From the NCBI RefSeq assembly GCF_035918095.1, contig NZ_CP109137.1:5458001-5522000 (forward strand): DNA of 64,000 nt, in the 5' to 3' direction. Below are positions 1-64,000 of the stretch, one piece after another (the stretch's first letter is position 1; each line of letters opens with the position of its first letter). Position numbers and translations under genes: made by a program. This DNA comes from Streptomyces sp. NBC_01750 (GTDB lineage: Bacteria; Actinomycetota; Actinomycetes; Streptomycetales; Streptomycetaceae). The notes beneath the pieces were generated by a model that was not told where the DNA came from, did not search any database, and was given only the letters and a program-made list of their open reading frames with translations.

Positions 1-580
1 TGAACTCGGGCGCCGGGCTGAACTCCTGCTCCGGCGTGAACTGTTGTGGTACGTGGGCCTCCGCGCCCGTGTTCCAGGCGGTGGCGTCGTACGAGCCGGT
101 ATCGAAGGCGGGCGCCGCCCACTGTCCGGTCGCGTCGTAAGCGAAGGTGGCCGCGGCGGTCTCGTACTGACCGGTCTGCGCGGTCTGGTTCCAGGCGCCG
201 GCGTCCCACTGGCCGGTGGCGTCGTACTCACCCGCCGTGTCGTACTGACCGGTGGTTTCGTACTGGCCGGTGGTGTCGTGCTGCCCGGCCGTACCCCATT
301 GGCCCGTGGTGTCGTACTGGCCGGTGGTGTCGTACTGACCCGTCATGTCGTACTGCGGGAATTGCTGCGTCTGCTGAGGCTGTTGTGCCTGCTGCGTGGC
401 GTAGACGTCGTAGCCGGCGGTCTGATGAGACCCGGTGTTCCATTGGCTGCTGTCGTGCTGACCGCTGTGGCCCGCCTCGTAACTGCCCGGAAGGGCGCCG
501 AAGAGGGGATCGGCGTCGAAGCTGCCAGTGGAGTACTCGTCGTATCCGACGTACCCGGCGTGGGCGTGCTGGTCGTTCAC
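1..580 (-). CDS. Probable secreted M23-type cell-wall peptidase, N-terminal part only
   Basis: The reading frame runs off the left edge, so only the first 193 codons are visible. I chose the GTG at 580 because GAGAGAAG lies just upstream. The visible part is a hydrophilic, low-complexity segment rich in Tyr, Thr, Gln, Asp and Gly, with repeats of the type YDTTGQ and YDATGQW between about residues 60 and 150, and no enzymatic domain yet. From memory, Streptomyces M23 (LytM-type) peptidases carry this kind of YDxTGQ-rich N-terminal region, and the S. coelicolor neighbour of the next gene is such a peptidase. The peptidase identity is therefore inferred from context and composition. The catalytic domain, if present, lies outside the window. 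Confidence 0.5.
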   Translation of the reverse strand, partial: MNDQHAHAGYVGYDEYSTGSFDADPLFGALPGSYEAGHSGQHDSSQWNTGSHQTAGYDVYATQQAQQPQQTQQFPQYDMTGQYDTTGQYDTTGQWGTAGQHDTTGQYETTGQYDTAGEYDATGQWDAGAWNQTAQTGQYETAAATFAYDATGQWAAPAFDTGSYDATAWNTGAEAHVPQQFTPEQEFSPAPEF

Positions 581-664
581 CAACTTCTCTCTCGCCTCGG
601 CAGCAGGACCTGGTTTCCGGGGCCCGGGAGAGCGGGGGAGCCCCAGAGGGAAAGCAGTGGCGCG

Positions 665-694
665 ACTGTACCCGGCGGTATGCGACGGCGACAA
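665..694 (-). promoter_or_regulatory. Candidate promoter of the left-edge peptidase gene
   Basis: Read on the minus strand, TTGTCG (694-689) and TACAGT (670-665) are separated by 18 bp, a reasonable vegetative promoter. The predicted transcript start is near 658, leaving a leader of about 78 nt before the GTG at 580. I looked for the c-di-AMP riboswitch that precedes some Streptomyces cell-wall hydrolases and did not find its conserved core. Confidence 0.35.
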
Positions 695-828
695 TCTTCG
701 GCAGGTTTTAGGCAATCAGGAAACGGGCATTCGGCCGTCTTTCGGGGGACTGCGGGCACAGCTTTGGCCCTACGTTCGAAAAGTGTTCGACATTGGCTGT
801 CCGGCCGGACGCTGAATCGGGCGCCGAA

Positions 829-1701
829 TCAGGCGACGGAGGCGGCTCCCGAAGTGCCTGCCGCCGACTCGCTCGATTCGAGCGCCTGGCGGATTCCGGT
901 CGCGACGGCGGAGTGGACGGGAAGGGCGAGATGCCCGATTCCGCTGACGCGCACGTTCTGCGCGATGAGGTCCGGGTGGTCGATGCAGGCCGTCTCGACC
1001 GGGACCATCACCTGGTCGAGGTCGCTCCAGAAGCTGACGAACCGGGTACGGCAACCTGGTGCGGGCGCGCGCAGCTCCTCGAGCACGGCGGATCCCGGAC
1101 GCATCTGGCGAACTATGGGATGCGCGCTCGCGAGCGGGGCGACGGTGGTGCCCGAGTGCGGAGTGCCGAGCGTGACCAGGGTGCGTACCCGCTGGTCACC
1201 GCCGAGGCACTGCACGTAGTAGCGGGCGATCAGGCCGCCGAGGCTGTGCCCGACGATATCGACCTCGCGGTGTCCCGTACGTGCGCAGATCTCCTCTATG
1301 TGCCGGCCGAGCAGATCGGCGGCGGCGCGGATGTCGCACGTCAGAGGGGAGTAGTTGAGGCACTCGAGATGGCGCCAGCCGTGCCGGGCGAGGGAGCGGC
1401 GGAGCAGGACGAAGACGGAGCGGTTGTCGACGAAACCGTGGAGCAGGACGGCGGGCGGGTGCGACAGGCCCGTGCCGGTCGGCAGGGTCGCGGTGTGGGG
1501 CGGAAGCTCGGCGCTACTCGGTCCGGGGTGGTCGGAGGCGGGGCGGTCGGGGGTGCGGCGCTCCGGGGTGAGGCCGGAAGGGTAGAGGAGCAGATGCCCG
1601 GCGAGGATCGCCAGCTCGAGGGCGGTGGCCCGCAGCAGCGCGGCCGAGATCCTTAGGTGTCGCACGGAGCGCAGACACAGCGGAAAGGGCAAGACCTTCA
1701 T
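829..1701 (-). CDS. Secreted or membrane-anchored triacylglycerol lipase/esterase (alpha/beta hydrolase)
   Basis: A 290-residue alpha/beta hydrolase. The ATG at 1701 is preceded by GGGAGG; an ATG 21 bp further upstream has no such site. Residues 17-40 form a hydrophobic segment that could be a signal anchor. The oxyanion motif LLHGF is near residue 87, the nucleophile elbow GHSLGG puts the serine at about 153, and the Asp and His of the triad are probably in SDLDQ and GIGHLALP. The order and spacing fit the PGAP1/lipase class 2-like esterases of actinomycetes. It probably hydrolyses acyl esters at or outside the membrane; the substrate cannot be read from the sequence. It is divergent from the B12-binding gene, across a 379-bp gap holding a strong hairpin. 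Confidence 0.82.
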   Translation of the reverse strand: MKVLPFPLCLRSVRHLRISAALLRATALELAILAGHLLLYPSGLTPERRTPDRPASDHPGPSSAELPPHTATLPTGTGLSHPPAVLLHGFVDNRSVFVLLRRSLARHGWRHLECLNYSPLTCDIRAAADLLGRHIEEICARTGHREVDIVGHSLGGLIARYYVQCLGGDQRVRTLVTLGTPHSGTTVAPLASAHPIVRQMRPGSAVLEELRAPAPGCRTRFVSFWSDLDQVMVPVETACIDHPDLIAQNVRVSGIGHLALPVHSAVATGIRQALESSESAAGTSGAASVA

Positions 1702-1815
1702 GGCCGACCTCCCGAATGGCACGCTGGAGACGGCTCCGTCCCCCGTTGTGCCCTCATGGGGCGCCGCTCAGGCTCTTGTACGGCTCTGTGCCCGTGCCGG
1801 GCCGGTGTCGAAGGG

Positions 1816-1858
1816 GTCGCAGCACCGCGCCGTGCGGCTGACGGCGCGGTGCTGCGAC
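1816..1858. other. Perfect 18-bp hairpin in a divergent intergenic region
   Basis: GTCGCAGCACCGCGCCGT (1816-1833) is exactly complementary to 1841-1858, with a 7-nt loop. It has the strength of an intrinsic terminator but lies between two genes that point away from each other (lipase start 1701, B12-binding protein start 2081), so it terminates neither. It may mark an unannotated short transcript or be a leader structure. I see no convincing ORF in the rest of the 1702-2080 gap. Confidence 0.6.
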
Positions 1859-2080
1859 GACCCTGTAGCGGCTCCCCGTGCGACCTCCCCGCGCGGCTTG
1901 TGTGCCGCGTGATGCGGGTACGACGCATAGCGAACATGTCCCATGTGTGATTTCCCCCTCGCTATCCACCGTGAAACGGCGGGTTGCGGGATGCTGGAGA
2001 TAACGTTCGTTCACTTGCCCGGACCTTGGTCGGTACGGGACCCGTGCCCGTGGCGGCGCAGTCGGTATGTGGAGGCAGTG

Positions 2081-2494
2081 ATGGGTGTGACTGGTCCAAT
2101 CCGCGTGGTGGTGGCCAAGCCGGGTCTCGACGGCCACGATCGCGGGGCCAAGGTGATCGCGCGGGCCCTGCGCGACGCCGGTATGGAGGTCATCTACACC
2201 GGGCTCCACCAGACCCCTGAGCAGATCGTGGACACGGCGATCCAGGAGGACGCCGACGCGATCGGCCTGTCCATCCTGTCCGGGGCGCACAACACGCTGT
2301 TCGCGAAGGTGATCGAGCTGTTGAAGGAGCGCGAGGCGGAGGACATCAAGGTGTTCGGCGGCGGCATCATCCCGGAGGCGGACATTGCTCCGCTGAAGGA
2401 GAAGGGCGTCGCGGAGATCTTCACGCCGGGAGCGACGACGGCGTCGATCGTCGACTGGGTCAACGCGAATGTCCGCCAGCCTGCGGAAGCGTGA
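2081..2494 (+). CDS. icmB: Cobalamin-binding small subunit of an acyl-CoA mutase (IcmB-like)
   Basis: A 137-residue stand-alone B12-binding domain. The motif DGHDRG (D-x-H-x-x-G, near residue 17) supplies the histidine that replaces the lower axial ligand of cobalamin, followed by the SxL (LSILSGAH) and GG (VFGGGI) motifs that cradle the nucleotide tail. Length and sequence fit the small subunit of isobutyryl-CoA mutase, which with the large IcmA subunit interconverts isobutyryl-CoA and n-butyryl-CoA and feeds fatty-acid and polyketide precursors. The large subunit is not in this window, which is normal in Streptomyces, where icmA lies elsewhere. I start at the ATG at 2081 because GGAGG lies 5 bp upstream. 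It could also serve a different B12-dependent mutase. Confidence 0.82.
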
Positions 2495-2752
2495 CCGACG
2501 CGGGTGACTGTTGCCGGGTGCGGACCCCTATTGCCCGGGCCCGGGTCATCCGGCTCCTTGCAGGTGAAGGCGAGGCGTGTTGCCCGGGCCGGGTCTTGCC
2601 GGGTGCGGTCTCCGGCGCCCGAGGCCTGCTTGGCCAGCGACCGCCTCACCGGAGCGGCGTAAAGCTGCCGCATGGCGGGGCACGGGGTGTCAGCCGCGCG
2701 GTCTGGCGCAGCTACCTCCGGCCCGTGCCCATGGCCCCGCACCTCCGAGCAT

Positions 2753-2782
2753 GCCCAGCGGCCCAGCGGCCCAGCGGCCCAG
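2753..2782. repeat. 8-bp tandem repeat (GCCCAGCG, 3.75 copies)
   Basis: Three exact copies of GCCCAGCG plus a partial copy lie in the 340-bp gap between the convergent B12-binding and DUF5691 genes. The rest of the gap (2495-2834) shows no supported gene. Replication slippage is the simplest origin. Confidence 0.7.
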
Positions 2783-2834
2783 GTGCCCGTGGCCCGGCCC
2801 GCGCCCCGCTGGTCCCGTATCCCTGCCCCGGCCC

Positions 2835-4451
2835 CTATTCCGCCGGACCCCGCAGCTCCGCCCCCATCGTCGCGCGCAGCCGCAGCGTCGAGACCAGGCG
2901 CTGGAACGCCTCCGACCAGTAACCGCCCGCGCCCGGTGACGCTCCCTCCGGCTCGTCGGGCGTGGCCGTGAGGATCTCCAGGCGGCCGGCCTCCTCCGGC
3001 GCCAGGCAGCGCTCGGCCAGGCCCATCACTCCGCTGAAGCTCCACGGGTAGCTCCCCGCGTCCCGCGCGATGTCGAGCGCATCGACCACCGAACGGCCCA
3101 GCGGCTCCGACCACGGCACCTGGCAGACCCCCAGCAGCTGGAACGCCTCCGACAGCCCGTGCGCAGCGATGAATTCCGCGACCCAGCCCGCCCGTTCACC
3201 GGCCGGCAGCGCCGCGAGCAGCTTCGCCCGCTCGGCGAGCGACGTCGTGCCGGGCCCGGTCTCCGGTGGGGTGCCCGGTGGGCCGAGGAGGGCCCGGGAC
3301 CACTCCGCGTCCCGCTGCCGCACCGCCGCCCTGCACCACGCCGCGTGCAGCTCGTCCCCCCAGTCGTCGGCGACGGGCAGCGCGACGAGCTCGTCGGCCG
3401 TGCGCCCGCCGAGCCGCACCGGCCAGGTCGCCATGGGCGCCGCCTCGACCAACTGGCCCAGCCACCAGGATCGTTCGCCCCGTCCCGACGGCGGATTCGG
3501 CACCACGCCGTCGCGCTGCATATCGGCATCGCACTCGTGCGGCGCCTCCACCACGATCGCCGCGTCGGCTCCGTCACCACTGCGGTCCAGGCTTATGCAC
3601 GAAGCCGCCCGCGCCGCCATCCGCCCGGCGAGCGCGGAATGCGGCAGTGCCGAGAGCAACTCGGCCGCCGTGGCGCGGACATTGCGGCTGCGGTCGGAGA
3701 GGGCCTTTTCCAGGAACGCCTCGTCCGCGTCGGACAGTCCCGTACGCAATGAGTCCAGGAACATCAGCCGGTCCTCGGCACGCTCCGTGGACCAGGTCGC
3801 CGCCAGCAGCGCCAGCGCCTTGTCCGCGTCGTGCGCCCGTACGGCGGCCAGCAGCGCGACCCGCTCGGCGAACAGCCCTTCCTCCCAGAGGCGTCGGACG
3901 GCCTCCGCGTCATCCGTGTCCAGCGTGGGGCCGCCGGACGCGCCGCGCAGCGCGAACTTCCACTCCGGGTTGAGCCGGGCGAGCCACAGCCCGCGCGGCC
4001 CGGCGAAGGTGAGAGCCTGCGGGCGCAGATCCGTACGCGCACGGGCCGCGTCCAGCAGTGCGGGCAGCACGGACGCCGGCGCCTGGTACTTGTGATCGTT
4101 GGCCGCGGCCAGCCACTGGGGGAGCAGTTCGGTCAGATCCGGCGCCGTACCGCGCCGCCCCCCGGCGGACGGGGCGGACCGGTCTGCCAGCAGCTGGGCG
4201 AGCCGGCGCCGGGCGGGCGGGGGCAGCCGCGGCCGCGCGTCGTGCGGCGCGGGCTCAGGTAGAGCGGCGGCGGGTGCGGGCAGCAGTCCCGCCCTGCGCC
4301 GTACGGTCTGCACGGCCGCGGCGTCCAGCAGCCCGGCTGGCGCGTGCTTGCCCGGTGTCAGGACTTCGGCCGGCGGCGTACGGCGGTCGGTGCCGAGAAG
4401 AGCCGAGGTGACGAGCTCTTCCCAGAGTGAGGTGCTGGTGGTGCCAGTCAT
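2835..4451 (-). CDS. DUF5691 family protein, part of the SWIM/MoxR/VWA gene set
   Basis: A 538-residue protein with no signal peptide or membrane segment. It begins WEELVTSALLGTDRR and is rich in Leu, Ala and Arg, consistent with helical repeats; HEAT-like pairs such as DRSRNVRATAAELLSALP (about residues 250-275) are visible. Its composition and its place directly after a SWIM-domain gene match the DUF5691 family, which is consistently found beside MoxR ATPase, VWA and SWIM genes in actinomycetes. It starts 15 bp after the SWIM gene's stop, so the two form one leftward operon driven by the divergent promoter at 5824-5846. No enzymatic motif is visible. A scaffold or adaptor role is an inference from the repeat-like sequence. 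Confidence 0.78.
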   Translation of the reverse strand: MTGTTSTSLWEELVTSALLGTDRRTPPAEVLTPGKHAPAGLLDAAAVQTVRRRAGLLPAPAAALPEPAPHDARPRLPPPARRRLAQLLADRSAPSAGGRRGTAPDLTELLPQWLAAANDHKYQAPASVLPALLDAARARTDLRPQALTFAGPRGLWLARLNPEWKFALRGASGGPTLDTDDAEAVRRLWEEGLFAERVALLAAVRAHDADKALALLAATWSTERAEDRLMFLDSLRTGLSDADEAFLEKALSDRSRNVRATAAELLSALPHSALAGRMAARAASCISLDRSGDGADAAIVVEAPHECDADMQRDGVVPNPPSGRGERSWWLGQLVEAAPMATWPVRLGGRTADELVALPVADDWGDELHAAWCRAAVRQRDAEWSRALLGPPGTPPETGPGTTSLAERAKLLAALPAGERAGWVAEFIAAHGLSEAFQLLGVCQVPWSEPLGRSVVDALDIARDAGSYPWSFSGVMGLAERCLAPEEAGRLEILTATPDEPEGASPGAGGYWSEAFQRLVSTLRLRATMGAELRGPAE

Positions 4452-4466
4452 GGGTCCTCCGTACGT

Positions 4467-5816
4467 TCAGATGAGCGGGACCGTCTCCGACCCGTCCTCG
4501 GACCAGGCGGCGAGCGGCGAGAAGCCCTGGTGGCCGCACTCGCCGAAGACGGTGACCGGCCCGCCGCCGGAGAGCGCCACGAGCTTCAGCAGCCCGGAGC
4601 GGGCGAGCGCGGCGGGCGCGATGGGCAGCGCGGTCCCGCCGTCGCCGTCCGCCAGTTGCCACCCTGGGCTCGTGGGGACGGGTATGACTCCGCTCAGAGT
4701 CACCGGCCAGGAGTCCAGCCAGGGATCGTCCCGCAGCGCCCGCCCGTACGCATCGAGGGCCGCCGCGGTACACCCTCCCGGCGGAGGTGACGCGATCGCG
4801 ACGGGGGCGCCGAACTGCTCGCCCAGGTCCGCCCGCAGCTGCCCCGCGCCCGCGTACGGAGTGAGCTCCGCGTCGATCGTCAGCCCCACCGGAAGCGCCT
4901 GCTGCGGGGACCGGCCTGCCGCGCCGAAGGAGAGCAGCAGCGCCGCGCGCCCGGATTCCCACCCGTACAGCCAGATGCGGCGGGTGGTGATTTTGCCGTC
5001 CGAGGAGTCGTACTGGGCCAGGATCAGCCAGCGGTCCCGGACCGGCGGGCCCGCGGCCGGCGAGGTGAGGCCGACCCGGGTGCGGACCGTTGCTGCCAGC
5101 GGCTCCGGCAGCCGCTCGATGCCCAGCCAGGCCGCGTCCAGCAGATGGATCAGCGCGCACTCCTCCAGCAGCCGCACCGGCCAGCCCGGCCCGGAGCCCG
5201 GGATCGTGCCCAACTCCCGCACCCGCGCGGCCAGGCCCGGTGCCTGCGCGTCGACCATGCGGGCCGCGGTCTCCTCCCACAGCCCGTACCCCGACTGCTC
5301 GGCCGCGGCCAGGCCGCCGCGCAGCAGATCCGCCAGCCGCCGCTCCAGCTCCGTCGCTCCCGCGGTGATCCGCCCCGCCCGGCGTTCGGCCCGGCGCCTG
5401 GCCGCCTCCGGGTCGGCGGACTTCGCGGACTGTCCCGTGCCCGCTTCGCTCTGTTCCTTGTCCGTGGCGCGTTTTCGGCGCCCTTCCAGCCACTCCTCGG
5501 CCCAGTCCGGGGTCGTGGAGTCCCGTACCGCCTCCTCGTCCGCCGCCCAGAGCAGCAGCAGCCCCAGCGCGTGCTTGCACGGGAACTTCCGGCTCGGGCA
5601 ACTGCACTTGTAGGCGGGGCCCGTGGTGTCGACAACCGTCTGGTACGGCTTGCTGCCGCTGCCCTTGCACAGGCCCCAGACGCCCCCCGAGCCGCTGCTC
5701 CCCGCACCGGACCACGGCCCGGCCGCGCCGAGTTTGTTTCCCGCTCTGCGTGACGCGTCGTCAGGAGCCAGAGCCAGCACCTGTTCCGACGTCCAGCGCA
5801 CCCCCTGCTGATTCAT
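4467..5816 (-). CDS. SWIM zinc-finger domain protein (YehQ-like)
   Basis: A 449-residue cytoplasmic protein with a SWIM zinc finger at residues 71-82, C-x-C-x6-C-x-H (CSCPSRKFPCKH), the signature of a metal-binding module found in DNA- and protein-interacting proteins. The rest matches no enzyme I recognise. The ATG at 5816 is preferred over an upstream ATG because a PafBC-type promoter has its TAGCGT -10 box at 5829-5824, placing transcription start at or within one base of this ATG, so the message is probably leaderless. It is first in the operon with DUF5691 and divergent from the MoxR-DUF5682-VWA operon. E. coli YehQ occupies the equivalent position in the yehL-M-P-Q cluster. Its biochemical role is unknown. 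Confidence 0.85.
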   Translation of the reverse strand: MNQQGVRWTSEQVLALAPDDASRRAGNKLGAAGPWSGAGSSGSGGVWGLCKGSGSKPYQTVVDTTGPAYKCSCPSRKFPCKHALGLLLLWAADEEAVRDSTTPDWAEEWLEGRRKRATDKEQSEAGTGQSAKSADPEAARRRAERRAGRITAGATELERRLADLLRGGLAAAEQSGYGLWEETAARMVDAQAPGLAARVRELGTIPGSGPGWPVRLLEECALIHLLDAAWLGIERLPEPLAATVRTRVGLTSPAAGPPVRDRWLILAQYDSSDGKITTRRIWLYGWESGRAALLLSFGAAGRSPQQALPVGLTIDAELTPYAGAGQLRADLGEQFGAPVAIASPPPGGCTAAALDAYGRALRDDPWLDSWPVTLSGVIPVPTSPGWQLADGDGGTALPIAPAALARSGLLKLVALSGGGPVTVFGECGHQGFSPLAAWSEDGSETVPLI

Positions 5817-5823
5817 GGGAACG

Positions 5824-5846
5824 ACGCTACGGGCCACCACTGACAA
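5824..5846 (-). promoter_or_regulatory. PafBC-type (RecA-NDp) promoter of the SWIM-DUF5691 operon
   Basis: On the minus strand TTGTCAGTG (5846-5838), 8 bp, then TAGCGT (5829-5824) exactly fits the RecA-independent DNA-damage promoter described in mycobacteria, TTGTCRGTG-N8-TAnnnT, recognised by the WYL-domain activator PafBC. The element is the left arm of a 13-bp perfect inverted repeat. The -10 box sits 7 nt before the start codon. Confidence 0.8.
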
Positions 5847-5883
5847 TCGGCTCCGACCTGCGGAAACGGTCGATTGTCAGTGG
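5837..5883. promoter_or_regulatory. 13-bp perfect inverted repeat joining two divergent damage promoters
   Basis: CCACTGACAATCG (5837-5849) and CGATTGTCAGTGG (5871-5883) are exact reverse complements separated by 21 bp. Each arm contains TTGTCAGTG pointing outward, so one symmetrical region can drive the SWIM-DUF5691 operon leftward and the MoxR-DUF5682-VWA operon rightward. Confidence 0.85.
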
Positions 5884-5896
5884 CATGGTGCACGGT
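5874..5896 (+). promoter_or_regulatory. PafBC-type promoter of the MoxR-DUF5682-VWA operon
   Basis: TTGTCAGTG (5874-5882), 8 bp, CACGGT (5891-5896). The upstream element is perfect. The -10 box keeps A2 and T6 of TAnnnT but has C in the first position, so this side may be weaker than the leftward promoter. Predicted transcription start is near 5903, 43 nt before the MoxR start codon. Confidence 0.65.
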
Positions 5897-5945
5897 GGAA
5901 CTCACATCGGGTCGAACGATCTGGAACCGATCTGGAGGGGGATCC

Positions 5946-7058
5946 ATGACCGTGTCCGAAACCGGCGCAGCCACCGGCGCCGAGGCCCTGCGGCCGCACG
6001 CCGAGGATGCTTTCGCCGACGAGCTCAAGACGCTCGCCGCGGCCGACGACCGGCCGCGGCCGGCCAGATGGCGGCTGTCGCCGTGGGCCGTAGCCACCTA
6101 TCTGCTCGGCGGCACGCTGCCCGACGGCACGGTGATCACACCCAAGTACGTGGGGCCGCGCCGGATCGTCGAGGTGGCCGTCACCACTCTGGCCACCGAC
6201 CGGGCACTGCTGCTCCTCGGCGTGCCGGGCACCGCCAAGACCTGGGTCTCCGAACATCTCGCCGCGGCCGTCAGCGGCGACTCGACCCTGCTCGTGCAGG
6301 GCACGGCGGGCACGCCGGAAGAGGCGATTCGCTACGGCTGGAACTACGCGCAGCTGCTCGCCCACGGCCCAAGCCGGGACGCGCTGGTGCCGAGCCCCGT
6401 CATGCGCGCGATGTCAGAGGGCATGACCGCTCGGGTCGAGGAGCTCACCCGTATCCCCGCGGACGTGCAGGACACTCTGATCACGATCCTTTCCGAGAAG
6501 ACGCTGCCCATCCCTGAGCTGGGGCAGGAGGTGCAGGCGGTCCGCGGGTTCAATCTCATCGCCACCGCCAATGACCGCGACCGCGGGGTCAACGACCTCT
6601 CCAGCGCGCTGCGCCGCCGGTTCAACACCGTCGTGCTGCCGCTGCCCGCCACACCGGAGGCCGAGGTCGACATCGTGTCGCGCCGCGTCGACCAGCTGGG
6701 GCGCTCGCTCGATCTGCCGGCCGCGCCGGAGGGACTGGAGGAGATCCGCCGTGTGGTCACCGTCTTCCGGGAGTTGCGGGACGGGGTCTCGGCAGACGGT
6801 CGCACCAAGCTCAAGTCGCCCTCGGGGACGCTCTCCACGGCTGAGGCGATCTCCGTGGTCACGGGCGGTCTCGCGCTCGCCGCGCACTTCGGGGACGGCG
6901 TGCTGCGCCCTGGTGATGTGGCGGCCGGCATCCTCGGCGCGGTCGTACGCGACCCGGCGGCGGACCGGGTCATCTGGCAGGAGTACCTGGAGACGGTGGT
7001 CCGAGAGCGCGACGGGTGGAAGGACTTCTACCGCGCCTGCCGCGAGGTGAGCGTATGA
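5946..7058 (+). CDS. MoxR-family AAA+ ATPase (YehL-like)
   Basis: A 370-residue AAA+ ATPase. Walker A is GVPGTAKT (residues 92-99), there is a sensor-type IATANDRD segment, and an arginine-finger region reads SSALRRRFN. The lack of membrane segments and the partnership with a VWA gene place it in the MoxR class, chaperone-like ATPases that use ATP hydrolysis to load metals or remodel partner proteins together with VWA-domain proteins. The ATG at 5946 is chosen for the GGAGGGGG ribosome-binding site 7 bp upstream; an in-frame ATG at 5874 lies inside the promoter. Its stop overlaps the next start (ATGA), indicating translational coupling. The client protein is unknown. Confidence 0.9.
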   Translation: MTVSETGAATGAEALRPHAEDAFADELKTLAAADDRPRPARWRLSPWAVATYLLGGTLPDGTVITPKYVGPRRIVEVAVTTLATDRALLLLGVPGTAKTWVSEHLAAAVSGDSTLLVQGTAGTPEEAIRYGWNYAQLLAHGPSRDALVPSPVMRAMSEGMTARVEELTRIPADVQDTLITILSEKTLPIPELGQEVQAVRGFNLIATANDRDRGVNDLSSALRRRFNTVVLPLPATPEAEVDIVSRRVDQLGRSLDLPAAPEGLEEIRRVVTVFRELRDGVSADGRTKLKSPSGTLSTAEAISVVTGGLALAAHFGDGVLRPGDVAAGILGAVVRDPAADRVIWQEYLETVVRERDGWKDFYRACREVSV

Positions 7059-9655
7059 CCGGCCCCCTGCTGCTTGGCGTCCGCCACCACGGGCCGGGCT
7101 CGGCACGGGCGGTGCGGGCCGCGCTGGAGGCGGCGTCGCCCGCGGTCGTGCTGATCGAGGGACCGCCGGAGGGCGACGCGCTGCTGGCGCTCGCCGCGGA
7201 CGAGCAGATGCGCCCGCCGGTCGCCCTTCTCGCGCACGCGGTGGACGACCCGGGGCGGGCGGCGTTCTGGCCGCTGGCCGAGTTCTCCCCGGAGTGGGTG
7301 GCGCTCCGCTGGGCGCTCGGACGCGGGGTTCCGGTCCGGTTCATCGACCTCCCCGCGGCGCATTCGCTGGCGCCGGCGGCGGAGGAGGAGTCGGCGAGCC
7401 CGGAAACCGCCGACGGCGAGCCAGGTCCACCTGCCGGGGCCGAGCCGCCCGAGGGTGGCGGTGCCGGGGCTGGTGCACCCGGAGCGGGGGCGGACAGCGT
7501 CGACCCCGGAGGCCCGGGGCCGGTCGGACCGAGCGGGGTCGCACCGCTTTCGGGCCAGCCGCCCGAGGGCGGCGGTGCGGGGGCCGCCGGGGGTCCGGAG
7601 GCAACACCGGGAGCGGCCGGGCCCGCAGGAACCCTGGCGCCCGACGGGGGGACGCCCGGTGCGCAGGGTGGCGACGGCGCGGGGCCGCACACGGTCGGGC
7701 CCGAGCACGAGCGCGGTGCGCCCGACCCCAGTGGGCTGCGGATCGATCCCATCGCCGTGCTTGCCGAGACGGCCGGATACGACGATCCCGAGCGGTGGTG
7801 GGAAGACGTCATCGAGCATCGCGGTACGGCAGCCCACGCGGCGGACGCCCGCGCGCCCTTCGCCGCACTCGGGGACGCCATGGCCGCGCTGCGCGAGACG
7901 TACGGGCACGGCGGACACGACCGTGATCTCGCCCGCGAGGCACATATGCGGATCCAACTCCGGGCCGCGCGGAAGGAGTTCGGAGACGAGGTCGCCGTCG
8001 TCTGCGGCGCCTGGCATGTGCCCGCGCTCGAGGAGAAGACCACCCTCGCGGCCGACAAGGCCCTTCTCAAGGGGCTGCCCAAGGTCAAGACCGAGATGAC
8101 CTGGGTGCCCTGGACCTACCGCAGGCTCGCCCGGCACAGCGGATACGGCGCCGGCATCGACTCGCCCGGTTGGTACGGGCATCTCTTCGGCGTGGCCGAC
8201 CGGCCCATCGAGCGCTGGATGACCAAGGTCGCCGGGCTGCTGCGTGACGAGGACAGGCTGGTCTCCTCCGCCCATGTCATCGAGGCCGTACGGCTCGCCG
8301 AGACTCTCGCCGCCATGCGAGGCCGGCCCCTCGCCGGGCTTACCGAGACGACCGACGCGATACGGGCCGTGATGTGCGAGGGCTCCGACGTGCCGCTCGA
8401 CCTCATCCGGGACCGGCTCGTCGTCGGGGATGTGCTCGGCGAGGTGCCGGACGCCGCGCCCGCCGTGCCGCTGCAGCGTGACCTGACCCGGCTTCAGCGA
8501 AGCCTGCGGATCAAACCGGAGGCGCTCGAGCGGGAGCTGGAGCTGGACCTGCGCAAGGAGACAGACGCGGCGAAGAGCCGGCTGCTGCACCGGCTTCGGC
8601 TGCTCTCCATCGGCTGGGGCGAGCCCGTCACAGGGCGGGGGAGCACCGGCACATTCCGGGAGAGCTGGCGGCTGCGCTGGGAGCCGGAGCTCTTCGTCAA
8701 GGTGGCGGAGGCCGGAGTGTGGGGCACGACCGTGCTCTCCGCCGCCACGGCCAAGGCCGAGTCGAGGGCGGTGTCCGCCACCGCCCTCGCCGAGGTCACC
8801 GCGCTCGCCGAACAGTGCCTGCTGGCCGAACTGCCCGACGCGCTGCCCGTGGTGATGCGGGCGCTGGCCGACCGCGCCGCACTCGACGCGGACGTCGGTC
8901 ATCTCGCCCAGGCACTGCCGGCCCTTGCCCGCTCGCTGCGGTACGGGGACGTGCGGTCGACCGACACGGTCGCGCTCGGTGAGGTCGCGGCCGGTATTGC
9001 CGAGCGGATCTGCGTCGGCCTGCCCCCCGCTTGCACCGGACTCGACGCGGACGGCGCGGCCGGGATGCGGGGCCATCTGGACGGCGTGCACACCGCGATC
9101 GGGCTGCTGCCGAAGGGCCGTGAGCTGATCGAACGCTGGGGATCGGTCCTGCATCGGCTCGCGGCCCGCGACACCGTGCCCGGAGTCATACGCGGCAGGG
9201 CGGCACGGCTGCTGCTGGACGACGGACGGCTCGAGGAGGACGAGGCCGCACGGCTCATGGGCCTCGCGCTGTCGGTCGGCACACCGCCCGCCGACGCGGC
9301 CGCCTGGATCGAGGGTTTCGTCGGCGGTGCTTCCGGCGGCGGAATGCTCCTGGTCCACGACGAGCGCCTGCTCGCACTCGTGGACGCCTGGCTGAGCGGC
9401 GTGCCCGCGGACGCGTTCACCGACGTGCTGCCGCTGCTGCGCCGCACCTTCTCCGCCTACGAACCGGGCGTGCGCCGCACCCTGGGCGAGCTGGTCCGGC
9501 GCGGACCCGCGGCGGCGTCCGGTCCCGCACACGCCGAGTCCACGATGCCCGGTTTCGGCGCCGGCCTCGACGGGCAGCGGGCGGACGCGGTGCTGCCGGT
9601 GCTGCACCTGCTCCTCGGAATCGACGACAACGACCTCGCGGGGGTGGCCCGATGA
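7055..9655 (+). CDS. DUF5682 family protein (YehM-like) with a long Gly/Pro/Ala-rich insert
   Basis: An 866-residue soluble protein. The N-terminus has GVRHHGPGSARA (residues 8-19) and LIEGPPEGD (33-41), and further on AVVCGAWHVPAL. These three blocks recall the TraB/EreA-ChaN-like superfamily of putative hydrolases; that link is an inference from motif style. Between roughly residues 110 and 225 lies a Gly/Pro/Ala-rich low-complexity insert, probably a flexible linker inside or beside the catalytic domain. The second half is helical and leucine-rich. It is coupled by four-base ATGA overlaps to the MoxR gene upstream and the VWA gene downstream, so the three are made in fixed proportion. E. 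coli YehM is the equivalent. Confidence 0.83.
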   Translation: MTGPLLLGVRHHGPGSARAVRAALEAASPAVVLIEGPPEGDALLALAADEQMRPPVALLAHAVDDPGRAAFWPLAEFSPEWVALRWALGRGVPVRFIDLPAAHSLAPAAEEESASPETADGEPGPPAGAEPPEGGGAGAGAPGAGADSVDPGGPGPVGPSGVAPLSGQPPEGGGAGAAGGPEATPGAAGPAGTLAPDGGTPGAQGGDGAGPHTVGPEHERGAPDPSGLRIDPIAVLAETAGYDDPERWWEDVIEHRGTAAHAADARAPFAALGDAMAALRETYGHGGHDRDLAREAHMRIQLRAARKEFGDEVAVVCGAWHVPALEEKTTLAADKALLKGLPKVKTEMTWVPWTYRRLARHSGYGAGIDSPGWYGHLFGVADRPIERWMTKVAGLLRDEDRLVSSAHVIEAVRLAETLAAMRGRPLAGLTETTDAIRAVMCEGSDVPLDLIRDRLVVGDVLGEVPDAAPAVPLQRDLTRLQRSLRIKPEALERELELDLRKETDAAKSRLLHRLRLLSIGWGEPVTGRGSTGTFRESWRLRWEPELFVKVAEAGVWGTTVLSAATAKAESRAVSATALAEVTALAEQCLLAELPDALPVVMRALADRAALDADVGHLAQALPALARSLRYGDVRSTDTVALGEVAAGIAERICVGLPPACTGLDADGAAGMRGHLDGVHTAIGLLPKGRELIERWGSVLHRLAARDTVPGVIRGRAARLLLDDGRLEEDEAARLMGLALSVGTPPADAAAWIEGFVGGASGGGMLLVHDERLLALVDAWLSGVPADAFTDVLPLLRRTFSAYEPGVRRTLGELVRRGPAAASGPAHAESTMPGFGAGLDGQRADAVLPVLHLLLGIDDNDLAGVAR

Positions 9656-10869
9656 GCACGGCGACAGAGAACGAGACCGCCGGCGAGAGCGCTGCCGCGA
9701 GCGCGAGTGGAACCGGGGGCGAGCGGCTGCGGCGGTGGCGGCTCGTGCTGGGCGGCGACGCCGCCGACGGAACCGGCTGCGCGCTCAGCGGCACCGACGC
9801 GGCGATGGACGGCGCCCTGAACGCCCTCTACGGCACCGGCAAGGACAAGGCCGGCAACCGCACCGGCAACCGCTCGGCCGGGCTCGGGGCGTCCGCACCG
9901 TCCGTCGCGCGCTGGCTCGGCGACATCCGCACCTACTTCCCGAGCTCCGTCGTCCAGGTCATGCAGCGTGACGCGATCGACCGGCTCGGGCTGTCCACGC
10001 TGCTGCTTGAGCCGGAGATGCTGGAGGCCGTGGAGGCGGACGTCCATCTCGTCGGCACCCTGCTCTCCCTCAACAAGGCGATGCCCGAGACGACCAAGGA
10101 GACGGCCAGGGCCGTCGTACGCAAGGTCGTCGACGATCTCGAGAAGCGGCTCGCGACGCGCACCAGGTCCACCCTCACCGGCGCACTCGACCGGTCCGCG
10201 AGGATCAGCCGCCCGCGCCACCGGGACATCGACTGGGACCGGACCATCCGGGCCAATCTCAAGAACTACCTTCCGGAGTTCAACACCGTCGTCCCCGAGC
10301 GGCTCATCGGATACGGACGCGCGTCCCAGTCGGTCAAGAAGGACGTGGTGCTCTGCATCGACCAGTCGGGCTCCATGGCGGCGTCCGTCGTCTATGCCTC
10401 CGTCTTCGGCGCGGTCCTCGCATCCATGCGCTCCATCGCCACGCGTCTCGTCGTCTTCGACACCGCCGTCGTCGACCTCACCGACCAGCTCGACGACCCG
10501 GTGGACGTCCTCTTCGGCACTCAACTCGGCGGCGGCACCGACATCAACAGAGCGCTCGCGTACTGTCAGTCGCAGATCACCCGCCCCGCCGACACCGTTG
10601 TCGTGCTCATCAGCGACCTCTACGAGGGCGGTATACGGGACGAGATGCTGAAGCGGGTCGCGGCGATGAAGGCGTCCGGTGTGCAATTCGTCGCACTGCT
10701 GGCGCTCTCGGACGAGGGGACGCCGGCGTACGACCACGAGCACGCGGCGGCGCTGGCGGCCCTGGGCGCACCGGCGTTCGCCTGTACGCCGGATCTTTTC
10801 CCGGATGTGATGGCCGCCGCGATCGAGAAGAGACCATTGCCCATATCGGACATGGTGACTCATCAGTAA
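9652..10869 (+). CDS. VWA-domain protein (CoxE/YehP-like), partner of the MoxR ATPase
   Basis: A 405-residue protein whose C-terminal half is a von Willebrand factor A domain. The MIDAS metal site starts with DQSGS (residues 237-241), preceded by the hydrophobic strand DVVLCI, and is completed by GGGTD and the later ISDLYEGG. The N-terminal half is a helical domain typical of the CoxE class. MoxR ATPases and VWA proteins act as pairs, the VWA protein binding the client through its Mg2+ site while the ATPase remodels it. Translationally coupled to DUF5682 (ATGA overlap) and last in the operon. No signal peptide, so it acts in the cytoplasm. Confidence 0.88.
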   Translation: MSTATENETAGESAAASASGTGGERLRRWRLVLGGDAADGTGCALSGTDAAMDGALNALYGTGKDKAGNRTGNRSAGLGASAPSVARWLGDIRTYFPSSVVQVMQRDAIDRLGLSTLLLEPEMLEAVEADVHLVGTLLSLNKAMPETTKETARAVVRKVVDDLEKRLATRTRSTLTGALDRSARISRPRHRDIDWDRTIRANLKNYLPEFNTVVPERLIGYGRASQSVKKDVVLCIDQSGSMAASVVYASVFGAVLASMRSIATRLVVFDTAVVDLTDQLDDPVDVLFGTQLGGGTDINRALAYCQSQITRPADTVVVLISDLYEGGIRDEMLKRVAAMKASGVQFVALLALSDEGTPAYDHEHAAALAALGAPAFACTPDLFPDVMAAAIEKRPLPISDMVTHQ

Positions 10870-10922
10870 CAGGGGGCTTGCGTCCCCCCGGGAGGCTCGT
10901 GCGAGCATCGTCCCGATCCCCC

Positions 10923-10941
10923 GCGGAAGGTCCACTTCCGC
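10923..10941. terminator. Short inverted repeat after the VWA gene
   Basis: GCGGAAG and CTTCCGC flank a 5-nt loop, 54 bp past the VWA stop and 24 bp before the next GTG. It could be a weak terminator for the MoxR operon or an operator for the following secreted-protein gene; there is no T-run. Confidence 0.35.
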
Positions 10942-10964
10942 CGACCGAGAAGGTTCCTCTCACT

Positions 10965-11870
10965 GTGACCGTCGCAGCCGCTCGTTCCGCTGCCGTCCTG
11001 TGCGCACTGCGCCGGGCGGCGGGCGAGCGGCGTGCGCTGCAAGTGGTGCTGTTCCTCGGGGGACTTATGGCCCTCGGGTGTCTCTACGGCGGCCAGGCGC
11101 ACGCGTCGGAGTCGGCGGGTATGCCGGAATCGACGGTGTCGGCCGAGACCAAGGTGAGCGTCGCGCCGCCGACCCGGCCGGCCCCGGCGCGGGAACTGCG
11201 GCGCGTGGCGGCGGACTCCGCCGACGCCCGCCCCGCCGACACGGTCGACGCCGCGAAGTCCGTGCAATCCGTGCGTCCGGGCCGACCCGGCCGGGCCGCG
11301 CAGCCCGTCCAGACCGTTCGCCGAGTGGTGAAGCCGGTCGCGGACACTGTGCGGGGCGTCGTACTGCCGGTGGCCCGGCCGCTGACCGGGGCTCTCAGCG
11401 AGACACTGAACGGGTTCCTCCCTGTGCCGCTGCCGCCTCCGGGCGACGACGCGGACCAGGGCCTCACGCCGCAGTACCCCGCCGACAGGCCCGTGGGAGA
11501 CTCCGCGGACCGCTTCACGGCCGACAACCTCGCGGAGTTCGCCGTCCCTGCCCGGTGGTCCGGCGCAACAGCCACCACGGCCGGTCCGGTCGGCGGGTAC
11601 GACGGTGCCTCTGGTCTCAGACAGGCCGAAGTCCGGTACGAGGGGCCCGCAACGGCACCCGCGCCGGCTCAAGTCCCCGGCAAGCCCTGCGACTCCACCC
11701 ACGGCGTCCTGCAGCAGTCCGGCGAGAGTCACACACCGCGTACGGGAGACCAGCACGCGGCCACGAGCGTCTACGGCACGCCGTTCGCGCTCGTACCGGG
11801 CGCGGGCTGGGTCGCAGCCGAAACGCCGACCCGCGAACGACCGCGCGACATCCTCGAATTCCCCGGCTAG
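10965..11870 (+). CDS. Secreted low-complexity protein of unknown function
   Basis: About 301 residues from the GTG at 10965, chosen because the frame then opens with a classical signal peptide: a basic start, a hydrophobic core near residues 26-40 (VVLFLGGLMALGCLYGG) and an AHA-S cleavage site. The mature part is rich in Ala, Val, Arg, Pro and Thr, with a repeat-like stretch (SVQSVRPGRPGRAAQPVQTVRRVV) and no domain I recognise. It has a single mature-region cysteine pair candidate (GKPCDSTHG is one). It precedes another secreted low-complexity gene in the same direction, 108 bp downstream. Both resemble cell-surface proteins of sporulating actinomycetes, but they lack the paired cysteines and hydrophobic core of chaplins. 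Confidence 0.6.
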   Translation: MTVAAARSAAVLCALRRAAGERRALQVVLFLGGLMALGCLYGGQAHASESAGMPESTVSAETKVSVAPPTRPAPARELRRVAADSADARPADTVDAAKSVQSVRPGRPGRAAQPVQTVRRVVKPVADTVRGVVLPVARPLTGALSETLNGFLPVPLPPPGDDADQGLTPQYPADRPVGDSADRFTADNLAEFAVPARWSGATATTAGPVGGYDGASGLRQAEVRYEGPATAPAPAQVPGKPCDSTHGVLQQSGESHTPRTGDQHAATSVYGTPFALVPGAGWVAAETPTRERPRDILEFPG

Positions 11871-11978
11871 GGCAGTCCTTTCCCCCGCTCAAGACCTGCC
11901 GCGCGGGGGCGGGACAGGTCTGCCCGCCAACCGGATAGTTCCGGACAGCCGAACGAATTCGAAGGATTTGACGTAAGC

Positions 11979-12944
11979 ATGCATAAGAACATCCGCCGAT
12001 CCATAGCCGTCGCTGCCACGGCCACCGGCATGTGGGCTCTCGGGACCGCCGCGGCCAGCGCCGACGAGGTGCACGTCTCCGTTCCGCACTCCACGCCCGA
12101 CGAGGCGGCCGACGCCGTCGAGGACGTCAAGGCCGTCGACGTGGTCAAGGATGCCAAGGACGCCGCCACCGTCCAGGGCGCCAAGGACGCCGCCGCCGAC
12201 GCCAAGGGCACCGCAGCCGGCAGGACCGCTCAGGCCAGGGGCACGGCTACCGGCACCGCTGCCCAGGCCCGCCACTACGCCGAGGCCGGGCTCCCGGCGT
12301 ACCAGGTCCCGGCCACACCCGACGCGGCCGACGTCCAGGGCGAGATCGACTACCTCTTCGGTCCGCTCGCCGACTTCGCGCCGCAGCTCGCCGAGCAGGC
12401 CCCGTCCCAGGTCCACTACGAGGCCCAGGGCGCCGTCGCCGCCGCCACTCCGCTCGCCGCCGCCGCCGCGCAGGACACCCTGCCGCCCATCGCCTACCGT
12501 GCCGTGAGCGGTGTGCTCCCGGTCGCCGGTCAGGCGGTCGGCGACGTCGACGGTTTCGCCCAGGGCGTGGTCGGTGACGTGACGCCGTTCGCAGGTGGCG
12601 TCGTGGGCGAGGTCCAGCCCCTCGCCGGTGGTGTCGCCTCCGAGGTCCAGCCCTTCGCGGGCGGGGTCGTCGGTGCGGTCCGGCCGCTCGTCGAAACCGT
12701 CGTCGACCACGCCCAGCCGGTCGTGCACGGCATCGGCGGCAGCACCGGCACCCTGGCGCAGGGCGTCGTGGCCGATGCCACGCCGTTCGCCGGTGGAGTC
12801 GCCTCCGAGGTCCAGCCGTTCGCGCAGCACGTGTACGGCACGGTCGGCTCGACGCCGCTCGCCGGCAACGCCGTCTCCGGCGTCCGGGGCGTGGCTTCCT
12901 CGACCACCCCGGGCTATGTGTCGCACCTGACGCAGGGCATCTGA
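11979..12944 (+). CDS. Secreted repeat protein of unknown function
   Basis: A 321-residue secreted protein. Residues 1-28 are a signal peptide ending ASA-D. Residues 40-95 are Ala/Asp/Lys-rich with amphipathic, coiled-coil-like spacing (AKDAATVQGAKDAAADAKG). Residues 185-285 contain at least five copies of a roughly 12-residue unit of the form V-x-PFAGGV-x-x-EVQ, also visible as near-identical DNA repeats from 12585 to 12820. The unit is hydrophobic and glycine-rich with no cysteines, and could form a surface fibre or beta-solenoid-like stack; that is speculation. A short duplicate of its last 18 bp occurs 50 bp downstream. No family match comes to mind. Confidence 0.65.
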   Translation: MHKNIRRSIAVAATATGMWALGTAAASADEVHVSVPHSTPDEAADAVEDVKAVDVVKDAKDAATVQGAKDAAADAKGTAAGRTAQARGTATGTAAQARHYAEAGLPAYQVPATPDAADVQGEIDYLFGPLADFAPQLAEQAPSQVHYEAQGAVAAATPLAAAAAQDTLPPIAYRAVSGVLPVAGQAVGDVDGFAQGVVGDVTPFAGGVVGEVQPLAGGVASEVQPFAGGVVGAVRPLVETVVDHAQPVVHGIGGSTGTLAQGVVADATPFAGGVASEVQPFAQHVYGTVGSTPLAGNAVSGVRGVASSTTPGYVSHLTQGI

Positions 12945-12995
12945 CCCAAGCCGGGCGACACAGACAAGCGACACGTGTGACGAAGGGCATCTGAC
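12928..12995. repeat. Duplicated 3' end of the secreted repeat gene
   Basis: TGACGCAGGGCATCTGAC (12928-12945, spanning the stop codon) recurs at 12978-12995 with one mismatch, 50 bp downstream, suggesting a small tandem duplication of the gene end. The rest of the 12945-13337 gap carries the sucC upstream region and no gene. Confidence 0.7.
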
Positions 12996-13142
12996 AGGCG
13001 GGTCCGATGTTCCCGGGCGGTCCTCATTGGGGTGGGGGCCGCCCGGTCCCGTTCGCAGCCGCAATCCTGCCGCCCGTACCCAGCGGCAAGATGACCCGTG
13101 TCCGCCCCCGTGTCCACGTCCGACGCGGCCGCGCGTGCGCTC

Positions 13143-13158
13143 TGTGACAGGTATCACC
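13143..13158. promoter_or_regulatory. Candidate Crp-type site upstream of sucCD
   Basis: TGTGA, 6 bp, TCACC matches nine of ten conserved bases of the classical TGTGA-N6-TCACA Crp palindrome and is close to the Streptomyces Crp consensus GTG-N6-GNCAC. It lies 180 bp before sucC. A second TGTGA follows at about 13166-13170. Binding is inferred from sequence only. Confidence 0.4.
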
Positions 13159-13337
13159 GCTCAGGTGTGATCTGCGATTTAGGGACCTCGGGCCCACGGG
13201 GATAACCTGCGAGACGGACATGCCGCGTACTCGGACACCGTGTACGCCTCCCTCAGTGACAGCGCAGTCACGTTGCCCTTCGCGGCACGCCCACGCAGAA
13301 AACGAACCGCGAGACCACTGAAAAGGGACGGACGCGC

Positions 13338-14516
13338 GTGGACCTGTTCGAGTACCAGGCGAGGGACCTCTTCGCCAAGCACGGTGTACCGGTGCTGGCC
13401 GGTGAAGTCATTGACACGCCTGAGGCGGCGCGCGAGGCCACCGAGAAGCTGGGTGGCAAGTCGGTCGTCAAGGCGCAGGTGAAGGTCGGCGGCCGCGGCA
13501 AGGCCGGCGGCGTGAAGCTGGCGGCCACCCCGGACGAGGCTGTCGCCCGTGCGACGGACATTCTCGGCATGGACATCAAGGACCACACGGTCCACAAGGT
13601 GATGATCGCCGAGACTGCCCCCGAGATTGCCGAGGAGTACTACGTTTCGTACCTCCTCGACCGTACCAACCGCACCTTCCTCGCCATGGCGTCCGTCCAG
13701 GGCGGCATGGACATCGAGGAGGTCGCGGAGAAGACCCCCGAGGCCCTCGCGAAGGTTCCGGTCAACGCCGTGGACGGCGTGACGATCGAGAAGGCCCGCG
13801 AGATCGTCGCCCAGGCGCAGTTCCCGGCCGAGGTTGCCGAGCAGGTCGCCGAGGTTCTGGTGACGCTGTGGGACACCTTCGTCGCCGAGGACGCGCTCCT
13901 CGTCGAGGTCAACCCGCTCGCGAAGGTCGCCGACGGCCGCATCATCGCGCTGGACGGCAAGGTGTCTCTCGACGAGAACGCCGACTTCCGCCAGCCCGAT
14001 CACGAGGCGCTCGAGGACAAGGACGCAGCCAACCCGCTCGAGGCTGCGGCCAAGGCCAAGAACCTCAACTACGTCAAGCTCGACGGCGAGGTCGGCATCA
14101 TCGGCAACGGCGCGGGCCTGGTCATGTCGACCCTCGACGTCGTCGCGTACGCCGGTGAGGCGCACGGCGGTGTGAAGCCCGCCAACTTCCTCGACATCGG
14201 TGGCGGTGCCTCGGCCGAGGTCATGGCGAACGGCCTCGAGATCATTCTCGGCGACCCGGACGTGAAGTCCGTCTTCGTCAACGTCTTCGGTGGCATCACC
14301 GCGTGCGACGAGGTCGCCAATGGCATCGTCCAGGCCCTGGCACTGCTCAAGTCCAAGGGCGAGGAAGTCAACAAGCCGCTGGTCGTGCGCCTCGACGGCA
14401 ACAACGCGGAGCTGGGTCGCAAGATCCTGTCCGACGCCAACCACCCGCTCGTGCAGCGCGTGGACACCATGGACGGCGCGGCCGACAAGGCCGCTGAGCT
14501 CGCGGCTGCGAAGTAA
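13338..14516 (+). CDS. sucC: Succinyl-CoA synthetase (ADP-forming) beta subunit
   Basis: 392 residues, the usual length of SucC. It starts with the family's [13 protein letters not shown] N-terminus from a GTG at 13338 behind an AAGGGACG ribosome-binding site. The N-terminal ATP-grasp domain carries [16 protein letters not shown], and the C-terminal CoA-ligase domain carries [12 protein letters not shown] and FVNVFGGI, the latter contacting the phosphohistidine loop of the partner subunit. With SucD it converts succinyl-CoA, ADP and phosphate to succinate, ATP and CoA in the TCA cycle. SucD follows after 21 bp, so the two are co-transcribed, and a strong terminator lies beyond sucD. Confidence 0.97.
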
Positions 14517-14537
14517 GGGACGAGGGACTCCAACACC

Positions 14538-15422
14538 ATGGCTATCTTCCTCACCAAGGACAGCAAGGTCATCGTCCAGGGCATGACCGGCGCCACCGGC
14601 ATGAAGCACACCAAGCTCATGCTCGCTGACGGCACCAACATTGTCGGCGGTGTGAACCCGCGCAAGGCCGGCACGTCCGTCGACTTCGACGGCACCGATG
14701 TGCCCGTCTTCGGCTCCGTCGCCGAGGCGATGGAGAAGACCGGCGCAAACGTCTCCGTCGTCTTCGTGCCGCCGGCCTTCGCCAAGGCCGCCGTCGTCGA
14801 GGCGATCGACGCGGAGATCGGTCTCGCGGTCGTCATCACCGAGGGCATCGCTGTCCACGACTCGGCCGCCTTCTGGGCGTACGCCGGCTCGAAGGGCAAC
14901 AAGACCCGGATCATCGGTCCGAACTGCCCCGGCCTGATCACCCCCGGCCAGTCCAACGCCGGCATCATCCCGGGCGACATCACCAAGCCGGGCCGCATCG
15001 GTCTCGTGTCCAAGTCGGGCACGCTGACCTACCAGATGATGTACGAGCTCCGTGACATCGGCTTCTCCTCGGCCGTCGGCATCGGTGGCGACCCGGTCAT
15101 CGGCACGACGCACATCGACGCCCTCGCGGCGTTCGAGGCCGACCCCGAGACCGACCTGATCGTCATGATCGGCGAGATCGGCGGCGACGCCGAGGAGCGT
15201 GCGGCCGACTACATCGCCAAGAACGTGACCAAGCCGGTCGTCGGCTACGTCGCGGGCTTCACGGCGCCCGAGGGCAAGACCATGGGCCACGCCGGCGCCA
15301 TCGTCTCCGGCTCCTCCGGCACCGCGCAGGCGAAGAAGGAGGCCCTCGAGGCCGCGGGCGTCAAGGTCGGCAAGACGCCGACCGAGACGGCCAAGCTGGC
15401 ACGCGCGATCCTCGCCGGCTGA
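14538..15422 (+). CDS. sucD: Succinyl-CoA synthetase alpha subunit
   Basis: 294 residues, full length. The Rossmann-type CoA-binding domain shows [13 protein letters not shown] and GVNPRKAG near the start. The phosphorylated active-site histidine is in GHAGAIVSG (about residue 250). The ending [11 protein letters not shown] is typical. It forms the catalytic heteromer with SucC for substrate-level phosphorylation in the TCA cycle. It is the second gene of the operon and is followed 43 bp later by a strong hairpin. Confidence 0.97.
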
Positions 15423-15464
15423 CCTTCGCGACAACGCAGTACGCACAGCAGTGCGCAGTACGTA

Positions 15465-15505
15465 CGAGTGGGCCCGCTCCTCCTGGTGAGGTGCGGGCCC
15501 ACTCG
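15465..15505. terminator. Bidirectional intrinsic terminator between sucD and the convergent XRE/sigma-like gene
   Basis: CGAGTGGGCCCGC (15465-15477) pairs perfectly with 15493-15505 across a 15-nt loop. It lies 43 bp after sucD and 12 bp after the end of the convergent gene, so it can serve both. Confidence 0.85.
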
Positions 15506-15516
15506 CGTACCGGCGG

Positions 15517-16848
15517 CTATCGGGTCTGGGGTGCGAGTCGACCGGGACCGTTCGCGAGCGCGGAGCGGAGCTTCTTGCGCAGCTCCGTGTCCAGGTGGGA
15601 CAGCGGCTGCGGTCCGCCGCGCCCCGGTACGCCGTCGACCTGCCGGCCGGGAGCGATCGGCGGCTCGTACCGTGTCGGCGCGGTGACCAGGGTGAAAGCC
15701 GTGGCGCTCACGATCAGCGTGGTCACGGCGATGGCCGCCCGCGTCCAGAACCGGGCCCGGCGCTCACTGCCCGTCCGCACGGTATCGGCGGGAGGCATCT
15801 GCGGTACCAGCCCTTCGCGGGCGAGATCGGTGAGCCGCTCGTGAAGCACCGACCCCTTGCTGAGCTCCGGGAGCAGCTCGGCGATGGCCGCCCGTGCGTG
15901 AAGCACCCGGCTTGCCGTGGCCGGGGTGCTGGCCTCGGTCTCGGCCGCGGTTTCCGGCAGGCCGAGGCCCAGTCCGTCGTAGAGCAGCAGCGTGCGGCGG
16001 TACGGCGGCGGCAGCTCCAGCAGCGCGTCGAGCAGGGCGCGACGGCCCGGCTCGGTGGGCGGCCGGCAATCGGGTCGGCTGTGGGTGCGCAGGAGCCGGT
16101 GCCAGGGCGACATGGCGTACTCGTACGCGACGGCCCGCACCCAGCCCGCGGGGTCCCCGTCGCACGCGACCTCGGGCCAGTGCTGCCAGGCGAGGTGGAA
16201 CGCGCGCTCGACCGACTCGTGGGAGAGCCGGCGCCGACCGGTGAGCAGGTAGGTCTGGCGTACGAGAGCGGGGGCGACGTACGAGTACAGCGCGTCGAAT
16301 GCTTCGGCGGGGGTGAGCTCGACGCGCGGCGGTGGCGGGGGCGGCGGCGGGCCCTGCTGGGGGGCGTCGCCCGCGGCGGGTGCCGAGCTGAGGGTGGTGC
16401 CGGCTCCGTCGCCGCCGTCCCGGGCCGGGTCCCAGGACAGGGCTTCGGCGGTGAGCGCCGGTACCGGGATGTGCGCCTCGGGGCGGGGCGGCAGCACCGG
16501 CTGCGCCTCGGCCGCGCGATGGCCGACGGGCACCGGCCGGGTGCCGGCGCCGGTCCGCTCGGTGAGGTCCGGGGCCTGAGAGGCGGGTTCTGCCCCGGGG
16601 GCCGTCGTCGTGGCGGACCATTCCTCGGGCTCCGCGCCAGGGGGTGCCAGCAGCTCTGCGTACACCTCGCGCCTGCGCCCCCGCGGGCTGGTGCGGCCGG
16701 CCTCCCAGGACCTGATCGTCGCGCTTCTCACGCCGACGGCCACGGCGACCTGCTCCTCGCTCAGGGACTTCGCCTCGCGCAGCGTGCGCCGTTCCTCGGG
16801 GGTGGGCAGTGGGGCGGCGGAAGTGGAACGTGGGGTGCGCTCAGTCAT
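15517..16848 (-). CDS. Membrane-anchored regulator: XRE helix-turn-helix joined to an ECF-sigma-like region
   Basis: 443 residues from the ATG at 16848 (GGAGAG upstream). Residues about 18-65 are an XRE-type helix-turn-helix (RTLREAKSLSEEQVAVAVGVRSATIRSWE). After a Pro-rich linker containing a run of prolines, residues about 185-350 resemble sigma-70 regions 2 and 4: FDALYSYVAPALVRQTYLLTGRR, then LPPPYRRTLLLYDGLGLGLPETAAE. A single membrane segment follows near residues 385-405 (AAIAVTTLIVSATAFTLV), with a short tail outside the membrane. The combination suggests a regulator that reads an envelope signal; whether the sigma-like part still binds RNA polymerase is unknown. It is divergent from the DUF6350 gene across an AT-rich promoter region. 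Confidence 0.75.
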   Translation of the reverse strand: MTERTPRSTSAAPLPTPEERRTLREAKSLSEEQVAVAVGVRSATIRSWEAGRTSPRGRRREVYAELLAPPGAEPEEWSATTTAPGAEPASQAPDLTERTGAGTRPVPVGHRAAEAQPVLPPRPEAHIPVPALTAEALSWDPARDGGDGAGTTLSSAPAAGDAPQQGPPPPPPPPRVELTPAEAFDALYSYVAPALVRQTYLLTGRRRLSHESVERAFHLAWQHWPEVACDGDPAGWVRAVAYEYAMSPWHRLLRTHSRPDCRPPTEPGRRALLDALLELPPPYRRTLLLYDGLGLGLPETAAETEASTPATASRVLHARAAIAELLPELSKGSVLHERLTDLAREGLVPQMPPADTVRTGSERRARFWTRAAIAVTTLIVSATAFTLVTAPTRYEPPIAPGRQVDGVPGRGGPQPLSHLDTELRKKLRSALANGPGRLAPQTR

Positions 16849-16888
16849 CAGGGGCTCTCCGCAGTGCTGCACTCGGCGGAAAAAGTAC

Positions 16889-16900
16889 ATAAACGTATAT
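16889..16900. promoter_or_regulatory. Near-palindrome in the AT-rich divergent region
   Basis: ATAAACGTATAT has a perfect ACGT centre and one mismatched pair. It lies in the most AT-rich stretch of this region, between the XRE/sigma-like gene (start 16848) and the DUF6350 gene (start 16966). It could be an autoregulatory operator or part of overlapping promoters. Confidence 0.3.
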
Positions 16901-16965
16901 TGAGCGACACAGCGGCTATTCGCCTGTTACGCGGTTGAAGCGCGTGTCGTTGGCAGCATGGCCGC

Positions 16966-18681
16966 GTGACCCCGATGACCGATCACAGCCCGTCGCTGCC
17001 GCAGACCCCCGCTGCCGTGCAAGGCGGCCGGCTGGAAGCGCTCGCCGCGTCCTTCGTGCGCGGCGCGACCGCGGCGGGGCTCGGGCTCGGCGCGCTCGCC
17101 GTTCTCGTGATGGTGCTGTGGGTCAGCTCCCCGTACCCGGACAGCGGTCCGGCAGGGGCGCTGCATGTCGCGGCCGGGCTGTGGCTGCTGGCACATGGCA
17201 CGGAGCTCGTACGGTCCGGCACGCTGTCCGGGAGCCCGGCGCCGGTGGGTGTGGTGCCGCTGTTCCTGGTCGTGCTGCCGGTCTGGCTCACACACCGGGC
17301 GGCTCGGGACGCGCTCGACCAGGACAGGGGACGCCCGCGACCGTCCGCGCGGGGTGCGCTGTGCGCGGTGACCGCGGGATATCTGCTGGTCGGCGCGGGG
17401 GCGGTGCTGTACGCGGCGGGCGGTCCGCTGGCGGCTGACCCGCTGAGCGCGCTGTTCCATCTGCCTGTGGTGACTGTGCTGTCGGCGGTGGCCGGCGTGT
17501 GGACGGCGAGCGGACGGCCGCTCCGGCCGCTGCCCGCAGGGCTGCCGGAACGGGTACGGCTGGAACTCGCCCGCCCCCGGGTGGCCGTCGCGCTGCGGTC
17601 CGCGGCGGCCGGATCGCTGACCTTGCTGGGCGGCGGCGCGCTGCTGGTCGCGGCATCGCTGGTGTGGCACGCGGACGCCACGCAGGACTCGTATCTGCGC
17701 CTCGCGGAGGAGTGGTCGGGCCGACTGGCGGTGCTGCTGCTGGGGCTCGCGCTGGTCCCGAACGCGGCGGTCTGGGGCGCGGCATACGGCCTCGGTCCCG
17801 GTTTCGCACTCGGTACGGGCGCGACGGCGATGCCACTGGCGCTGGCCGGGGATCCCGCGCTGCCGTACTTCCCGCTGCTCGCCGCGGTCCCGTCGAAGGG
17901 GCCTGGCACGCCGCTGAACTGGGCGGCGGTGGTGGTGCCGGTCGCCGCGGGGGCGGTCATCGCGTGGTTCACGGGGAGGGCGGCGGCGCTGCGGTACGCG
18001 GAACGGGAGGAGGTGTGGGGCTGCCGCGAGACCGCGCTGACGGCACTGCTCGGGGCGACTGGATGCGCGGCCTGCACAGCGATCCTGACGGCGGCGTCGG
18101 GCGGCTCGATGGGTACGCGGGCACTGGTGGAGTTCGGCCCGGTGTGGTGGCTCACGGGCCCGGCGGCGCTGCTCTGGTCGGCGGGGATCGGAGTGCCGGT
18201 GGCGCTGGGGCTGCGGGCGTGGCGGTTGCGGGGGCGACGGGGCGAGGCGGATGCGCCGGTTTCGGTTCCCGCTCCCGCTTCCGCTCCGGTCTCGGTTGCG
18301 GTTCCGGCGGAGGTGATGCCTGCCGCGGAGGTCCTCGAGCCGACGGAGCCCGAGGACCCGGCCTTGGAGGCGTACGACGTCCTGCCGACGGGCTCGTGGA
18401 GTGAGAGGGGCGAGCGGGAGGCGCGGCGGGCGGCGCTGAAGGAGGCGTCGGGGGGTCTGCTGGCGGAGTTCCCGCCGATGCGGATGCCGGAGCCGCCGGC
18501 CGCACCGGGGGATGTGCCACCAGCCGCAACGGAGCCGCCGGATAAGCCGGAGCGGGGTGCAACGGAGCAGCCGGAGCGGGGTGCAACGGAGCAGCCGGAG
18601 CAGCCCGAGAAGCCGGAGAAGCCGGGCGCAACGGAGAAGCCGGGGGAACCGGGGGAGTCTGAGAAGCCCGGGGAGCCGTAG
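16966..18681 (+). CDS. DUF6350 family multi-pass membrane protein
   Basis: 571 residues with about nine to eleven hydrophobic segments spread over residues 25-425 (for example [50 protein letters not shown]). The tail of about 145 residues is hydrophilic, rich in Pro, Glu and Ala, and ends in short repeats of the PERGATEQ and PEKPG type. The membrane part matches DUF6350, an actinobacterial family often labelled cell-division protein PerM-like; experimental function is lacking. The GTG at 16966 is used; an in-frame ATG three codons later is equally possible. It is monocistronic, with hairpins after the stop and a convergent membrane gene beyond. Confidence 0.75.
18549..18598. repeat. In-frame direct repeats encoding the PERGATEQ tail
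   Basis: Two nearly perfect 24-bp copies encode consecutive PERGATEQ units in the C-terminal tail of the DUF6350 protein, followed by degenerate PEKPG copies. The unit length is a multiple of three, so the reading frame is kept whatever the copy number. Confidence 0.65.
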
Positions 18682-18689
18682 CACGGCGT

Positions 18690-18724
18690 CCCCAGCCCTG
18701 CCCCCTTCCGGAGGCTGGGGGCAG
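18690..18724. terminator. Overlapping alternative hairpins between convergent membrane-protein genes
   Basis: CCCCAGCC (18690-18697) pairs with 18713-18720, and the adjacent CTGCCCCC (18698-18705) can instead pair with 18717-18724. A further GC-rich hairpin lies near 18780-18811. Together they probably terminate the DUF6350 transcript and the convergent gene that ends at 18836. Confidence 0.6.
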
Positions 18725-18835
18725 GAGTGCCCGGCCGCGGCGGCATTGGCGCCGCAGCGCGACAAGGCGGGCACACGCGTGGCCCCCACCCCCGACAGGG
18801 GGCAGGGGCCAAAGAAACCGCGCGGTCGGCGGCCG

Positions 18836-19624
18836 CTACTCCTGGATGCCGATCACTCCGCGGAGCGGGTCCGGAAGGAGATCGTTGCAGGCCAGTTGGC
18901 CCGACTTGGTCAGCGCGTCGTTCACGCAGGTGTAGTAGTCGCGGTAGACCAGCTGTGCCGTGAACGACGCCGCGACGAGCACCAGCGCGATGCTCGCCAT
19001 CACCAGACCGCTCACCGCCGCCGTGATCTGCGGTTTGCCCGGAGTCGCGGATGGTGCCGGCGCAGAAGGTCCAGGAGATGTCATGGCGTCCGGCGCGCGG
19101 CGCTGGGGCTTGGCGCGCAGGGAGCTGATGCTCCAGTACAGCGCCAGCGCGCCGAGCAGCAGCGCGATCTCCGGGAGGTCGAACAGCGCGAAGAAGAACG
19201 CCCACATGCCGGACAGCAGGGCATAGCGCGCGCGGCGCTGGGCCGGGTCCGTCGGGTCCCACTTCAGGCCGCCGGGGGAGCCGCCGTCAGGGCCCTGCTG
19301 GCCGCCGCCCTGGCCGTTCTGGCCGTTCTGGCCGCTCGGGCGGCCGCCGAAGCCGCCGCCCGAAGAGCGGCCGGGCTGGCGGCTGCTCCACCGGCTGCCC
19401 CAGCCGGAACGGTCGGAATCGTCGCCACGGTCGTCCGGCGAATCGGAGGAGGACGAGGAGGAATCGTCGGACGAGCCGTCGGACGAGCCGTCGTTCGCCG
19501 GCCGCCGCGGCTGCCAGGGCTGGTCCGGCCTGCCCTCCGGCGGCGGCGCGAAGGGATTGTTGTCATCCGTGGACTGGCGCTCCCGCGGCAACAGGAGGTC
19601 CTTACGGCGGCGTCGGTCCGGCAT
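18836..19624 (-). CDS. Membrane protein with a long disordered N-terminus
   Basis: 262 residues. The first 120 are hydrophilic and disordered, with a serine/aspartate tract (about residues 46-65) and Gly/Gln-rich stretches. Three hydrophobic segments follow, ALLSGMWAFFFALFD plus LPEIALLLGALALYW, and AAVSGLVMASIALVLVAASF. The extracytoplasmic C-terminal end has two cysteines (YTCVND and LACNDL) that could form a disulfide. This architecture is common in Streptomyces, and I recognise no named family. The ATG at 19624 gives the complete frame. The next gene upstream on this strand is not close, so it is probably monocistronic. Confidence 0.7.
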   Translation of the reverse strand: MPDRRRRKDLLLPRERQSTDDNNPFAPPPEGRPDQPWQPRRPANDGSSDGSSDDSSSSSSDSPDDRGDDSDRSGWGSRWSSRQPGRSSGGGFGGRPSGQNGQNGQGGGQQGPDGGSPGGLKWDPTDPAQRRARYALLSGMWAFFFALFDLPEIALLLGALALYWSISSLRAKPQRRAPDAMTSPGPSAPAPSATPGKPQITAAVSGLVMASIALVLVAASFTAQLVYRDYYTCVNDALTKSGQLACNDLLPDPLRGVIGIQE

Positions 19625-19763
19625 CTGGTGAATGTCTTCCCCTCAGACCCAGCGCACATGGGGTCTTGTGTCGTCTTCCCCGTCAAGGGACGGGGCCTGT
19701 CCCCTGACGCTACCTCCCGGCCACGCCCCCGTCCCGTGGGGGCCGTTCTGTGTGCCGGTATCG

Positions 19764-19791
19764 TTGCTGACGGTCGGCCCCTTCGTAGAGT
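19764..19791 (+). promoter_or_regulatory. Candidate promoter of purN-purH
   Basis: TTGCTG (19764-19769), 16 bp, TAGAGT (19786-19791) fits a vegetative Streptomyces promoter. It would give a leader of about 68 nt before the purN GTG. I see no purine riboswitch core in that leader. Confidence 0.45.
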
Positions 19792-19865
19792 TCCCCGTAT
19801 CCGGGAGCGCGATTCGTTTGTACGACCACACAAAGACGTACAGCAACGCGAGAAAGAGACCCGCC

Positions 19866-20501
19866 GTGGCCTCCCCGCCCCCCTCCGCCCGACCGGCCCG
19901 CCTCGTGGTCCTGGTCTCCGGCTCCGGAACGAATCTCCAGGCCCTGCTCGATGCGATCGCCGACGATCCGCAGGGCTTCGGCGCCCGCATCGTCGCCGTC
20001 GGTGCCGACCGGGGCGGGATCGCCGGTCTGGAGCGCGCCGAGCGCGCCGGGCTGCCGACCTTTGTGTGCCGGGTCAAGGACTACGGGACGCGCGACGCGT
20101 GGGACACCGCACTCACCGAGGCAACCGCGGCGTTCGAACCGGATCTCGTCATCTCGGCCGGCTTCATGAAGATCGTGGGGAAGGAATTCCTCGCCCGCTT
20201 CGGTGGCCGCTGTGTCAATACGCATCCCGCCCTGCTGCCCAGCTTTCCCGGAGCCCACGGAGTGCGCGACGCGCTCGCGTACGGCTCGAAGGTCACCGGG
20301 TGCACCGTCCACTTCGTCGACGACGGCGTCGACACCGGCCCGATCATCGCGCAGGGCGTGGTCGAGGTGCGGGACGAGGACGATGAAGCCGCTCTCCATG
20401 AGCGGATCAAGGAAATCGAGCGACGGCTGCTCGTCGAGGTCGTGGGGCGTCTGGCCCGTAACGGCTACCGCATTGAGGGACGAAAGGTAGTTTTCCCGTG
20501 A
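19866..20501 (+). CDS. purN: Phosphoribosylglycinamide formyltransferase (GAR transformylase)
   Basis: 211 residues from the GTG at 19866, which gives the normal N-terminus running directly into the first strand [11 protein letters not shown]. Signature elements are [13 protein letters not shown] (phosphate-binding loop) and the catalytic Asn-His-Asp set in [11 protein letters not shown] and [13 protein letters not shown]. It transfers a formyl group from 10-formyl-tetrahydrofolate to GAR in step three of purine synthesis. It overlaps purH by four bases (GTGA), so the two folate-dependent steps are translationally coupled, and FolD, encoded 2.5 kb downstream, makes the co-substrate. Confidence 0.95.
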
Positions 20502-22060
20502 CTGTTGAGGCTGCGAAGCGGGCCATCCGGCGAGCGCTGGTCAGTGTTTATGACAAGACGGGTCTGGAGGAGCTCGCCCGTGGGCTGCACGAGGCGGGTG
20601 TGGAGCTGGTTTCCACCGGCTCGACCGCCGCGAAGATCGCCGCGGCCGGAGTGCCGGTCACCAAGGTCGAGGAGCTCACCGGCTTCCCCGAGTGCCTGGA
20701 CGGCCGGGTCAAGACCCTGCACCCGCGCGTGCACGCCGGGATCCTCGCCGACCTGCGGCTCGAGTCGCACCGCGAACAGCTTGCCGAGCTCGGCGTGGAG
20801 CCATTCGGCCTCGTGGTCGTCAACCTCTACCCGTTCCGGGAGACCGTCGCCTCGGGCGCCTCTCCCGACGAGTGTGTCGAGCAGATCGACATCGGCGGCC
20901 CGTCGATGGTCCGCGCCGCCGCCAAGAACCACCCCTCCGTCGCGGTCGTGACCAGCCCCGCGCGGTACGCGGATGTCCTCGATGCGGTCAAGGAGGGCGG
21001 CTTCGATCTGACCGCCCGCAAGCGGCTCGCCGCCGAGGCCTTCCAGCACACCGCCGCGTACGACGTGGCCGTCGCCTCCTGGTTCGCCTCCTCCTACGCG
21101 CCCGCCGACGATTCGGTCCTCCCCGACTTCCTGGGCGCGACCTTCGAGCGCACGAACGTGCTTCGCTACGGCGAGAACCCGCACCAGGCCGCGGCGCTGT
21201 ACTCCAACGGCAATGGTGGCCTCGCCGACGCGGAACAGCTGCACGGCAAGGAGATGTCGTACAACAACTACGTCGACACGGAGGCGGCCCGGCGCGCGGC
21301 GTACGACCACGACGAGCCCTGTGTCGCGATCATCAAGCACGCCAACCCGTGCGGCATCGCGGTCGGCGTGGATGTCGCCGAAGCGCACCGCAAGGCGCAC
21401 GCCTGCGACCCGCTGTCGGCGTTCGGCGGGGTCATCGCCGTCAACCGGCCGGTCACCGTCGCGCTTGCCGAGCAGGTCGCCGAGATCTTCACCGAGGTCA
21501 TCGTGGCTCCGGCGTACGAGGACGGCGCCGTCGAGGTGCTGGCCCGCAAGAAGAACATTCGCGTGCTGCGTTGCACGGGCTCCCCGGCGGCCCCCGTCGA
21601 ACTCCGGCCCATCGAGGGCGGCGCGCTGCTGCAGATCAAGGACCGCCTGCAGGCGGACGGCGACGACCCGGCGAACTGGACGCTGGCGACGGGTGAGGCG
21701 CTGTCGGCGGACGAGCTGGCCGAGCTCTCCTTCGCGTGGCGGGCCTGCCGCGCGGTCAAGTCCAACGCGATCCTGCTGGCCAAGGACCGCGCGTCGGTCG
21801 GTGTCGGCATGGGCCAGGTCAACCGAGTCGACTCCGCGAAGCTCGCGGTGGAACGGGCCGGCGCCGAGCGCGCGGAGGGTTCGTACGCCGCGTCCGACGC
21901 GTTCTTCCCGTTCCCGGACGGCCTGGAGATCCTGACCGCCGCGGGCATCAAGGCAGTGGTGCAGCCGGGCGGTTCGGTCCGTGACGAGCAGGTCGTCGAG
22001 GCCGCGAAGAAGGCGGGAGTGACGATGTACTTCACGGGGACGCGGCACTTCTTCCACTGA
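20498..22060 (+). CDS. purH: Bifunctional AICAR transformylase/IMP cyclohydrolase
   Basis: 520 residues, full length. The N-terminal IMP cyclohydrolase (MGS-like) domain carries [16 protein letters not shown] and [14 protein letters not shown]. The C-terminal transformylase domain has the catalytic Lys-His in IIKHANPCG (about residue 275) and ends in FTGTRHF(F)H. It catalyses the last two steps to IMP, using 10-formyl-tetrahydrofolate. Coupled to purN by a GTGA overlap. The stop codon lies within a tandem 18-bp duplication, and an excellent terminator follows 31 bp after the stop. AICAR is the precursor of ZTP, the probable ligand of the glyA riboswitch at 43558. Confidence 0.97.
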
Positions 22061-22088
22061 GCAGCCGACGTCCACTGAGCAGCCGACG
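22053..22088. repeat. Tandem 18-bp duplication spanning the purH stop
   Basis: TCCACTGAGCAGCCGACG occurs twice head to tail (22053-22070 and 22071-22088). The first copy contains the last purH codon and its TGA; the second supplies another TGA in the same frame. Confidence 0.85.
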
Positions 22089-22090
22089 TA

Positions 22091-22124
22091 AAAGGCCGCG
22101 TCCCGAAGTGGGGACGCGGCCTTT
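22091..22124. terminator. Intrinsic terminator after purH
   Basis: AAAGGCCGCGTCCC (22091-22104) pairs perfectly with 22111-22124 over a 6-nt loop, with A and T runs at the outer ends. It can terminate purNH and the convergent membrane gene that ends at 22150. Confidence 0.9.
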
Positions 22125-22149
22125 GCCGTACAGCTGGTCAGCAGGTGGC

Positions 22150-22734
22150 TCAGGCGCGCTGACGGGTGAACCAGGCGCTGCCATCGGACTTGCCGACGAA
22201 GACGGCGATCAGGATGGCGAGGACGGTGTGCACCAGACCGACGAGGACGAACGGGTAGATGCCCAGGATCGCCGTGATGACGCCGAAGACCAGTGCGGTG
22301 ATACGGATGCCGTTGCCGCCGCTGCTGAACTTGACGCCGAGCACGATCGCGAGGATTCCCCACGCCAGGATGAGGAAGGCGATGGCCCACACCGCACCGA
22401 CCGACATGTCGGCGATCTGCTGGAACTGGACGTCGTCCCGCAGCGCGGGGTCGTCCTTCGCCTTGTTGAGGCCGACGGCGCCCATCGCCGCGAAGATCGC
22501 GCCGATCACCTGGAAGCCGGCGATGATGAAGAGCATCACGCGGGCCGCCTTCACGCCGCCCGGCATCTCCGTCGGACCGGCCGCGAAGCCGCCGGCGCCG
22601 TACGGCTGGACCGGCGGTGCCTGGGGGTAGCCGTAACCGGGCTGGCCCTGAGGCTGCTGACCCTGGGGATAGCCGTAGCCCGGCTGACCGCCCTGCTGCT
22701 GGCCGTAGGGATTGTTCGGGTCGCCGAAGCTCAT
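22150..22734 (-). CDS. Small multi-pass membrane protein with a Gly/Gln/Tyr-rich N-terminus
   Basis: 194 residues from the ATG at 22734 (GGAGG eight bases upstream). Residues 1-55 are a disordered [12 protein letters not shown] repeat region. Four hydrophobic segments follow ([75 protein letters not shown]). The layout resembles the DUF4190/CD20-like small membrane proteins common in Streptomyces, but no exact family can be claimed. It is monocistronic, convergent with purH and divergent from folD. The 22735-23013 gap holds promoters only, and no riboswitch core was seen. Confidence 0.72.
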
Positions 22735-23013
22735 TACGGGATTCCTCCGTTGAAAAGTGCGGGGACGATGCGGTCCGAGCGGAGGAACGTAACGAAATAT
22801 GCGGTTTGCCCCCCAACACTGCCGCGGTACTGCGCGGCACATCGTGGTCTTAACATCGACTTTTTGTCCAGTCGGTATTCGTATGTGTTGTGCAAGTGCA
22901 ATCTCCCGGTCGCGTCGGCCGGGGGGTGGGGCGCCGGTGTGATGCGGGCCGCAGCGGCGGAGCGATCAGGACCGAATTGGAACAGTGGCGGGTCCATCCG
23001 CGAGGATGGGTCC

Positions 23014-23880
23014 ATGACCGCCCAGATTCTCGATGGCAAGGCCACCGCAGCCGCGATCAAGTCCGACCTGACCGCCCGCGTGGCGGCGCTCAAGGAGAGG
23101 GGCATCACCCCCGGTCTCGGGACCCTGCTTGTCGGGGACGACCCGGGCAGCCGCTGGTACGTCAACGGCAAGCACCGCGACTGCGCGCAGGTCGGCATCG
23201 CCTCGATCCAGCGCGAACTGCCCGACACCGCCACGCAGGAAGAGATCGAGGCGGTCGTCCGGGAACTCAACGACAACCCCGAGTGCACGGGCTACATCGT
23301 CCAGCTGCCGCTTCCCAAGGGCATCGACGCCAACCGCGTCCTGGAGCTGATGGACCCGGCCAAGGACGCGGACGGGCTGCACCCGATGAGCCTCGGCAAG
23401 CTGGTGCTCGGTGTGGAGGGCCCGCTGCCGTGCACTCCGTACGGCATCGTCCAGTTGCTCCGGCATCACGGCGTCGAGATCAACGGCGCGAATGTGGTGG
23501 TCGTGGGCCGCGGGATCACCATCGGGCGGCCGATGCCGCTGGTGCTGACCCGTAAGTCCGAGAACGCGACGGTGACGCAGTGCCACACCGGTACGCGCGA
23601 TCTGTCCGCGCATCTGCGGCAGGCGGACATCATCGTGGCCGCGGCCGGCGTCCCGCACCTGGTCAAGCCGGAAGACGTCAAGCCGGGTGCGGCGGTACTC
23701 GACGTCGGTGTCAGCCGCGACGAGAACGGCAAGATCGTCGGAGACGTCCACCCGGGCGTCGCCGAGGTGGCCGGCTGGGTCGCCCCGAACCCGGGCGGCG
23801 TCGGCCCGATGACCCGCGCGCAGCTGCTGGTCAACGTTGTCGAGGCGGCGGAGCGCGCCGCGGTCGCCGTCGCGGGCTGA
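23014..23880 (+). CDS. folD: Methylenetetrahydrofolate dehydrogenase/cyclohydrolase
   Basis: 288 residues, full length. The catalytic Tyr and Lys lie in YVNGKHRDC (Y-x3-K, about residues 48-52). QLPLPKGID and the dinucleotide-binding [13 protein letters not shown] follow; RGITIGRP replaces the more usual RSxIVGxP. The C-terminal [18 protein letters not shown] is typical. It interconverts methylene- and 10-formyl-tetrahydrofolate, the co-substrate used by PurN and PurH. The ATG at 23014 follows GAGGATGGG. The next gene, encoding a DUF3017 protein, starts 17 bp after the stop and is probably co-transcribed. Confidence 0.95.
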
Positions 23881-23897
23881 CCGGGAAGGCTGAGCCC

Positions 23898-24728
23898 ATG
23901 GGCGTACGCACGAACGACGGAGCCGACGCGGCGGAGCCGTGGGGCGCCGGCGCGAACCCGAACGGGGCAGGGATGCGTGGGGACGAGGTGGATACGGCGG
24001 CCGCCCTCAGGAGGGCGTCCTCAGCAGAGGACGGGACGTCCCGGCCGGACGCCGACGGCGCCGGCCCACAGCCGGCGGCCGACGCTGCCGCCGCGGACAG
24101 CGGACCCCGTCCGGACATCGACGCCGCCTCCCCGAAGCCGGAGGCCCCGGACGCCGCTGCCGCCGCCGTGATCGCCAATGCCGTCCACCCCCGCCATGCC
24201 GGCCCGGACACGAGCGGCCCGGAGTCGAGCGGCCCTGACACCTCCGGCCCTGACACCACCGGCCCGGTCGCCGACACCGCGTCCGCGACAGGGGCCGCCG
24301 ACCAGGGGGTCCGCCCCGACGCCGGCAAGAAGCCCTCCCGCCGGCCCCCCTCCCTCACCCGCGACACCGCACGGCCCGAGGGCGGCGGACGGGCGGCGCC
24401 CGGGGACGCTTCCGCGCCCGCCCGGCAGTGGCCCCTGCTCACCGTCCTGGCCCTCGCCGGTCTCGGCCTGGTGATCGTCGGCAGCGACGGCTTCGCCGAC
24501 GCCTTCCGGGTGGGGACCATCCTGATCGGCGTGGCGCTGATCACCGGCGCCGTGATGCGCCGCACCCTGCCCTCCGTCGGCATGCTCGCGGTGCGCTCGC
24601 GCTTCACGGACATGGTCACGTACGGACTGCTCGGCACCCTGATCGTGCTGCTCGCGCTCGTGGCCCAGCCGAAGCCGTGGCTCGACGTCCCGTTCCTCGA
24701 GGACGCCGTCCACTTCACCGTCCGTTAG
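23898..24728 (+). CDS. DUF3017 family membrane protein with a long disordered N-terminus
   Basis: 276 residues. About 175 N-terminal residues are disordered, rich in Ala, Asp, Pro and Gly, and include short repeats of the type SGPDT (about residues 105-125). The C-terminal 100 residues are the DUF3017 module with three hydrophobic segments (LLTVLALAGLGLVIVGS, FRVGTILIGVALITGAVMRR, VTYGLLGTLIVLLALVA), characteristically next to folD in Streptomyces. Function is unknown. It starts 17 bp after folD, so it is probably in the same transcript. A positively charged loop after MRRTL suggests an N-in orientation. Confidence 0.8.
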   Translation: MGVRTNDGADAAEPWGAGANPNGAGMRGDEVDTAAALRRASSAEDGTSRPDADGAGPQPAADAAAADSGPRPDIDAASPKPEAPDAAAAAVIANAVHPRHAGPDTSGPESSGPDTSGPDTTGPVADTASATGAADQGVRPDAGKKPSRRPPSLTRDTARPEGGGRAAPGDASAPARQWPLLTVLALAGLGLVIVGSDGFADAFRVGTILIGVALITGAVMRRTLPSVGMLAVRSRFTDMVTYGLLGTLIVLLALVAQPKPWLDVPFLEDAVHFTVR

Positions 24729-24744
24729 TCGCGACGTTCGAGTA

Positions 24745-24758
24745 TCTTGATGACGAGA
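24745..24758. promoter_or_regulatory. Imperfect palindrome upstream of icd, similar to one upstream of mdh
   Basis: TCTTGATGACGAGA, within TATCT...AGATA arms (24743-24760), lies 80 bp before the icd start. It shares 10 of 14 positions with TCTTCACGTCAAGA just after the mdh promoter (27694-27707). Both approximate TCTTGANGTCAAGA, suggesting a common regulator of two TCA-cycle genes. Confidence 0.35.
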
Positions 24759-24837
24759 TAAATCGGCGGGGCCCCAGACGCGACATCGCGGGCATCGCCG
24801 ACCCCAGCCGATGCGCGTGAGAGGGACGTTCCACCTC

Positions 24838-26058
24838 ATGGCCAAGATCAAGGTAGCCAACCCCGTCGTCGAGCTCGACGGCGACGAGATGACCCGCATC
24901 ATCTGGTCCTTCATCAAGGACAAGCTGATCCTGCCGTACCTCGATGTCGAGCTGAAGTACTTCGACCTGGGCATCGAGCACCGCGACGCCACCAACGACC
25001 AGGTGACCGTCGACGCCGCCAACGCCATCGAGAAGTACGGCGTCGGCGTCAAGTGCGCCACGATCACGCCGGACGAGCAGCGGGTCGAGGAGTTCAACCT
25101 CAAGGCGATGTACCGCTCGCCGAACGGCACCATCCGCAACATCCTCGGCGGCGTCATCTTCCGTGAGCCGATCATCATGGAGAACGTGCCGCGGCTCGTC
25201 CCTGGCTGGACCAAGCCGATCGTCGTCGGCCGTCACGCCTTCGGCGACCAGTACCGTGCCACCGACCTGAAGGTTCCGGGCCCGGGCACCCTCACCATGA
25301 CGTTCACTCCGAAGGACGGCTCCGAGCCGATCGAGCTGGAGGTCCACGAGTTCCCGGGCCCCGGTGTCGCCCTCGGCATGTACAACCACGACGAGTCGAT
25401 CCGCGACTTCGCGCGCGCCTCGTTCCGGTACGGCCTGGCCCGTGAGTACCCGGTCTACATGTCCACGAAGAACACGATCCTCAAGAAGTACGACGGCCGT
25501 TTCAAGGACATCTTCCAGGAGATCTTCGACGCCGAGTTCAAGGCCGAGTTCGACGCCAAGGGCCTCACCTACGAGCACCGCCTGATCGACGACATGGTCG
25601 CCGCGGCGCTCAAGTGGGAGGGCGGCTATGTCTGGGCCTGCAAGAACTACGACGGCGACGTCCAGTCCGACATCGTCGCGCAGGGCTTCGGCTCGCTCGG
25701 CCTGATGACCTCGGTTCTGATGTCGCCCGACGGCAGGACCATCGAGGCCGAGGCGGCGCACGGCACGGTCACCCGCCACTACCGCCGGCACCAGCAGGGC
25801 AAGGCGACCTCGACCAACCCGATCGCCTCGATCTTCGCCTGGACCCGTGGTCTCGCCCACCGCGGCAAGCTGGACGGCACCCCCGAGGTCATCAGGTTCG
25901 CCGAGACGCTCGAGCAGGTCTGTGTCGACACGGTCGAGAGCGGCCAGATGACCAAGGACCTGGCGCTGCTCATCTCCAAGGACACCCCGTGGCTGACCAC
26001 GGAGCAGTTCCTGGACGCTCTCGACGCCAACCTGCGGAAGAGGATGACGTCCGGCTGA
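24838..26058 (+). CDS. icd: NADP-dependent isocitrate dehydrogenase, eukaryotic-type homodimer
   Basis: 406 residues, matching the homodimeric eukaryotic-type NADP enzyme rather than the monomeric 740-residue form found in some actinomycetes. It starts [22 protein letters not shown] and carries [14 protein letters not shown] (substrate serine region), the metal-binding aspartates around [12 protein letters not shown], and [14 protein letters not shown] for NADP binding. It oxidises isocitrate to 2-oxoglutarate in the TCA cycle and makes NADPH. The ATG at 24838 is used because homologues start there; an upstream in-frame ATG would add nine residues. Monocistronic, with a strong terminator after it. 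Confidence 0.95.
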
Positions 26059-26102
26059 GCCCTCAGGTCCGGCCGAGCCCCGGGCAGCCGGCACCGAACA
26101 CC

Positions 26103-26144
26103 GACGGCGCCCGTCCTCTCCCCCGAGGGAGGACGGGCGCCGTC
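26103..26144. terminator. Intrinsic terminator after icd
   Basis: GACGGCGCCCGTCCTC (26103-26118) pairs exactly with 26129-26144 around a 10-nt C-rich loop. The remainder of the 26059-26455 gap has no supported gene; it holds two copies of CGCGCCAACCGC (near 26165 and 26289). Confidence 0.88.
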
Positions 26145-26455
26145 GTGCGTCAAGAGTCATGGACGCGCCAACCGCGTTTCAAGGGACGCCTGGCGCCTGT
26201 GGCATGGAAGTGACCATTCCGCCACGGTGCGATCGTTGGGCTACGGATGCGAGACTGAAGCGGCATCCGGGGCGGGGCGTGCAGGGGGGCGCGCCAACCG
26301 CACCGAGTGCTCCCGTGCACACCAAAAACAGGAACTGACATCCTGGCTCTGCGCATCCCACTGGGTAGTCCGGAACACGGACGCCCGAAGGGCACGGCGG
26401 GGGGCCGGGACAGCGCGGGGCATATCAGGCACGTTCGGGGGACAAGGGGGAGGCA

Positions 26456-27538
26456 ATGCCTCGTTGGAAGGCACTACCGGAGGAGCTGGACCCGCAGGTC
26501 CGGGAGTTCACCAGCCAGCTCCGTCGGCTCGTCGACCGCAGTGGGCTGAACCTTGCCGCGGTCGCGGACCGCACCGGGTACAGCAAGACGTCGTGGGAGC
26601 GGTATCTGAACGGCCGGCTGCTCGCGCCCAAGGGGGCGATCGTCGCGCTGGCGGAGGTGACCGGTACGAACACGCTCCATCTGACCACGATGTGGGAGCT
26701 GGCGGAGCGTGCCTGGAGCCGCTCCGAGATGCGCCACGACATGACCATGGAAGCGATACGGATCTCTCAGGCGCGGGCTGCGCTCGGGGAGTTCGGCCCG
26801 GCCCCGGCGGGCACCGCGAACGGCCGCTCGGGCGGCCGGACGGCCGCGCCGGCGGATCCGGCCGGCCCGGAGGCCGGGGCGTTCAGGACCGATGAGCAGC
26901 GCCGTCCGCGGGTACCGGTTCAGCCCGGCCCCGACCATCACGGCTCGCCCGGCCACCAGGGACCGCCCGGCCACCAGGGCCCGCCGATGTCACCGCCGAG
27001 CGCACCTTCCGGCCCCACCGCATCCCCCGACCAGGGACGCGGAAAGCGCAGGGTGACCATGTTCCTGGCCGGCGTGGTCGGCGCGCTGCTGGTGATAGCC
27101 GCGGCCGTGCTCCTGACCGACCTCGGCGGCGACGGCGACGGCAAGAGCGCGGCCAAGACGCCGTCGGCCACGCCGACTACCAGCAGCCCGCCGCTGCCGG
27201 CCGGTGTGAAGTGCAGCGGCGACGACTGCACGGGCCAGGACCCGGAGGCCATGGGCTGCGGTGGAGAGTTCGCCAAGACCGTCTCCAGCGCGACCGTCGG
27301 CAAGGCGCTGGTCGAGGTCCGGTACAGCAAGACCTGCCAGGCGGCCTGGGCCCGCATCACTCAGGCGGCCCCCGGCGACACGGTGCAGATAACCGTGGGC
27401 GGCAAAGGCGCGCAGAACGGCCTGGTGAACGGGGACAAGGACGCCTACACGCCCATGACCGCGGCCGCGGCGCCGGCCGAGGTGAAGGCGTGCGCGACGC
27501 TGAAGACGGGGACGACGGGCTGCACCGGGCAGCAGTGA
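26456..27538 (+). CDS. XRE-family DNA-binding protein with a transmembrane segment and extracytoplasmic DUF2690 domain
   Basis: 360 residues. Residues about 15-75 form an XRE helix-turn-helix (QLRRLVDRSGLNLAAVADRTGYSKTSWERYLNG). A Pro/Gly-rich linker with two GHQGPP units leads to a single membrane helix near residues 200-220 (MFLAGVVGALLVIAAAVLL). Beyond it is a Thr/Ser/Pro stalk and a cysteine-rich DUF2690 domain of about 115 residues (cysteines in KCSGDDCTGQDP, MGCGG, KTCQAAW, KACATLKTGTTGCTG). It is therefore an inside-out design: DNA-binding in the cytoplasm, sensing domain outside. The ATG at 26456 follows GGGGGAGG. Its targets are unknown. It sits between icd and mdh but is probably transcribed alone. 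Confidence 0.85.
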   Translation: MPRWKALPEELDPQVREFTSQLRRLVDRSGLNLAAVADRTGYSKTSWERYLNGRLLAPKGAIVALAEVTGTNTLHLTTMWELAERAWSRSEMRHDMTMEAIRISQARAALGEFGPAPAGTANGRSGGRTAAPADPAGPEAGAFRTDEQRRPRVPVQPGPDHHGSPGHQGPPGHQGPPMSPPSAPSGPTASPDQGRGKRRVTMFLAGVVGALLVIAAAVLLTDLGGDGDGKSAAKTPSATPTTSSPPLPAGVKCSGDDCTGQDPEAMGCGGEFAKTVSSATVGKALVEVRYSKTCQAAWARITQAAPGDTVQITVGGKGAQNGLVNGDKDAYTPMTAAAAPAEVKACATLKTGTTGCTGQQ

Positions 27539-27630
27539 GCGCTGGGGTGAGCCGCGCGGGACTGCACAGCGACTGCGGGCGCTTCAGCGGCGCCTGAGCC
27601 TGCGTGTGAGCGGCTGTGAGCCGTGCGTGA

Positions 27631-28770
<1,140 letters not shown>

Positions 28771-28795
28771 TCCGTACGCCTCACGTACGTATCTG

Positions 28796-28829
28796 ACGCC
28801 CCCGGCAGCCGACTGGCCGCCGGGGGCGT
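28796..28829. terminator. Intrinsic terminator after mdh
   Basis: ACGCCCCCGGC (28796-28806) pairs with GCCGGGGGCGT (28819-28829) across a 12-nt loop, followed by TTTGTTCT, the only fair T-run among the terminators here. Confidence 0.88.
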
Positions 28830-29016
28830 TTGTTCTGTCGGTGGAACCCACCGGGGGCACCACATCCGGGCCCGCGGCGTCCAGGCGGCCATGGGCGGCC
28901 CGCATGTGACGTCGCTCTCCCCTGGGAGGCGGCGCGGACGCGCTGATCCGCAGACGCCGGGTGGTACGAGCGATACCGATGCTGGAGCGGACGCCGGCGG
29001 CGTCCAGGAAGCCGGA

Positions 29017-29079
29017 CCGACCGCCCCCCGGAGGAGTCGCGGCCGTCGAGCCGACCGCCCTCCGGGGGAGTCGCGGCCG
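29017..29079. repeat. 29-bp direct repeat in the mdh-betB gap
   Basis: Two copies of a 29-bp unit (29017-29045 and 29051-29079) match at 27 of 29 positions and are separated by 5 bp. The 480-bp gap (28771-29250) otherwise contains the mdh terminator and the unrecognised promoter of the osmoprotection operon. No convincing gene is seen. Confidence 0.7.
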
Positions 29080-29250
29080 GCGGGCTCACCGCATCTTTCA
29101 AGGCCGGAGTACACCTGCCCAGCCGCGGCAAAGTGATACGGGCAACTTTGAGACATCCAATGCGCATGCTTTCCGATCCCCTGGGCAGGCGACCCGTCCG
29201 CCGGCTATCACCGGCGTGAAACATTTCGGGAACGGAAGGCGAAACGCGAC

Positions 29251-30744
29251 GTGTCGGCACAACAGACCATCCACGTGGGCGGAGAGTGGCGCGCAGCCGC
29301 ATCCGGCGCCACGCGCGAGATACTCGACCCCGCTGACGCGACCGTCTTCGCCGTCGTGGCGGAGGGCGGGACCGAGGACACCGACGCCGCGATCGCCGCC
29401 GCGCGTACCGCATTCGACCAGGGCGAGTGGCCGCGCACCCCCGTCGCCGAGCGTGCCGCGCTGCTGCGGCGCGTCGCCGAGTTGCTCCAGCGCGACCGCG
29501 AAGAGATCGGTCTGCTGGAGAGCCGGGACGCCGGAAAGACCCTCGAAGAAGGCCGCGTCGACGTCGACTGCGTGAGCGACGCCTTCCGTTACTTCGCCGA
29601 TCTCGTCATGAACGAGAGCGGCGGACGGGTCGTCGACGCGGGATCCGAGGAGATACACAGTGTGGTGGTGCATGAGCCGGTCGGTGTCTGTGCGCTGATC
29701 ACGCCGTGGAACTACCCACTCCTGCAAGCGAGTTGGAAGATTGCCCCGGCGCTGGCCGCGGGCAACACTTTTGTGATCAAACCCAGCGAGATCACCCCGC
29801 TGACCACCGTCGCGCTCATCGAGCTGCTCGTCGAGGCCGGACTGCCCGCCGGGGTGGCGAACATCGTCACCGGCGCGGGCGACCCCGTCGGGGCCAGGCT
29901 CGCCGAGCACCCCGATGTGGATCTGGTGTCCTTCACCGGCGGACTGTCCAGCGGTACCAAGGTGATGCGCGCCGCCGCCGACAGCGTCAAGAAGGTCGCG
30001 CTCGAGCTCGGCGGCAAGAACCCCAACCTCGTCTTCGCCGATGCGTGCGGGACGGAAGAGGGCTTCGACACTGCCGTCGATCAGGCACTCAATGCGGCTT
30101 TCATCCACAGCGGGCAGGTCTGTTCCGCCGGGTCGCGGCTCATCATCGAGGAGTCGCTGCGCGAGCGCTTCGTCGGCGAACTGGCCCGCCGCGCCGAGAA
30201 GATCCGCCTCGGGCGCGGCACCGAGACGGGCGTGGAGTGCGGGCCCCTCGTCTCGCGGCAGCAGCTCGTCAAGACCGAGGATTACGTCGCCTCCGCCCTG
30301 GCGGAGGGCGCGGTGCTGCGGGCCGGTGGAGCAAGGCCGGAGGGCGAGGGGTACGAGGGGTACTTCTACCGGCCCACCGTCCTCGACCAGTGCCACCGCG
30401 ATATGCGCGTCGTACGCGAAGAAGTCTTCGGCCCCGTCCTGACCGTCGAGACCTTCCGTACGGAGGAGGAGGGCGTCGCCCTCGCCAACGACACCGAGTA
30501 CGGGCTCGCAGGCGCCGTGTGGACCGCCGACCCGGGCCGGGCGCGGCGCGTCGCCGGGCGGCTGCGGCACGGGACCGTCTGGATCAACGACTTCCACCCG
30601 TATCTGCCGCAGGCCGAGTGGGGCGGATTCGGGAAGAGCGGCATCGGCCGGGAGCTGGGGCCCGCCGGGCTCGCCGAATACCGCGAGGCCAAGCACATCT
30701 ACCAGAACCTGGCCCCGCGCCCCGTGCGCTGGTTCGCGGGCTGA
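29251..30744 (+). CDS. betB: Betaine-aldehyde dehydrogenase
   Basis: 497 residues, a standard NAD(P)-dependent aldehyde dehydrogenase. Motifs in order: ITPWNYPLLQASWKIAPALAAGNTFVIKPSE (cofactor binding), FTGGLSSG, the general base in ELGGKNP, and the nucleophilic cysteine in SGQVCSAGSR (about residue 290). It oxidises betaine aldehyde to glycine betaine. The operon places it beside a choline-oxidase-like enzyme and a quaternary-amine ABC importer, which strongly supports this substrate over other aldehydes. The GTG at 29251 has GGAAGG upstream. The next gene starts 16 bp after the stop. Confidence 0.88.
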   Translation: MSAQQTIHVGGEWRAAASGATREILDPADATVFAVVAEGGTEDTDAAIAAARTAFDQGEWPRTPVAERAALLRRVAELLQRDREEIGLLESRDAGKTLEEGRVDVDCVSDAFRYFADLVMNESGGRVVDAGSEEIHSVVVHEPVGVCALITPWNYPLLQASWKIAPALAAGNTFVIKPSEITPLTTVALIELLVEAGLPAGVANIVTGAGDPVGARLAEHPDVDLVSFTGGLSSGTKVMRAAADSVKKVALELGGKNPNLVFADACGTEEGFDTAVDQALNAAFIHSGQVCSAGSRLIIEESLRERFVGELARRAEKIRLGRGTETGVECGPLVSRQQLVKTEDYVASALAEGAVLRAGGARPEGEGYEGYFYRPTVLDQCHRDMRVVREEVFGPVLTVETFRTEEEGVALANDTEYGLAGAVWTADPGRARRVAGRLRHGTVWINDFHPYLPQAEWGGFGKSGIGRELGPAGLAEYREAKHIYQNLAPRPVRWFAG

Positions 30745-30760
30745 GCAGGGGTACGCAGAA

Positions 30761-32335
30761 ATGACCGAACAGAACATGACCATGTACGACTATGTCGTCG
30801 TCGGCGGCGGCACCGCGGGATCGGTGATCGCCTCCCGGCTCACCGAGAACCCGGACATCACCGTCGCCGTCATCGAAGGCGGCCCGAGCGATGTCGACCG
30901 CCCCGAAGTCCTCACCCTGCGGCGCTGGATGGGGCTGCTCGGCGGCGAGCTCGACTACGACTACCCGACCACCGAGCAGCCTCGCGGCAACTCCCACATC
31001 CGGCACAGCCGGGCCAGGGTGCTCGGCGGCTGCTCCTCCCACAACACCCTCATCGCCTTCCGGCCGCTGCCGTCCGACTGGGACGAGTGGGCGGCGGCCG
31101 GCGCCGAGGGCTGGGACGCGGCCACGATGGACCCGTACTTCGACCGGCTACGGAACAACATCGTGCCCGTCGACGAGGCGGACCGTAACGCCATCGCCCG
31201 TGACTTCGTCGACGCGGCCCAGGCGGCGGTGGCCGTCCCGCGCGTCGAGGGCTTCAACAGGAAGCCGTTTTACGAGGGCGTCGGCTTCTTCGACCTTGCG
31301 TACCACCCGGAGAACAACAAGCGGTCCTCCGCCTCGGTCGCGTACCTGCACCCGTTCCTGGACCGCCCGAACCTGCATATCGCCCTGGAGACCTGGGCGT
31401 ACAGGCTGGAGCTGGACGCTCCCCCTGTCTCCGGCGGAACGAACCCCAGGGCGACCGGAGTGCATGTCCGTACGAAGGACGGCGAGGAGCAGTTCCTCGG
31501 GGCCCGTCATGAAGTCCTGGTCTGCGCGGGCGCGGTGGACACTCCGCGGCTGCTGCTGCACTCCGGCATCGGGCCGCGCGCCGATCTGGAGCGGCTCGGC
31601 ATCCCCGTCGTACACGATCTGCCGGGCGTCGGCGAGAACCTGCTCGACCATCCGGAATCGGTGATCGTCTGGGAGACGCACGGGCCGATCCCCGAGAACT
31701 CGGCGATGGACAGCGACGCGGGCCTCTTCGTGCAGCGGGATCGGGACGCACAAGGGCCCGACCTGATGTTCCACTTCTACCAAATACCGTTCACCGACAA
31801 CCCGGAGCGGCTCGGCTACCGGCGGCCCGCGCACGGGGTGTCGATGACGCCGAACATCCCCAAGCCGCGCAGCCGCGGCCGGCTGTATCTGACCAGCGCG
31901 GATCCGGACGTAAAGCCTGCGCTGGACTTCCGCTACTTCACCGATGAGGACGACTACGACGGCCGTACGCTCGTCGACGGCATCAAGATCGCCCGTCGGA
32001 TAGCCGAGACCGAACCGCTGGCCGGCTGGCTGAAGAGGGAGGTCTGCCCGGGGCCCGAGATCACCTCCGACGAGGCGATCGGTGAGTACGCGCGAAAGGT
32101 CGCGCACACAGTGTACCACCCCGCGGGTACCTGCCGAATGGGTGCCACCGCTGATGAACTTGCCGTAGTTTCCCCGGACTTGAAGGTCAGGGGTCTCGAC
32201 GGCATCCGTATCGCGGATGCGTCCGTATTCCCGACGATGCCGGCCGTGAACCCGATGATCGGGGTCCTCATGGTCGGAGAGAAGTGCGCGGAGCTGCTGT
32301 CCGTGGCTTCCGAGGAGAGGGGCATGACCCGATGA
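30761..32335 (+). CDS. GMC-family choline oxidase/dehydrogenase
   Basis: 524 residues, a GMC flavoprotein. The N-terminal FAD-binding motif is [16 protein letters not shown] (residues 12-27). GGCSSHN (residues 89-95) contains the histidine that in Arthrobacter choline oxidase carries covalent FAD. The catalytic His is in [13 protein letters not shown] and the catalytic Asn in [11 protein letters not shown]. These choices match choline oxidase, which uses O2 and oxidises choline to betaine aldehyde, more closely than E. coli BetA, so oxidase activity is likely but unproven. The product is the substrate of the upstream dehydrogenase. Its stop overlaps the ABC ATPase start (ATGA). Confidence 0.85.
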
Positions 32336-33468
32336 AGACCGAGTCCGAGGCCGAGACCAGCGCGGAGACGAAGCGAGTGGATGTGAACGAGGAGACTGCT
32401 TCCGACACCGGTCAGCCGCCCGTCTTCTCCGTACGCGACCTGTGGAAGGTCTTCGGTCCGAAGGCCGGCCGCATCCCCGGCGACGCCGAACTCGGCGCGC
32501 TCTCCCCGGCAGAGCTGCGCGAGCGCACCGGCTGCACCGCCGCCGTACGCGATGTCTCCTTCGATGTGCGCAAGGGCGAGGTCTTCGTCGTCATGGGCCT
32601 CTCCGGCTCCGGCAAGTCGACGCTCGTACGCTGTCTGACCCGGCTGATCGAACCGACGTCCGGGGCGATCGCCATCGACGGCGAGGACGTGCTGTCCATG
32701 GACACGGCGCGGCTGCGCGAACTGCGCCGCCACCGGGCGTCCATGGTCTTCCAGCACTTCGGCCTGCTGCCGCACCGCTCGGTGATCGACAACATCGCGT
32801 ACGGCCTCGAGATCCAGGGTATGGGCAAGGCCGCCCGCCGGTCCCGGGCCGCGGACATCATCGCCAAGGTGGGCCTCGAGGGCCTCGAACACCGCCGTCC
32901 CGGGCAGCTGTCGGGCGGTCAGCAGCAGCGGGTCGGGCTTGCCCGTGCGCTTGCCGTCGACCCCGAAGTGCTGCTCTTCGACGAGCCGTTCAGCGCGCTC
33001 GACCCGCTGATCCGCCGCGATATGCAGGAGGAGGTCATCCGGCTGCACCGCGAGGAAGGCCGGACGATGATCTTCATCACGCACGATCTGAGCGAGGCGC
33101 TGAAGCTGGGCGACCGTATCGCGCTGATGCGGGACGGCCGGATCGTGCAGCTGGGCACGCCGGAGGAGATCGTGGGCTCGCCCGCCGACGACTATGTACG
33201 CGACTTCGTCCGCGATGTCGCGCGCGAGCAGGTCATGACGGTGCGTACGGCGATGCGCCCCGCGGATGCCGGCGAGGCCGATACCGGACCGGCGGTCGCC
33301 GCCGACGCGACCGTCTTCGAGGCGATCGAGGCGGTCGCCCGCAGCGGTATGACGGCGCGTGTCATGCAGGACGGGCGGTGCCTGGGGGTCGTCGACCACC
33401 GTGGGCTGCTGGATGTCGTGGCGGGCCTCGACCGGGGTGCCGACACGGACAAGGTGGCGGCCGCATGA
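32332..33468 (+). CDS. Glycine betaine/choline ABC importer, ATP-binding subunit (ProV/OpuAA-like)
   Basis: 378 residues. Residues 25-70 carry the N-terminal [12 protein letters not shown] extension typical of ProV/OpuAA. Walker A is GLSGSGKST, the signature is LSGGQQQR, Walker B is VLLFDEP, and the switch His is in FITHDLSEA. The C-terminal 90 residues hold one recognisable CBS-like regulatory segment ([33 protein letters not shown]), which in OpuA proteins senses ionic strength. It powers import of osmoprotectants. Coupled by four-base overlaps to the oxidase gene before it and the permease after it. Confidence 0.9.
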
Positions 33469-35447
33469 CAGCCGTCGTCACCGCCCCCGCCAAGGAAGCG
33501 GCCGCACCCGAACGCACTCTCCGGTCCCTGCTGCGCCACCGCGTCAAGGGCAAGCTCCTGCTGATCGCCGTTGCCGCGCTGGTGCTCATACCCGCCGGCA
33601 TCGCGCTGTGGGGCAGCGGGAGCTGGCCCGGCGAGCTGACGGTCAATGTCTCCGGGCCGCTCGACGACGCCAACCAGTGGGTCATCGACAACCGCGATAC
33701 CCACCCTGTCTTCCTCTACTTCCTGCTCCACTTCTCCAACACGGCCGTGGACGCCGTCGACGTGGTCTACCGGTTCCTGGACGCCATGGGCTGGCTGGGT
33801 GTCGTGGTCGCCGGTGTGCTGATCGCCTGGCGGGCCGCCGGGCTCGGGCGGCGCGGGGTCAAGGTCGCGGGGACCGCGTTCGTGGCCTTCGCCGTGTGCG
33901 GGCTCCTCGGGATGTGGGACGCCACGCTGCTCACCATCGCCTTGATGGTCGTCGCGGTGGCCGTCGCCGCGCTGCTCGGCGTCCTGATCGGTCTCGCGGC
34001 CGGATTGTCCGACCGCGTCGACCGGGCACTGCGGCCGGTGCTGGACACCATGCAGGTGATGCCGGCTTTCGCGTATCTGCTGCCGTTCGTGCTGGTATTC
34101 GGCACCGGCACGCCGGCCGCGCTCTTCTGCACGGTGATCTACGCGGCCCCGCCGATGGCCCGTCTCACCGCGCTCGGACTGCGCGGTGCCGACCCCGCCG
34201 TGCTCGAGGCGTCCGCGTCGCTCGGCGCGAGCGGCTGGCAGCGACTGCGGACCGCGCGGCTGCCGCTCGCCCGCAGGCAGATGCTCCTCGGCCTCAACCA
34301 GACGATCATGATGGCGCTCTCGATGGTCGTCATCGCGGCCCTCGTCGGCGCCGGCGGACTCGGTGAACAGGTGTACTCCGCGCTCTCCACCGTCGACGTC
34401 GGCAAGGCACTCGCCGCCGGCATCCCGATCGTGCTGATCGCCGTCTGGCTGGACCGTACGACAGCGGCCGCGGGCGACCGTATCGGCGAGAGCGCACCGG
34501 GCGGCGGGCTGCTGCACGGCCGGTCCGCGTGGGCGCTGGTGTTCGCCGGTGTCGTGGCCGCGGTGCTGGGGCGGCTGGCGATCGGCACCGCCTGGCCGGA
34601 GGGCTGGACATACGACATCTCCACGCCCGTCAACAAGGCCCAGAACTGGATCACCGAGCACCTCTCCTCCGGCATCCCGGTCCTCGGCGGTACGGAAGTG
34701 TGGTCGGAGCACTTCACGCTCTGGATCCTCAACCCGCTGCGCGACGTCCTGACCTGGCTGCCGTGGTGGTCCCTGCTGCTGCTGGTGGCGGCCCTGGCCT
34801 GGCTGGTCGGCACCTGGGTGACGGCGCTGACCGCCACTGTCTCGATGGCGGCCATCGGCGTACTCGGGGTCTGGGCGAAGTCGCTGGACACGCTCTCGCA
34901 GGTGCTCGCGGCGCTCGTCCTGACGCTCTTCCTCGGCGTGCTCGCGGGCATCTTCTGCGCGCGGGCCGGTCGTCTGGAGCGATGGCTGCGGCCCGTACTC
35001 GACGCCATGCAGACCATGCCGCAGTTCGTGTATCTCATCCCGGTGGTCGCGCTGTTCGGCGTCACCCGTGCCTCGGCGATCATCGCGGCTGTCGTGTATG
35101 CGCTGCCGGCTGTCGTACGCATCACGACGCAGGGTCTGCGCGAGGTCGACCCGGCCGCGCTGGAGGCCTCCCGCTCGCTCGGCGCGTCGCCCCGGCAGCA
35201 ACTCCTCCAAGTCCAGCTGCCGCTTGCCCGTCCGGCGCTCCAGCTCGCCGTCAACCAGGGTGTGGTGCTGGTCCTCGCCGTGGTCGTCGTCGGCGGCCTG
35301 GTCGGCGGAGGCGCGCTCGGCTACGACGTCGTGAAGGGCCTCTCCCGGGGCGAGATGGGCATCGGGATGACAGCCGGAGTCGCGATCGTCTGTCTCGGTC
35401 TCGTACTGGACCGGATCACGCAGCCCACCACCCGCAAGACCGACTGA
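33465..35447 (+). CDS. Fused glycine betaine/choline ABC permease, two ProW units in one chain
   Basis: 660 residues, about twice a normal ProW. Each half has a set of membrane helices and its own ATPase-contact (EAA) loop: [22 protein letters not shown] in the first half, [22 protein letters not shown] in the second. Each half is also introduced by a similar periplasmic segment ([14 protein letters not shown] and [14 protein letters not shown]), so the protein is an internal duplication that makes the permease dimer from one gene. It partners with the ATPase encoded just upstream (ATGA overlap) and the lipoprotein encoded 27 bp downstream. The duplicated form is known in actinomycetes but is less common than the single unit. 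Confidence 0.9.
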
Positions 35448-35474
35448 ACCCGTCCTTCCATGTACAGGAGCACC

Positions 35475-36428
35475 ATGCGCACCCTCCGTATCACCACCGC
35501 TGTCGTCAGTGCCCTCGGTGTCCTCACTCTCAGCGCGTGCGGCGCCGCCGACACCGGCAAGAAGAACGACGTGGGCGGTAAGAAGTCCGTGACGCTGACC
35601 GTCCCGTCCTGGGTCGGCGCCCAGGCCAACACGGCCGTCGCCGCCTACATCCTGAAGAAGGAGCTGGGCTACACCGTCAAGACCCAGCAGATGGGCGAGG
35701 TCCTCGCCTGGGACGCGCTCGCCAAGGGCGACGTCGACGCGATCATGGAGGACTGGGGTCACCCCAAGGAGGAGAAGCAGTACGTCGCGACGAAGAAGAC
35801 CGTCGTCAAGGGCGGCGACCTCGGCGTCACCGGACACATCGGCTGGTTCGTGCCGAAGTACTACGCGGACGCGCACCCCGAAGTCACGGACTACAAGAAC
35901 CTCAACAAGTATGTGAAGGACCTGAAGACCGCGGAGAGCGGTGGCAAGGGCGAGATCCTCGAGGGTTCGCCGGACTACGTCACCAACGACGACGCGCTCA
36001 TCAAGAACCTGAAGCTGGACCTCAAGACCAACTACTCGGGCTCCGAGGCCGCGCAGATCACCGCGATGAAGAAGTACGCCAAGGCGAAGAAGCCGTTCCT
36101 GACGTACTGGTGGACCCCGCAGTGGCTGAACGCCCAGATCGACATGGTCGAGGTCAAGCTGCCTCAGTACAAGGCGGGTTGTGACGCGGACCCGAAGAAG
36201 ATCGCCTGCGCCTACCCGAACACACCGCTGCAGAAGTACTTCAACGCAGACTTCGCCAAGAACGGCGGCGAGGCGGCTCAGTTCCTGAAGAACTTCAAGT
36301 GGACGACCGAGCAGCAGAACGAGGTCGCGCTGATGATCGCCGGCGAAAAGATGTCGCCGGAGGCCGCGGCCGAGAAGTGGGTCAAGGAGAACGAGTCGAC
36401 GTGGAAGGCGTGGCTCCCGAAGAAGTAG
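35475..36428 (+). CDS. Glycine betaine/choline-binding lipoprotein (ProX/OpuAC-like)
   Basis: 317 residues from the ATG at 35475, which follows AGGAG; an ATG at 35460 lacks one. The lipoprotein signal peptide ends LSAC with the modified cysteine at residue 22. The mature part is a type-2 substrate-binding protein of the OpuAC class, with several tryptophans spread along it (PSWVGAQ, MEDWGHPK, GWFVPKYYAD, LTYWWTPQW) that would build the aromatic cage for the quaternary ammonium group. It captures substrate outside the membrane and delivers it to the fused permease. It is the last gene of the operon and is followed by a short terminator hairpin. Confidence 0.92.
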   Translation: MRTLRITTAVVSALGVLTLSACGAADTGKKNDVGGKKSVTLTVPSWVGAQANTAVAAYILKKELGYTVKTQQMGEVLAWDALAKGDVDAIMEDWGHPKEEKQYVATKKTVVKGGDLGVTGHIGWFVPKYYADAHPEVTDYKNLNKYVKDLKTAESGGKGEILEGSPDYVTNDDALIKNLKLDLKTNYSGSEAAQITAMKKYAKAKKPFLTYWWTPQWLNAQIDMVEVKLPQYKAGCDADPKKIACAYPNTPLQKYFNADFAKNGGEAAQFLKNFKWTTEQQNEVALMIAGEKMSPEAAAEKWVKENESTWKAWLPKK

Positions 36429-36438
36429 CCTCAGAATT

Positions 36439-36457
36439 CCCTCAACTCTCTTGAGGG
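36439..36457. terminator. Short terminator hairpin after the osmoprotectant operon
   Basis: CCCTCAA and TTGAGGG flank a 5-nt loop, starting 10 bp after the binding-protein stop. A purine-rich stretch follows, so termination may be partial. Confidence 0.55.
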
Positions 36458-36486
36458 GGAGGGGTCCTGCGGCCGAGGATCCATAC

Positions 36487-36849
36487 ATGTTCGGACTCGG
36501 CAAGCAGGAACTCAACGTACTCGTACTGCGTGACGCGGACGGCATCGGCGATGCCGTCCGCGCCGCGTTGGACACTGCCACGCCCGAGGAACGCCCCGGT
36601 CTTGAGCGCGCCGCCGCTCTCGTCGCCGAAGCCGCCGCGGCCTCGGACGCCGAGCTGCGCGGCCGCTGGGTGCGCGGGCATCTCGCCGCGGCCGGCATCG
36701 AAGGGCCGGCCGACTCGATCACCGCGATCAAGGCGCTGCGCCAGGCCGAGCGGGGGCTGAGTCTTATCGCGGCGGTGGACCTGGCGAAGGACGCGGAGGC
36801 GACCAGGCCCGGAGCCGGGAAGGCCGGCCCGGCGGACCAGGCCGGTTAG
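36487..36849 (+). CDS. Small soluble protein of unknown function
   Basis: 120 residues, alanine-rich (roughly a quarter), acidic and predicted almost wholly helical, with no signal peptide, membrane segment or cysteine. The ATG at 36487 is the most likely start because the codons before it overlap the terminator region, although no good ribosome-binding site is visible. The codon-position GC pattern supports a real gene. Its last four bases overlap the end of the convergent PEP-mutase-family gene. I do not recognise the family. Its position suggests, without proof, occasional read-through from the osmoprotectant operon. Confidence 0.55.
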   Translation: MFGLGKQELNVLVLRDADGIGDAVRAALDTATPEERPGLERAAALVAEAAAASDAELRGRWVRGHLAAAGIEGPADSITAIKALRQAERGLSLIAAVDLAKDAEATRPGAGKAGPADQAG

Positions 36850-37586
36850 TCCGCGCGCTGTGTGTGCTCCGCGCGCAGGTTCTCGGCGATGGTTCGTACC
36901 GCCGCCATCGCTTTCCGGTGCAGGCCGGGCCCGAAGGTGATCCGGGTCGCGCCGAGGCGGCCCAGCTCAGCGATGCTCGGACTGCCCGGCAACGGCGCGA
37001 CATTGATCGGGCCCTCGATCCCTTCGCGCAGCAATGGGATGTGCTCCGGCGGTACGGCGAACGGGTAGACGCAGTCCGCCCCGGCCGCGACATAGAGCCG
37101 CGCCCGGGTGATCGCCTCGGCCGGGTCGCTCACGCCGCGCAGGAACGAGTCGACCCGGGCGTTGATGAACAGCCGGTCGCCCGCCTCCGCGCGTACCTCC
37201 GCCAGCCAGTCCGCGTGCCGCTGCGGGTCCTTGAGGGCTTTCGTGGCCGAGTCGGAGTCCTCCAGATTGCAGCCGACCGCGCCGGTGTCGAGGATCCGGG
37301 CCACCAGTTCCTTCGGAGACAGGCCGTAGCCGTCCTCGACGTCCGCGGAGACGGGCACGTCCACCGAGCGGGCGATGCGGGTGACGGCCGCGAACATCTC
37401 GTCCGCGGGCGTCTGCCCGTCCTCGTGTCCGAGCGCGGCGGCGACACCGACGCTCGGCGTGGCCAGCGCCGGGAAGCCCGCGTCCGCGAAGGCGCGGGCG
37501 CTGGCCGCGTCCCAGGGGCCGGGCAGCACCAGGGGATCGCCGGACGAACGGCCGTGGTGCAGGGAGCGGAAGACGGTCACGGTCAT
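36846..37586 (-). CDS. Isocitrate lyase/PEP mutase superfamily enzyme
   Basis: 246 residues, a single TIM-barrel of the PEP mutase/ICL family. The opening LPGPWDAASARAFADAGFPALATPS is typical. The Mg2+-binding acidic loop is SADVEDGYG (about residues 80-88), followed by GCNLEDSD. FINARVDSF and DCVYPFAVP complete the barrel. The family's catalytic cysteine loop of 2-methylisocitrate lyase (KKCGH) is absent, so it is more likely a C-C or P-C lyase or hydrolase of the oxaloacetate-decarboxylase/phosphonopyruvate-hydrolase type than isocitrate lyase. The exact substrate is open. It runs leftward, ending against the small convergent gene, 44 bp downstream of the AhpD-like gene. Confidence 0.8.
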   Translation of the reverse strand: MTVTVFRSLHHGRSSGDPLVLPGPWDAASARAFADAGFPALATPSVGVAAALGHEDGQTPADEMFAAVTRIARSVDVPVSADVEDGYGLSPKELVARILDTGAVGCNLEDSDSATKALKDPQRHADWLAEVRAEAGDRLFINARVDSFLRGVSDPAEAITRARLYVAAGADCVYPFAVPPEHIPLLREGIEGPINVAPLPGSPSIAELGRLGATRITFGPGLHRKAMAAVRTIAENLRAEHTQRAD

Positions 37587-37630
37587 TTCTCTCCTGGATC
37601 TGCTGGATCTGCTGGGACTGTGGGCGGCGG

Positions 37631-38131
37631 TCAGTGCTTGAACTGACCGGGCGTGTAGTGGCCGGGGACCATGCGGGTCGACACGCCGAAACGGTTCCAG
37701 GCGTTGATGACCGTGATCGAGGAGATCAGGTGGGAAAGCTCCTTCTCGTCGAAGTACTTCGCGGCGTTCTCGTACACCTCGTCCGTCACAAAGCCGTCGG
37801 TCAGGACGGTCACGGCCTCCGTCAGCTCGATCGCCGCGATCTCCTTCTCGGTGTAGAAGTGCCGCGACTCCTCCCAGGCGCTGAGCTGGATGATCCGATC
37901 CACCGACTCGCCCGCCGCCAGCGCGTCCTTGGTGTGCATATCGAGGCAGAAGGCGCAGTGGTTGATCTGCGAGGCGCGGATCCTCACCAGCTCGAGGAGG
38001 ACCGGGTCCACGCCCTGCCGGGCGGCCGTGTCCAGCGCGACCATGGCCTTGTAGACCTCGGGGGCGAGCTGTCCGATCTGGAGACGGGGGGTGTGCTCGT
38101 GGGCGTAGGACTCGTTTCCGTTCGTCGTCAT
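37631..38131 (-). CDS. Carboxymuconolactone decarboxylase/AhpD-like protein
   Basis: 166 residues. The redox motif CAFCLDMHTKDA (Cys-x2-Cys-x3-His, near residue 57) defines the AhpD-like branch of the CMD family, whose thiols act as alkyl-hydroperoxidase partners; the sequence fits this better than the cysteine-free true decarboxylases. It shares a 47-bp region with the divergent MocR-type regulator at 38179, a common pairing in actinomycetes, and is the likely target of that regulator. The PEP-mutase-family gene begins 44 bp downstream and may be co-transcribed with it. Confidence 0.88.
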   Translation of the reverse strand: MTTNGNESYAHEHTPRLQIGQLAPEVYKAMVALDTAARQGVDPVLLELVRIRASQINHCAFCLDMHTKDALAAGESVDRIIQLSAWEESRHFYTEKEIAAIELTEAVTVLTDGFVTDEVYENAAKYFDEKELSHLISSITVINAWNRFGVSTRMVPGHYTPGQFKH

Positions 38132-38178
38132 GGCGACGAAGCTACGCGGCTGGTGGCACAGGAGTATGGTCCACTTCC

Positions 38179-39579
38179 ATGACAGATTCCTGGGCCACTT
38201 TCGGTGCTGATCTGCATGTCGAACTGCGCGGATCCGGGCTGCGGTCGGGCCTGATGGACGCGTTGCGGGAGGCCGCGCGCACCGGCCGGCTGGCGCCTGG
38301 GACCAGGCTGCCGTCCTCGCGCTCGCTCGCCGTCGACCTGGGCATCGCCCGCAATACGGTCGCGGACGCGTACGCGGAGCTGGTCGCCGAAGGGTGGCTC
38401 ACGGCGCAACAGGGCTCGGGGACACGGGTGGCCAGACGAGCCGTGCCGAGGAAACCGCCGGCCGGCGTGGTCAGAGCACGGCCGGCCCGCCGCCGCCCCA
38501 CGTACAGCCTGCATGCCGGCACACCCGACCTGGCCTCCTTTCCGCGCGCGGAGTGGCTGAAGGCGGCTCGCCGGGCACTGACCAGCGCGCCCCACGAGGC
38601 CCTCGGATACGGCGACCCACTCGGGCGCATCGAGCTGCGGACCGTACTCGCCGACTATCTGGCACGGGCGCGCGGTGTGTACGCGGACCCCGGGCGCATC
38701 GTCATCTGCTCCGGCTTCGTACACGGACTGATGCTGATGGGGAAAGTGCTCAGACGGCGTCGGGTACGGGAGATGGCCGTCGAGTCGTACGGGCTCGATG
38801 TGCACTGGAACCTGCTGACCGAGGCTGGTCTGCGGACTCCGGCACTGCCCGTCGATGAACTGGGCTCGCAGACGGGCGAGTTGGCCGCGCTGCGCGGGGT
38901 GGGCGCCGTGCTGATGACGCCCGCGCACCAGTTCCCGACAGGGGTTCCGCTCCACCCCGACCGGCGCGCGGCCGCCGTCGACTGGGCGCGCGGGTCGGGC
39001 GGGCTGATCCTGGAGGACGACTACGACGGGGAGTTCCGCTACGACCGGCAGCCGGTGGGCGCGCTCCAGGGGCTGGACCCGGAGCGGGTGGTCTACATGG
39101 GCACGGCGAGCAAATCGCTGGCGCCGGGGCTGCGGCTCGCCTGGATGGTGCTGCCCGAGGAACTGGTCGGGGAGGTGACCGAGGCAAAGGGGTCCGTCGA
39201 CTGGGCGTCGAGCGCGCTGGACCAGCTGACGCTCGCGGAGTTCATCGCATCGGGTGCGTACGACCGTCATGTACGCGGAATGCGGCTGCGCTACCGGAGA
39301 AGGCGTGACCAGCTGGTCCGGGCACTGGCGGAGCGCGCGCCGGACATCCGGGTCAGTGGTATCGCCGCCGGACTGCACGCGGTGCTCGAACTCCCGCCGG
39401 GCACGGAGGGCTCCGTGATTCAGGCGGCGGCCTGGCAGGGCCTGGCGGTGGAGGGCGTCTCGAGATTCCGCCACAAGGACGTGCCGCCGGGGAGGGACGC
39501 GCTGGTGGTGGGGTACGCGACGCCGGCGGACAGCGGCTGGGCAGGAGCGCTCGACGCGCTGTGCCGGGCGCTGCCATGA
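38179..39579 (+). CDS. MocR-type (GntR/aminotransferase) transcriptional regulator
   Basis: 466 residues. A GntR winged helix covers residues 15-85 (LAPGTRLPSSRSLAVDLGIARNTVADAYAELVAEGWL). A linker follows, then a fold-type I aminotransferase domain: YGDPLGRIELR, LILEDDYDGEFRYD, and the PLP-binding lysine in MGTASKSLAPGLRLAWM. MocR proteins use bound PLP or an amino-ligand adduct as effector. It is divergent from the AhpD-like gene with only 47 bp between starts, so one operator could control both. The ATG at 38179 is the only good start. The ligand cannot be told from sequence. Confidence 0.92.
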   Translation: MTDSWATFGADLHVELRGSGLRSGLMDALREAARTGRLAPGTRLPSSRSLAVDLGIARNTVADAYAELVAEGWLTAQQGSGTRVARRAVPRKPPAGVVRARPARRRPTYSLHAGTPDLASFPRAEWLKAARRALTSAPHEALGYGDPLGRIELRTVLADYLARARGVYADPGRIVICSGFVHGLMLMGKVLRRRRVREMAVESYGLDVHWNLLTEAGLRTPALPVDELGSQTGELAALRGVGAVLMTPAHQFPTGVPLHPDRRAAAVDWARGSGGLILEDDYDGEFRYDRQPVGALQGLDPERVVYMGTASKSLAPGLRLAWMVLPEELVGEVTEAKGSVDWASSALDQLTLAEFIASGAYDRHVRGMRLRYRRRRDQLVRALAERAPDIRVSGIAAGLHAVLELPPGTEGSVIQAAAWQGLAVEGVSRFRHKDVPPGRDALVVGYATPADSGWAGALDALCRALP

Positions 39580-39683
39580 GGCGCGCCCAAGGGCTCGGGC
39601 CCCGGGGCCGCGCCTCGATCGCGCGGAGAGGCTGATCCGCGCCGGCGAGGCTCTTGCCGGGGCTCCGCCCCGAGCCCGGCTCC

Positions 39684-40547
39684 TCAACCGCCCGAGGGGC
39701 TGATTTCGGCCGGCGCCGTCGATGGCGGCTCGCCGAACCGTGCCAGAGCCAGCGCACCCGCCACCGCCACCACGAATCCCGCGACGGCCAGCCACGCCAG
39801 GCCCTCGCGGGTCCGGTCGCCGAGCCACACCACGCCCACGAGCGCCGGGCCGATCGTCTCGCCGATCACCATGCCCGCCGTGGCCGTCGTTACCGAGCCG
39901 CGCTGCAGGGCGGAGGTGAGCAGCAGGAACGCCGCGCCGCCGCCGAGCAGCAGTGCGTACAGGGCAGGGTTGGTGAGAACTTCGGGCAGGGAGACCGTGT
40001 CGATCAGGCGGACCGAGACCTCGACCACCCCGAAGCCGCAGCCCGCGCCGAGGCCGAGCACCAGGGCGCGCGCCTTGTCGGGGAGGCGGCCCGCGACCGT
40101 GCCGGCGAGGAGTACGGCGAAGGCGACGCCGAGCATCGCCCAGCGCAGCGCGTCCGATCCGGCGCGGTCGCCCTCCTCGCCCGAGGCGAGGCCCAGCATG
40201 GCAAGACCCGCGCAGACCGCGGCCACCGCGGCCCATTCCGTCCGGCTCAGACGGGTATCGAGCAGGCGGGCCGCCACCACGGCCGTGACCGCGAGGCTCG
40301 CGGCGAGCGCCGCGCCGACGGCGTAGATGGGGATGGAGCGCAGCGCGACGATCTGGAGGGCGAAGCCGAGGCCGTCCAGGGCGAGTCCGGCGACATAGCG
40401 CCACTGGCGCAGCGCCCGCAGCAGCAGCGCCGGATCGACACCTGAGCCGGTGCCGGGTTCAGCGGCCCGGGTGGCGACGGCCTGGAGGACGGAGGCCGTG
40501 CCGAAGCAGACCGCGGAACCGACTGCACAGATCATCCCAAAGAGCAC
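39684..40547 (-). CDS. EamA/DMT-family transporter-like membrane protein
   Basis: 287 residues with about ten hydrophobic segments in two related halves (MICAVGSAVCFGTASVLQ..., LALDGLGFALQIVALRSIPIYAV in the first; GAAFLLLTSALQRGSVTTATAGMVIGETIGPALVG in the second), the plan of drug/metabolite-type EamA exporters. The GTG at 40547 is chosen; a TACAGT box 9 bp upstream suggests a leaderless or nearly leaderless message. Substrate unknown. Monocistronic, with the lipoprotein/ATP-grasp pair diverging from the other side. Confidence 0.72.
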   Translation of the reverse strand: MLFGMICAVGSAVCFGTASVLQAVATRAAEPGTGSGVDPALLLRALRQWRYVAGLALDGLGFALQIVALRSIPIYAVGAALAASLAVTAVVAARLLDTRLSRTEWAAVAAVCAGLAMLGLASGEEGDRAGSDALRWAMLGVAFAVLLAGTVAGRLPDKARALVLGLGAGCGFGVVEVSVRLIDTVSLPEVLTNPALYALLLGGGAAFLLLTSALQRGSVTTATAGMVIGETIGPALVGVVWLGDRTREGLAWLAVAGFVVAVAGALALARFGEPPSTAPAEISPSGG

Positions 40548-40669
40548 AGAGCGACTGTAGATGAACCGCGGATGGGGAGGGCTGGTGGACCGGGCTGACA
40601 GCCCCGCGGGGCGGCCCTCTAGTCTGTCCGGCGATCCACTGGCTTGATTCGAACGGGGGCGACCGGCTG

Positions 40670-40963
40670 ATGGCACGACGCAGGCTGAGGTCGAGCACGG
40701 TAGTGCTCGGCGGCATGGGGGTGCTCGCGGCGACGCTGACGGCGTGCAGCTCGGAGCCGGACGAGCGGTGCGTCGATCCGGTGACCTACGAGGTGCTGCC
40801 GGACTACAAGTGCGACGGCGACGGCGACAGTGACGGATCCAGCAGCTCCGGCAGGTACTACTACGGCGGCAGGGTGAGCGGTGACCGGGCCGAGGGCGGC
40901 AGCTTCGACAGGACTGCCGTCGACAGCGGCGGCTTCGGCGGCTCCAGCTCCGGCGGCGGCTGA
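40670..40963 (+). CDS. Small lipoprotein partner of the ATP-grasp enzyme (YgiB-like)
   Basis: 97 residues. The lipoprotein signal peptide ends LTAC with the modified cysteine at residue 26. The mature part has two cysteines in ERCVDPVTYEVLPDYKC, followed by a tail rich in Ser, Gly and Asp. It ends 18 bp before a glutathionylspermidine-synthase-family gene. In E. coli the DUF1190 lipoprotein YgiB is followed by the same kind of enzyme, YgiC; the cysteine segment and gene order suggest a distant equivalent. That correspondence is an inference, since the sequence is too short for certainty. Confidence 0.72.
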   Translation: MARRRLRSSTVVLGGMGVLAATLTACSSEPDERCVDPVTYEVLPDYKCDGDGDSDGSSSSGRYYYGGRVSGDRAEGGSFDRTAVDSGGFGGSSSGGG

Positions 40964-40981
40964 GTACGGGACACACAGAGC

Positions 40982-42163
40982 ATGAAGCGTCACACCATCG
41001 AGCCCCGCCCCGGCTGGCAGCAGATCGTCGAGGAACAGGGCCTCATCTACCCGCTCACCCGCTACCCGGACGGCTCCCTGCGCCCTTACTGGGACGAGAG
41101 CGCGTACTACGAATTCTCGCTGCCCGAGGTCGAGGCGCTGGAAGAGGTCGTCGAGGAACTGCACGCCATGTGCCTGGCCGCCGCCGCGCACATTGTCGAG
41201 CACGACCGCTTCGCAGACCTCGGCATCACCGACCCGAGACTCGCCTCGCTGATAGCCGAGTCCTGGCGGCGACGGGACGAACTCCCTTCCGTCTACGGCC
41301 GGTTCGATCTGCGCTACGACGGCACCGGCCCGGCCAAGATGCTGGAGTACAACGCCGACACCCCCACCTCTCTGGTCGAGGCCGCCAGTTCGCAGTGGTT
41401 CTGGATGGAGGACCGCTTCCCGGGCGCCGACCAGTGGAACTCCCTCCATGAACGCCTCGTCGACGCCTGGAAGCGTCAGGCGCCGCTGCTTCCGCCCGGG
41501 CCGCTGCACTTCGTCCACTCCGACGGCGACGAGCTGGGCGAGGACCTGATGACGGTCGCGTATCTGCGCGAGACCGCCGAGCAGGCGGGCCTCGCCACCG
41601 AAGCGCTGTCCGTCGAACAGATCGGCTGGGACCGGCTGTCAGGGCGCTTCGTGGACCACCGGCTGCGCTTCATCCGCAGCTGCTTCAAGCTCTATCCGTG
41701 GGAGTGGCTGACCACCGACCGCTTCGGGCCGTACGTCCTCGACACCCTGGACAACGGCGGCGGCACCGGCACCACCTGCTGGATCGAGCCCGCCTGGAAG
41801 ATGCTGCTCTCCAACAAGGCGCTGCTGGCGATCCTCTGGGAGCTCAGTCCGGGCCACCGGAACCTGCTTCCCGCGTACCTCGACGGGCCACGTGAACTCG
41901 CCGTGGAGCGCGGTTACGTGGCCAAGCCGCTGCTCGGCCGGGAGGGCGCCGGAGTCACCATCCATGAGCCCGGCGCCCAGCCCGAACTGCGCGATGAGCC
42001 GTGCTGCTACCAGGAATTTGCCCCGCTGCCCGATTTCGACGGCAACCGCGTGGTGCTCGGCGCGTGGGTCGTCGAGAACGAGGCGGCGGGGCTCGGTATC
42101 CGGGAATCGGCGGGGCTGGTCACGGACGAGTACGCCCGCTTCCTGCCCCACGTCATCCTCTAG
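40982..42163 (+). CDS. Glutathionylspermidine-synthase-family ATP-grasp ligase (YgiC-like)
   Basis: 393 residues, the length of the stand-alone ATP-grasp branch (YgiC/YjfC), lacking the amidase domain of true glutathionylspermidine synthetases. Diagnostic blocks are RFDLRYDGTGPAKMLEYNADTPTSLVEAA, HSDGDELGEDLMTVAYL, VAKPLLGREGAGVTI and the Mg2+-binding end. It should form an amide bond between a carboxylate and an amine using ATP, but actinomycetes do not make glutathione or trypanothione, so the natural substrate is something else. Co-transcribed with the lipoprotein gene. It ends against the convergent rocD gene with a hairpin between them. Confidence 0.88.
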   Translation: MKRHTIEPRPGWQQIVEEQGLIYPLTRYPDGSLRPYWDESAYYEFSLPEVEALEEVVEELHAMCLAAAAHIVEHDRFADLGITDPRLASLIAESWRRRDELPSVYGRFDLRYDGTGPAKMLEYNADTPTSLVEAASSQWFWMEDRFPGADQWNSLHERLVDAWKRQAPLLPPGPLHFVHSDGDELGEDLMTVAYLRETAEQAGLATEALSVEQIGWDRLSGRFVDHRLRFIRSCFKLYPWEWLTTDRFGPYVLDTLDNGGGTGTTCWIEPAWKMLLSNKALLAILWELSPGHRNLLPAYLDGPRELAVERGYVAKPLLGREGAGVTIHEPGAQPELRDEPCCYQEFAPLPDFDGNRVVLGAWVVENEAAGLGIRESAGLVTDEYARFLPHVIL

Positions 42164-42202
42164 CCCGGGCCCGTACAGTCCGAACGTCCAGTACGGGCCG
42201 GG
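42164..42202. terminator. Bidirectional terminator between the ATP-grasp gene and rocD
   Basis: CCCGGGCCCGTAC (42164-42176) pairs with GTACGGGCCGGG (42191-42202), leaving one bulged base. It begins directly after the ATP-grasp stop and lies 28 bp beyond the end of rocD. Confidence 0.65.
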
Positions 42203-42229
42203 TGTCCAGTACGGGGCCGTACCGGCCGC

Positions 42230-43435
42230 TCAGCCCTCCAGTACGGCTCTGAGCTGGTCCAGGCCCCAGTCCAGGTCCTCCTTGCTGATCACCAGCGGCG
42301 GGGCGATCCGGATCGTCGAGCCGTGGGTGTCCTTGACCAGGACCCCGCGGTCCATCAGCTTCTCGGAGATCTCCCGGCCGGTGCCGCGGCTCGGCACGAT
42401 GTCGACGCCCGCCCACAGCCCGCGGCCGCGCACCGCCTCCACCGCGCCGCCGCCCGTCAACAGGCCCAGCTCGTGGTGGAGGTGGTCGCCCAGCTCGGTG
42501 GCGCGCTGCTGGAACTCGCCGGTGCGCAGCATCGCGATCACCTCCAGGGCCACCGCGCAGGCCAGCGGATTGCCGCCGAAGGTCGAGCCGTGCTCCCCGG
42601 GACGGTGGACGCCGAGCACCTCGGCGGAGGAGACGACCGCCGACACCGGCACGACACCGCCGCCCAGCGCCTTGCCCAGCACATACATGTCCGGCACGAC
42701 GTTCTCGTGCTCGCAGGCGAACGTCCGGCCGGTCCGCCCGAGGCCCGACTGGATCTCGTCCGCGATGAAGAGGATGTTCCGCTCGCGGGTCAGCTCCCGC
42801 ACCCGTGAGAGGTATCCGGCCGGCGGCACCAGCACTCCGGCCTCGCCCTGGATCGGCTCCAGCAGCACGGCGACGGTGTTCTCGGTCAGCGCCGCGTCCA
42901 TCGCGGTCAGATCCCCGTACGGAACGATCTCGAAGCCCGGGGTGTACGGACCGAAGTCCGCCCGTGCCTCCGGATCCGTCGAGAAGCTGATCACCGTCGT
43001 CGTACGGCCGTGGAAGTTGTTGGCCGCGACGACGATCTTCGCCATGTTGTCCGGGACACCCTTGACCCGGTAGCCCCATTTCCGGGCGGTCTTCACGGCA
43101 GTCTCGACTGCCTCCGCCCCGGTGTTCATCGGCAGCACCATCTCCATGCCGCACAACTCGGCGAGCTGTGTACAGAAGTCGGCGAACCGGTCGTGATGGA
43201 AGGCGCGGGAGGTGAGCGTGACGCGCTCCAGCTGCGCCTTGGCGGCGTCGATGAGACGACGGTTTCCGTGACCGAAGTTGAGCGCCGAGTACCCGGCGAG
43301 CATGTCGAGGTAGCGGCGCCCCTCGACATCGGTCATCCAGGCGCCCTCCGCCGTGGCGACGACGACGGGCAGAGGGTGGTAGTTGTGCGCGCTGTGAGCC
43401 TCCGCGGAGGCAATGGCACTCTCCGATGTGGACAC
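42230..43435 (-). CDS. rocD: Ornithine aminotransferase
   Basis: 401 residues from the GTG at 43435 (CGGAGATCCC upstream), the usual length. It is a class III aminotransferase: NYHPLPVVVATAEGAWMTDVEGRRYLDMLAGYSALNFGH at the N-terminus (shown here as the conserved opening blocks NYHPLP and GRRYLD), MNTGAEAVETAVK for PLP phosphate, ADEIQSGLGRTG, and the PLP lysine in YVLGKALGGG. It converts ornithine and 2-oxoglutarate to glutamate semialdehyde and glutamate, linking arginine and proline metabolism. It is divergent from glyA over 316 bp, of which the glyA riboswitch occupies the right half. Confidence 0.92.
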   Translation of the reverse strand: MSTSESAIASAEAHSAHNYHPLPVVVATAEGAWMTDVEGRRYLDMLAGYSALNFGHGNRRLIDAAKAQLERVTLTSRAFHHDRFADFCTQLAELCGMEMVLPMNTGAEAVETAVKTARKWGYRVKGVPDNMAKIVVAANNFHGRTTTVISFSTDPEARADFGPYTPGFEIVPYGDLTAMDAALTENTVAVLLEPIQGEAGVLVPPAGYLSRVRELTRERNILFIADEIQSGLGRTGRTFACEHENVVPDMYVLGKALGGGVVPVSAVVSSAEVLGVHRPGEHGSTFGGNPLACAVALEVIAMLRTGEFQQRATELGDHLHHELGLLTGGGAVEAVRGRGLWAGVDIVPSRGTGREISEKLMDRGVLVKDTHGSTIRIAPPLVISKEDLDWGLDQLRAVLEG

Positions 43436-43545
43436 GGGATCTCCGTTCAGTAGAGACGAGCCGTCCGGTTGGGGCGGGGTGATGCCCCTGTTTCTATCGT
43501 CGCTCGCATGGTGGACTGAGAAACCTTGCTGTGGGTCCTGGCCGC

Positions 43546-43551
43546 TAGGCT
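43546..43551 (+). promoter_or_regulatory. Candidate -10 box of glyA
   Basis: TAGGCT, a common Streptomyces -10 box. The only TTG-containing -35 candidate, TTGCTG (43526-43531), is 14 bp upstream, which is short, so activation or a different -35 may be involved. Transcription from here would begin at about 43558, exactly at the riboswitch. Confidence 0.4.
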
Positions 43552-43557
43552 GGGCAT

Positions 43558-43645
43558 TACGCACGGCGACTGGCGTACGGGGAAGTGACCTCGAGGGAAC
43601 CGCGCGCGGAAGACCACACGAGGTGCCGCCCGCCTGGGTACTCCG
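43558..43645 (+). ncRNA. ZTP (pfl-type) riboswitch in the glyA leader
   Basis: The leader contains in order the conserved blocks of the ZTP/ZMP riboswitch: GACTGGCG (43568-43575), GAGGGAACCG (about 43593-43602) at the end of the second stem, and CCGCCTGGGTA (43630-43640), against the family consensus CCGCCUGGGCA. The ligand, ZMP or ZTP, accumulates when 10-formyl-tetrahydrofolate is short, and glyA, which makes one-carbon units, is a known target of the class. CTCCGGG (43641-43647), directly after the last block, is complementary to CCCGGAG (43739-43745), which covers the GGAGG ribosome-binding site. Control is therefore likely to be at translation. Confidence 0.78.
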
Positions 43646-43751
43646 GGACACATCCCATCAGGGTGCCGCCCGCTCCTCGCCGCAGGCCGAGGGGACCCCC
43701 GAGCCGCACCCCGGGACCACGACCGAGCAACGGATCGCCCCGGAGGACACC

Positions 43752-45035
43752 ATGACGCTTCCCCTGCCGCACCCCGCACTCTCCGCCACCGACCCGGAAC
43801 TGTCGGCCCTCGTCGGCGCCGAGGAACAGCTCCAGGCAGAGACGCTCAGGCTGATCCCCAGCGAGAACTATGTCTCCCGGGCCGTACTGGAAGCCTCCGG
43901 CACGGTCCTGCAGAACAAGTACAGCGAGGGCTACCCAGGCCGCCGCTACTACGAGGGCCAGCAGAACATCGACCAGGTCGAGCTGCTCGCCATCGCCCGC
44001 GCCAAGGCCCTCTTCGGTGTCGAGCACGCCAATGTCCAGCCCTACTCCGGCTCTCCTGCCAACCTCGCCGTCTATCTCGCCTTCGCGGAGCCCGGCGACA
44101 CCGTGATGGGCATGGCCCTGCCGATGGGCGGCCACCTCACGCACGGCTGGGGCGTCTCCGCCACCGGCAAATGGTTCCGCGGTGTCCAGTACGGCGTACG
44201 CCAGGACACGGGCCTGATCGACTTCGACGAGGTCCGCGAACTCGCCCTGAAGGAGCGGCCGAAGCTCATCTTCTGCGGTGGCACCGCGCTGCCCCGCACC
44301 ATCGACTTCGCGGCTTTCGCGGAGATCGCCCGCGAGTCCGGCGCCGTCCTGGTCGCCGATGTCGCGCATATCGCGGGCCTGATCGCGGGTGGCGCCCATC
44401 CCTCCCCCGTGCCGCACGCCGATGTGATCTCCACGACCACCCACAAGACCCTGCGTGGACCCCGGGGCGCGATGCTGATGTCCCGCGAGGAGCACGCCAA
44501 GGCGATCGACAAGGCGGTCTTCCCCGGGCTCCAGGGCGGCCCGCACAACCAGACCACCGCGGCCATCGCGGTCGCCCTGCACGAGGCGGCCCAGCCCTCC
44601 TTCCGTACCTATGCTCAGTCGGTCGTCGCCAATGCCAAGGCGCTCGCCGATGAGCTGCTCGCCCGCGGCTTCGACCTGGTGTCGGGCGGAACCGACAACC
44701 ATCTGATCCTGATGGACCTCACTCCCAAGGACGTGCCCGGCAAGGTGGCGGCGAAGGCCCTCGACAGGGCCGGGATCGTCGTCAACTACAACACCGTCCC
44801 GTACGACCCGAGGAAGCCCTTCGACCCCTCCGGCGTACGCATCGGCACCCCCTCCCTCACCTCGCGCGGTCTCGGTACGCAGCACATGGCCGCCGTCGCC
44901 GACTGGATCGACCGCGGTGTCACCGCGGCCGGCACGGGAGACGAGGACTCGCTGGCGACCATCCGGTCCGAGGTCGCCGAGCTGATGGCCGCCTTCCCGG
45001 CGCCCGGACTGTCCGCCCAGCGCGCTGACGGGTGA
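43752..45035 (+). CDS. glyA: Serine hydroxymethyltransferase
   Basis: 427 residues. ENYVSRAVLEASGTVLQNKYSEGYPGRRYYEG is shown by its blocks ENYVS, NKYSEGYPG and RRYYEG. VQPYSGSPAN and the PLP lysine in TTTHKTLRGPRG (about residue 236) follow, then TSRG near the end for the carboxylate of serine. It interconverts serine and glycine and charges tetrahydrofolate with a one-carbon unit. The ATG at 43752 follows GGAGG (43742-43746), the site the upstream riboswitch can mask. It is preceded by a 190-nt leader and ends before a convergent gene with a duplicated-arm hairpin between. Confidence 0.96.
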   Translation: MTLPLPHPALSATDPELSALVGAEEQLQAETLRLIPSENYVSRAVLEASGTVLQNKYSEGYPGRRYYEGQQNIDQVELLAIARAKALFGVEHANVQPYSGSPANLAVYLAFAEPGDTVMGMALPMGGHLTHGWGVSATGKWFRGVQYGVRQDTGLIDFDEVRELALKERPKLIFCGGTALPRTIDFAAFAEIARESGAVLVADVAHIAGLIAGGAHPSPVPHADVISTTTHKTLRGPRGAMLMSREEHAKAIDKAVFPGLQGGPHNQTTAAIAVALHEAAQPSFRTYAQSVVANAKALADELLARGFDLVSGGTDNHLILMDLTPKDVPGKVAAKALDRAGIVVNYNTVPYDPRKPFDPSGVRIGTPSLTSRGLGTQHMAAVADWIDRGVTAAGTGDEDSLATIRSEVAELMAAFPAPGLSAQRADG

Positions 45036-45118
45036 CCGGTGAGCCAGCGGTGACCGCCATAGCCGGCCGGGTCCGGTCGGCAGCCGGTTCGTCCTCGATC
45101 GCCGGACGGGTTCGATCG

Positions 45119-45161
45119 CCGGACGGGCTTGAAAACAAGCCTGTCCGGCAAGCCCGTCCGG
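45119..45161. terminator. Hairpin with a tandemly duplicated right arm after glyA
   Basis: CCGGACGGGCTTG (45119-45131) can pair with CAAGCCTGTCCGG (45136-45148, one G-U pair, AAAA loop) or perfectly with the adjacent near-copy CAAGCCCGTCCGG (45149-45161). It lies between convergent glyA and the secreted membrane-protein gene. Two copies of TCGATCGCCGGACGGG start at 45095 and 45112. Confidence 0.75.
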
Positions 45162-45168
45162 AGAGTGC

Positions 45169-45891
45169 CTAGCTGTCGAGCAGCTCCTGACGGGGTCCGG
45201 TCTCCGGCGCGCCGCTGCCTCGCCCGAACGGCGGGCGCGGCAGCCGTGAGACCACCGGGCGGAGCACCAGTGCCAACACGGCCCCGGCAGCGAGCCCCGG
45301 TATCGCCCACCACCAGTCCGTGCCGCCGGCGGCAGCCGCCGCAGTGGGCCGCCGCCGCTCCTCGTGCGGGGGAGCGGCGGCTTCGGAACTCCCGCCCCGG
45401 TCCTGCTCCTGTCCCCATGCGGGTGGGAACATCGCGACTCCGCTCCCGCCGGACTTCTTGCCCATCAGACCCAGCTTCTTGAGGTGCCGGGTCAGCTCCG
45501 CCGGATTCCGCGCCTGATGCCAGTAGCCCTTCTGCGACGTCGGCTCCGTAGAGGTATGTATCCAGACGAGGCCCCGTCGCTCGCCCGGATACACCCGGTC
45601 CACGCGCCACGGGGCCACATCGTGGGCCATCCAGGTCACATTGATCTGCCGCGTCCCCACCGCCATGTCCAGCGACGGCGGCCGCTCCTTCTGGCCCTTC
45701 ACCCGGTCCGCCCCCAGCAGGCCCAACAGGGTCGTGTACTCCTTGTCGGAGTAGTAGAGCGAGGCCGTCTCACCGCTCTCGGGAGAGGTGATCAGTACAC
45801 TCGTCGGCCCTCCCGCCACCGCGCTCGGTGCGAGGATCCAGGTCAGTGCGAGCACCGCCGCCAGTGCGGCAAGTCGTCGTAGCAGTCGCAT
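45169..45891 (-). CDS. Secreted, C-terminally membrane-anchored protein of unknown function
   Basis: 240 residues from the ATG at 45891. A signal peptide covers residues 1-28 (RRLAALAAVLALTWILAPSAVA). An extracellular domain of about 110 residues follows, with SVLITSPESGETASLYYSDKEY at its start. Then come an Ala/Pro/Arg-rich linker, a membrane helix near residues 185-205 (WWWAIPGLAAGAVLALVL) and a basic cytoplasmic tail. It is a type I membrane protein. I recognise no family. It is transcribed leftward like the ECF sigma and partner genes, but the 123-bp gap before it argues for its own promoter. Confidence 0.7.
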   Translation of the reverse strand: MRLLRRLAALAAVLALTWILAPSAVAGGPTSVLITSPESGETASLYYSDKEYTTLLGLLGADRVKGQKERPPSLDMAVGTRQINVTWMAHDVAPWRVDRVYPGERRGLVWIHTSTEPTSQKGYWHQARNPAELTRHLKKLGLMGKKSGGSGVAMFPPAWGQEQDRGGSSEAAAPPHEERRRPTAAAAAGGTDWWWAIPGLAAGAVLALVLRPVVSRLPRPPFGRGSGAPETGPRQELLDS

Positions 45892-46014
45892 ACTTCCCCC
45901 AGCCGGAGCCGGTACAGACCATCCGCACCGCGTCCGCGTCACCTCTGGTACACCGCTCGCCCCCGCCAGGTTCCCGTTCCGGGACAATCGCTCGGCAGCG
46001 CGCGATGGGTCTTC

Positions 46015-46812
46015 TCAGGGCGTGGATTCCGCGATCTCCTCGGCGCGCGGCAGCGATGCCACGCCCTCGAGCCGCAGCGTCGTCCGCTCGTCCGCAGCCG
46101 TCCACAGCAGCGTCGGACCCGCCGTGCGCTCGGCCTCGGTCCACCCGGCGCCCTGTGCGTCGGTCATCCGGAACCGCAGCAGATGCGGCTCGGCGAACCA
46201 CAGGCCGGTCCCACCGCTCAGCGCCACCCACTCCGGCATGAGCCGAGCCTCCTTGGCGAAGCCGAGGTCCAGCCTCGCCGGGAACTCGTCCAGCCGTATC
46301 GTGCGACCCCGCTCGCTCCAGCACAGGCTCACCACCGACCTGCCCGCAGGCCCCACGGTCACCGAGACCGCGTCCGGCTCGCCGAGCGCTCCCGGCACCC
46401 GCGCCCTGAAGCCCGCGCGCCGCTCCGCCTCTGCCCAGGGGACCGGGTCGTGGCACCACGGAACAGGCCCCCCGGGCGGTGGCGGCATCGACGGGTCGTA
46501 CCGCACGTCCACCCCGCTGAAACCGAACCAGTCCGCCACGGCCGCCCGCACCGGAGGCGTGAGCACCAGCACCACCACGAGCCCGGAGAGGGCGACCGTC
46601 AGTGCCCGGCCCCGCCTGCGTGTCCAGCGCCTGAACCGCTCGGCCCTCCCGGGCGCGGCGGGCACGGGCACCGCCTCGGCGAGGAGCTGCGCCAGCACCC
46701 GCTCCGCCATCGTCTCGCCGTCGACATCCGGGATCCCGATCCCGCGCCCCAGCCCTCGCAGCTCCTCACGCAGGGCCTCGTGCTCGTCGCCAGGACGATC
46801 CTCGTCACTCAT
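46015..46812 (-). CDS. Membrane protein coupled to an ECF sigma factor, possible anti-sigma factor
   Basis: 265 residues. An acidic, helical N-terminal 60 residues (EHEALREELRGLGRGIG...) would be cytoplasmic. One membrane helix lies near residues 72-92 (LTVALSGLVVVLVLTPPVRAAVA), followed by an extracytoplasmic domain of about 170 residues containing two cysteines. The start overlaps the sigma gene's stop by four bases (ATGA), so the proteins are made together. That layout is what is expected of an anti-sigma factor, though the zinc-binding H-x3-C-x2-C motif of ZAS-type anti-sigmas is absent. The role is an inference from coupling and topology. Confidence 0.68.
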   Translation of the reverse strand: MSDEDRPGDEHEALREELRGLGRGIGIPDVDGETMAERVLAQLLAEAVPVPAAPGRAERFRRWTRRRGRALTVALSGLVVVLVLTPPVRAAVADWFGFSGVDVRYDPSMPPPPGGPVPWCHDPVPWAEAERRAGFRARVPGALGEPDAVSVTVGPAGRSVVSLCWSERGRTIRLDEFPARLDLGFAKEARLMPEWVALSGGTGLWFAEPHLLRFRMTDAQGAGWTEAERTAGPTLLWTAADERTTLRLEGVASLPRAEEIAESTP

Positions 46813-47453
46813 TGCTCCTCACCTCCCTTCCCCGGCAGAAGCCCCGGAAGCAGCCGCCCCAGCTTCCGCAGCGCGCGGTTCAGCCTCGACTTCACCGTGC
46901 CGCGCGGCCAGCCCAGCGCCTCGGCCGTCTCCGCCTCGTCCATCTCCAGCAGATAGCGGTAGGTGACGACCTGCCGCTGCTCCTCACTCAGCTCGTCCAG
47001 CGCCGCCCGCAGCAGCGCTTTCCGCTCCTCCGCCACGGCAGCCACCGCAGGGTCCGCCGATTCCGGTATCAGCGGCTCGGAGCCGAGCAGCAGCGCCTCC
47101 CGCCCGGCGAGCGCCCGCAGCCGCACCGCGGAGCGCACTGTGTTCCTCGTCTCATTGGCCACGATCCGCAGCAGCCACGGACGGAAGGCCGCGCCGTCCC
47201 GGAACCGTCCCAGCGACTGGTACGCCTTGAGGAAGGCGCTCTGCACCACATCCTCCGCATCCGCACCCGCCCCGAAGGCCACAGCCGCCCTCAGCGCGAC
47301 ATTCGTATGGGCGCGCACCAGCTCCGCGTACGCCTCCGGCTCTCCGGCGCGCACCCGTGCGATCACCGCAGCCTCGTCGAGGACGAAGCCGCCCCCCTCC
47401 ACGACGGTGCAGCCCCCCTCCGGCGTCCCCTCGCGCGTACTCACACCTTTCAT
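46809..47453 (-). CDS. ECF-family RNA polymerase sigma factor
   Basis: About 214 residues from the ATG at 47453; an in-frame GTG at 47444 is an alternative, since neither has a strong ribosome-binding site. Region 2 is seen as [64 protein letters not shown] (blocks [14 protein letters not shown] and [12 protein letters not shown]). Region 4 is [48 protein letters not shown] (blocks [10 protein letters not shown] and [11 protein letters not shown]). It would direct RNA polymerase to a stress regulon, held in check by the coupled membrane protein. It is divergent from trpS with about 37 bp between starts. Confidence 0.9.
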
Positions 47454-47499
47454 ACACCGGCGGCCGGAGATCGGTTCCACACCTGAGAGAATGATGAGC

Positions 47500-48513
47500 A
47501 TGGCCTCTGACCGACCCCGCGCGCTCTCCGGTATCCAGCCCACCGCAGGCTCGTTCCACCTTGGGAACTACCTCGGTGCGATCCGCCAGTACGTGGCGCT
47601 GCAGGAGACCCACGACGCGTTCTACATGGTCGTGGACCTGCACGCGATCACCATGCCGCAGGACCCCGCCGAGCTGCGTGCCAACACCCGGCTCGCCGCC
47701 GCCCAGCTGCTCGCCGCCGGTCTCGACCCCGAGCGCTGCACCCTCTTCATCCAGAGTCATGTCCCCGAGCACGCCCAGCTCGGCTGGATCATGAATTGCC
47801 TCACCGGTTTCGGCGAGGCCTCCCGGATGACGCAGTTCAAGGACAAGTCCGCCAAGCAGGGCGCCGACCGCGCCACCGTCGGCCTCTTCACGTATCCGAT
47901 CCTGCAGGTCGCGGACATCCTGCTCTACCAGGCCAACGCCGTCCCGGTCGGTGAGGACCAGCGCCAGCACATCGAGCTCACCCGTGACCTCGCCGAGCGC
48001 TTCAACAGCCGCTTCGGCGACACCTTCACCGTCCCGGCGCCGCACATCGTCAAGGAGGTCGCGAAGATCTACGACCTCCAGGACCCGTCGATCAAGATGA
48101 GCAAGTCGGCCTCCACGCCCAAGGGCCTGATCAATCTGCTCGACGAGCCCAAGGCGACCGCCAAGAAGGTCAAGAGCGCGGTCACCGACACCGACACCGT
48201 CATCCGGTTCGACCCCGTGAACAAGCCGGGCGTCTCCAACCTCCTCACCATCCACTCCACCCTCACCGGCAAGACTGTCGCCGAGCTCGAGGCGGAGTAC
48301 GAGGGCAAGATGTACGGCGCGCTCAAGACCGACCTCGCCGAGATCATGGTGGACTTCGTCACGCCGTTCCGGAGCCGTACGCAGGAATATCTGGACGACC
48401 CCGAGACGCTGGATTCCATCCTGGCCAAGGGCGCGGAGAAGGCCCGCGCGGTCGCCGCCGAGACCCTGGCCGCCGCATACGACAAGGTGGGCTTCCTTCC
48501 CGCCAAACATTGA
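47500..48513 (+). CDS. trpS: Tryptophanyl-tRNA synthetase
   Basis: 337 residues, a normal bacterial TrpRS. The class I HIGH-like signature is FHLGNYLGA (residues 18-26) and the second signature is SIKMSKSA (about 200-207), with the tryptophan-pocket region [10 protein letters not shown] written here as [10 protein letters not shown]. It charges tRNA-Trp in the cytoplasm. The ATG at 47500 fits homologues ([15 protein letters not shown]); in-frame ATGs at 47491 and 47494 are possible but have no space for a ribosome-binding site. Streptomyces often carry a second trpS linked to indolmycin resistance; this one looks like the housekeeping copy. A hairpin follows the stop. Confidence 0.95.
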
Positions 48514-48558
48514 GGACACTGATTCCGTCTGATTCATCACTGAATCAGCACTGTGTCC
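48514..48558 (+). terminator. Compound hairpin after trpS
   Basis: CTGATTCA (48529-48536) and TGAATCAG (48541-48548) form a perfect 8-bp stem with a 4-nt loop. GGACAC (48514-48519) and GTGTCC (48553-48558) can close it into a longer structure that begins directly after the trpS stop. Confidence 0.55.
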
Positions 48559-48637
48559 AAGGACTCTGGTCACATCTACGGTTCAGCCGCCACACTGGCG
48601 GCTGCAGACCTACCTACCGACGACTGAGGAGAACGAC

Positions 48638-49219
48638 GTGGGGACCGTAACGCTCGGCGTTTCGATCGCGGTCCCGGAGCCTTACGGCAGCCTGCTCCAG
48701 GAGCGGCGCGCGGGCTTCGGGGATCCCGCCGCGTACGGTATTCCCACGCACATCACGCTCCTCCCGCCCACCGAGGCGGAGGCCGACGCCCTGCCCGCGA
48801 TCGAGGCGCATCTCGCCGAGGTCGCGCGCTCCGGCCGGCCGTTCCCGATGCGGCTCTCCGGTACCGGAACGTTCCGCCCGCTCTCGCCCGTCGTCTTCGT
48901 CCAGGTCGCCGAGGGCGCGGCGGCCTGCACCTGGCTGCAGAAGCGGGTGCGGGATGCCTCCGGGCCGCTCGTGCGCGAGCTGCAGTTCTCGTACCACCCG
49001 CATGTGACCGTGGCGCACGGAATCGCCGAGGAGGCGATGGACCGGGCCTACGAGGAGCTGTCGGACTACGAGGCGGCGTGGACCTGCGCCTCCTTCGCCC
49101 TGTACGAGCAGGGCGCGGACGGCGTGTGGCGCAAGCTCAGCTCGTACGCCTTCGGCGGCGGCATCGCGGCGGTCCCGGCCCAGGGCGCCCCGATCGACGA
49201 GCCCGCCGCGACCATCTGA
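48638..49219 (+). CDS. 2'-5' RNA ligase-like/cyclic phosphodiesterase (2H family)
   Basis: 193 residues with the two H-x-T/S signatures that define the 2H phosphoesterases, PTHITLLPP (about residue 38) and HPHVTVAHG (about residue 119), placed symmetrically in the bilobed fold. Bacterial relatives (LigT/ThpR) hydrolyse 2',3'-cyclic phosphates or join RNA halves at tRNA-like ends. The GTG at 48638 follows GAGGAGAA. It lies 124 bp after trpS, with a hairpin between, so it probably has its own promoter. The RNA or nucleotide substrate is unknown. Confidence 0.88.
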   Translation: MGTVTLGVSIAVPEPYGSLLQERRAGFGDPAAYGIPTHITLLPPTEAEADALPAIEAHLAEVARSGRPFPMRLSGTGTFRPLSPVVFVQVAEGAAACTWLQKRVRDASGPLVRELQFSYHPHVTVAHGIAEEAMDRAYEELSDYEAAWTCASFALYEQGADGVWRKLSSYAFGGGIAAVPAQGAPIDEPAATI

Positions 49220-49324
49220 CCCGACCGTCCGGCCCACCGCGACTCGCGAGCGCCCACCGCGGCTCGCGGCCGGCCCCACCGTGACTCGCACCCCGCGACC
49301 GGCGGCCGGCGCCCCGCGAGGCCG

Positions 49325-50080
49325 TCAGACGGGCAGCCGGCGGAAGACCGGCCTCGGTACATGTCGTAGCGCCGACATCACCAAACGCAGCGCTCCTGGC
49401 ACCCACACCGTGTCCGACCTGCGCCGCAGCCCCTGCTCGATGGCCGCGGCGACCGCGTCCGGCGTGGTGGCCAGCGGTGCCTCGGCCAGCCCCGCCGTCA
49501 TCTTCGTGCGTACGAATCCGGGGCGTACGACCATCACATGCACTCCGGTCCCGTGCAGCGCGTCACCCAGACCCTGTGTGAAGGCGTCCAGGCCGGCCTT
49601 GCTCGAGCCGTAGATGAAGTTGGCGCGGCGGGCCCGCTCGCCCGCCACCGACGACAGCACCACGATCGAGCCGTGCCCCTGGCTCTGCAGCGCGCCCGCG
49701 CACACCAGTGAGGCAGAGACCGCCCCTGTGAAGTTGGTCTGCGCGACCCGGACCGCCGCCAGCGGCTCGGACTCGTCGTTCGCCTGATCGCCGAGGACGC
49801 CGAAGGCGAGCAGCACCATGTCGATGTCGCCCTCCGCGAAGACCTTGCCCAGTGCAGACTCGTGCGCGGCGGGGTCGAGGGCGTCGAAGGCGACGGTGTG
49901 CACGTCCGCGCCGAGCGTGCGCAGCTCGGCCGCGGCGGTCTCCAGAGCGGGCGAGGGACGGCCCGCCAGCCAGACCGTACGGGCGCGGCGGGCGATGAGC
50001 CGGCGGGCGGTGGCCAGCCCGATGTCCGACGTACCGCCGAGGACGAGCAGGGACTGCGGGGTGCCGAAGGCGTCCTTCAT
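49325..50080 (-). CDS. dprE2: DprE2-like decaprenyl-phosphoryl-2-keto-ribose reductase (SDR)
   Basis: 251 residues, a short-chain dehydrogenase. The NAD(P) loop is LVLGGTSDIGLATARRL (residues 12-28), the catalytic serine is in IVVLSSVAGERARR, and the Tyr-Lys pair is in IYGSSKAGLDAF (about residues 157-161). The mycobacterial DprE2 signature is recognisable in LGGTSDIGLA and VVRPGFVRTKMT. It would reduce the keto intermediate made by DprE1, completing epimerisation of decaprenyl-phosphoryl-ribose to -arabinose. It lies downstream of dprE1, as in Mycobacterium, with a 112-bp gap. Confidence 0.85.
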   Translation of the reverse strand: MKDAFGTPQSLLVLGGTSDIGLATARRLIARRARTVWLAGRPSPALETAAAELRTLGADVHTVAFDALDPAAHESALGKVFAEGDIDMVLLAFGVLGDQANDESEPLAAVRVAQTNFTGAVSASLVCAGALQSQGHGSIVVLSSVAGERARRANFIYGSSKAGLDAFTQGLGDALHGTGVHVMVVRPGFVRTKMTAGLAEAPLATTPDAVAAAIEQGLRRRSDTVWVPGALRLVMSALRHVPRPVFRRLPV

Positions 50081-50192
50081 GACAGGGGCTCCTCAAGGAG
50101 GGAGGGAAGGGGCGGGGGAAGGGACGGGGGCGGGTAGGCGGCGGGTGCGGGGCTCGGACGCCGGAAGGGCCCAGGGCTGTCGCAGCCGGGCG

Positions 50193-51545
50193 TCACAGGG
50201 CCAGGCGCCTCGACAGGTCCGAGACGAAGACGCCCCTCGGGTCCGCCTCGGCCCGCAGTGCGCGGAATTCGGGCAGCCGCGGGTACATCTCGGCGAGCAG
50301 CTCCGGGCGCAGCCGGGAGTCCTTCGCGAGATAGACCCGGCCGCCCGCCGACGCGACCTCCTCGTCCAGCTCGTCCAGGAACGCGCCGAGGCCCGGCAGC
50401 CGGGCCGGGATGTCCAGAGCCAGGGTCCAGCCGGCCATCGGGAACGACAGCCACCCCGGGTCGCCCTCGCCGAACCGCTTCAGCACCGCCAGCGACGAGG
50501 GGCAGCCGCGCCGCGAGATGCGCCGCACGATCCGGCGCAGTGCCTCCTCCTGCCCGTGGCCGACGACGAACTGGTACTGCACGAAGCCGCCGCGCCCGTA
50601 CATCCGGTTCCAGTGCGGGACGCCGTCCAAGGGGTGGAAGAAGGCCGAGATCTTCTGCAGCTCACCGGTCCGCCACAGCGGCGCCCGGCGGTACCAGAAC
50701 GCGTTGAAGAGCCCGACGGTGGTTCGTCCCAGCAGTCCTTCCGGTACGAAGCCGGGGGCGGCCGGCAGCTGTCCCGGGCGGAATGTGAGCGGCGTGCGCC
50801 GCGCGCGCGGAGGAAGCGCGTCCAGCGGTGCGTGCTCCCCGCGGGTGAGAACCGAGCGCCCCAGCGCACGGCCGCGCGCGAGGAGGTCGACCCAGGCGAC
50901 CGAGTACCGGTAACGGTGATCGGTGGTGCTGAGCCTGTTCATCAAATCGTCCAGGTCCGTGGTCCGTTCGGTGTCGACGGACATCAGCGAGGTCTCGACC
51001 GGATGGAGCTGCACTGTCGCCGAGAGGATCACCCCGGTCAGTCCCATGCCGCCCGCCGTCGCGTTGAAGAGGTCGGTGCCCGGGACGACATCAAGGATCT
51101 CGCCGTCCGCGGTGAGCAGTTCCAACGACCGCACATGGCGGGAGAAGGATCCTGAGACATGGTGGTTCTTGCCATGGATGTCGGCGCCGATCGCGCCGCC
51201 CACCGTGACGTAGCGGGTCCCCGGGGTCACCGGCACGAACCAGCCGAGCGGCAGGAGCACCTCCATCAGCCGGTGCAGGCTCACGCCCGCGTCGCACACG
51301 ACGAGGCCCGCCTCCGCGTCGACGGTACGGATCCGGTCCAGCGCGGTCATGTCGAGTACGGAGCCGCCCGCGTTCTGCGCCGCGTCGCCGTACGCCCGCC
51401 CGAGCCCGCGGGCGATGCCGCCGCGCGCCCCCCACGTCCGTACCGCTGCCGCGGCCTCCGTGGATGTACGGGGCCGCAGCATTCGGGAGGTCGTCGGGGC
51501 GGTCCGGCCCCAACCGGTGACGGACACGAAGTCGGCACTGAGCAT
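50193..51545 (-). CDS. dprE1: DprE1-like decaprenyl-phosphoryl-ribose 2-oxidase
   Basis: 450 residues from the ATG at 51545. It is a VAO-type FAD oxidase with GRAYGDAAQNAGG and IHGKNHHVSGSF binding the flavin, and the catalytic lysine in YLAKDSRL near the C-terminus, as in mycobacterial DprE1 (Lys418). The C-terminal end VFVSDLSRRLAL is characteristic. Where M. tuberculosis has the benzothiazinone-reactive Cys387 (GWNICVDFP), this protein reads GWTLALDIP, with alanine. It oxidises C2 of decaprenyl-phosphoryl-ribose. The ribosome-binding site is only AAGGGC. Divergent from the PAP2 gene across 158 bp. Confidence 0.88.
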   Translation of the reverse strand: MLSADFVSVTGWGRTAPTTSRMLRPRTSTEAAAAVRTWGARGGIARGLGRAYGDAAQNAGGSVLDMTALDRIRTVDAEAGLVVCDAGVSLHRLMEVLLPLGWFVPVTPGTRYVTVGGAIGADIHGKNHHVSGSFSRHVRSLELLTADGEILDVVPGTDLFNATAGGMGLTGVILSATVQLHPVETSLMSVDTERTTDLDDLMNRLSTTDHRYRYSVAWVDLLARGRALGRSVLTRGEHAPLDALPPRARRTPLTFRPGQLPAAPGFVPEGLLGRTTVGLFNAFWYRRAPLWRTGELQKISAFFHPLDGVPHWNRMYGRGGFVQYQFVVGHGQEEALRRIVRRISRRGCPSSLAVLKRFGEGDPGWLSFPMAGWTLALDIPARLPGLGAFLDELDEEVASAGGRVYLAKDSRLRPELLAEMYPRLPEFRALRAEADPRGVFVSDLSRRLAL

Positions 51546-51703
51546 GCCCTTGACCGTATAGCCGCCTATTGACCAATTGCTCTGTACGTCACCGGACTCG
51601 CCGAAATGGGTGATTAAACGAGTGTCATTAAAGATGGGCGTGAAAGTGGGCCGATCGCCGAGAAGAGTCGCCCCTGGCTCATGAGAAGGGGTGGCGAAGG
51701 CAC

Positions 51704-52306
51704 ATGGGATACGTCGACTGTGCGGCCGCCGACCGGCGGCTGCTGGCGGCGATGCGCGACTGCGGCGGCGAGCCGCGTGTGGCCGCGGTCGCCCGCGCAC
51801 TCTCGTTCACCGGAGAGCACGGCGCGCTCTGGCTCGTCGCCGGGCTCGCGGGAGCGGCTGCCGACCGGGAGTGGCGCGGGGCATGGCTGCGCGCCACGAC
51901 CCTGGTGGGCGCAGCCCATCTGGCGAGTATGGGAATCAAACGGCTGGTACGCCGCCCCCGGCCCGAACTCCTGGCTCGTGAGCCCCTCGTGCGCACCGCC
52001 GGACGGCACTCCTTTCCCAGCTCGCACGCCGCATCGTCGGCCGCGGCCGCTGTCGCCTTCGGTGCGGTACGCCCCGTCGGCCGCCGGCTGGCGCCGCCGC
52101 TGGCTGCCGCGATGTGCGTCTCCCGCCTGGTCGCCGGCGTCCACTATCCGACGGACATCGCCGCGGGTGCCGTGCTCGGCGGGCTCACCGCGGGTCTGGG
52201 TGCGGCCTGGATGACGCGCCCCCTCGTGGGAGCCGCGGAACTCGCCTCAGGCGCCTCAGGCGCCTCAGGCGCCGCAGGAGCTGCGGGAGGCGGGCGGGAT
52301 GACTGA
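51704..52306 (+). CDS. PAP2-family phosphatase, probable decaprenyl-phosphoryl-5-phosphoribose phosphatase
   Basis: 200 residues. The three PAP2 phosphatase motifs are present: KRLVRRPRP (about residues 79-87), SFPSSHA (104-110) and SRLVAGVHYPTD (about 143-154). Three to five hydrophobic segments make it a membrane enzyme. In mycobacteria the PAP2 protein Rv3807c sits beside the UbiA-type phosphoribosyltransferase and removes the 5-phosphate from its product, and here the same two genes overlap by eight bases. The C-terminus is a slippage-prone stretch of Ala-Ser-Gly repeats coded by a 9-bp tandem repeat. Confidence 0.85.
   Translation: MGYVDCAAADRRLLAAMRDCGGEPRVAAVARALSFTGEHGALWLVAGLAGAAADREWRGAWLRATTLVGAAHLASMGIKRLVRRPRPELLAREPLVRTAGRHSFPSSHAASSAAAAVAFGAVRPVGRRLAPPLAAAMCVSRLVAGVHYPTDIAAGAVLGGLTAGLGAAWMTRPLVGAAELASGASGASGAAGAAGGGRDD
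52244..52279. repeat. 9-bp tandem repeat coding the PAP2 C-terminal tail
   Basis: GCCTCAGGC occurs three times in a row from 52244 to 52270, followed by a degenerate fourth copy. The unit is in frame (Ala-Ser-Gly), so copy-number change would lengthen or shorten the tail without a frameshift. Confidence 0.85.
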
Positions 52307-53240
52307 GCGCGGCACCGCGCTGCTGGACCGGCCGGAGCGGCCCACCCCACTTCGGGCCATGAGACTGCCCGTCGGCCTGATCAGGACCGCCCGGCCGCGC
52401 CAGTGGGTCAAGAATGTGCTTGTCATGGCCGCCCCCGCCTCCGCCGGAGCGCTGGACTCGCGGCACACCGCCGTCCAACTGGCCGTTGTCTTCGTTCTGT
52501 TCACGACGGCCGCCGCGGGCGTCTACCTGATCAACGACGCCCGGGACGCCGGTGCCGACCGTGCGCACCCCGTCAAATGCCGACGGCCGGTCGCCGCCGG
52601 GGACGTCCCGGTGGCCCTTGCCCATACCGTCGGCGCGCTGCTTGCCGGCGCCGCGATCGCCGGCGCCGTCACTTTGTGCAATGCCATGACCGGCGCGCTG
52701 CTCATCGCGTACCTGTCGATGCAACTCGCGTACTGCATCTGGCTCAAGCATGTTCTCGTCGTCGATCTGGCAGTCGTCAGCACCGGGTTCCTGATGCGCG
52801 CGATGATCGGCGGGATCGCGCTCGGCATCCCCCTGTCCCGGTGGTTCCTGATCACCACCGGCTTCGGCGCGCTTTTCATGGTGGCGGCCAAGCGGTACTC
52901 GGAGGCCGTGCAGATGGAGGGCGCCAAGGGCGCGACGCGTGCGCTGCTGAACGAGTACACGACCGGATATCTGCGCTTCGTCTGGCAGCTCGCTGCCGGT
53001 GTCGCCGTGCTCGCCTACTGTCTGTGGGCCATGGAGAGCGGTGGCGTGGCCGACCGGGCACTGCTGCCCTGGCGGCAGCTGTCGGTGATCGCGTTCATCC
53101 TGGCGGTGCTGCGGTACGCGGTCTTCGCTGACCGGGGTACGGCCGGCGCGCCCGAGGACGTCGTGCTGCGCGACCGGGCGTTCGCCGTCATCGGGCTGGT
53201 GTGGGCGGCGATGTACGGACTGGCGGTCGCCGATCTGTGA
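52299..53240 (+). CDS. UbiA-family decaprenyl-phosphate phosphoribosyltransferase
   Basis: 313 residues with about eight hydrophobic segments, a UbiA-superfamily prenyl-phosphate transferase. The first Asp-rich motif is NDARDAGAD, giving the N-D-x3-D pattern at about residues 80-86, introduced by RPRQWVKNVL, which is diagnostic of the Rv3806c (DPPR synthase) branch rather than menaquinone UbiA. The second motif region contains RYSEAVQMEG. It would transfer phosphoribose from PRPP to decaprenyl phosphate, the first step toward decaprenyl-phosphoryl-arabinose. It overlaps the PAP2 gene by eight bases and so is translationally linked. Confidence 0.87.
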   Translation: MTERGTALLDRPERPTPLRAMRLPVGLIRTARPRQWVKNVLVMAAPASAGALDSRHTAVQLAVVFVLFTTAAAGVYLINDARDAGADRAHPVKCRRPVAAGDVPVALAHTVGALLAGAAIAGAVTLCNAMTGALLIAYLSMQLAYCIWLKHVLVVDLAVVSTGFLMRAMIGGIALGIPLSRWFLITTGFGALFMVAAKRYSEAVQMEGAKGATRALLNEYTTGYLRFVWQLAAGVAVLAYCLWAMESGGVADRALLPWRQLSVIAFILAVLRYAVFADRGTAGAPEDVVLRDRAFAVIGLVWAAMYGLAVADL

Positions 53241-53265
53241 GCGGCCTGCGGATCGGGCCGGATCG

Positions 53266-53298
53266 GTCGGACCAGTCGGACCGGTCGGATCGGGTCGG
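53266..53298. repeat. Degenerate 9-bp tandem repeat (TCGGACCGG type)
   Basis: About four imperfect copies lie in the 137-bp gap between the UbiA-type and BrkB-family genes. No gene is present in the gap. Confidence 0.5.
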
Positions 53299-53377
53299 CA
53301 GGGGCAGTCCTCGCCGCCTGCCTCCGATTCCGGCGAATGGGGACGCTGGTATTCGGTGTGGAGGGTACGCGTACGAC

Positions 53378-54307
53378 ATGGACTGGCTGACCAAGCTCCC
53401 CGTCATCGGCCCGCTCGTGGCCAGGCTGATGCGCACCCACGCGTGGCGCTCGTACGAGACTCTCGACCGGGTGCACTGGACGCGACTCGCCGGCGCGATC
53501 ACGTTCATCAGCTTTCTCGCCCTCTTCCCGTTGATCACGGTCGCCGCGGCGACCGGCGCCGCGCTGCTCGACAACGAGCAGCTGGACAAGATGGAGAACA
53601 AGCTCAGCGAGCAGGTGCCCGGCATCTCCGACCAGCTCGACATCAACTCCCTGGTCGCCAACGCGGGCACGGTCGGGCTTGTCGCGGGCGCGCTGCTGCT
53701 CTTCACCGGCATCGGCTGGATCGGCTCGATGAGGGACTGTCTGCGCGCCGTCTGGGAGCTGGACGACGAGGTCCAGGGCAACCCCGTTCGGCGCAAGTTT
53801 AAGGACGCGGGTGTGCTGCTCGGGCTCGGCGCGACCGCGCTCGCCTCGCTCGCCGCCTCCGCGCTCGGCTCCACCACCGTCGGCTGGACCGCCGAGCGGC
53901 TCGGCATCGACGAGGGCGGAGCCAGTGGCGTACTGCTGCAGATCGTGGCCCTCGTGATCGCCGTCGTCGCGGACTTCCTGATTCTGCTGTACATGCTGAC
54001 CCTGTTGCCCGGGGTGCAGCCGCCGCGCCGCCGCCTGGTCGTGGCGGCACTGATCGGCGCGGTCGGCTTCGAACTGCTCAAACTGCTGCTCGGCAGCTAT
54101 ATGAGGGGCGTCGCGTCGAAAAGCATGTACGGGGCTTTCGGCGTTCCGGTCGCCCTGCTGCTGTGGATCAACTTCACCGCGAAGCTGATGCTGTTCTGCG
54201 CCGCCTGGACGGCGACACCGAGTGAGCGGAGCGGGCCGGGTGAGCACGGTGGTACGACGGAGACCGTCGGCGGGGCTAACGGCGGCGCAGCGGCCAGCGG
54301 CGGTTGA
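53378..54307 (+). CDS. YihY/BrkB-family membrane protein
   Basis: 309 residues with about six membrane helices (for example AGAITFISFLALFPLITVAAATG, VGLVAGALLLFTGIGWIGSM, ALVIAVVADFLILLYMLTLLPG). YGAFGVPVALLLWINFTAKLMLFCAAW near the C-terminus is represented by its core VALLLWINF, the family hallmark. The YihY/BrkB family (once misnamed ribonuclease BN) has no settled function; some members are linked to serum resistance and envelope stress. The ATG at 53378 is chosen, as the longer frame upstream lacks the family N-terminus. Its last 32 bp overlap the end of the convergent D,D-carboxypeptidase gene. Confidence 0.85.
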   Translation: MDWLTKLPVIGPLVARLMRTHAWRSYETLDRVHWTRLAGAITFISFLALFPLITVAAATGAALLDNEQLDKMENKLSEQVPGISDQLDINSLVANAGTVGLVAGALLLFTGIGWIGSMRDCLRAVWELDDEVQGNPVRRKFKDAGVLLGLGATALASLAASALGSTTVGWTAERLGIDEGGASGVLLQIVALVIAVVADFLILLYMLTLLPGVQPPRRRLVVAALIGAVGFELLKLLLGSYMRGVASKSMYGAFGVPVALLLWINFTAKLMLFCAAWTATPSERSGPGEHGGTTETVGGANGGAAASGG

Positions 54308-55481
54308 CCAGGAACACACCGGCCGCCAGCGCCAGCAGCGCTCCGCCCGTGACGGCGATCGCGGTGCCGACGCCGCCGGCGCCGCTCGTCCCGGCATGCG
54401 TCTTCGCCGGAGCGCCGTTGCCGGCCGGCTTCCCGCCGTCGGAGGACGGGGTCGCGGACTTCGGCGGGACCAGTTCGCCGACCGGCTTGACCTTCCCGGC
54501 CGCGGCGAAGCCCCAGTCGAGCAGTCGGCCCGCCTCCTTGTAGACGGCCTGGCTCTCCCCGGAGTCCGGGTTCATGACGGTGACGAGCAGCACCTTGCCG
54601 TCGCGCTCGGCGACACCGGTGAAGGTCGCGCCCGCGTGCGAGGTGTTGCCGTTCTTGACGCCCGCGATGCCCTTGTACGGAGAGATGCCGGAGTCGCCGG
54701 TGAGCAGGCGGTTGGTGTTCTGGATCTCGAATGTCTCGCGCGCCTTGCCCGCGGCCTCCACACCGGGGAATTTGGCGCGTGCGGTGGAGCAGTACTCGCG
54801 GAAGTCCTTCTTCTGCATGCCGCTGCGAGCGATGAGCGTGAGGTCGTACGCGGAGGAGACCTGGCCGTTGGCGTCGTAGCCGTCGGGCGATACGACATGG
54901 GTGTCGAGTGCCTGCAACTCGTCGGCGTGTTGCTGCATGTCCATGACCGTCTTGGCTACGCCGCCGTTCATCGAGGCGAGCACATGCACGGCGTCGTTTC
55001 CGGAGCGGAGGAAGACACCGAGCCACAGATCGTGGACGGAGTACGTCTGCTTCTCCTTGACGCCGACCAGACTACTGCCCTCGCCGACGTCCGCGAGCTC
55101 GGCGTTGGTCACCTCGTGGATCTCGTCCTGCGGCAGCCGGGGCAACACGGTGTCCGCGAACAGCATCTTCAGAGTGGACGCCGGTGGCAGCCGCCAGTGG
55201 GCGTTGTGCGAGGCCAGCACGTCGCCGCTCTCCGCGTCCGCGACGATCCAGGACCGGCCGCTCACATCCTTGGGCAGGACGGGCGCGCCGGGGCCGAGGC
55301 TGACCTGGGTGCCGGGCTTGCCGAGTTGGGCGCCCCCGACGGAGGACATGGCGGCCGGGGGCATCGGCTGTTTCTTCTCTGCCGGGCGGTGTTCGGTGTC
55401 CGCGGAAGCGGGCGCGACAGTGAGAACGGGGAGCAACGCGGCGGCAGTGACCGTCAGCGCGGTCTTTTTCAGAGCAGACAC
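54276..55481 (-). CDS. D-alanyl-D-alanine carboxypeptidase (class C-type low-molecular-weight PBP)
   Basis: About 401 residues from the GTG at 55481, which begins a clean signal peptide (SALKKTALTVTAAALLPVLTVAPASA); an ATG at 55520 would add 13 residues. Serine-peptidase motifs: S-x-x-K in ASTLKML, S-x-N in RSGNDAVH, and KNG instead of the usual KTG in VKNGNTSHAG. A C-terminal membrane helix (GTAIAVTGGALLALAAGVFLV) with a basic end anchors it to the outer face of the membrane. It trims the terminal D-Ala of peptidoglycan pentapeptides. It ends inside the convergent BrkB-family gene (32-bp overlap). Confidence 0.88.
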   Translation of the reverse strand: MSALKKTALTVTAAALLPVLTVAPASADTEHRPAEKKQPMPPAAMSSVGGAQLGKPGTQVSLGPGAPVLPKDVSGRSWIVADAESGDVLASHNAHWRLPPASTLKMLFADTVLPRLPQDEIHEVTNAELADVGEGSSLVGVKEKQTYSVHDLWLGVFLRSGNDAVHVLASMNGGVAKTVMDMQQHADELQALDTHVVSPDGYDANGQVSSAYDLTLIARSGMQKKDFREYCSTARAKFPGVEAAGKARETFEIQNTNRLLTGDSGISPYKGIAGVKNGNTSHAGATFTGVAERDGKVLLVTVMNPDSGESQAVYKEAGRLLDWGFAAAGKVKPVGELVPPKSATPSSDGGKPAGNGAPAKTHAGTSGAGGVGTAIAVTGGALLALAAGVFLVNRRWPLRRR

Positions 55482-55602
55482 GCTCGAAAACGTACATGGC
55501 GTTGAGAAAAATGCGCTCATCATCTTAATGACCCGCCGGGGGTGACGCCGGGACAGCCCACCCCGAGGAACCCGGTCGGAGGACGGCGGCGATACTGAGT
55601 CC

Positions 55603-55863
55603 ATGAAGCTCAGCCGCCCCGTCTCCTGGTTCCTGCTCGCGTTCGGGGTGTGGAGCTGGTTCATCTGGATCACTTTCGTCAAGAACCTTTGGAAGGACGG
55701 TAGCGGGCTCGCCTTCGACGACGCGGGTCACCCGACCGCCTACTTCTGGGTGCATCTGCTGCTCGCCATTACGTCCTTTCTCCTGGGGACGGTCGTCGGC
55801 GTGATCGGGTTGCGTGGCGTACGCGCATTGCGTCGTGAAGACGCGCAGAAGAAAAAGGACTAG
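55603..55863 (+). CDS. SCO4848-family small membrane protein
   Basis: 86 residues with two membrane helices (VSWFLLAFGVWSWFIWITFV and FWVHLLLAITSFLLGTVVGVIGL) and a basic C-terminal tail (RREDAQKKKD). It matches the small Streptomyces-type family named after SCO4848; function unknown. The metallophosphoesterase gene starts 11 bp after its stop, so the two form an operon. It is divergent from the carboxypeptidase gene, 121 bp apart. Confidence 0.85.
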   Translation: MKLSRPVSWFLLAFGVWSWFIWITFVKNLWKDGSGLAFDDAGHPTAYFWVHLLLAITSFLLGTVVGVIGLRGVRALRREDAQKKKD

Positions 55864-55874
55864 GGGAGCTACCC

Positions 55875-57248
55875 GTGGTGGTCGTCGTCCTGCTTGTGGT
55901 GGTCGCGGTCGTCGCCGTGCTCGCCGGGGTGCACTGGTACGTATGGCGGCGCCTGGTACGCGACACGACGGCGCGGGGCGGGGCGGCACGCCGGACGGGC
56001 ACGGTGGCCACGTGGGTACTGCCGTTGCTTTCCGTGGGAGCGCTGGTGTCGGGGCGGGCGGGGGCGCCGTTCTGGCTGCAGCGGGTGCTGGCGTGGCCGG
56101 GGTATCTGTGGCTGGCGGTGCTGCTGTATCTGACGCTGGCGCTGGTGGTGGGGGAGGGCGTACGGCTGCTGCTGCTGCGACGGGCACGTGAGCGGCCTTC
56201 GACGACGGCGGTGACCGGGGCGAAGTCCCCCGCCCGCCCCCTTCCCGAAACTGTGGGGCAGAGCCCCTGGACCACCGGGCCGACTCCGGCAGCGCCCGCG
56301 CGGGGAGAGCCCGGGCATGCTGCCCTCGTGACGACGCCGATGGCGGAGGCGAGCGCCAACCGCACCCTGGCGCACCCGGCGCCCGAGGCGGTCGCCGCCG
56401 ACCCGCCCGCCGCGCATGGCGCCCTCTCGCGCCGGATGTTCGTCTCGCGGGTTGTCGGCTCGGGCGCCGCGGCCGTTGCTCTGGGGACAGTTGGATACGG
56501 CGCCTACGGCGTGCTGCGCGGGCCCCGGGTGAAGCGCGTCACCGTGCCGCTCGCCAGACTTCCGCGCGCCGCCCATGGGTTCCGGATCGTCGTCGTCAGC
56601 GACATCCACCTCGGCCCGATCCTCGGCCGCGCCCACACCCGGCGGATCGTCGACACCATCAACGCCACCTCGCCCGACCTCGTCGCCGTCGTCGGCGACC
56701 TCGTCGACGGCACCGTCGCCGACCTCGGGCCGGCCGCCGAGCCGCTCGCGCAGTTGCGGGCACGGCACGGGTCCTTCTTCGTCACCGGCAACCACGAGTA
56801 CTTCTCGGGCGCCGAGGAGTGGGTCGACCATGTCCGCGAGCTCGGGCTCAGGCCGCTGCGCAACGAGCGCGTCGAGATCGCAGGCTTCGACCTCGCCGGG
56901 GTCAACGACCTCGCCGGCGAGAGCGAGGGCGACGGGCCCGACTTCGCCAAGGCCCTCGGCGACCGGGACCCGGCGCGCGCCTCCGTACTGCTCGCGCATC
57001 AGCCCGTCGTCATCCACGACGCTGTCGAGCACGGCGTGGACCTGCAGTTGTCCGGGCACACGCACGGTGGTCAGCTCTGGCCGGGAAACTATCTTGCGGC
57101 CCTGGCCAATCCAACGGTCGCCGGGCTCGAACGCTACGGCGACACCCAGCTGTACGTGACCCGCGGCGCGGGTGCCTGGGGACCGCCCGTGCGGGTCGGA
57201 GCCGCCTCCGACATCACCGTCGTACAGCTCGCGTCCCGGCAGGCATAG
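55875..57248 (+). CDS. Membrane-anchored metallophosphoesterase
   Basis: 457 residues. The N-terminal 130 residues contain about three membrane helices. A disordered linker and a further hydrophobic, Tat- or anchor-like segment near residues 190-215 follow (SRRMFVSRVVGSGAAAVALG), then the catalytic domain. All metal motifs are present: SDIHLG (D-x-H), GDLVDG, GNHEY, and GHTHGGQLWPG near the C-terminus. It is a calcineurin-like phosphodiesterase of the YkuE/LpxH-like membrane type that would face the outside; lipid or nucleotide diesters are possible substrates. The GTG at 55875 follows GGGGAGC. Second gene of an operon with the SCO4848-family protein. Confidence 0.88.
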   Translation: MVVVVLLVVVAVVAVLAGVHWYVWRRLVRDTTARGGAARRTGTVATWVLPLLSVGALVSGRAGAPFWLQRVLAWPGYLWLAVLLYLTLALVVGEGVRLLLLRRARERPSTTAVTGAKSPARPLPETVGQSPWTTGPTPAAPARGEPGHAALVTTPMAEASANRTLAHPAPEAVAADPPAAHGALSRRMFVSRVVGSGAAAVALGTVGYGAYGVLRGPRVKRVTVPLARLPRAAHGFRIVVVSDIHLGPILGRAHTRRIVDTINATSPDLVAVVGDLVDGTVADLGPAAEPLAQLRARHGSFFVTGNHEYFSGAEEWVDHVRELGLRPLRNERVEIAGFDLAGVNDLAGESEGDGPDFAKALGDRDPARASVLLAHQPVVIHDAVEHGVDLQLSGHTHGGQLWPGNYLAALANPTVAGLERYGDTQLYVTRGAGAWGPPVRVGAASDITVVQLASRQA

Positions 57249-57280
57249 CCCGGGTTCGGCCGAGGTTGAGCTTGCCTGGG

Positions 57281-57319
57281 AGCTCAGGGGCGGAGCCCAG
57301 GGGCGGAGCTCAGGGGCGG
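57281..57319. repeat. 13-bp tandem repeat (AGCTCAGGGGCGG, three copies)
   Basis: Three copies, one with a single substitution, in the convergent gap after the metallophosphoesterase. Similar GGGGCGGAGC runs are common in Streptomyces intergenic DNA. Confidence 0.65.
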
Positions 57320-57408
57320 CCGGGTCTTCGGGTGGAGTGAGCCGCTGATGGCGTCGCCCCCTGTGGGACGAACACGTGGGCGGCGGCCGGGGTGTTCGTC
57401 ATTCCGCG

Positions 57409-58110
57409 CTACTTCTTGCGGGCGGCGACGGTCTCCGCCATTCCGGGAAGGAAGTCCGTGAACAGCTCGTGCACCTCGCGTACGAGCGGCCGCAGCACCC
57501 GGAAACGGGAGAGCGCGACACCGCGCGCGGTGAGCCTGGCGCCGCGTTCGGCGAGGCGTCTACTGCGGGCACGTCCCTCCGAGCGGTCGAAGACCCAGTA
57601 CAGGACGAGTCCCATCTGGGAGAGCCACATCAACTCGGGGAGAACGTCGGCGAGTTCCTCCGCGACCTTGGCCTTCGAACCGGCGAGGACCTCCCGGTGT
57701 ACGGCGACAACCGCCTCGCGTGCGTGTTCCGACTCGGGGGAGAAGGGGCTGAGCGGGCTCTCCGGGTCGGCCGCGTTCTTGAAGAACTGGGCCGCGAACT
57801 CGTGGTACGGCGCGGCGATGTCCAGCCACGCCTTCAGCACCCCGGCGAGCCGGGCCTCCAGATCCGTCTCCCGGTCGAGCACGGGCCGGACCGCCGCCTG
57901 GTGTTCGGCGGCGATCCGGTCGTAGAAACCCTGGACGAGGTGTTCCTTGGAGGAGAAGTAGTAGTACGCGTTCCCCACGGAGACACCGGCCTCCCGGGCG
58001 ATGGCCCGCATCGTCGTCTTGTCGTAACCGCGCTCCTGGAAGAGACGGAGCGCGGTCTCGAGGATGAGCGTGCGGGTCTGCTCGCTCTTGGGGGCCTTCA
58101 CTTCTGTCAC
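57409..58110 (-). CDS. TetR-family transcriptional repressor
   Basis: 233 residues from the GTG at 58110. The N-terminal TetR helix-turn-helix is clear: LILETALRLFQERGYDKTTMRAIAREAGVSVGNAYYYFSSKE (blocks ERGYDKTTMRAIA and VSVGNAYYYFSSK). The larger C-terminal domain contains aromatic residues (PYHEFAAQFF, LMWLSQMGLVLYWVF) able to form a ligand pocket. It starts 11 bp after the DCC-family gene, so it is third in a leftward operon whose promoter carries two identical-class 14-bp palindromes, the expected operators of this repressor. The inducer is unknown; the hydrophobic pocket suggests a lipid or drug. Confidence 0.9.
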   Translation of the reverse strand: MTEVKAPKSEQTRTLILETALRLFQERGYDKTTMRAIAREAGVSVGNAYYYFSSKEHLVQGFYDRIAAEHQAAVRPVLDRETDLEARLAGVLKAWLDIAAPYHEFAAQFFKNAADPESPLSPFSPESEHAREAVVAVHREVLAGSKAKVAEELADVLPELMWLSQMGLVLYWVFDRSEGRARSRRLAERGARLTARGVALSRFRVLRPLVREVHELFTDFLPGMAETVAARKK

Positions 58111-58121
58111 GGTGTCCGAGC

Positions 58122-58574
58122 CTAACCGGGGATGGAGCACCGGTCGTCGCAGGGCGTACCGACGGCCGCTCCCGCCGCGGTCGCCTCGCGGTATTTGGCC
58201 GCCGCGAGCATCGTGACGCGTACGAAGGGGGCACCCGCCGGAGTGGCGAGCCAGTGGGCCTTGGGCCGGTGCTCGGCCAGGGCCCAGAGGCAGACGATCC
58301 AGGCGGCGGGCCCGGTGTAGATCTGGCCCCTGTCCCCGATGACGGTGATCTCTTTGAGGGTTCCGGCGTGGTCGAGACGGGGGTATCTGCGCCGCGCCTC
58401 GTCCGACGCGGCGGGCACCAGGTCCAGTGGTACGAGTTTGCGCTGCCGCAGCAGCCAACTCCGCAGGTGCACACAGAGCGAGCACTGGGCGTCGTACAGG
58501 ACGGTCAGTCCCCGGACCGGGATGCGGGCCTGGGGGCGGACCGGGGTGCCGGCCGGGGTGCCCATCGGGCTCAC
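58122..58574 (-). CDS. DCC-family (DUF393) thiol-disulfide oxidoreductase-like protein
   Basis: 150 residues from the GTG at 58574, whose GTGA overlaps the stop of the upstream membrane-protein gene. The motif LYDAQCSLCVHLRSW (D-x2-C-x2-C, about residues 22-32) defines the DCC family, predicted thioredoxin-fold redox proteins. A further aromatic, arginine-rich section includes AAWIVCLWALAEHR. An ATG at 58565 is an alternative start. It is the middle gene of the TetR-controlled operon, between a membrane protein and the repressor, and may act on thiols of the membrane partner; that link is only inferred. Confidence 0.85.
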   Translation of the reverse strand: MSPMGTPAGTPVRPQARIPVRGLTVLYDAQCSLCVHLRSWLLRQRKLVPLDLVPAASDEARRRYPRLDHAGTLKEITVIGDRGQIYTGPAAWIVCLWALAEHRPKAHWLATPAGAPFVRVTMLAAAKYREATAAGAAVGTPCDDRCSIPG

Positions 58575-59014
58575 GCCCCGGCGGGACCGGCGGCGGGTGC
58601 GGCCCACGGGCCCTGGCCTGCCTGACCCGTCCAGCCCTGCGGCGGCACCGGCGGCGTCTGCTCGCGCTCCATCACTCCGCGCCGGCGGATCTTGTTGAGG
58701 ACGTAGACGTTGCCGAGGTGCATCACACCGAGGACGAGGAGCACGACGCCGATCTTCACCGAGAGCGCCTCGAAGAGTCCGCGGGCGTCGGAGACGGCAT
58801 CGGCGGCCTTGAGGTACAGGGCGACGAAGCCCAGATTGACCAGGTAGAAGCCGACCACCAGAAGGTGGTTCACGGCATCGGCGAGCTTCTCGTTCCCCTG
58901 GAGTACGTCGGCGAGGAAGATCCGGCCGTTCCGGCTGAGCGTGCGGGCCACCCAGATGGTGAGCCCGATGCTGATCAGCAGGTAGATGACGTACGCGATA
59001 ACAGTGAGGTCCAT
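58571..59014 (-). CDS. Small multi-pass membrane protein, first gene of the TetR operon
   Basis: 147 residues from the ATG at 59014 (GGGAGGGTGGGGC upstream). It has three membrane helices (VIAYVIYLLISIGLTIWVARTL, LLVVGFYLVNLGFVALYL, IGVVLLVLGVMHLGNVYVL) and a proline- and glycine-rich cytoplasmic tail. I recognise no named family. It is the operon's first gene, its message starts near 59050, and a 14-bp palindrome lies between the transcription start and its ribosome-binding site. Its stop overlaps the DCC start. Confidence 0.8.
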   Translation of the reverse strand: MDLTVIAYVIYLLISIGLTIWVARTLSRNGRIFLADVLQGNEKLADAVNHLLVVGFYLVNLGFVALYLKAADAVSDARGLFEALSVKIGVVLLVLGVMHLGNVYVLNKIRRRGVMEREQTPPVPPQGWTGQAGQGPWAAPAAGPAGA

Positions 59015-59027
59015 GCCCCACCCTCCC

Positions 59028-59041
59028 TTGAACGCGTTCAA
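59028..59041. promoter_or_regulatory. Proximal 14-bp palindrome (TetR operator candidate)
   Basis: TTGAACGCGTTCAA is a perfect palindrome lying between the predicted transcription start and the ribosome-binding site of the TetR operon. It is 44 bp, centre to centre, from a sister site. Confidence 0.75.
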
Positions 59042-59056
59042 AAGCTGTTGTGATGG

Positions 59057-59085
59057 ACTGTAGACCTCCTTTTGAACATGTTCAA
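59057..59085 (-). promoter_or_regulatory. Promoter of the TetR operon with its -35 inside an operator
   Basis: On the minus strand TTGAAC (59085-59080), exactly 17 bp, then TACAGT (59062-59057): a strong vegetative promoter. The -35 hexamer is the outer half of the perfect palindrome TTGAACATGTTCAA (59072-59085), so a repressor bound there would block RNA polymerase directly. Confidence 0.8.
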
Positions 59086-59346
59086 GCAGGATGGCACCCG
59101 AAGGCGCGGCGGCATCGGGGCTCCAACCCCGGCCGGGTGACGCTCTCTTGCGAAGTGGCAGGTCACATGCCGCGGGCGCCGGGCTGTCGCCTGCGTCGAT
59201 CGCGAGGACACGCTGATCGAGGCGGCGGTCGGGCGGGCGGTCGGGCGCGATGGAACTGCCCGTGGGAACCCCGCTGGGCCCGGCCGCAGGCGGGGCGACG
59301 AGAGAACGCATCGCGTCCCGGCTCTCCGGGCCGCCCGCCCGCAGCC

Positions 59347-59474
59347 GGAGTTGTGCCGGGCCGGTCACTCCCCGGGCCGGAGTTGTGCCGGGCCGGTCAC
59401 TCCCCGGGCCGGAGTTGTGCCGGGCCCGTCACTCCCCGGGCCGGAGTTGTGCCGGGCCCGACATCTCCTCGGGC
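59347..59474. repeat. Four tandem copies of a 32-bp unit
   Basis: Copies start at 59347, 59379, 59411 and 59443, each beginning GGAGTTGTGCCGGGCC. The first two are identical, the third has one change and the fourth has decayed at its end. They lie in the 610-bp gap between the TetR operon and DUF4132, with no gene covering them. Confidence 0.88.
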
Positions 59475-59582
59475 CGAAGCCGCCGCTCGTGAACCCCCAG
59501 GGCCGGAGCGGCTCGTGCGCTCCCAGGGCCGGAGCCGCTCGTGGTTTTCCCGGGCCGAAGCCGCCGCTCGTGAACCCCCAGG
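59471..59582. repeat. 31-bp direct repeat pair
   Basis: The same 31 bp (starting GGGCCGAAGCCGCCGCTCGT) occurs at 59471-59501 and 59552-59582, flanking about 50 bp of related GGGCCGGAGC sequence. It directly follows the 32-bp array. Confidence 0.85.
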
Positions 59583-59624
59583 TCCCGAACGGTCGCTCCG
59601 GCCCGACCGGCCCGACCGGGCCGC

Positions 59625-62117
59625 CTACCTGTCGCGCCTCAGCTGAGCCGTGATCGTGCGGTCGGTGATCCGCTCGTCGTCGGCAAGCAGAAACGCCTTC
59701 GACATGATCACCGACAGCTGCCCGCCGTCCTCCTCGAAGGGAAGGAAGAGCCGCTCCCCGCTCCCGCCGACCGCCGACCGGTCCACCACGATGCAGAGAT
59801 AGGCGTCGTTGGGCTCCATCAGGATGTTGCCCGAGCCGAGATGGATCTTGTACGTGCGGAGCTCGCCGCGCACTCGCAGGAAGCGGTCCGTGAGCTCCAC
59901 GCGGTCCGCGATCCGGGTCCGCGGCAGCAGCCGGGCCAGCGACTCCCGCCGTATCCGCGCCGATTCGCCGAGCTCGCCGAACGCCCAGCCTTCCCAGTAC
60001 CCGTCGTACGCGCGCTCTTCACCACGGTCCCGCCACTGCGGGTCCGCCCCGATCGACGCGACTCCGACGAACAGGTCCGCGTCCCGCATCGCCTCCGTCA
60101 GCACCAGCGGCGGTACGGCAGTGAGGTCGGCCCGCTCCCATGGTCCACGTGCCCCGTGCCGCCGCTCGAAGCGCAGCTGGTCCGTTGAGCACAGGGACGC
60201 CGTACCGCCGTCCGACCGCTGCTCGGCCAGCTCGAGATGGAACCGGGCGCGCCAGAACACGCCGTCGGAGGTGTTCAGCTGACCGGCGCGCGGCAGCTCC
60301 CGCACCATCTCCGCCGCGTATCCGTCGCTGAAGTACCCCAGGTGGTTGCCCAGCCAGCCGCGCTCCACCATCAGCGCCTTCGCCTGGTTGTAGCGCAGGA
60401 TGTGGCCGGCGAAGCGGTTGGAGTAGGCGCGCGTCTCCTCCTCGGCCGGGGTGAGCGGATAGACCTCCCGGAAGGCCTGCTTGAACGGCTGACGGAGCTC
60501 GCGCTCGGCGAGCTCCTCGCGCCAGATCCGTATCTCGTCGGCGTCGGCGCGCACGGGGTGCCAGAGCCGCAGCACGGCGCTGTCCGTCACCGGGGCCGCC
60601 GTGCCGTCCGCCCCGACCAGCACCCAGCCGCCCGCCGTACGCTCAGGCAGTCCGGCGATCCACGGCTCGCCGCCGTCCGCGCTCGTCTCCCAGAGCAGGC
60701 CGCGGGCCATCGCGCCGGTCACCGGATGGTCGATGTAGTACCGCTTCCAGTCGCCGGACGCCCACTGGGTGCCCGCCATCAGATGCTCCTCGAGCCGCGC
60801 GCGCTCGACCGGCAGGAGCGCGCGCAGCTGCTTCAGCGCGGCGCGGACCTGTGTCAGTTGTTCGCCGAATTCCTCCCGGACCGCCTTCGGCGCGGACTTG
60901 AGCACCCGGCCCTGCGGCCCCCGGAAGGAGAGCGTGGCCGTCGCGAAAGCGGTGATCGACAGCACCGCGGTGTAGTCGCCGAGAGGCTCCTCGCGGATGC
61001 CGCGGGCATCGAGGCCGACGGACGGCACGGCCCGCTCCCTGAGCATCGACGGCGTGATTCCACCGCGCTCGGCGACAGCCTGCAGGGAGGCGGTGATGCC
61101 TTTGAGCACCGTGCGGTTGCGGATCTTGCGCTGGAGCCGGCCGAGCCGGTCGACGGCCTGCTCGCCCTGTGTGCCGCCGAAGGCCGAGAGCACTGCGACC
61201 GCGGTCGTGGCCAACCTGCCGCTGCGGCAGTCGCCGCCGGAACCGCCCGTCCCCGTGCCTGAGTTGAGCGCGACCGCGCCGACGGCCGGCACCACCCAGT
61301 CCGCCTCGACGTCCGCGGCCGCCCACAACAGCCCGCGCAGCAGCCGGGTGTTGCCCTCCGCCGCGATCCCCCGCACGGTGTACGGGCCGACCCAGGCGGG
61401 CGCCGCCACCGAATGCTCCCGCTGCCCCGCCATCCCCTCCAGCAGCGCCCGTACCACGCCGGGACCGCCCTCCGCGCGGTCCAGCAGCGCCGCCGCCTCC
61501 TTGCGCCACCGCTTGGTGGCGCGCAGCTTGTCCTGCCCCATGCAGTGCCACAGGAGGTCGTTGACGCCGGGAGCGGCGAGCAGCGCGCCGTGGGCCGCCC
61601 GCATCGCGGGTCCGTAATCGTCGAAGGCGTCGAGCAGCTCGTCCGACAGCCCGGTGGCGTCGGGCTCCGTCCCCGCCAGCTCGTCGAGCTGCTCCCGCAT
61701 CGTCTCGGACCGGACCCCCGCGAACGGCATCCATCGGCGCAGCGACCGCACCAGCCCCCGGTCGTACGCCCCCGCCGCGCGGGCCGCCGCCAGTGCGGGC
61801 CCCACCAGCGGCACGAACTCCCCCAACAGGGTGGGCAGATCGACCTGGGCATCCTTGCCGGCCAGCCGCCCGAGCAGCTCGTCGGCCTGCTGCGCGGTCC
61901 AGTCGAGCTGCCGCGACGCCATCCAGCCCAGCGCCTCCCGATTGACCTCGTCCGCGCCGCCGTCGATGACGTTCTGGTGGAACCAGAGCGCGGCCTGCCG
62001 CTGCTCGGGCTCCTCCAGGGACTCCAGGAGCTCCCGCACCGGCCGCCCCTCGCCCGTGCGCTCCTGCCACCCCGCCTCGTACAGCCGGGTCTCCAGGCCG
62101 TCCGTCATCGCCGTCAT
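59625..62117 (-). CDS. DUF4132 family protein (E. coli YehI/MolR-like) under a damage promoter
   Basis: 830 residues, cytoplasmic, no signal or membrane segment. The ATG at 62117 follows GGGGAGGGG. The N-terminal two thirds are helical, leucine- and alanine-rich and HEAT-like (for example VVRALLEGMAGQREHSV, RLGRLQRKIRNRTVLKGITASLQAVAE). The C-terminal part carries the DUF4132 domain with HPVRADADEIRIWREEL, FKQAFREVYPLTPAEEETRAYSNRFAGH (core REVYPLTPAEE) and RYNQAKALMVERGW. No N-terminal WGR domain is seen, unlike some family members. In E. coli the equivalent genes neighbour yehL, yehM, yehP and yehQ. Here it lies 50 kb from them but has the same TTGTCAGTG promoter element. Confidence 0.85.
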   Translation of the reverse strand: MTAMTDGLETRLYEAGWQERTGEGRPVRELLESLEEPEQRQAALWFHQNVIDGGADEVNREALGWMASRQLDWTAQQADELLGRLAGKDAQVDLPTLLGEFVPLVGPALAAARAAGAYDRGLVRSLRRWMPFAGVRSETMREQLDELAGTEPDATGLSDELLDAFDDYGPAMRAAHGALLAAPGVNDLLWHCMGQDKLRATKRWRKEAAALLDRAEGGPGVVRALLEGMAGQREHSVAAPAWVGPYTVRGIAAEGNTRLLRGLLWAAADVEADWVVPAVGAVALNSGTGTGGSGGDCRSGRLATTAVAVLSAFGGTQGEQAVDRLGRLQRKIRNRTVLKGITASLQAVAERGGITPSMLRERAVPSVGLDARGIREEPLGDYTAVLSITAFATATLSFRGPQGRVLKSAPKAVREEFGEQLTQVRAALKQLRALLPVERARLEEHLMAGTQWASGDWKRYYIDHPVTGAMARGLLWETSADGGEPWIAGLPERTAGGWVLVGADGTAAPVTDSAVLRLWHPVRADADEIRIWREELAERELRQPFKQAFREVYPLTPAEEETRAYSNRFAGHILRYNQAKALMVERGWLGNHLGYFSDGYAAEMVRELPRAGQLNTSDGVFWRARFHLELAEQRSDGGTASLCSTDQLRFERRHGARGPWERADLTAVPPLVLTEAMRDADLFVGVASIGADPQWRDRGEERAYDGYWEGWAFGELGESARIRRESLARLLPRTRIADRVELTDRFLRVRGELRTYKIHLGSGNILMEPNDAYLCIVVDRSAVGGSGERLFLPFEEDGGQLSVIMSKAFLLADDERITDRTITAQLRRDR

Positions 62118-62152
62118 CGTGCCGGTCCCCTCCCCGAGCTCAACTCCTGTCG

Positions 62153-62175
62153 ACGGTACGGCGCACCACTGACAA
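62153..62175 (-). promoter_or_regulatory. PafBC-type (RecA-NDp) promoter of the DUF4132 gene
   Basis: On the minus strand TTGTCAGTG (62175-62167), 8 bp, TACCGT (62158-62153): a perfect match to TTGTCRGTG-N8-TAnnnT. Transcription would start near 62146, about 29 nt before the ATG. Confidence 0.85.
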
Positions 62176-62349
62176 CGGCCCCGGCGGCCCCCAACCGGCG
62201 TACTCGCGTAACCGCCGCTGTGCCGAGGCACGCCGCGCCCACCACGACCGCACGGAGCACCGTGACTGGACCGACGGGCATGTGGAGCGATGGAAGCCCG
62301 TCCTGCCCGGCGTCCATCCCGATCTCGATCCGACGTCGATCCCGATCCC

Positions 62350-62397
62350 GATCCCGATCTCGACCCCGGCGTCGATCCCGATCTCGACCCCGGCGTC
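62350..62397. repeat. 24-bp tandem repeat in a GATC(C/T)CG-rich tract
   Basis: Two perfect 24-bp copies (62350-62373 and 62374-62397), flanked by 6-bp CCCGAT runs from 62338. They lie in the 333-bp gap between DUF4132 and the end of the SMP-30 gene. No gene is seen there apart from the DUF4132 promoter. Confidence 0.8.
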
Positions 62398-62450
62398 GGG
62401 GGCGCGGTCGTCCGGATGAAGAGGCTCACCGTCCGACTTGCTGCGCCGCA

Positions 62451-63374
62451 TCATGCTCGTCGCCGAGCACCCGTCACCGACATCACCAGCGAGTACAGAC
62501 TCGTCGTCGCCGTGATGAACAGCCGGTTGTTCTTGGGACCGCCGAAGGTGATGTTGGAGACCGCCTCGGGGACGACGATCCGGCCGATCAGGGTGCCGTC
62601 CGGGTCGTAGCAGTGCACTCCGCCGTCCATTGCGGCCGCCCACAGCCGGCCCTCGTCGTCGAAGCGGATGTTGTCGAAACGGCTGATGCCGTCCGCCGCT
62701 TCGGCGAAGACCTTGCCGTCCGAGAGGGTGCCGTTCTCGCGTACGTCGAAGACGCGGATCTGGCCGGCGCGCGTGTCGGAGACGTACAACTGCCGCTCGT
62801 CGATCGAGAAGACCAGGCCGTTGGGGCCGCCGAAGCCGTCGGCGACCAGGCGGACCTCGCCCGTCGCCGGATCCACGCGATAGACGTTGCAGGCGCCGAT
62901 CTCGCTCTCGGCGCGGAAGCCCTCGTAGTCGCTGGTGATGCCGAAGTCCGGGTCGGAGAACCAGACCGAGCCGTCGGACCGTACGGCCGCGTCGTTCGGG
63001 CTGTTGAGGCGCTTGCCCTCGAAGCGGTCGGCGAGGACGGTGAGCGTGCCGTCCGGTTCGGTGCGGGTCACGCGCCGGTTGCCCTGCTCGCAGTTGATCA
63101 ACCGGCCCTCGCGGTCGAGCGTGTTGCCGTTGCTGTGGCCGGCCGGAGAGCGGAAGAGGCTGATCGCGCCCGTCGCCTCGTCCCAGCGCAGCATGCGGTC
63201 GTTGGGGATGTCGCTCCAGATCAGCTGCCGCCAGGCGGGCAGATAGAGCGGGCCCTCGGCCCAGCGGCAGTCGTCGTGGAGCGTCTCCAGCCGCTCGTCG
63301 CCGTTGGCGCACCGTCCGGTACGGAAGCGATCGTCCAGGATCTCGTATATCGAGGGGCGGGTAATGCTGGACAT
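62451..63374 (-). CDS. SMP-30/gluconolactonase-family hydrolase
   Basis: 307 residues from the ATG at 63374 (GGAGG seven bases upstream). It is a six-bladed beta-propeller of the SMP-30/LRE family. The metal-binding glutamate is in WAEGPLY, followed by HSNGNTLDREGRL, the Asn of LNSPNDAAVRSDGSVWFSDPDFG (core NSPNDA) and the catalytic Asp region GGPNGLVFS...LYVSD. It probably hydrolyses a sugar lactone in the cytoplasm. It is divergent from an Lrp-type regulator 65 bp away, the likely controller of the gene. Confidence 0.9.
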   Translation of the reverse strand: MSSITRPSIYEILDDRFRTGRCANGDERLETLHDDCRWAEGPLYLPAWRQLIWSDIPNDRMLRWDEATGAISLFRSPAGHSNGNTLDREGRLINCEQGNRRVTRTEPDGTLTVLADRFEGKRLNSPNDAAVRSDGSVWFSDPDFGITSDYEGFRAESEIGACNVYRVDPATGEVRLVADGFGGPNGLVFSIDERQLYVSDTRAGQIRVFDVRENGTLSDGKVFAEAADGISRFDNIRFDDEGRLWAAAMDGGVHCYDPDGTLIGRIVVPEAVSNITFGGPKNNRLFITATTSLYSLVMSVTGARRRA

Positions 63375-63405
63375 GATCTGGACCTCCAAGTCCATTACTG
63401 AACAA

Positions 63406-63435
63406 CATACTGTGGAGTATCCGTATCGCAGTATG
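63406..63435. promoter_or_regulatory. Inverted repeat between the SMP-30 and Lrp genes
   Basis: CATACTG (63406-63412) and CAGTATG (63429-63435) are perfect complements with centres 23 bp apart, about two helical turns, in the only space between the divergent genes. This is a plausible Lrp operator controlling both. Confidence 0.5.
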
Positions 63436-63439
63436 AGGT

Positions 63440-63895
63440 ATGGTCGCAAGCGTGGATGACATCGATCGTGAGCTCGTGGCCCTGCTCCAGCAGGACGCCA
63501 CCCAGGCCTACTCCGCGCTGGGCAAGGCCGTCGGTCTCTCGGCCGGCGCCGCGCACGAGCGGGTGCGGAAACTGCGCGAGCGCGGTGTCATCCGCCGTAC
63601 GACGGTGGAGGTGGACCCGGCGGCGCTGGGGCGAGGCGTACTCGCCTTCGTCATGGTCGAATCGTCCGCCTGGATGGGGGAGTCGGGCGCGGCGTTCGCG
63701 GCGATCTCCGAGATCCAGGAGGCGCACATCATCGCGGGCAGCGCGTCCGTACTGGTGAAGGTGCGCACCGCCACCACCGAGCAGCTCCAGGACGTACTGC
63801 GGCGGTTGTACGCCATCGAGGGCGTCAGCGGGACGCAGGCCACCGTCTCGCTGGAGACCTTCTTCGAGCGGCCGGTCTCCCCCGGTCAGGACTGA
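63440..63895 (+). CDS. Lrp/AsnC-family transcriptional regulator
   Basis: 151 residues, the normal family length. The N-terminal winged helix is seen as DRELVALLQQDATQAYSALGKAVGLSAGAAHERVRKLRERGVI (core LGKAVGLSAGAAHERVRKL). A short linker and the RAM ligand-binding domain follow, with HIIAGSASVLVKVR and VSGTQATVSLETFF. The ATG at 63440 is used; an in-frame GTG at 63452 is a good alternative. It is divergent from the SMP-30-family gene and the 30-bp region between them has an inverted repeat, so it probably controls that gene, with a lactone- or sugar-derived or amino-acid effector. Confidence 0.9.
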   Translation: MVASVDDIDRELVALLQQDATQAYSALGKAVGLSAGAAHERVRKLRERGVIRRTTVEVDPAALGRGVLAFVMVESSAWMGESGAAFAAISEIQEAHIIAGSASVLVKVRTATTEQLQDVLRRLYAIEGVSGTQATVSLETFFERPVSPGQD

Positions 63896-63918
63896 TTGTC
63901 AGTGGCGGCTTCTACTGT
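63896..63918 (+). promoter_or_regulatory. PafBC-type promoter of the right-edge gene
   Basis: TTGTCAGTG (63896-63904), 8 bp, TACTGT (63913-63918): a perfect match. The -10 box ends 7 nt before the ATG at 63926, so transcription starts at or next to the A of the start codon. The promoter begins one base past the Lrp stop. Confidence 0.82.
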
Positions 63919-63925
63919 TCTCGGC

Positions 63926-64000
63926 ATGGGAATGGTGACCTTCGTCGACGAGACGACATCGGGGGAACGCCGCGACGCTCTGGGACTGGAAGTCGCGGAG
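63926..64000 (+). CDS. Start of a leaderless, damage-promoter-driven gene of unknown function
   Basis: Only 25 codons are visible (MGMVTFVDETTSGERRDALG...). There is no ribosome-binding site. The start codon coincides with the transcription start predicted from the PafBC-type promoter, so the message is probably leaderless, like that of the SWIM gene. The segment is acidic and shows no signal peptide. The next-but-one gene upstream on the other strand is DUF4132, controlled by the same element, so it may belong to the same system. Identity cannot be decided from this fragment. Confidence 0.6.
   Translation, partial: MGMVTFVDETTSGERRDALGLEVAE

Follow-up and report, generated by a model that had tools for sequence, protein, structure and literature searches.

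The window, by which we mean the whole stretch of 64,000 nt that was analysed (positions 5,458,001-5,522,000 of the forward strand of contig NZ_CP109137.1, assembly GCF_035918095.1, Streptomyces sp. NBC_01750), holds a divergent operon pair, SWIM-DUF5691 reading leftward and MoxR-DUF5682-VWA reading rightward, together with a distant DUF4132 gene (Table 1). On these six window proteins Pfam finds only DUF5691, SWIM, AAA, DUF5682, VWA, DUF4132 and DUF7737, bpMoxR staying below the cut-off. The SWIM protein has a CxCx6CxH motif at residues 71-82. The MoxR protein (Walker A, GVPGTAKT) is encoded beside a VWA protein with the metal-site motifs DQSGS, GGGT and SDL, and this adjacency of an AAA+ ATPase with its Walker A to a VWA protein with its MIDAS residues is what marks a YehL-type chaperone pair. 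Among 29 relatives of the DUF5682 protein there are weak matches to ChaN (two) and to TraB/PrgY/gumN (one), with E values of 0.055-0.066. An AlphaFold2 model of DUF4132 copy A has a pLDDT of 84.4. At the right edge of the window begins a gene for a ubiquitin-like protein, behind which lies a further DUF4132 gene, copy B; in the numbering of a longer locus sequence that extends beyond the window, the former occupies 2427-2723 and the latter starts at 2726.

Table 1. Genes and putative damage-type promoter elements in the window (positions are those of the window).
Feature	Position	Strand	Basis
DUF5691 protein, 538 aa, second in leftward operon	2835..4451	-	Pfam PF18944, 583.8 bits
SWIM zinc-finger protein, 449 aa, heads leftward operon	4467..5816	-	Pfam PF04434, 26 bits
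Damage-type promoter element TTGTCAGTG-N8-TAnnnT, 7 nt from SWIM start codon, leaderless layout	5824..5846	-	motif search
Damage-type promoter element, CAnnnT form, 49 nt from MoxR start codon	5874..5896	+	motif search
MoxR-family AAA+ ATPase, YehL-like, 370 aa	5946..7058	+	Pfam AAA_5, 127.9 bits
DUF5682 protein, YehM-like, 866 aa	7055..9655	+	Pfam PF18934, 981 bits
VWA (CoxE-type) protein, YehP-like, 405 aa	9652..10869	+	Pfam PF05762 (VWA_CoxE), 206 bits
DUF4132+DUF7737 protein, copy A, 830 aa	59625..62117	-	Pfam PF13569 + PF24879
Damage-type promoter element, 35 nt from DUF4132 copy A start	62153..62175	-	motif search
Damage-type promoter element, 7 nt from ubiquitin-like ATG	63896..63918	+	motif search
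Ubiquitin-fold protein, first part (99 aa, C-terminal LVPLVGG; exceeds window)	63926..64000	+	longer locus sequence

In mycobacteria, TTGTCRGTG-N8-TAnnnT is the RecA-independent DNA-damage promoter, read by PafBC, which is itself activated by single-stranded DNA. The first-pass annotation had claimed that both divergent operons and the distant DUF4132 gene start from promoters of this type, and our motif search confirms a perfect TTGTCAGTG-N8-YAnnnT site at each; what it had overlooked is the site ahead of the ubiquitin-like gene, which brings the perfect sites in the window to four. With up to one mismatch there are five, against 0.21 expected, a number that none of 100 shuffles reached, and the whole genome has 43 motif sites against one with the reversed pattern. 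Among the genes downstream of genomic sites are the repair genes recA, uvrB, dinB, ung and ogt, and of the proteins behind 36 further sites 14 belong to DNA repair or replication families. The motif also occurs at a Wadjet type II operon of this genome. Homologues of PafB and PafC are encoded by adjacent genes and match the PafBC chains in the PDB (E 9e-55 and 4e-52, respectively). The LexA-type box has the pattern GAAC-N4-GTTC; an exact match is absent from the window, none with up to one mismatch lies in 5817-5945, 62118-62200 or 63896-63925, and boxes with one mismatch number 16 in the whole window against 17 expected. Regulation by DNA damage is well supported by the sequence, and in Streptomyces sp. 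NBC_01750 its agent would be PafBC. Since the genome has some 40 other sites, possession of the motif is not enough to delimit a machine.

Absence of the element from orthologues in related species was one of the outcomes that the first-pass annotation had named as speaking against its case; the element is present there, since all 12 of the 12 further Streptomyces examined retain the two divergent sites (23 of the 24 sites are perfect, and one MoxR-facing site has one mismatch). The scan of Streptomyces genomes that it had proposed gave 19-70 copies per genome in 13 genomes, against 0-2 for the control. More widely, of 18 named genomes 16 have the MoxR-facing site, 15 of them in perfect form and one with a single mismatch, Hamadaea and Catellatospora being the two that have the MoxR gene and lack the site. 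In 17 non-Streptomyces genomes of the class Actinomycetes the five genes form a single operon. Six of these operons have a site with up to one mismatch near the SWIM start, as against 0.7% of random stretches (binomial 1e-9, for operons that span only three genera), and in 13 of the 17 the best site, with 0-3 mismatches, ends 7-8 nt ahead of an in-frame SWIM start, as in Streptomyces. None of seven operons outside the class has a site at this threshold of one mismatch. In six of the 17 operons a search of the SWIM homologue's frame revealed no CxCxnCxH finger, and the zinc finger is therefore not essential everywhere.

The idea that six genes make up one dispersed machine survives in part. Five of them are a conserved operon elsewhere, and at 7 of the 37 loci with a SWIM homologue SWIM and DUF5691 are joined in a single reading frame, so that synteny and gene fusion support a five-gene unit; a shared promoter is insufficient to add the sixth. 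The same five-gene order is found on plasmids of Deinococcus and Rhizobium, and also on a Hymenobacter plasmid, where no VWA gene is annotated and DUF5682 is split. In searches that scored six candidates per genome, DUF5682 was present in all 13 sampled Streptomyces and matched in 37 of 148 genomes of the class, against 14 of 148 for DUF4132 copy A, whose status as a fixed member is not supported; among the 13 Streptomyces (its own genome included) copy A has a strong match in four and any match in six. In the loci examined, copy B, the one behind the ubiquitin-like protein, is the more widely kept DUF4132.

The ubiquitin-like protein has no Pfam match, and the predicted structure of a 130-aa relative has the beta-grasp (ubiquitin) fold, the closest fold being that of a molybdopterin synthase chain. 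Its tail, L[VI][PA]L[VA]GG, is found in 80 of 80 relatives examined, and a C-terminal Gly-Gly in 119 of the 120 database relatives listed, out of 1402 matches; a Bacteroides relative ends in SGRLW, with no Gly-Gly. In 79 of the 80 a promoter site with 0-3 mismatches (58 perfect, 13 with one mismatch) precedes the ATG at a distance of 6-8 nt, the contig of the remaining one beginning too close to the gene, and DUF4132 lies downstream in 68 of them.

The same pair exists in Deinococcus radiodurans as DRA0165-DRA0166. All four Deinococcus loci have the Gly-Gly tail, and all four have, ahead of the pair, a DdrO-like site resembling the RDRM palindrome (three with one mismatch and one with three); the site detected upstream of DRA0165 is the one printed for this gene in PMC8533742. 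That study lists DRA0165 as a DdrO target and reports that the DRA0166 protein rises with mitomycin C in an IrrE-dependent manner; the part of it available to us calls both proteins of unknown function and leaves the ubiquitin fold unmentioned. The five-gene operon of D. taeanensis has a DdrO-like site with three mismatches that begins 36 nt upstream, the sole such site in 19 kb. Deinococcus seems to put the same modules under an unrelated damage switch, and the recurrence in Streptomyces and Deinococcus under unrelated switches suggests a bacterial damage-response machine.

We consider it somewhat probable that the genes encode a MoxR-VWA remodelling machine that is induced by damage and accompanied by the ubiquitin-like/DUF4132 pair, the two being modules of one DNA-damage response. 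The sequence itself shows the promoter sites with their conservation, the operon structure, the gene fusion, the Gly-Gly tail and a fold predicted to be that of ubiquitin; that PafBC is in control in this species, what the target is and that the modules cooperate are what we infer. One module would be a chaperone machine composed of SWIM, DUF5691, MoxR, DUF5682 and VWA, the other the diglycine-tailed protein with DUF4132, both presumably transcribed in Streptomyces from PafBC-type promoters. Single-stranded DNA would activate PafBC, which would then enable transcription by the housekeeping RNA polymerase to begin at TTGTCAGTG-N8-YAnnnT and to yield mRNAs with a short leader or none. The MoxR ring may power the VWA co-chaperone, whose metal site would serve to grip a target protein; SWIM-DUF5691 may bind nucleic acid or the target, DUF5682 would be the third core component, and the ubiquitin-like/DUF4132 pair may mark or scaffold the targets. 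The targets are likely to be protein complexes that have stalled on damaged DNA and that the MoxR-VWA pair would remodel or remove. A more ambitious form of this reading, which we put forward as speculation and hold to be rather unlikely, makes it a bacterial damage-induced ubiquitin-like system: the ubiquitin-like protein and DUF4132 would mark or engage proteins trapped on damaged DNA and MoxR-VWA-SWIM would extract or remodel them as a segregase, so that the system would be the functional counterpart of what ubiquitin and Cdc48/p97 do at eukaryotic DNA lesions; actinobacteria would have placed it under PafBC and Deinococcus under DdrO, two unrelated regulators.

The operons might instead be ordinary members of a PafBC-type regulon that act independently, the MoxR operon being one machine and the DUF4132 genes another, unrelated one. 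We doubt this but take it seriously, since some 40 other genomic sites bear the motif, a distance of about 40-85 kb separates the two modules in each of the four Streptomyces genomes measured, and one named genome, that of Micromonospora zingiberis, has the ubiquitin-like-DUF4132 pair with no YehL-type MoxR match. It fits less well with the YehL-type MoxR gene found in 18 of the 19 searched named genomes that have the pair, with the damage-type sites of two unrelated regulators at both modules, and with DUF4132 lying within or adjoining MoxR-DUF5682-VWA clusters in E. coli, in Agrobacterium and at six further loci, several of them actinobacterial. That the promoter matches at these genes are due to chance has nothing to recommend it except the usual warning about short motifs, which can arise at random; we hold it to be extremely unlikely, and it is contradicted by the conservation of the sites across genomes and by the genome and shuffle controls.

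It is also conceivable, though improbable in our opinion, that the ubiquitin-like protein carries sulfur in the manner of MoaD, a housekeeping MoeB/ThiF enzyme thiocarboxylating its Gly-Gly tail, with DUF4132 (MolR family) serving cofactor or nucleotide thiolation after damage. Against the one ThiS compared, no sequence relation appeared (hhalign, 0.4%), and moeA and moeB are not differentially expressed upon DdrO depletion according to the portion of PMC8533742 at hand. Nor is any other gene widely conserved beside the pair: contigs permitting, none within 8 kb is common to more than 4 of 15 loci, the neighbours having been compared by sharing and not by family, and therefore no sign of a linked conjugation enzyme emerged. 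It strikes us as quite improbable that the genes form a conflict system of the MoxR-VWA ternary type, directed against phages or plasmids and with DNA damage as its alarm. Such ternary systems have been proposed as conflict systems (PMC7159879), and the Wadjet operon of this genome shares the motif; the gene order is stable here, DUF5682 is in every sampled Streptomyces, Pfam places none of the variable effector domains of the ternary type on the six window proteins, and PADLOC models match none of these six, nor do they match the ubiquitin-like protein and those DUF4132 proteins that were scanned.

Should the remodelling machine with its ubiquitin-like companion be real, bacterial DNA repair would gain a new kind of player, namely a ubiquitin-like protein that is under damage control, ends in a diglycine tail and is encoded next to an unexplained scaffold. 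The yeh-type MoxR cluster spans Enterobacteria to Actinobacteria and Deinococcus, and we found no functional study of it in the open-access literature; damage promoters in one phylum and a matching DdrO-type site in another would give it a testable role.

The element itself is that of the mycobacterial PafBC regulon and of the UV-inducible recA promoter of S. rimosus, TTGTCAGTGGC-N6-TAGggT (PMC2375139); targets overlap, and PafB and PafC are encoded here too. SIGffRid had already listed 67 genes with such an element in S. coelicolor (PMC2375139), and the passages on them in that article, whose supplementary gene list may include some, name no target that is a MoxR, SWIM, DUF5682, DUF5691, DUF4132 or ubiquitin-like protein. 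For S. venezuelae, a study of LexA stated that an initial search suggested the mycobacterial PafBC motif was not conserved there (PMC9380542); the motif copies in 13 of 13 Streptomyces, a sample to which S. venezuelae does not belong, bear on this statement. Deinococcus resembles Streptomyces in the pair, the Gly-Gly tail and damage control (published, as mitomycin C induction, for DRA0166), and differs in its unrelated regulator, DdrO/IrrE, and in a DUF4132 protein of 1626 aa. The proposed ternary conflict systems (VMAP, iSTAND and FtsH-Ubl types; PMC7159879, whose main text is without SWIM, WGR and YehL) are alike in combining a MoxR ATPase, a VWA co-chaperone and a third component, the FtsH type having a Ubl as well; they are unlike the window proteins in that Pfam finds on the latter no VMAP, iSTAND, FtsH, E1, E2, RING or JAB domain.

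Another comparison is with the E. coli cluster yehI-yehK-yehL-yehM-yehP-yehQ, in which yehI, yehL, yehM, yehP and yehQ were said in the first-pass annotation to encode the same protein types. This is true of YehL (MoxR, 39% identity), YehP (VWA, 38%), YehM (DUF5682, 42% and 24% in two pieces) and YehI (DUF4132, 23% over 269 aa). It could not be sustained for the other two: a SWIM protein is present, but YehQ has no significant blastp match to that of the window (E 9.3), and DUF5691 has none among the six proteins compared (YehF, YehI, YehL, YehM, YehP and YehQ; best E 0.58), YehK and the yehH pseudogene having been left out. The exact LexA core CTGT-N8-ACAG is absent from the 24 kb of the yeh region. 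RavA-ViaA and other such pairs are MoxR-VWA chaperones composed of an ATPase and a VWA protein. The window system shares with RavA-ViaA this pair, with intact nucleotide and metal motifs, and differs from it by the addition of SWIM, DUF5691 and DUF5682 partners and of a damage-type promoter.

The PafBC-type promoter element TTGTCRGTG-N8-YAnnnT has four perfect matches inside the window, and five sites are found there if one mismatch is allowed, against 0.21 expected. Genome-wide (8.98 Mb; the window is contig C1, 5458001-5522000) there are 43 perfect sites against a single one for the pattern read backward. The observation of the first-pass annotation that two divergent operons and a distant DUF4132 gene share one promoter element is confirmed, and its reading of the element as the mark of a damage regulon is strongly supported by comparative sequence. 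For 36 sites (the 43, less four with no coherent gene and three of the six-gene set), we ran the proteins encoded behind them through Pfam, and 14 fell into families of DNA repair or replication: RecA, UvrB, two NAD-dependent ligases, uracil-DNA glycosylase, a DinB-type polymerase, two methylguanine-methyltransferase-like proteins, an AlkZ-like glycosylase, a RecD2-HHH protein, DnaX, gyrase/topoisomerase IV subunit A, a DinG-type helicase (our own name) and an Lhr-type helicase. In 21 of the 43 cases, including locus L014, the element ends 6-9 nt ahead of the first usable start codon, as in leaderless mRNAs. PafB and PafC homologues, both matching the solved PafBC chains, are encoded side by side in the host, and a PafC-like match (some may be WYL paralogues) occurs in 145 of 148 genomes of the class; the 13 Streptomyces genomes in this sample have 19-70 sites each, versus 0-2 for the control.

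The element itself is already known. PafBC is described as acting by sigma adaptation, with single-stranded DNA as its activator (PMC11804915). SIGffRid connects motifs of this kind with the recA promoter of S. rimosus, which is UV-inducible, and gives 67 S. coelicolor genes that have them (PMC2375139). The passages on the element that were compared do not name the present operons, some of which may be among the S. coelicolor genes listed in the supplement. According to a study of LexA in S. venezuelae, the mycobacterial PafBC motif seemed, from an initial search, not to be conserved in that species (PMC9380542); our counts, made in 13 genomes of other Streptomyces, indicate the opposite for the genus.

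Other genes at element sites encode a MoaE protein, a macro-domain protein, a HEPN_SAV_6107 protein and an ECF-type sigma factor bearing a SnoaL domain (fetched loci L036 2371-2829, L043, L012 and L032). A perfect site also stands at the start of a Wadjet type II pair, JetA2 (DUF2397) and JetB2 (DUF2398), so that this anti-plasmid SMC system may be damage-induced.

Genes of the six-gene set (window positions) and the Wadjet pair (positions in its fetched locus)
Feature	Position	Strand	Basis
DUF5691 protein	2835-4451	-	Pfam
SWIM protein	4467-5816	-	Pfam; CxCx6CxH present
MoxR-type AAA_5 ATPase	5946-7058	+	Pfam; Walker A GVPGTAKT present
DUF5682 protein	7055-9655	+	Pfam
VWA protein, CoxE-type	9652-10869	+	Pfam; three metal-site motifs present
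DUF4132+DUF7737 protein (copy A)	59625-62117	-	Pfam
Wadjet type II pair	L001 / L294 5937-7601 and 4594-5940	-	PADLOC

At the divergent pair, the element is kept upstream of the Streptomyces orthologues: both genes bear it in 12 of 12 further loci, and 23 of the 24 sites are perfect. The MoxR-facing site was compared in 18 named genomes that have a YehL-type MoxR locus: 15 have it perfect, one (L278) has it with one mismatch, and Hamadaea and Catellatospora lack it. Near the SWIM start of 17 non-Streptomyces operons of the same class, six have a site with at most one mismatch, against 0.7% of random stretches from the same loci (binomial 1.4e-9, for operons that are not independent, the six positives representing three genera only, g179, g170 and g157), and 11 have one with at most two, against 3.4%; seven operons from other classes gave none and two, respectively. 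We find the layout more telling than these counts: in 13 of the 17 (the exceptions being L102, L134, L141 and L147), the best upstream site, with 0-3 mismatches, is separated from an in-frame start codon by 7 nt (8 nt in a single operon), as in Streptomyces. Several Streptomyces (L099-L101, L151-L154) also have another, divergent MoxR-DUF5682-VWA cluster, with MoxR at about 46% identity and DUF5682 frames of 1183-1313 aa, in which the element is absent directly before MoxR; L153 has a perfect one about 6 kb away.

Outside Streptomyces, the fetched loci show the one-direction order SWIM-DUF5691-MoxR-DUF5682-VWA (module 1), with the DUF5691 match weak or missing in several. Plasmids of Rhizobium etli carry this order, as do those of Deinococcus taeanensis, there with one small extra gene, and of Hymenobacter radiodurans, where VWA is unannotated and DUF5682 is split. 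In 7 of 37 loci (L102, L141-L146), a single reading frame spans the SWIM homologue and DUF5691. The CxCxnCxH finger was not found in the SWIM frame of 6 of the 17 operons (L134, L139-L142, L150), where it may be lost or misread, so it is not a constant feature. The placement of DUF4132 in Agrobacterium vitis (MoxR-DUF5682-DUF4132-VWA-SWIM), in E. coli (yehI-K-L-M-P-Q) and next to MoxR in actinobacterial loci L104, L165, L167, L168, L179 and L180 supports the DUF4132-MoxR link independently of the promoter. PADLOC defence models matched none of the six window proteins.

The more interesting member is the ubiquitin-like protein behind a damage-type promoter at the window's edge, which forms module 2 with a second DUF4132 gene, copy B. 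In L197, L200, L201, L206, L214 and L225, a relative of copy A (54-60% identity) sits next to the ubiquitin-like gene but on the other strand, as in the window, so the two tend to stay together. An in-frame TAG breaks up copy B in the host (L031 2726-4288 onward, immediately beyond the window's right end); the gene is uninterrupted in relatives such as L159, L160 and L172. On a Bacteroides finegoldii plasmid (L304 1581-2000), a related small gene preceding DUF4132 encodes a C-terminus SGRLW, not GG.

Starting from what is directly seen, namely the sites and their conservation, the operons, the predicted fold and tail, and the ATPase and metal motifs, we propose that module 2 would mark or hold protein complexes stalled or trapped on damaged DNA, which module 1 would dismantle. 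MoxR-VWA pairs are thought to use ATP for remodelling partner proteins (PMC7159879). SWIM-DUF5691 could bind DNA or the target, DUF5682 could be the core partner and may have a Tiki/ChaN-like N-terminal domain, judging from weak matches, and DUF4132 may provide a HEAT-like scaffold (residues 1-360) plus a conserved alpha/beta part. Since no gene beyond the ubiquitin-like-DUF4132 pair is widely conserved nearby, the tail may act non-covalently or be activated by an enzyme encoded elsewhere.

The idea of a single six-gene machine is partly supported. Two points speak against the parallel with E. coli: YehQ has no significant similarity to the window SWIM protein, and none of the E. coli proteins in the comparison corresponds to DUF5691. 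In Deinococcus radiodurans (NZ_OV024759), a 134-aa protein ending LRLTALAGG, a relative of the ubiquitin-like protein (hhalign profile comparison, 97.1%, E 6e-11), is directly followed by a DUF4132 gene; we take this pair as DRA0165-DRA0166 because its upstream site is that printed for DRA0165. DRA0165 is reported to have a DdrO site and to form a putative operon with DRA0166, whose protein increases with mitomycin C in the wild type but not without irrE (PMC8533742). A DdrO-like site precedes the pair in all four Deinococcus plasmid loci (three mismatches in L301). A DdrO-like palindrome with three mismatches (L296 6059-6075), the sole such site at that threshold in 19,080 bp, begins 36 nt before the SWIM gene of the D. 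taeanensis operon; one weak site at one locus is suggestive only. Thus both modules, which carry PafBC-type sites in Streptomyces, have DdrO-type sites in Deinococcus too, with thinner evidence for module 1.
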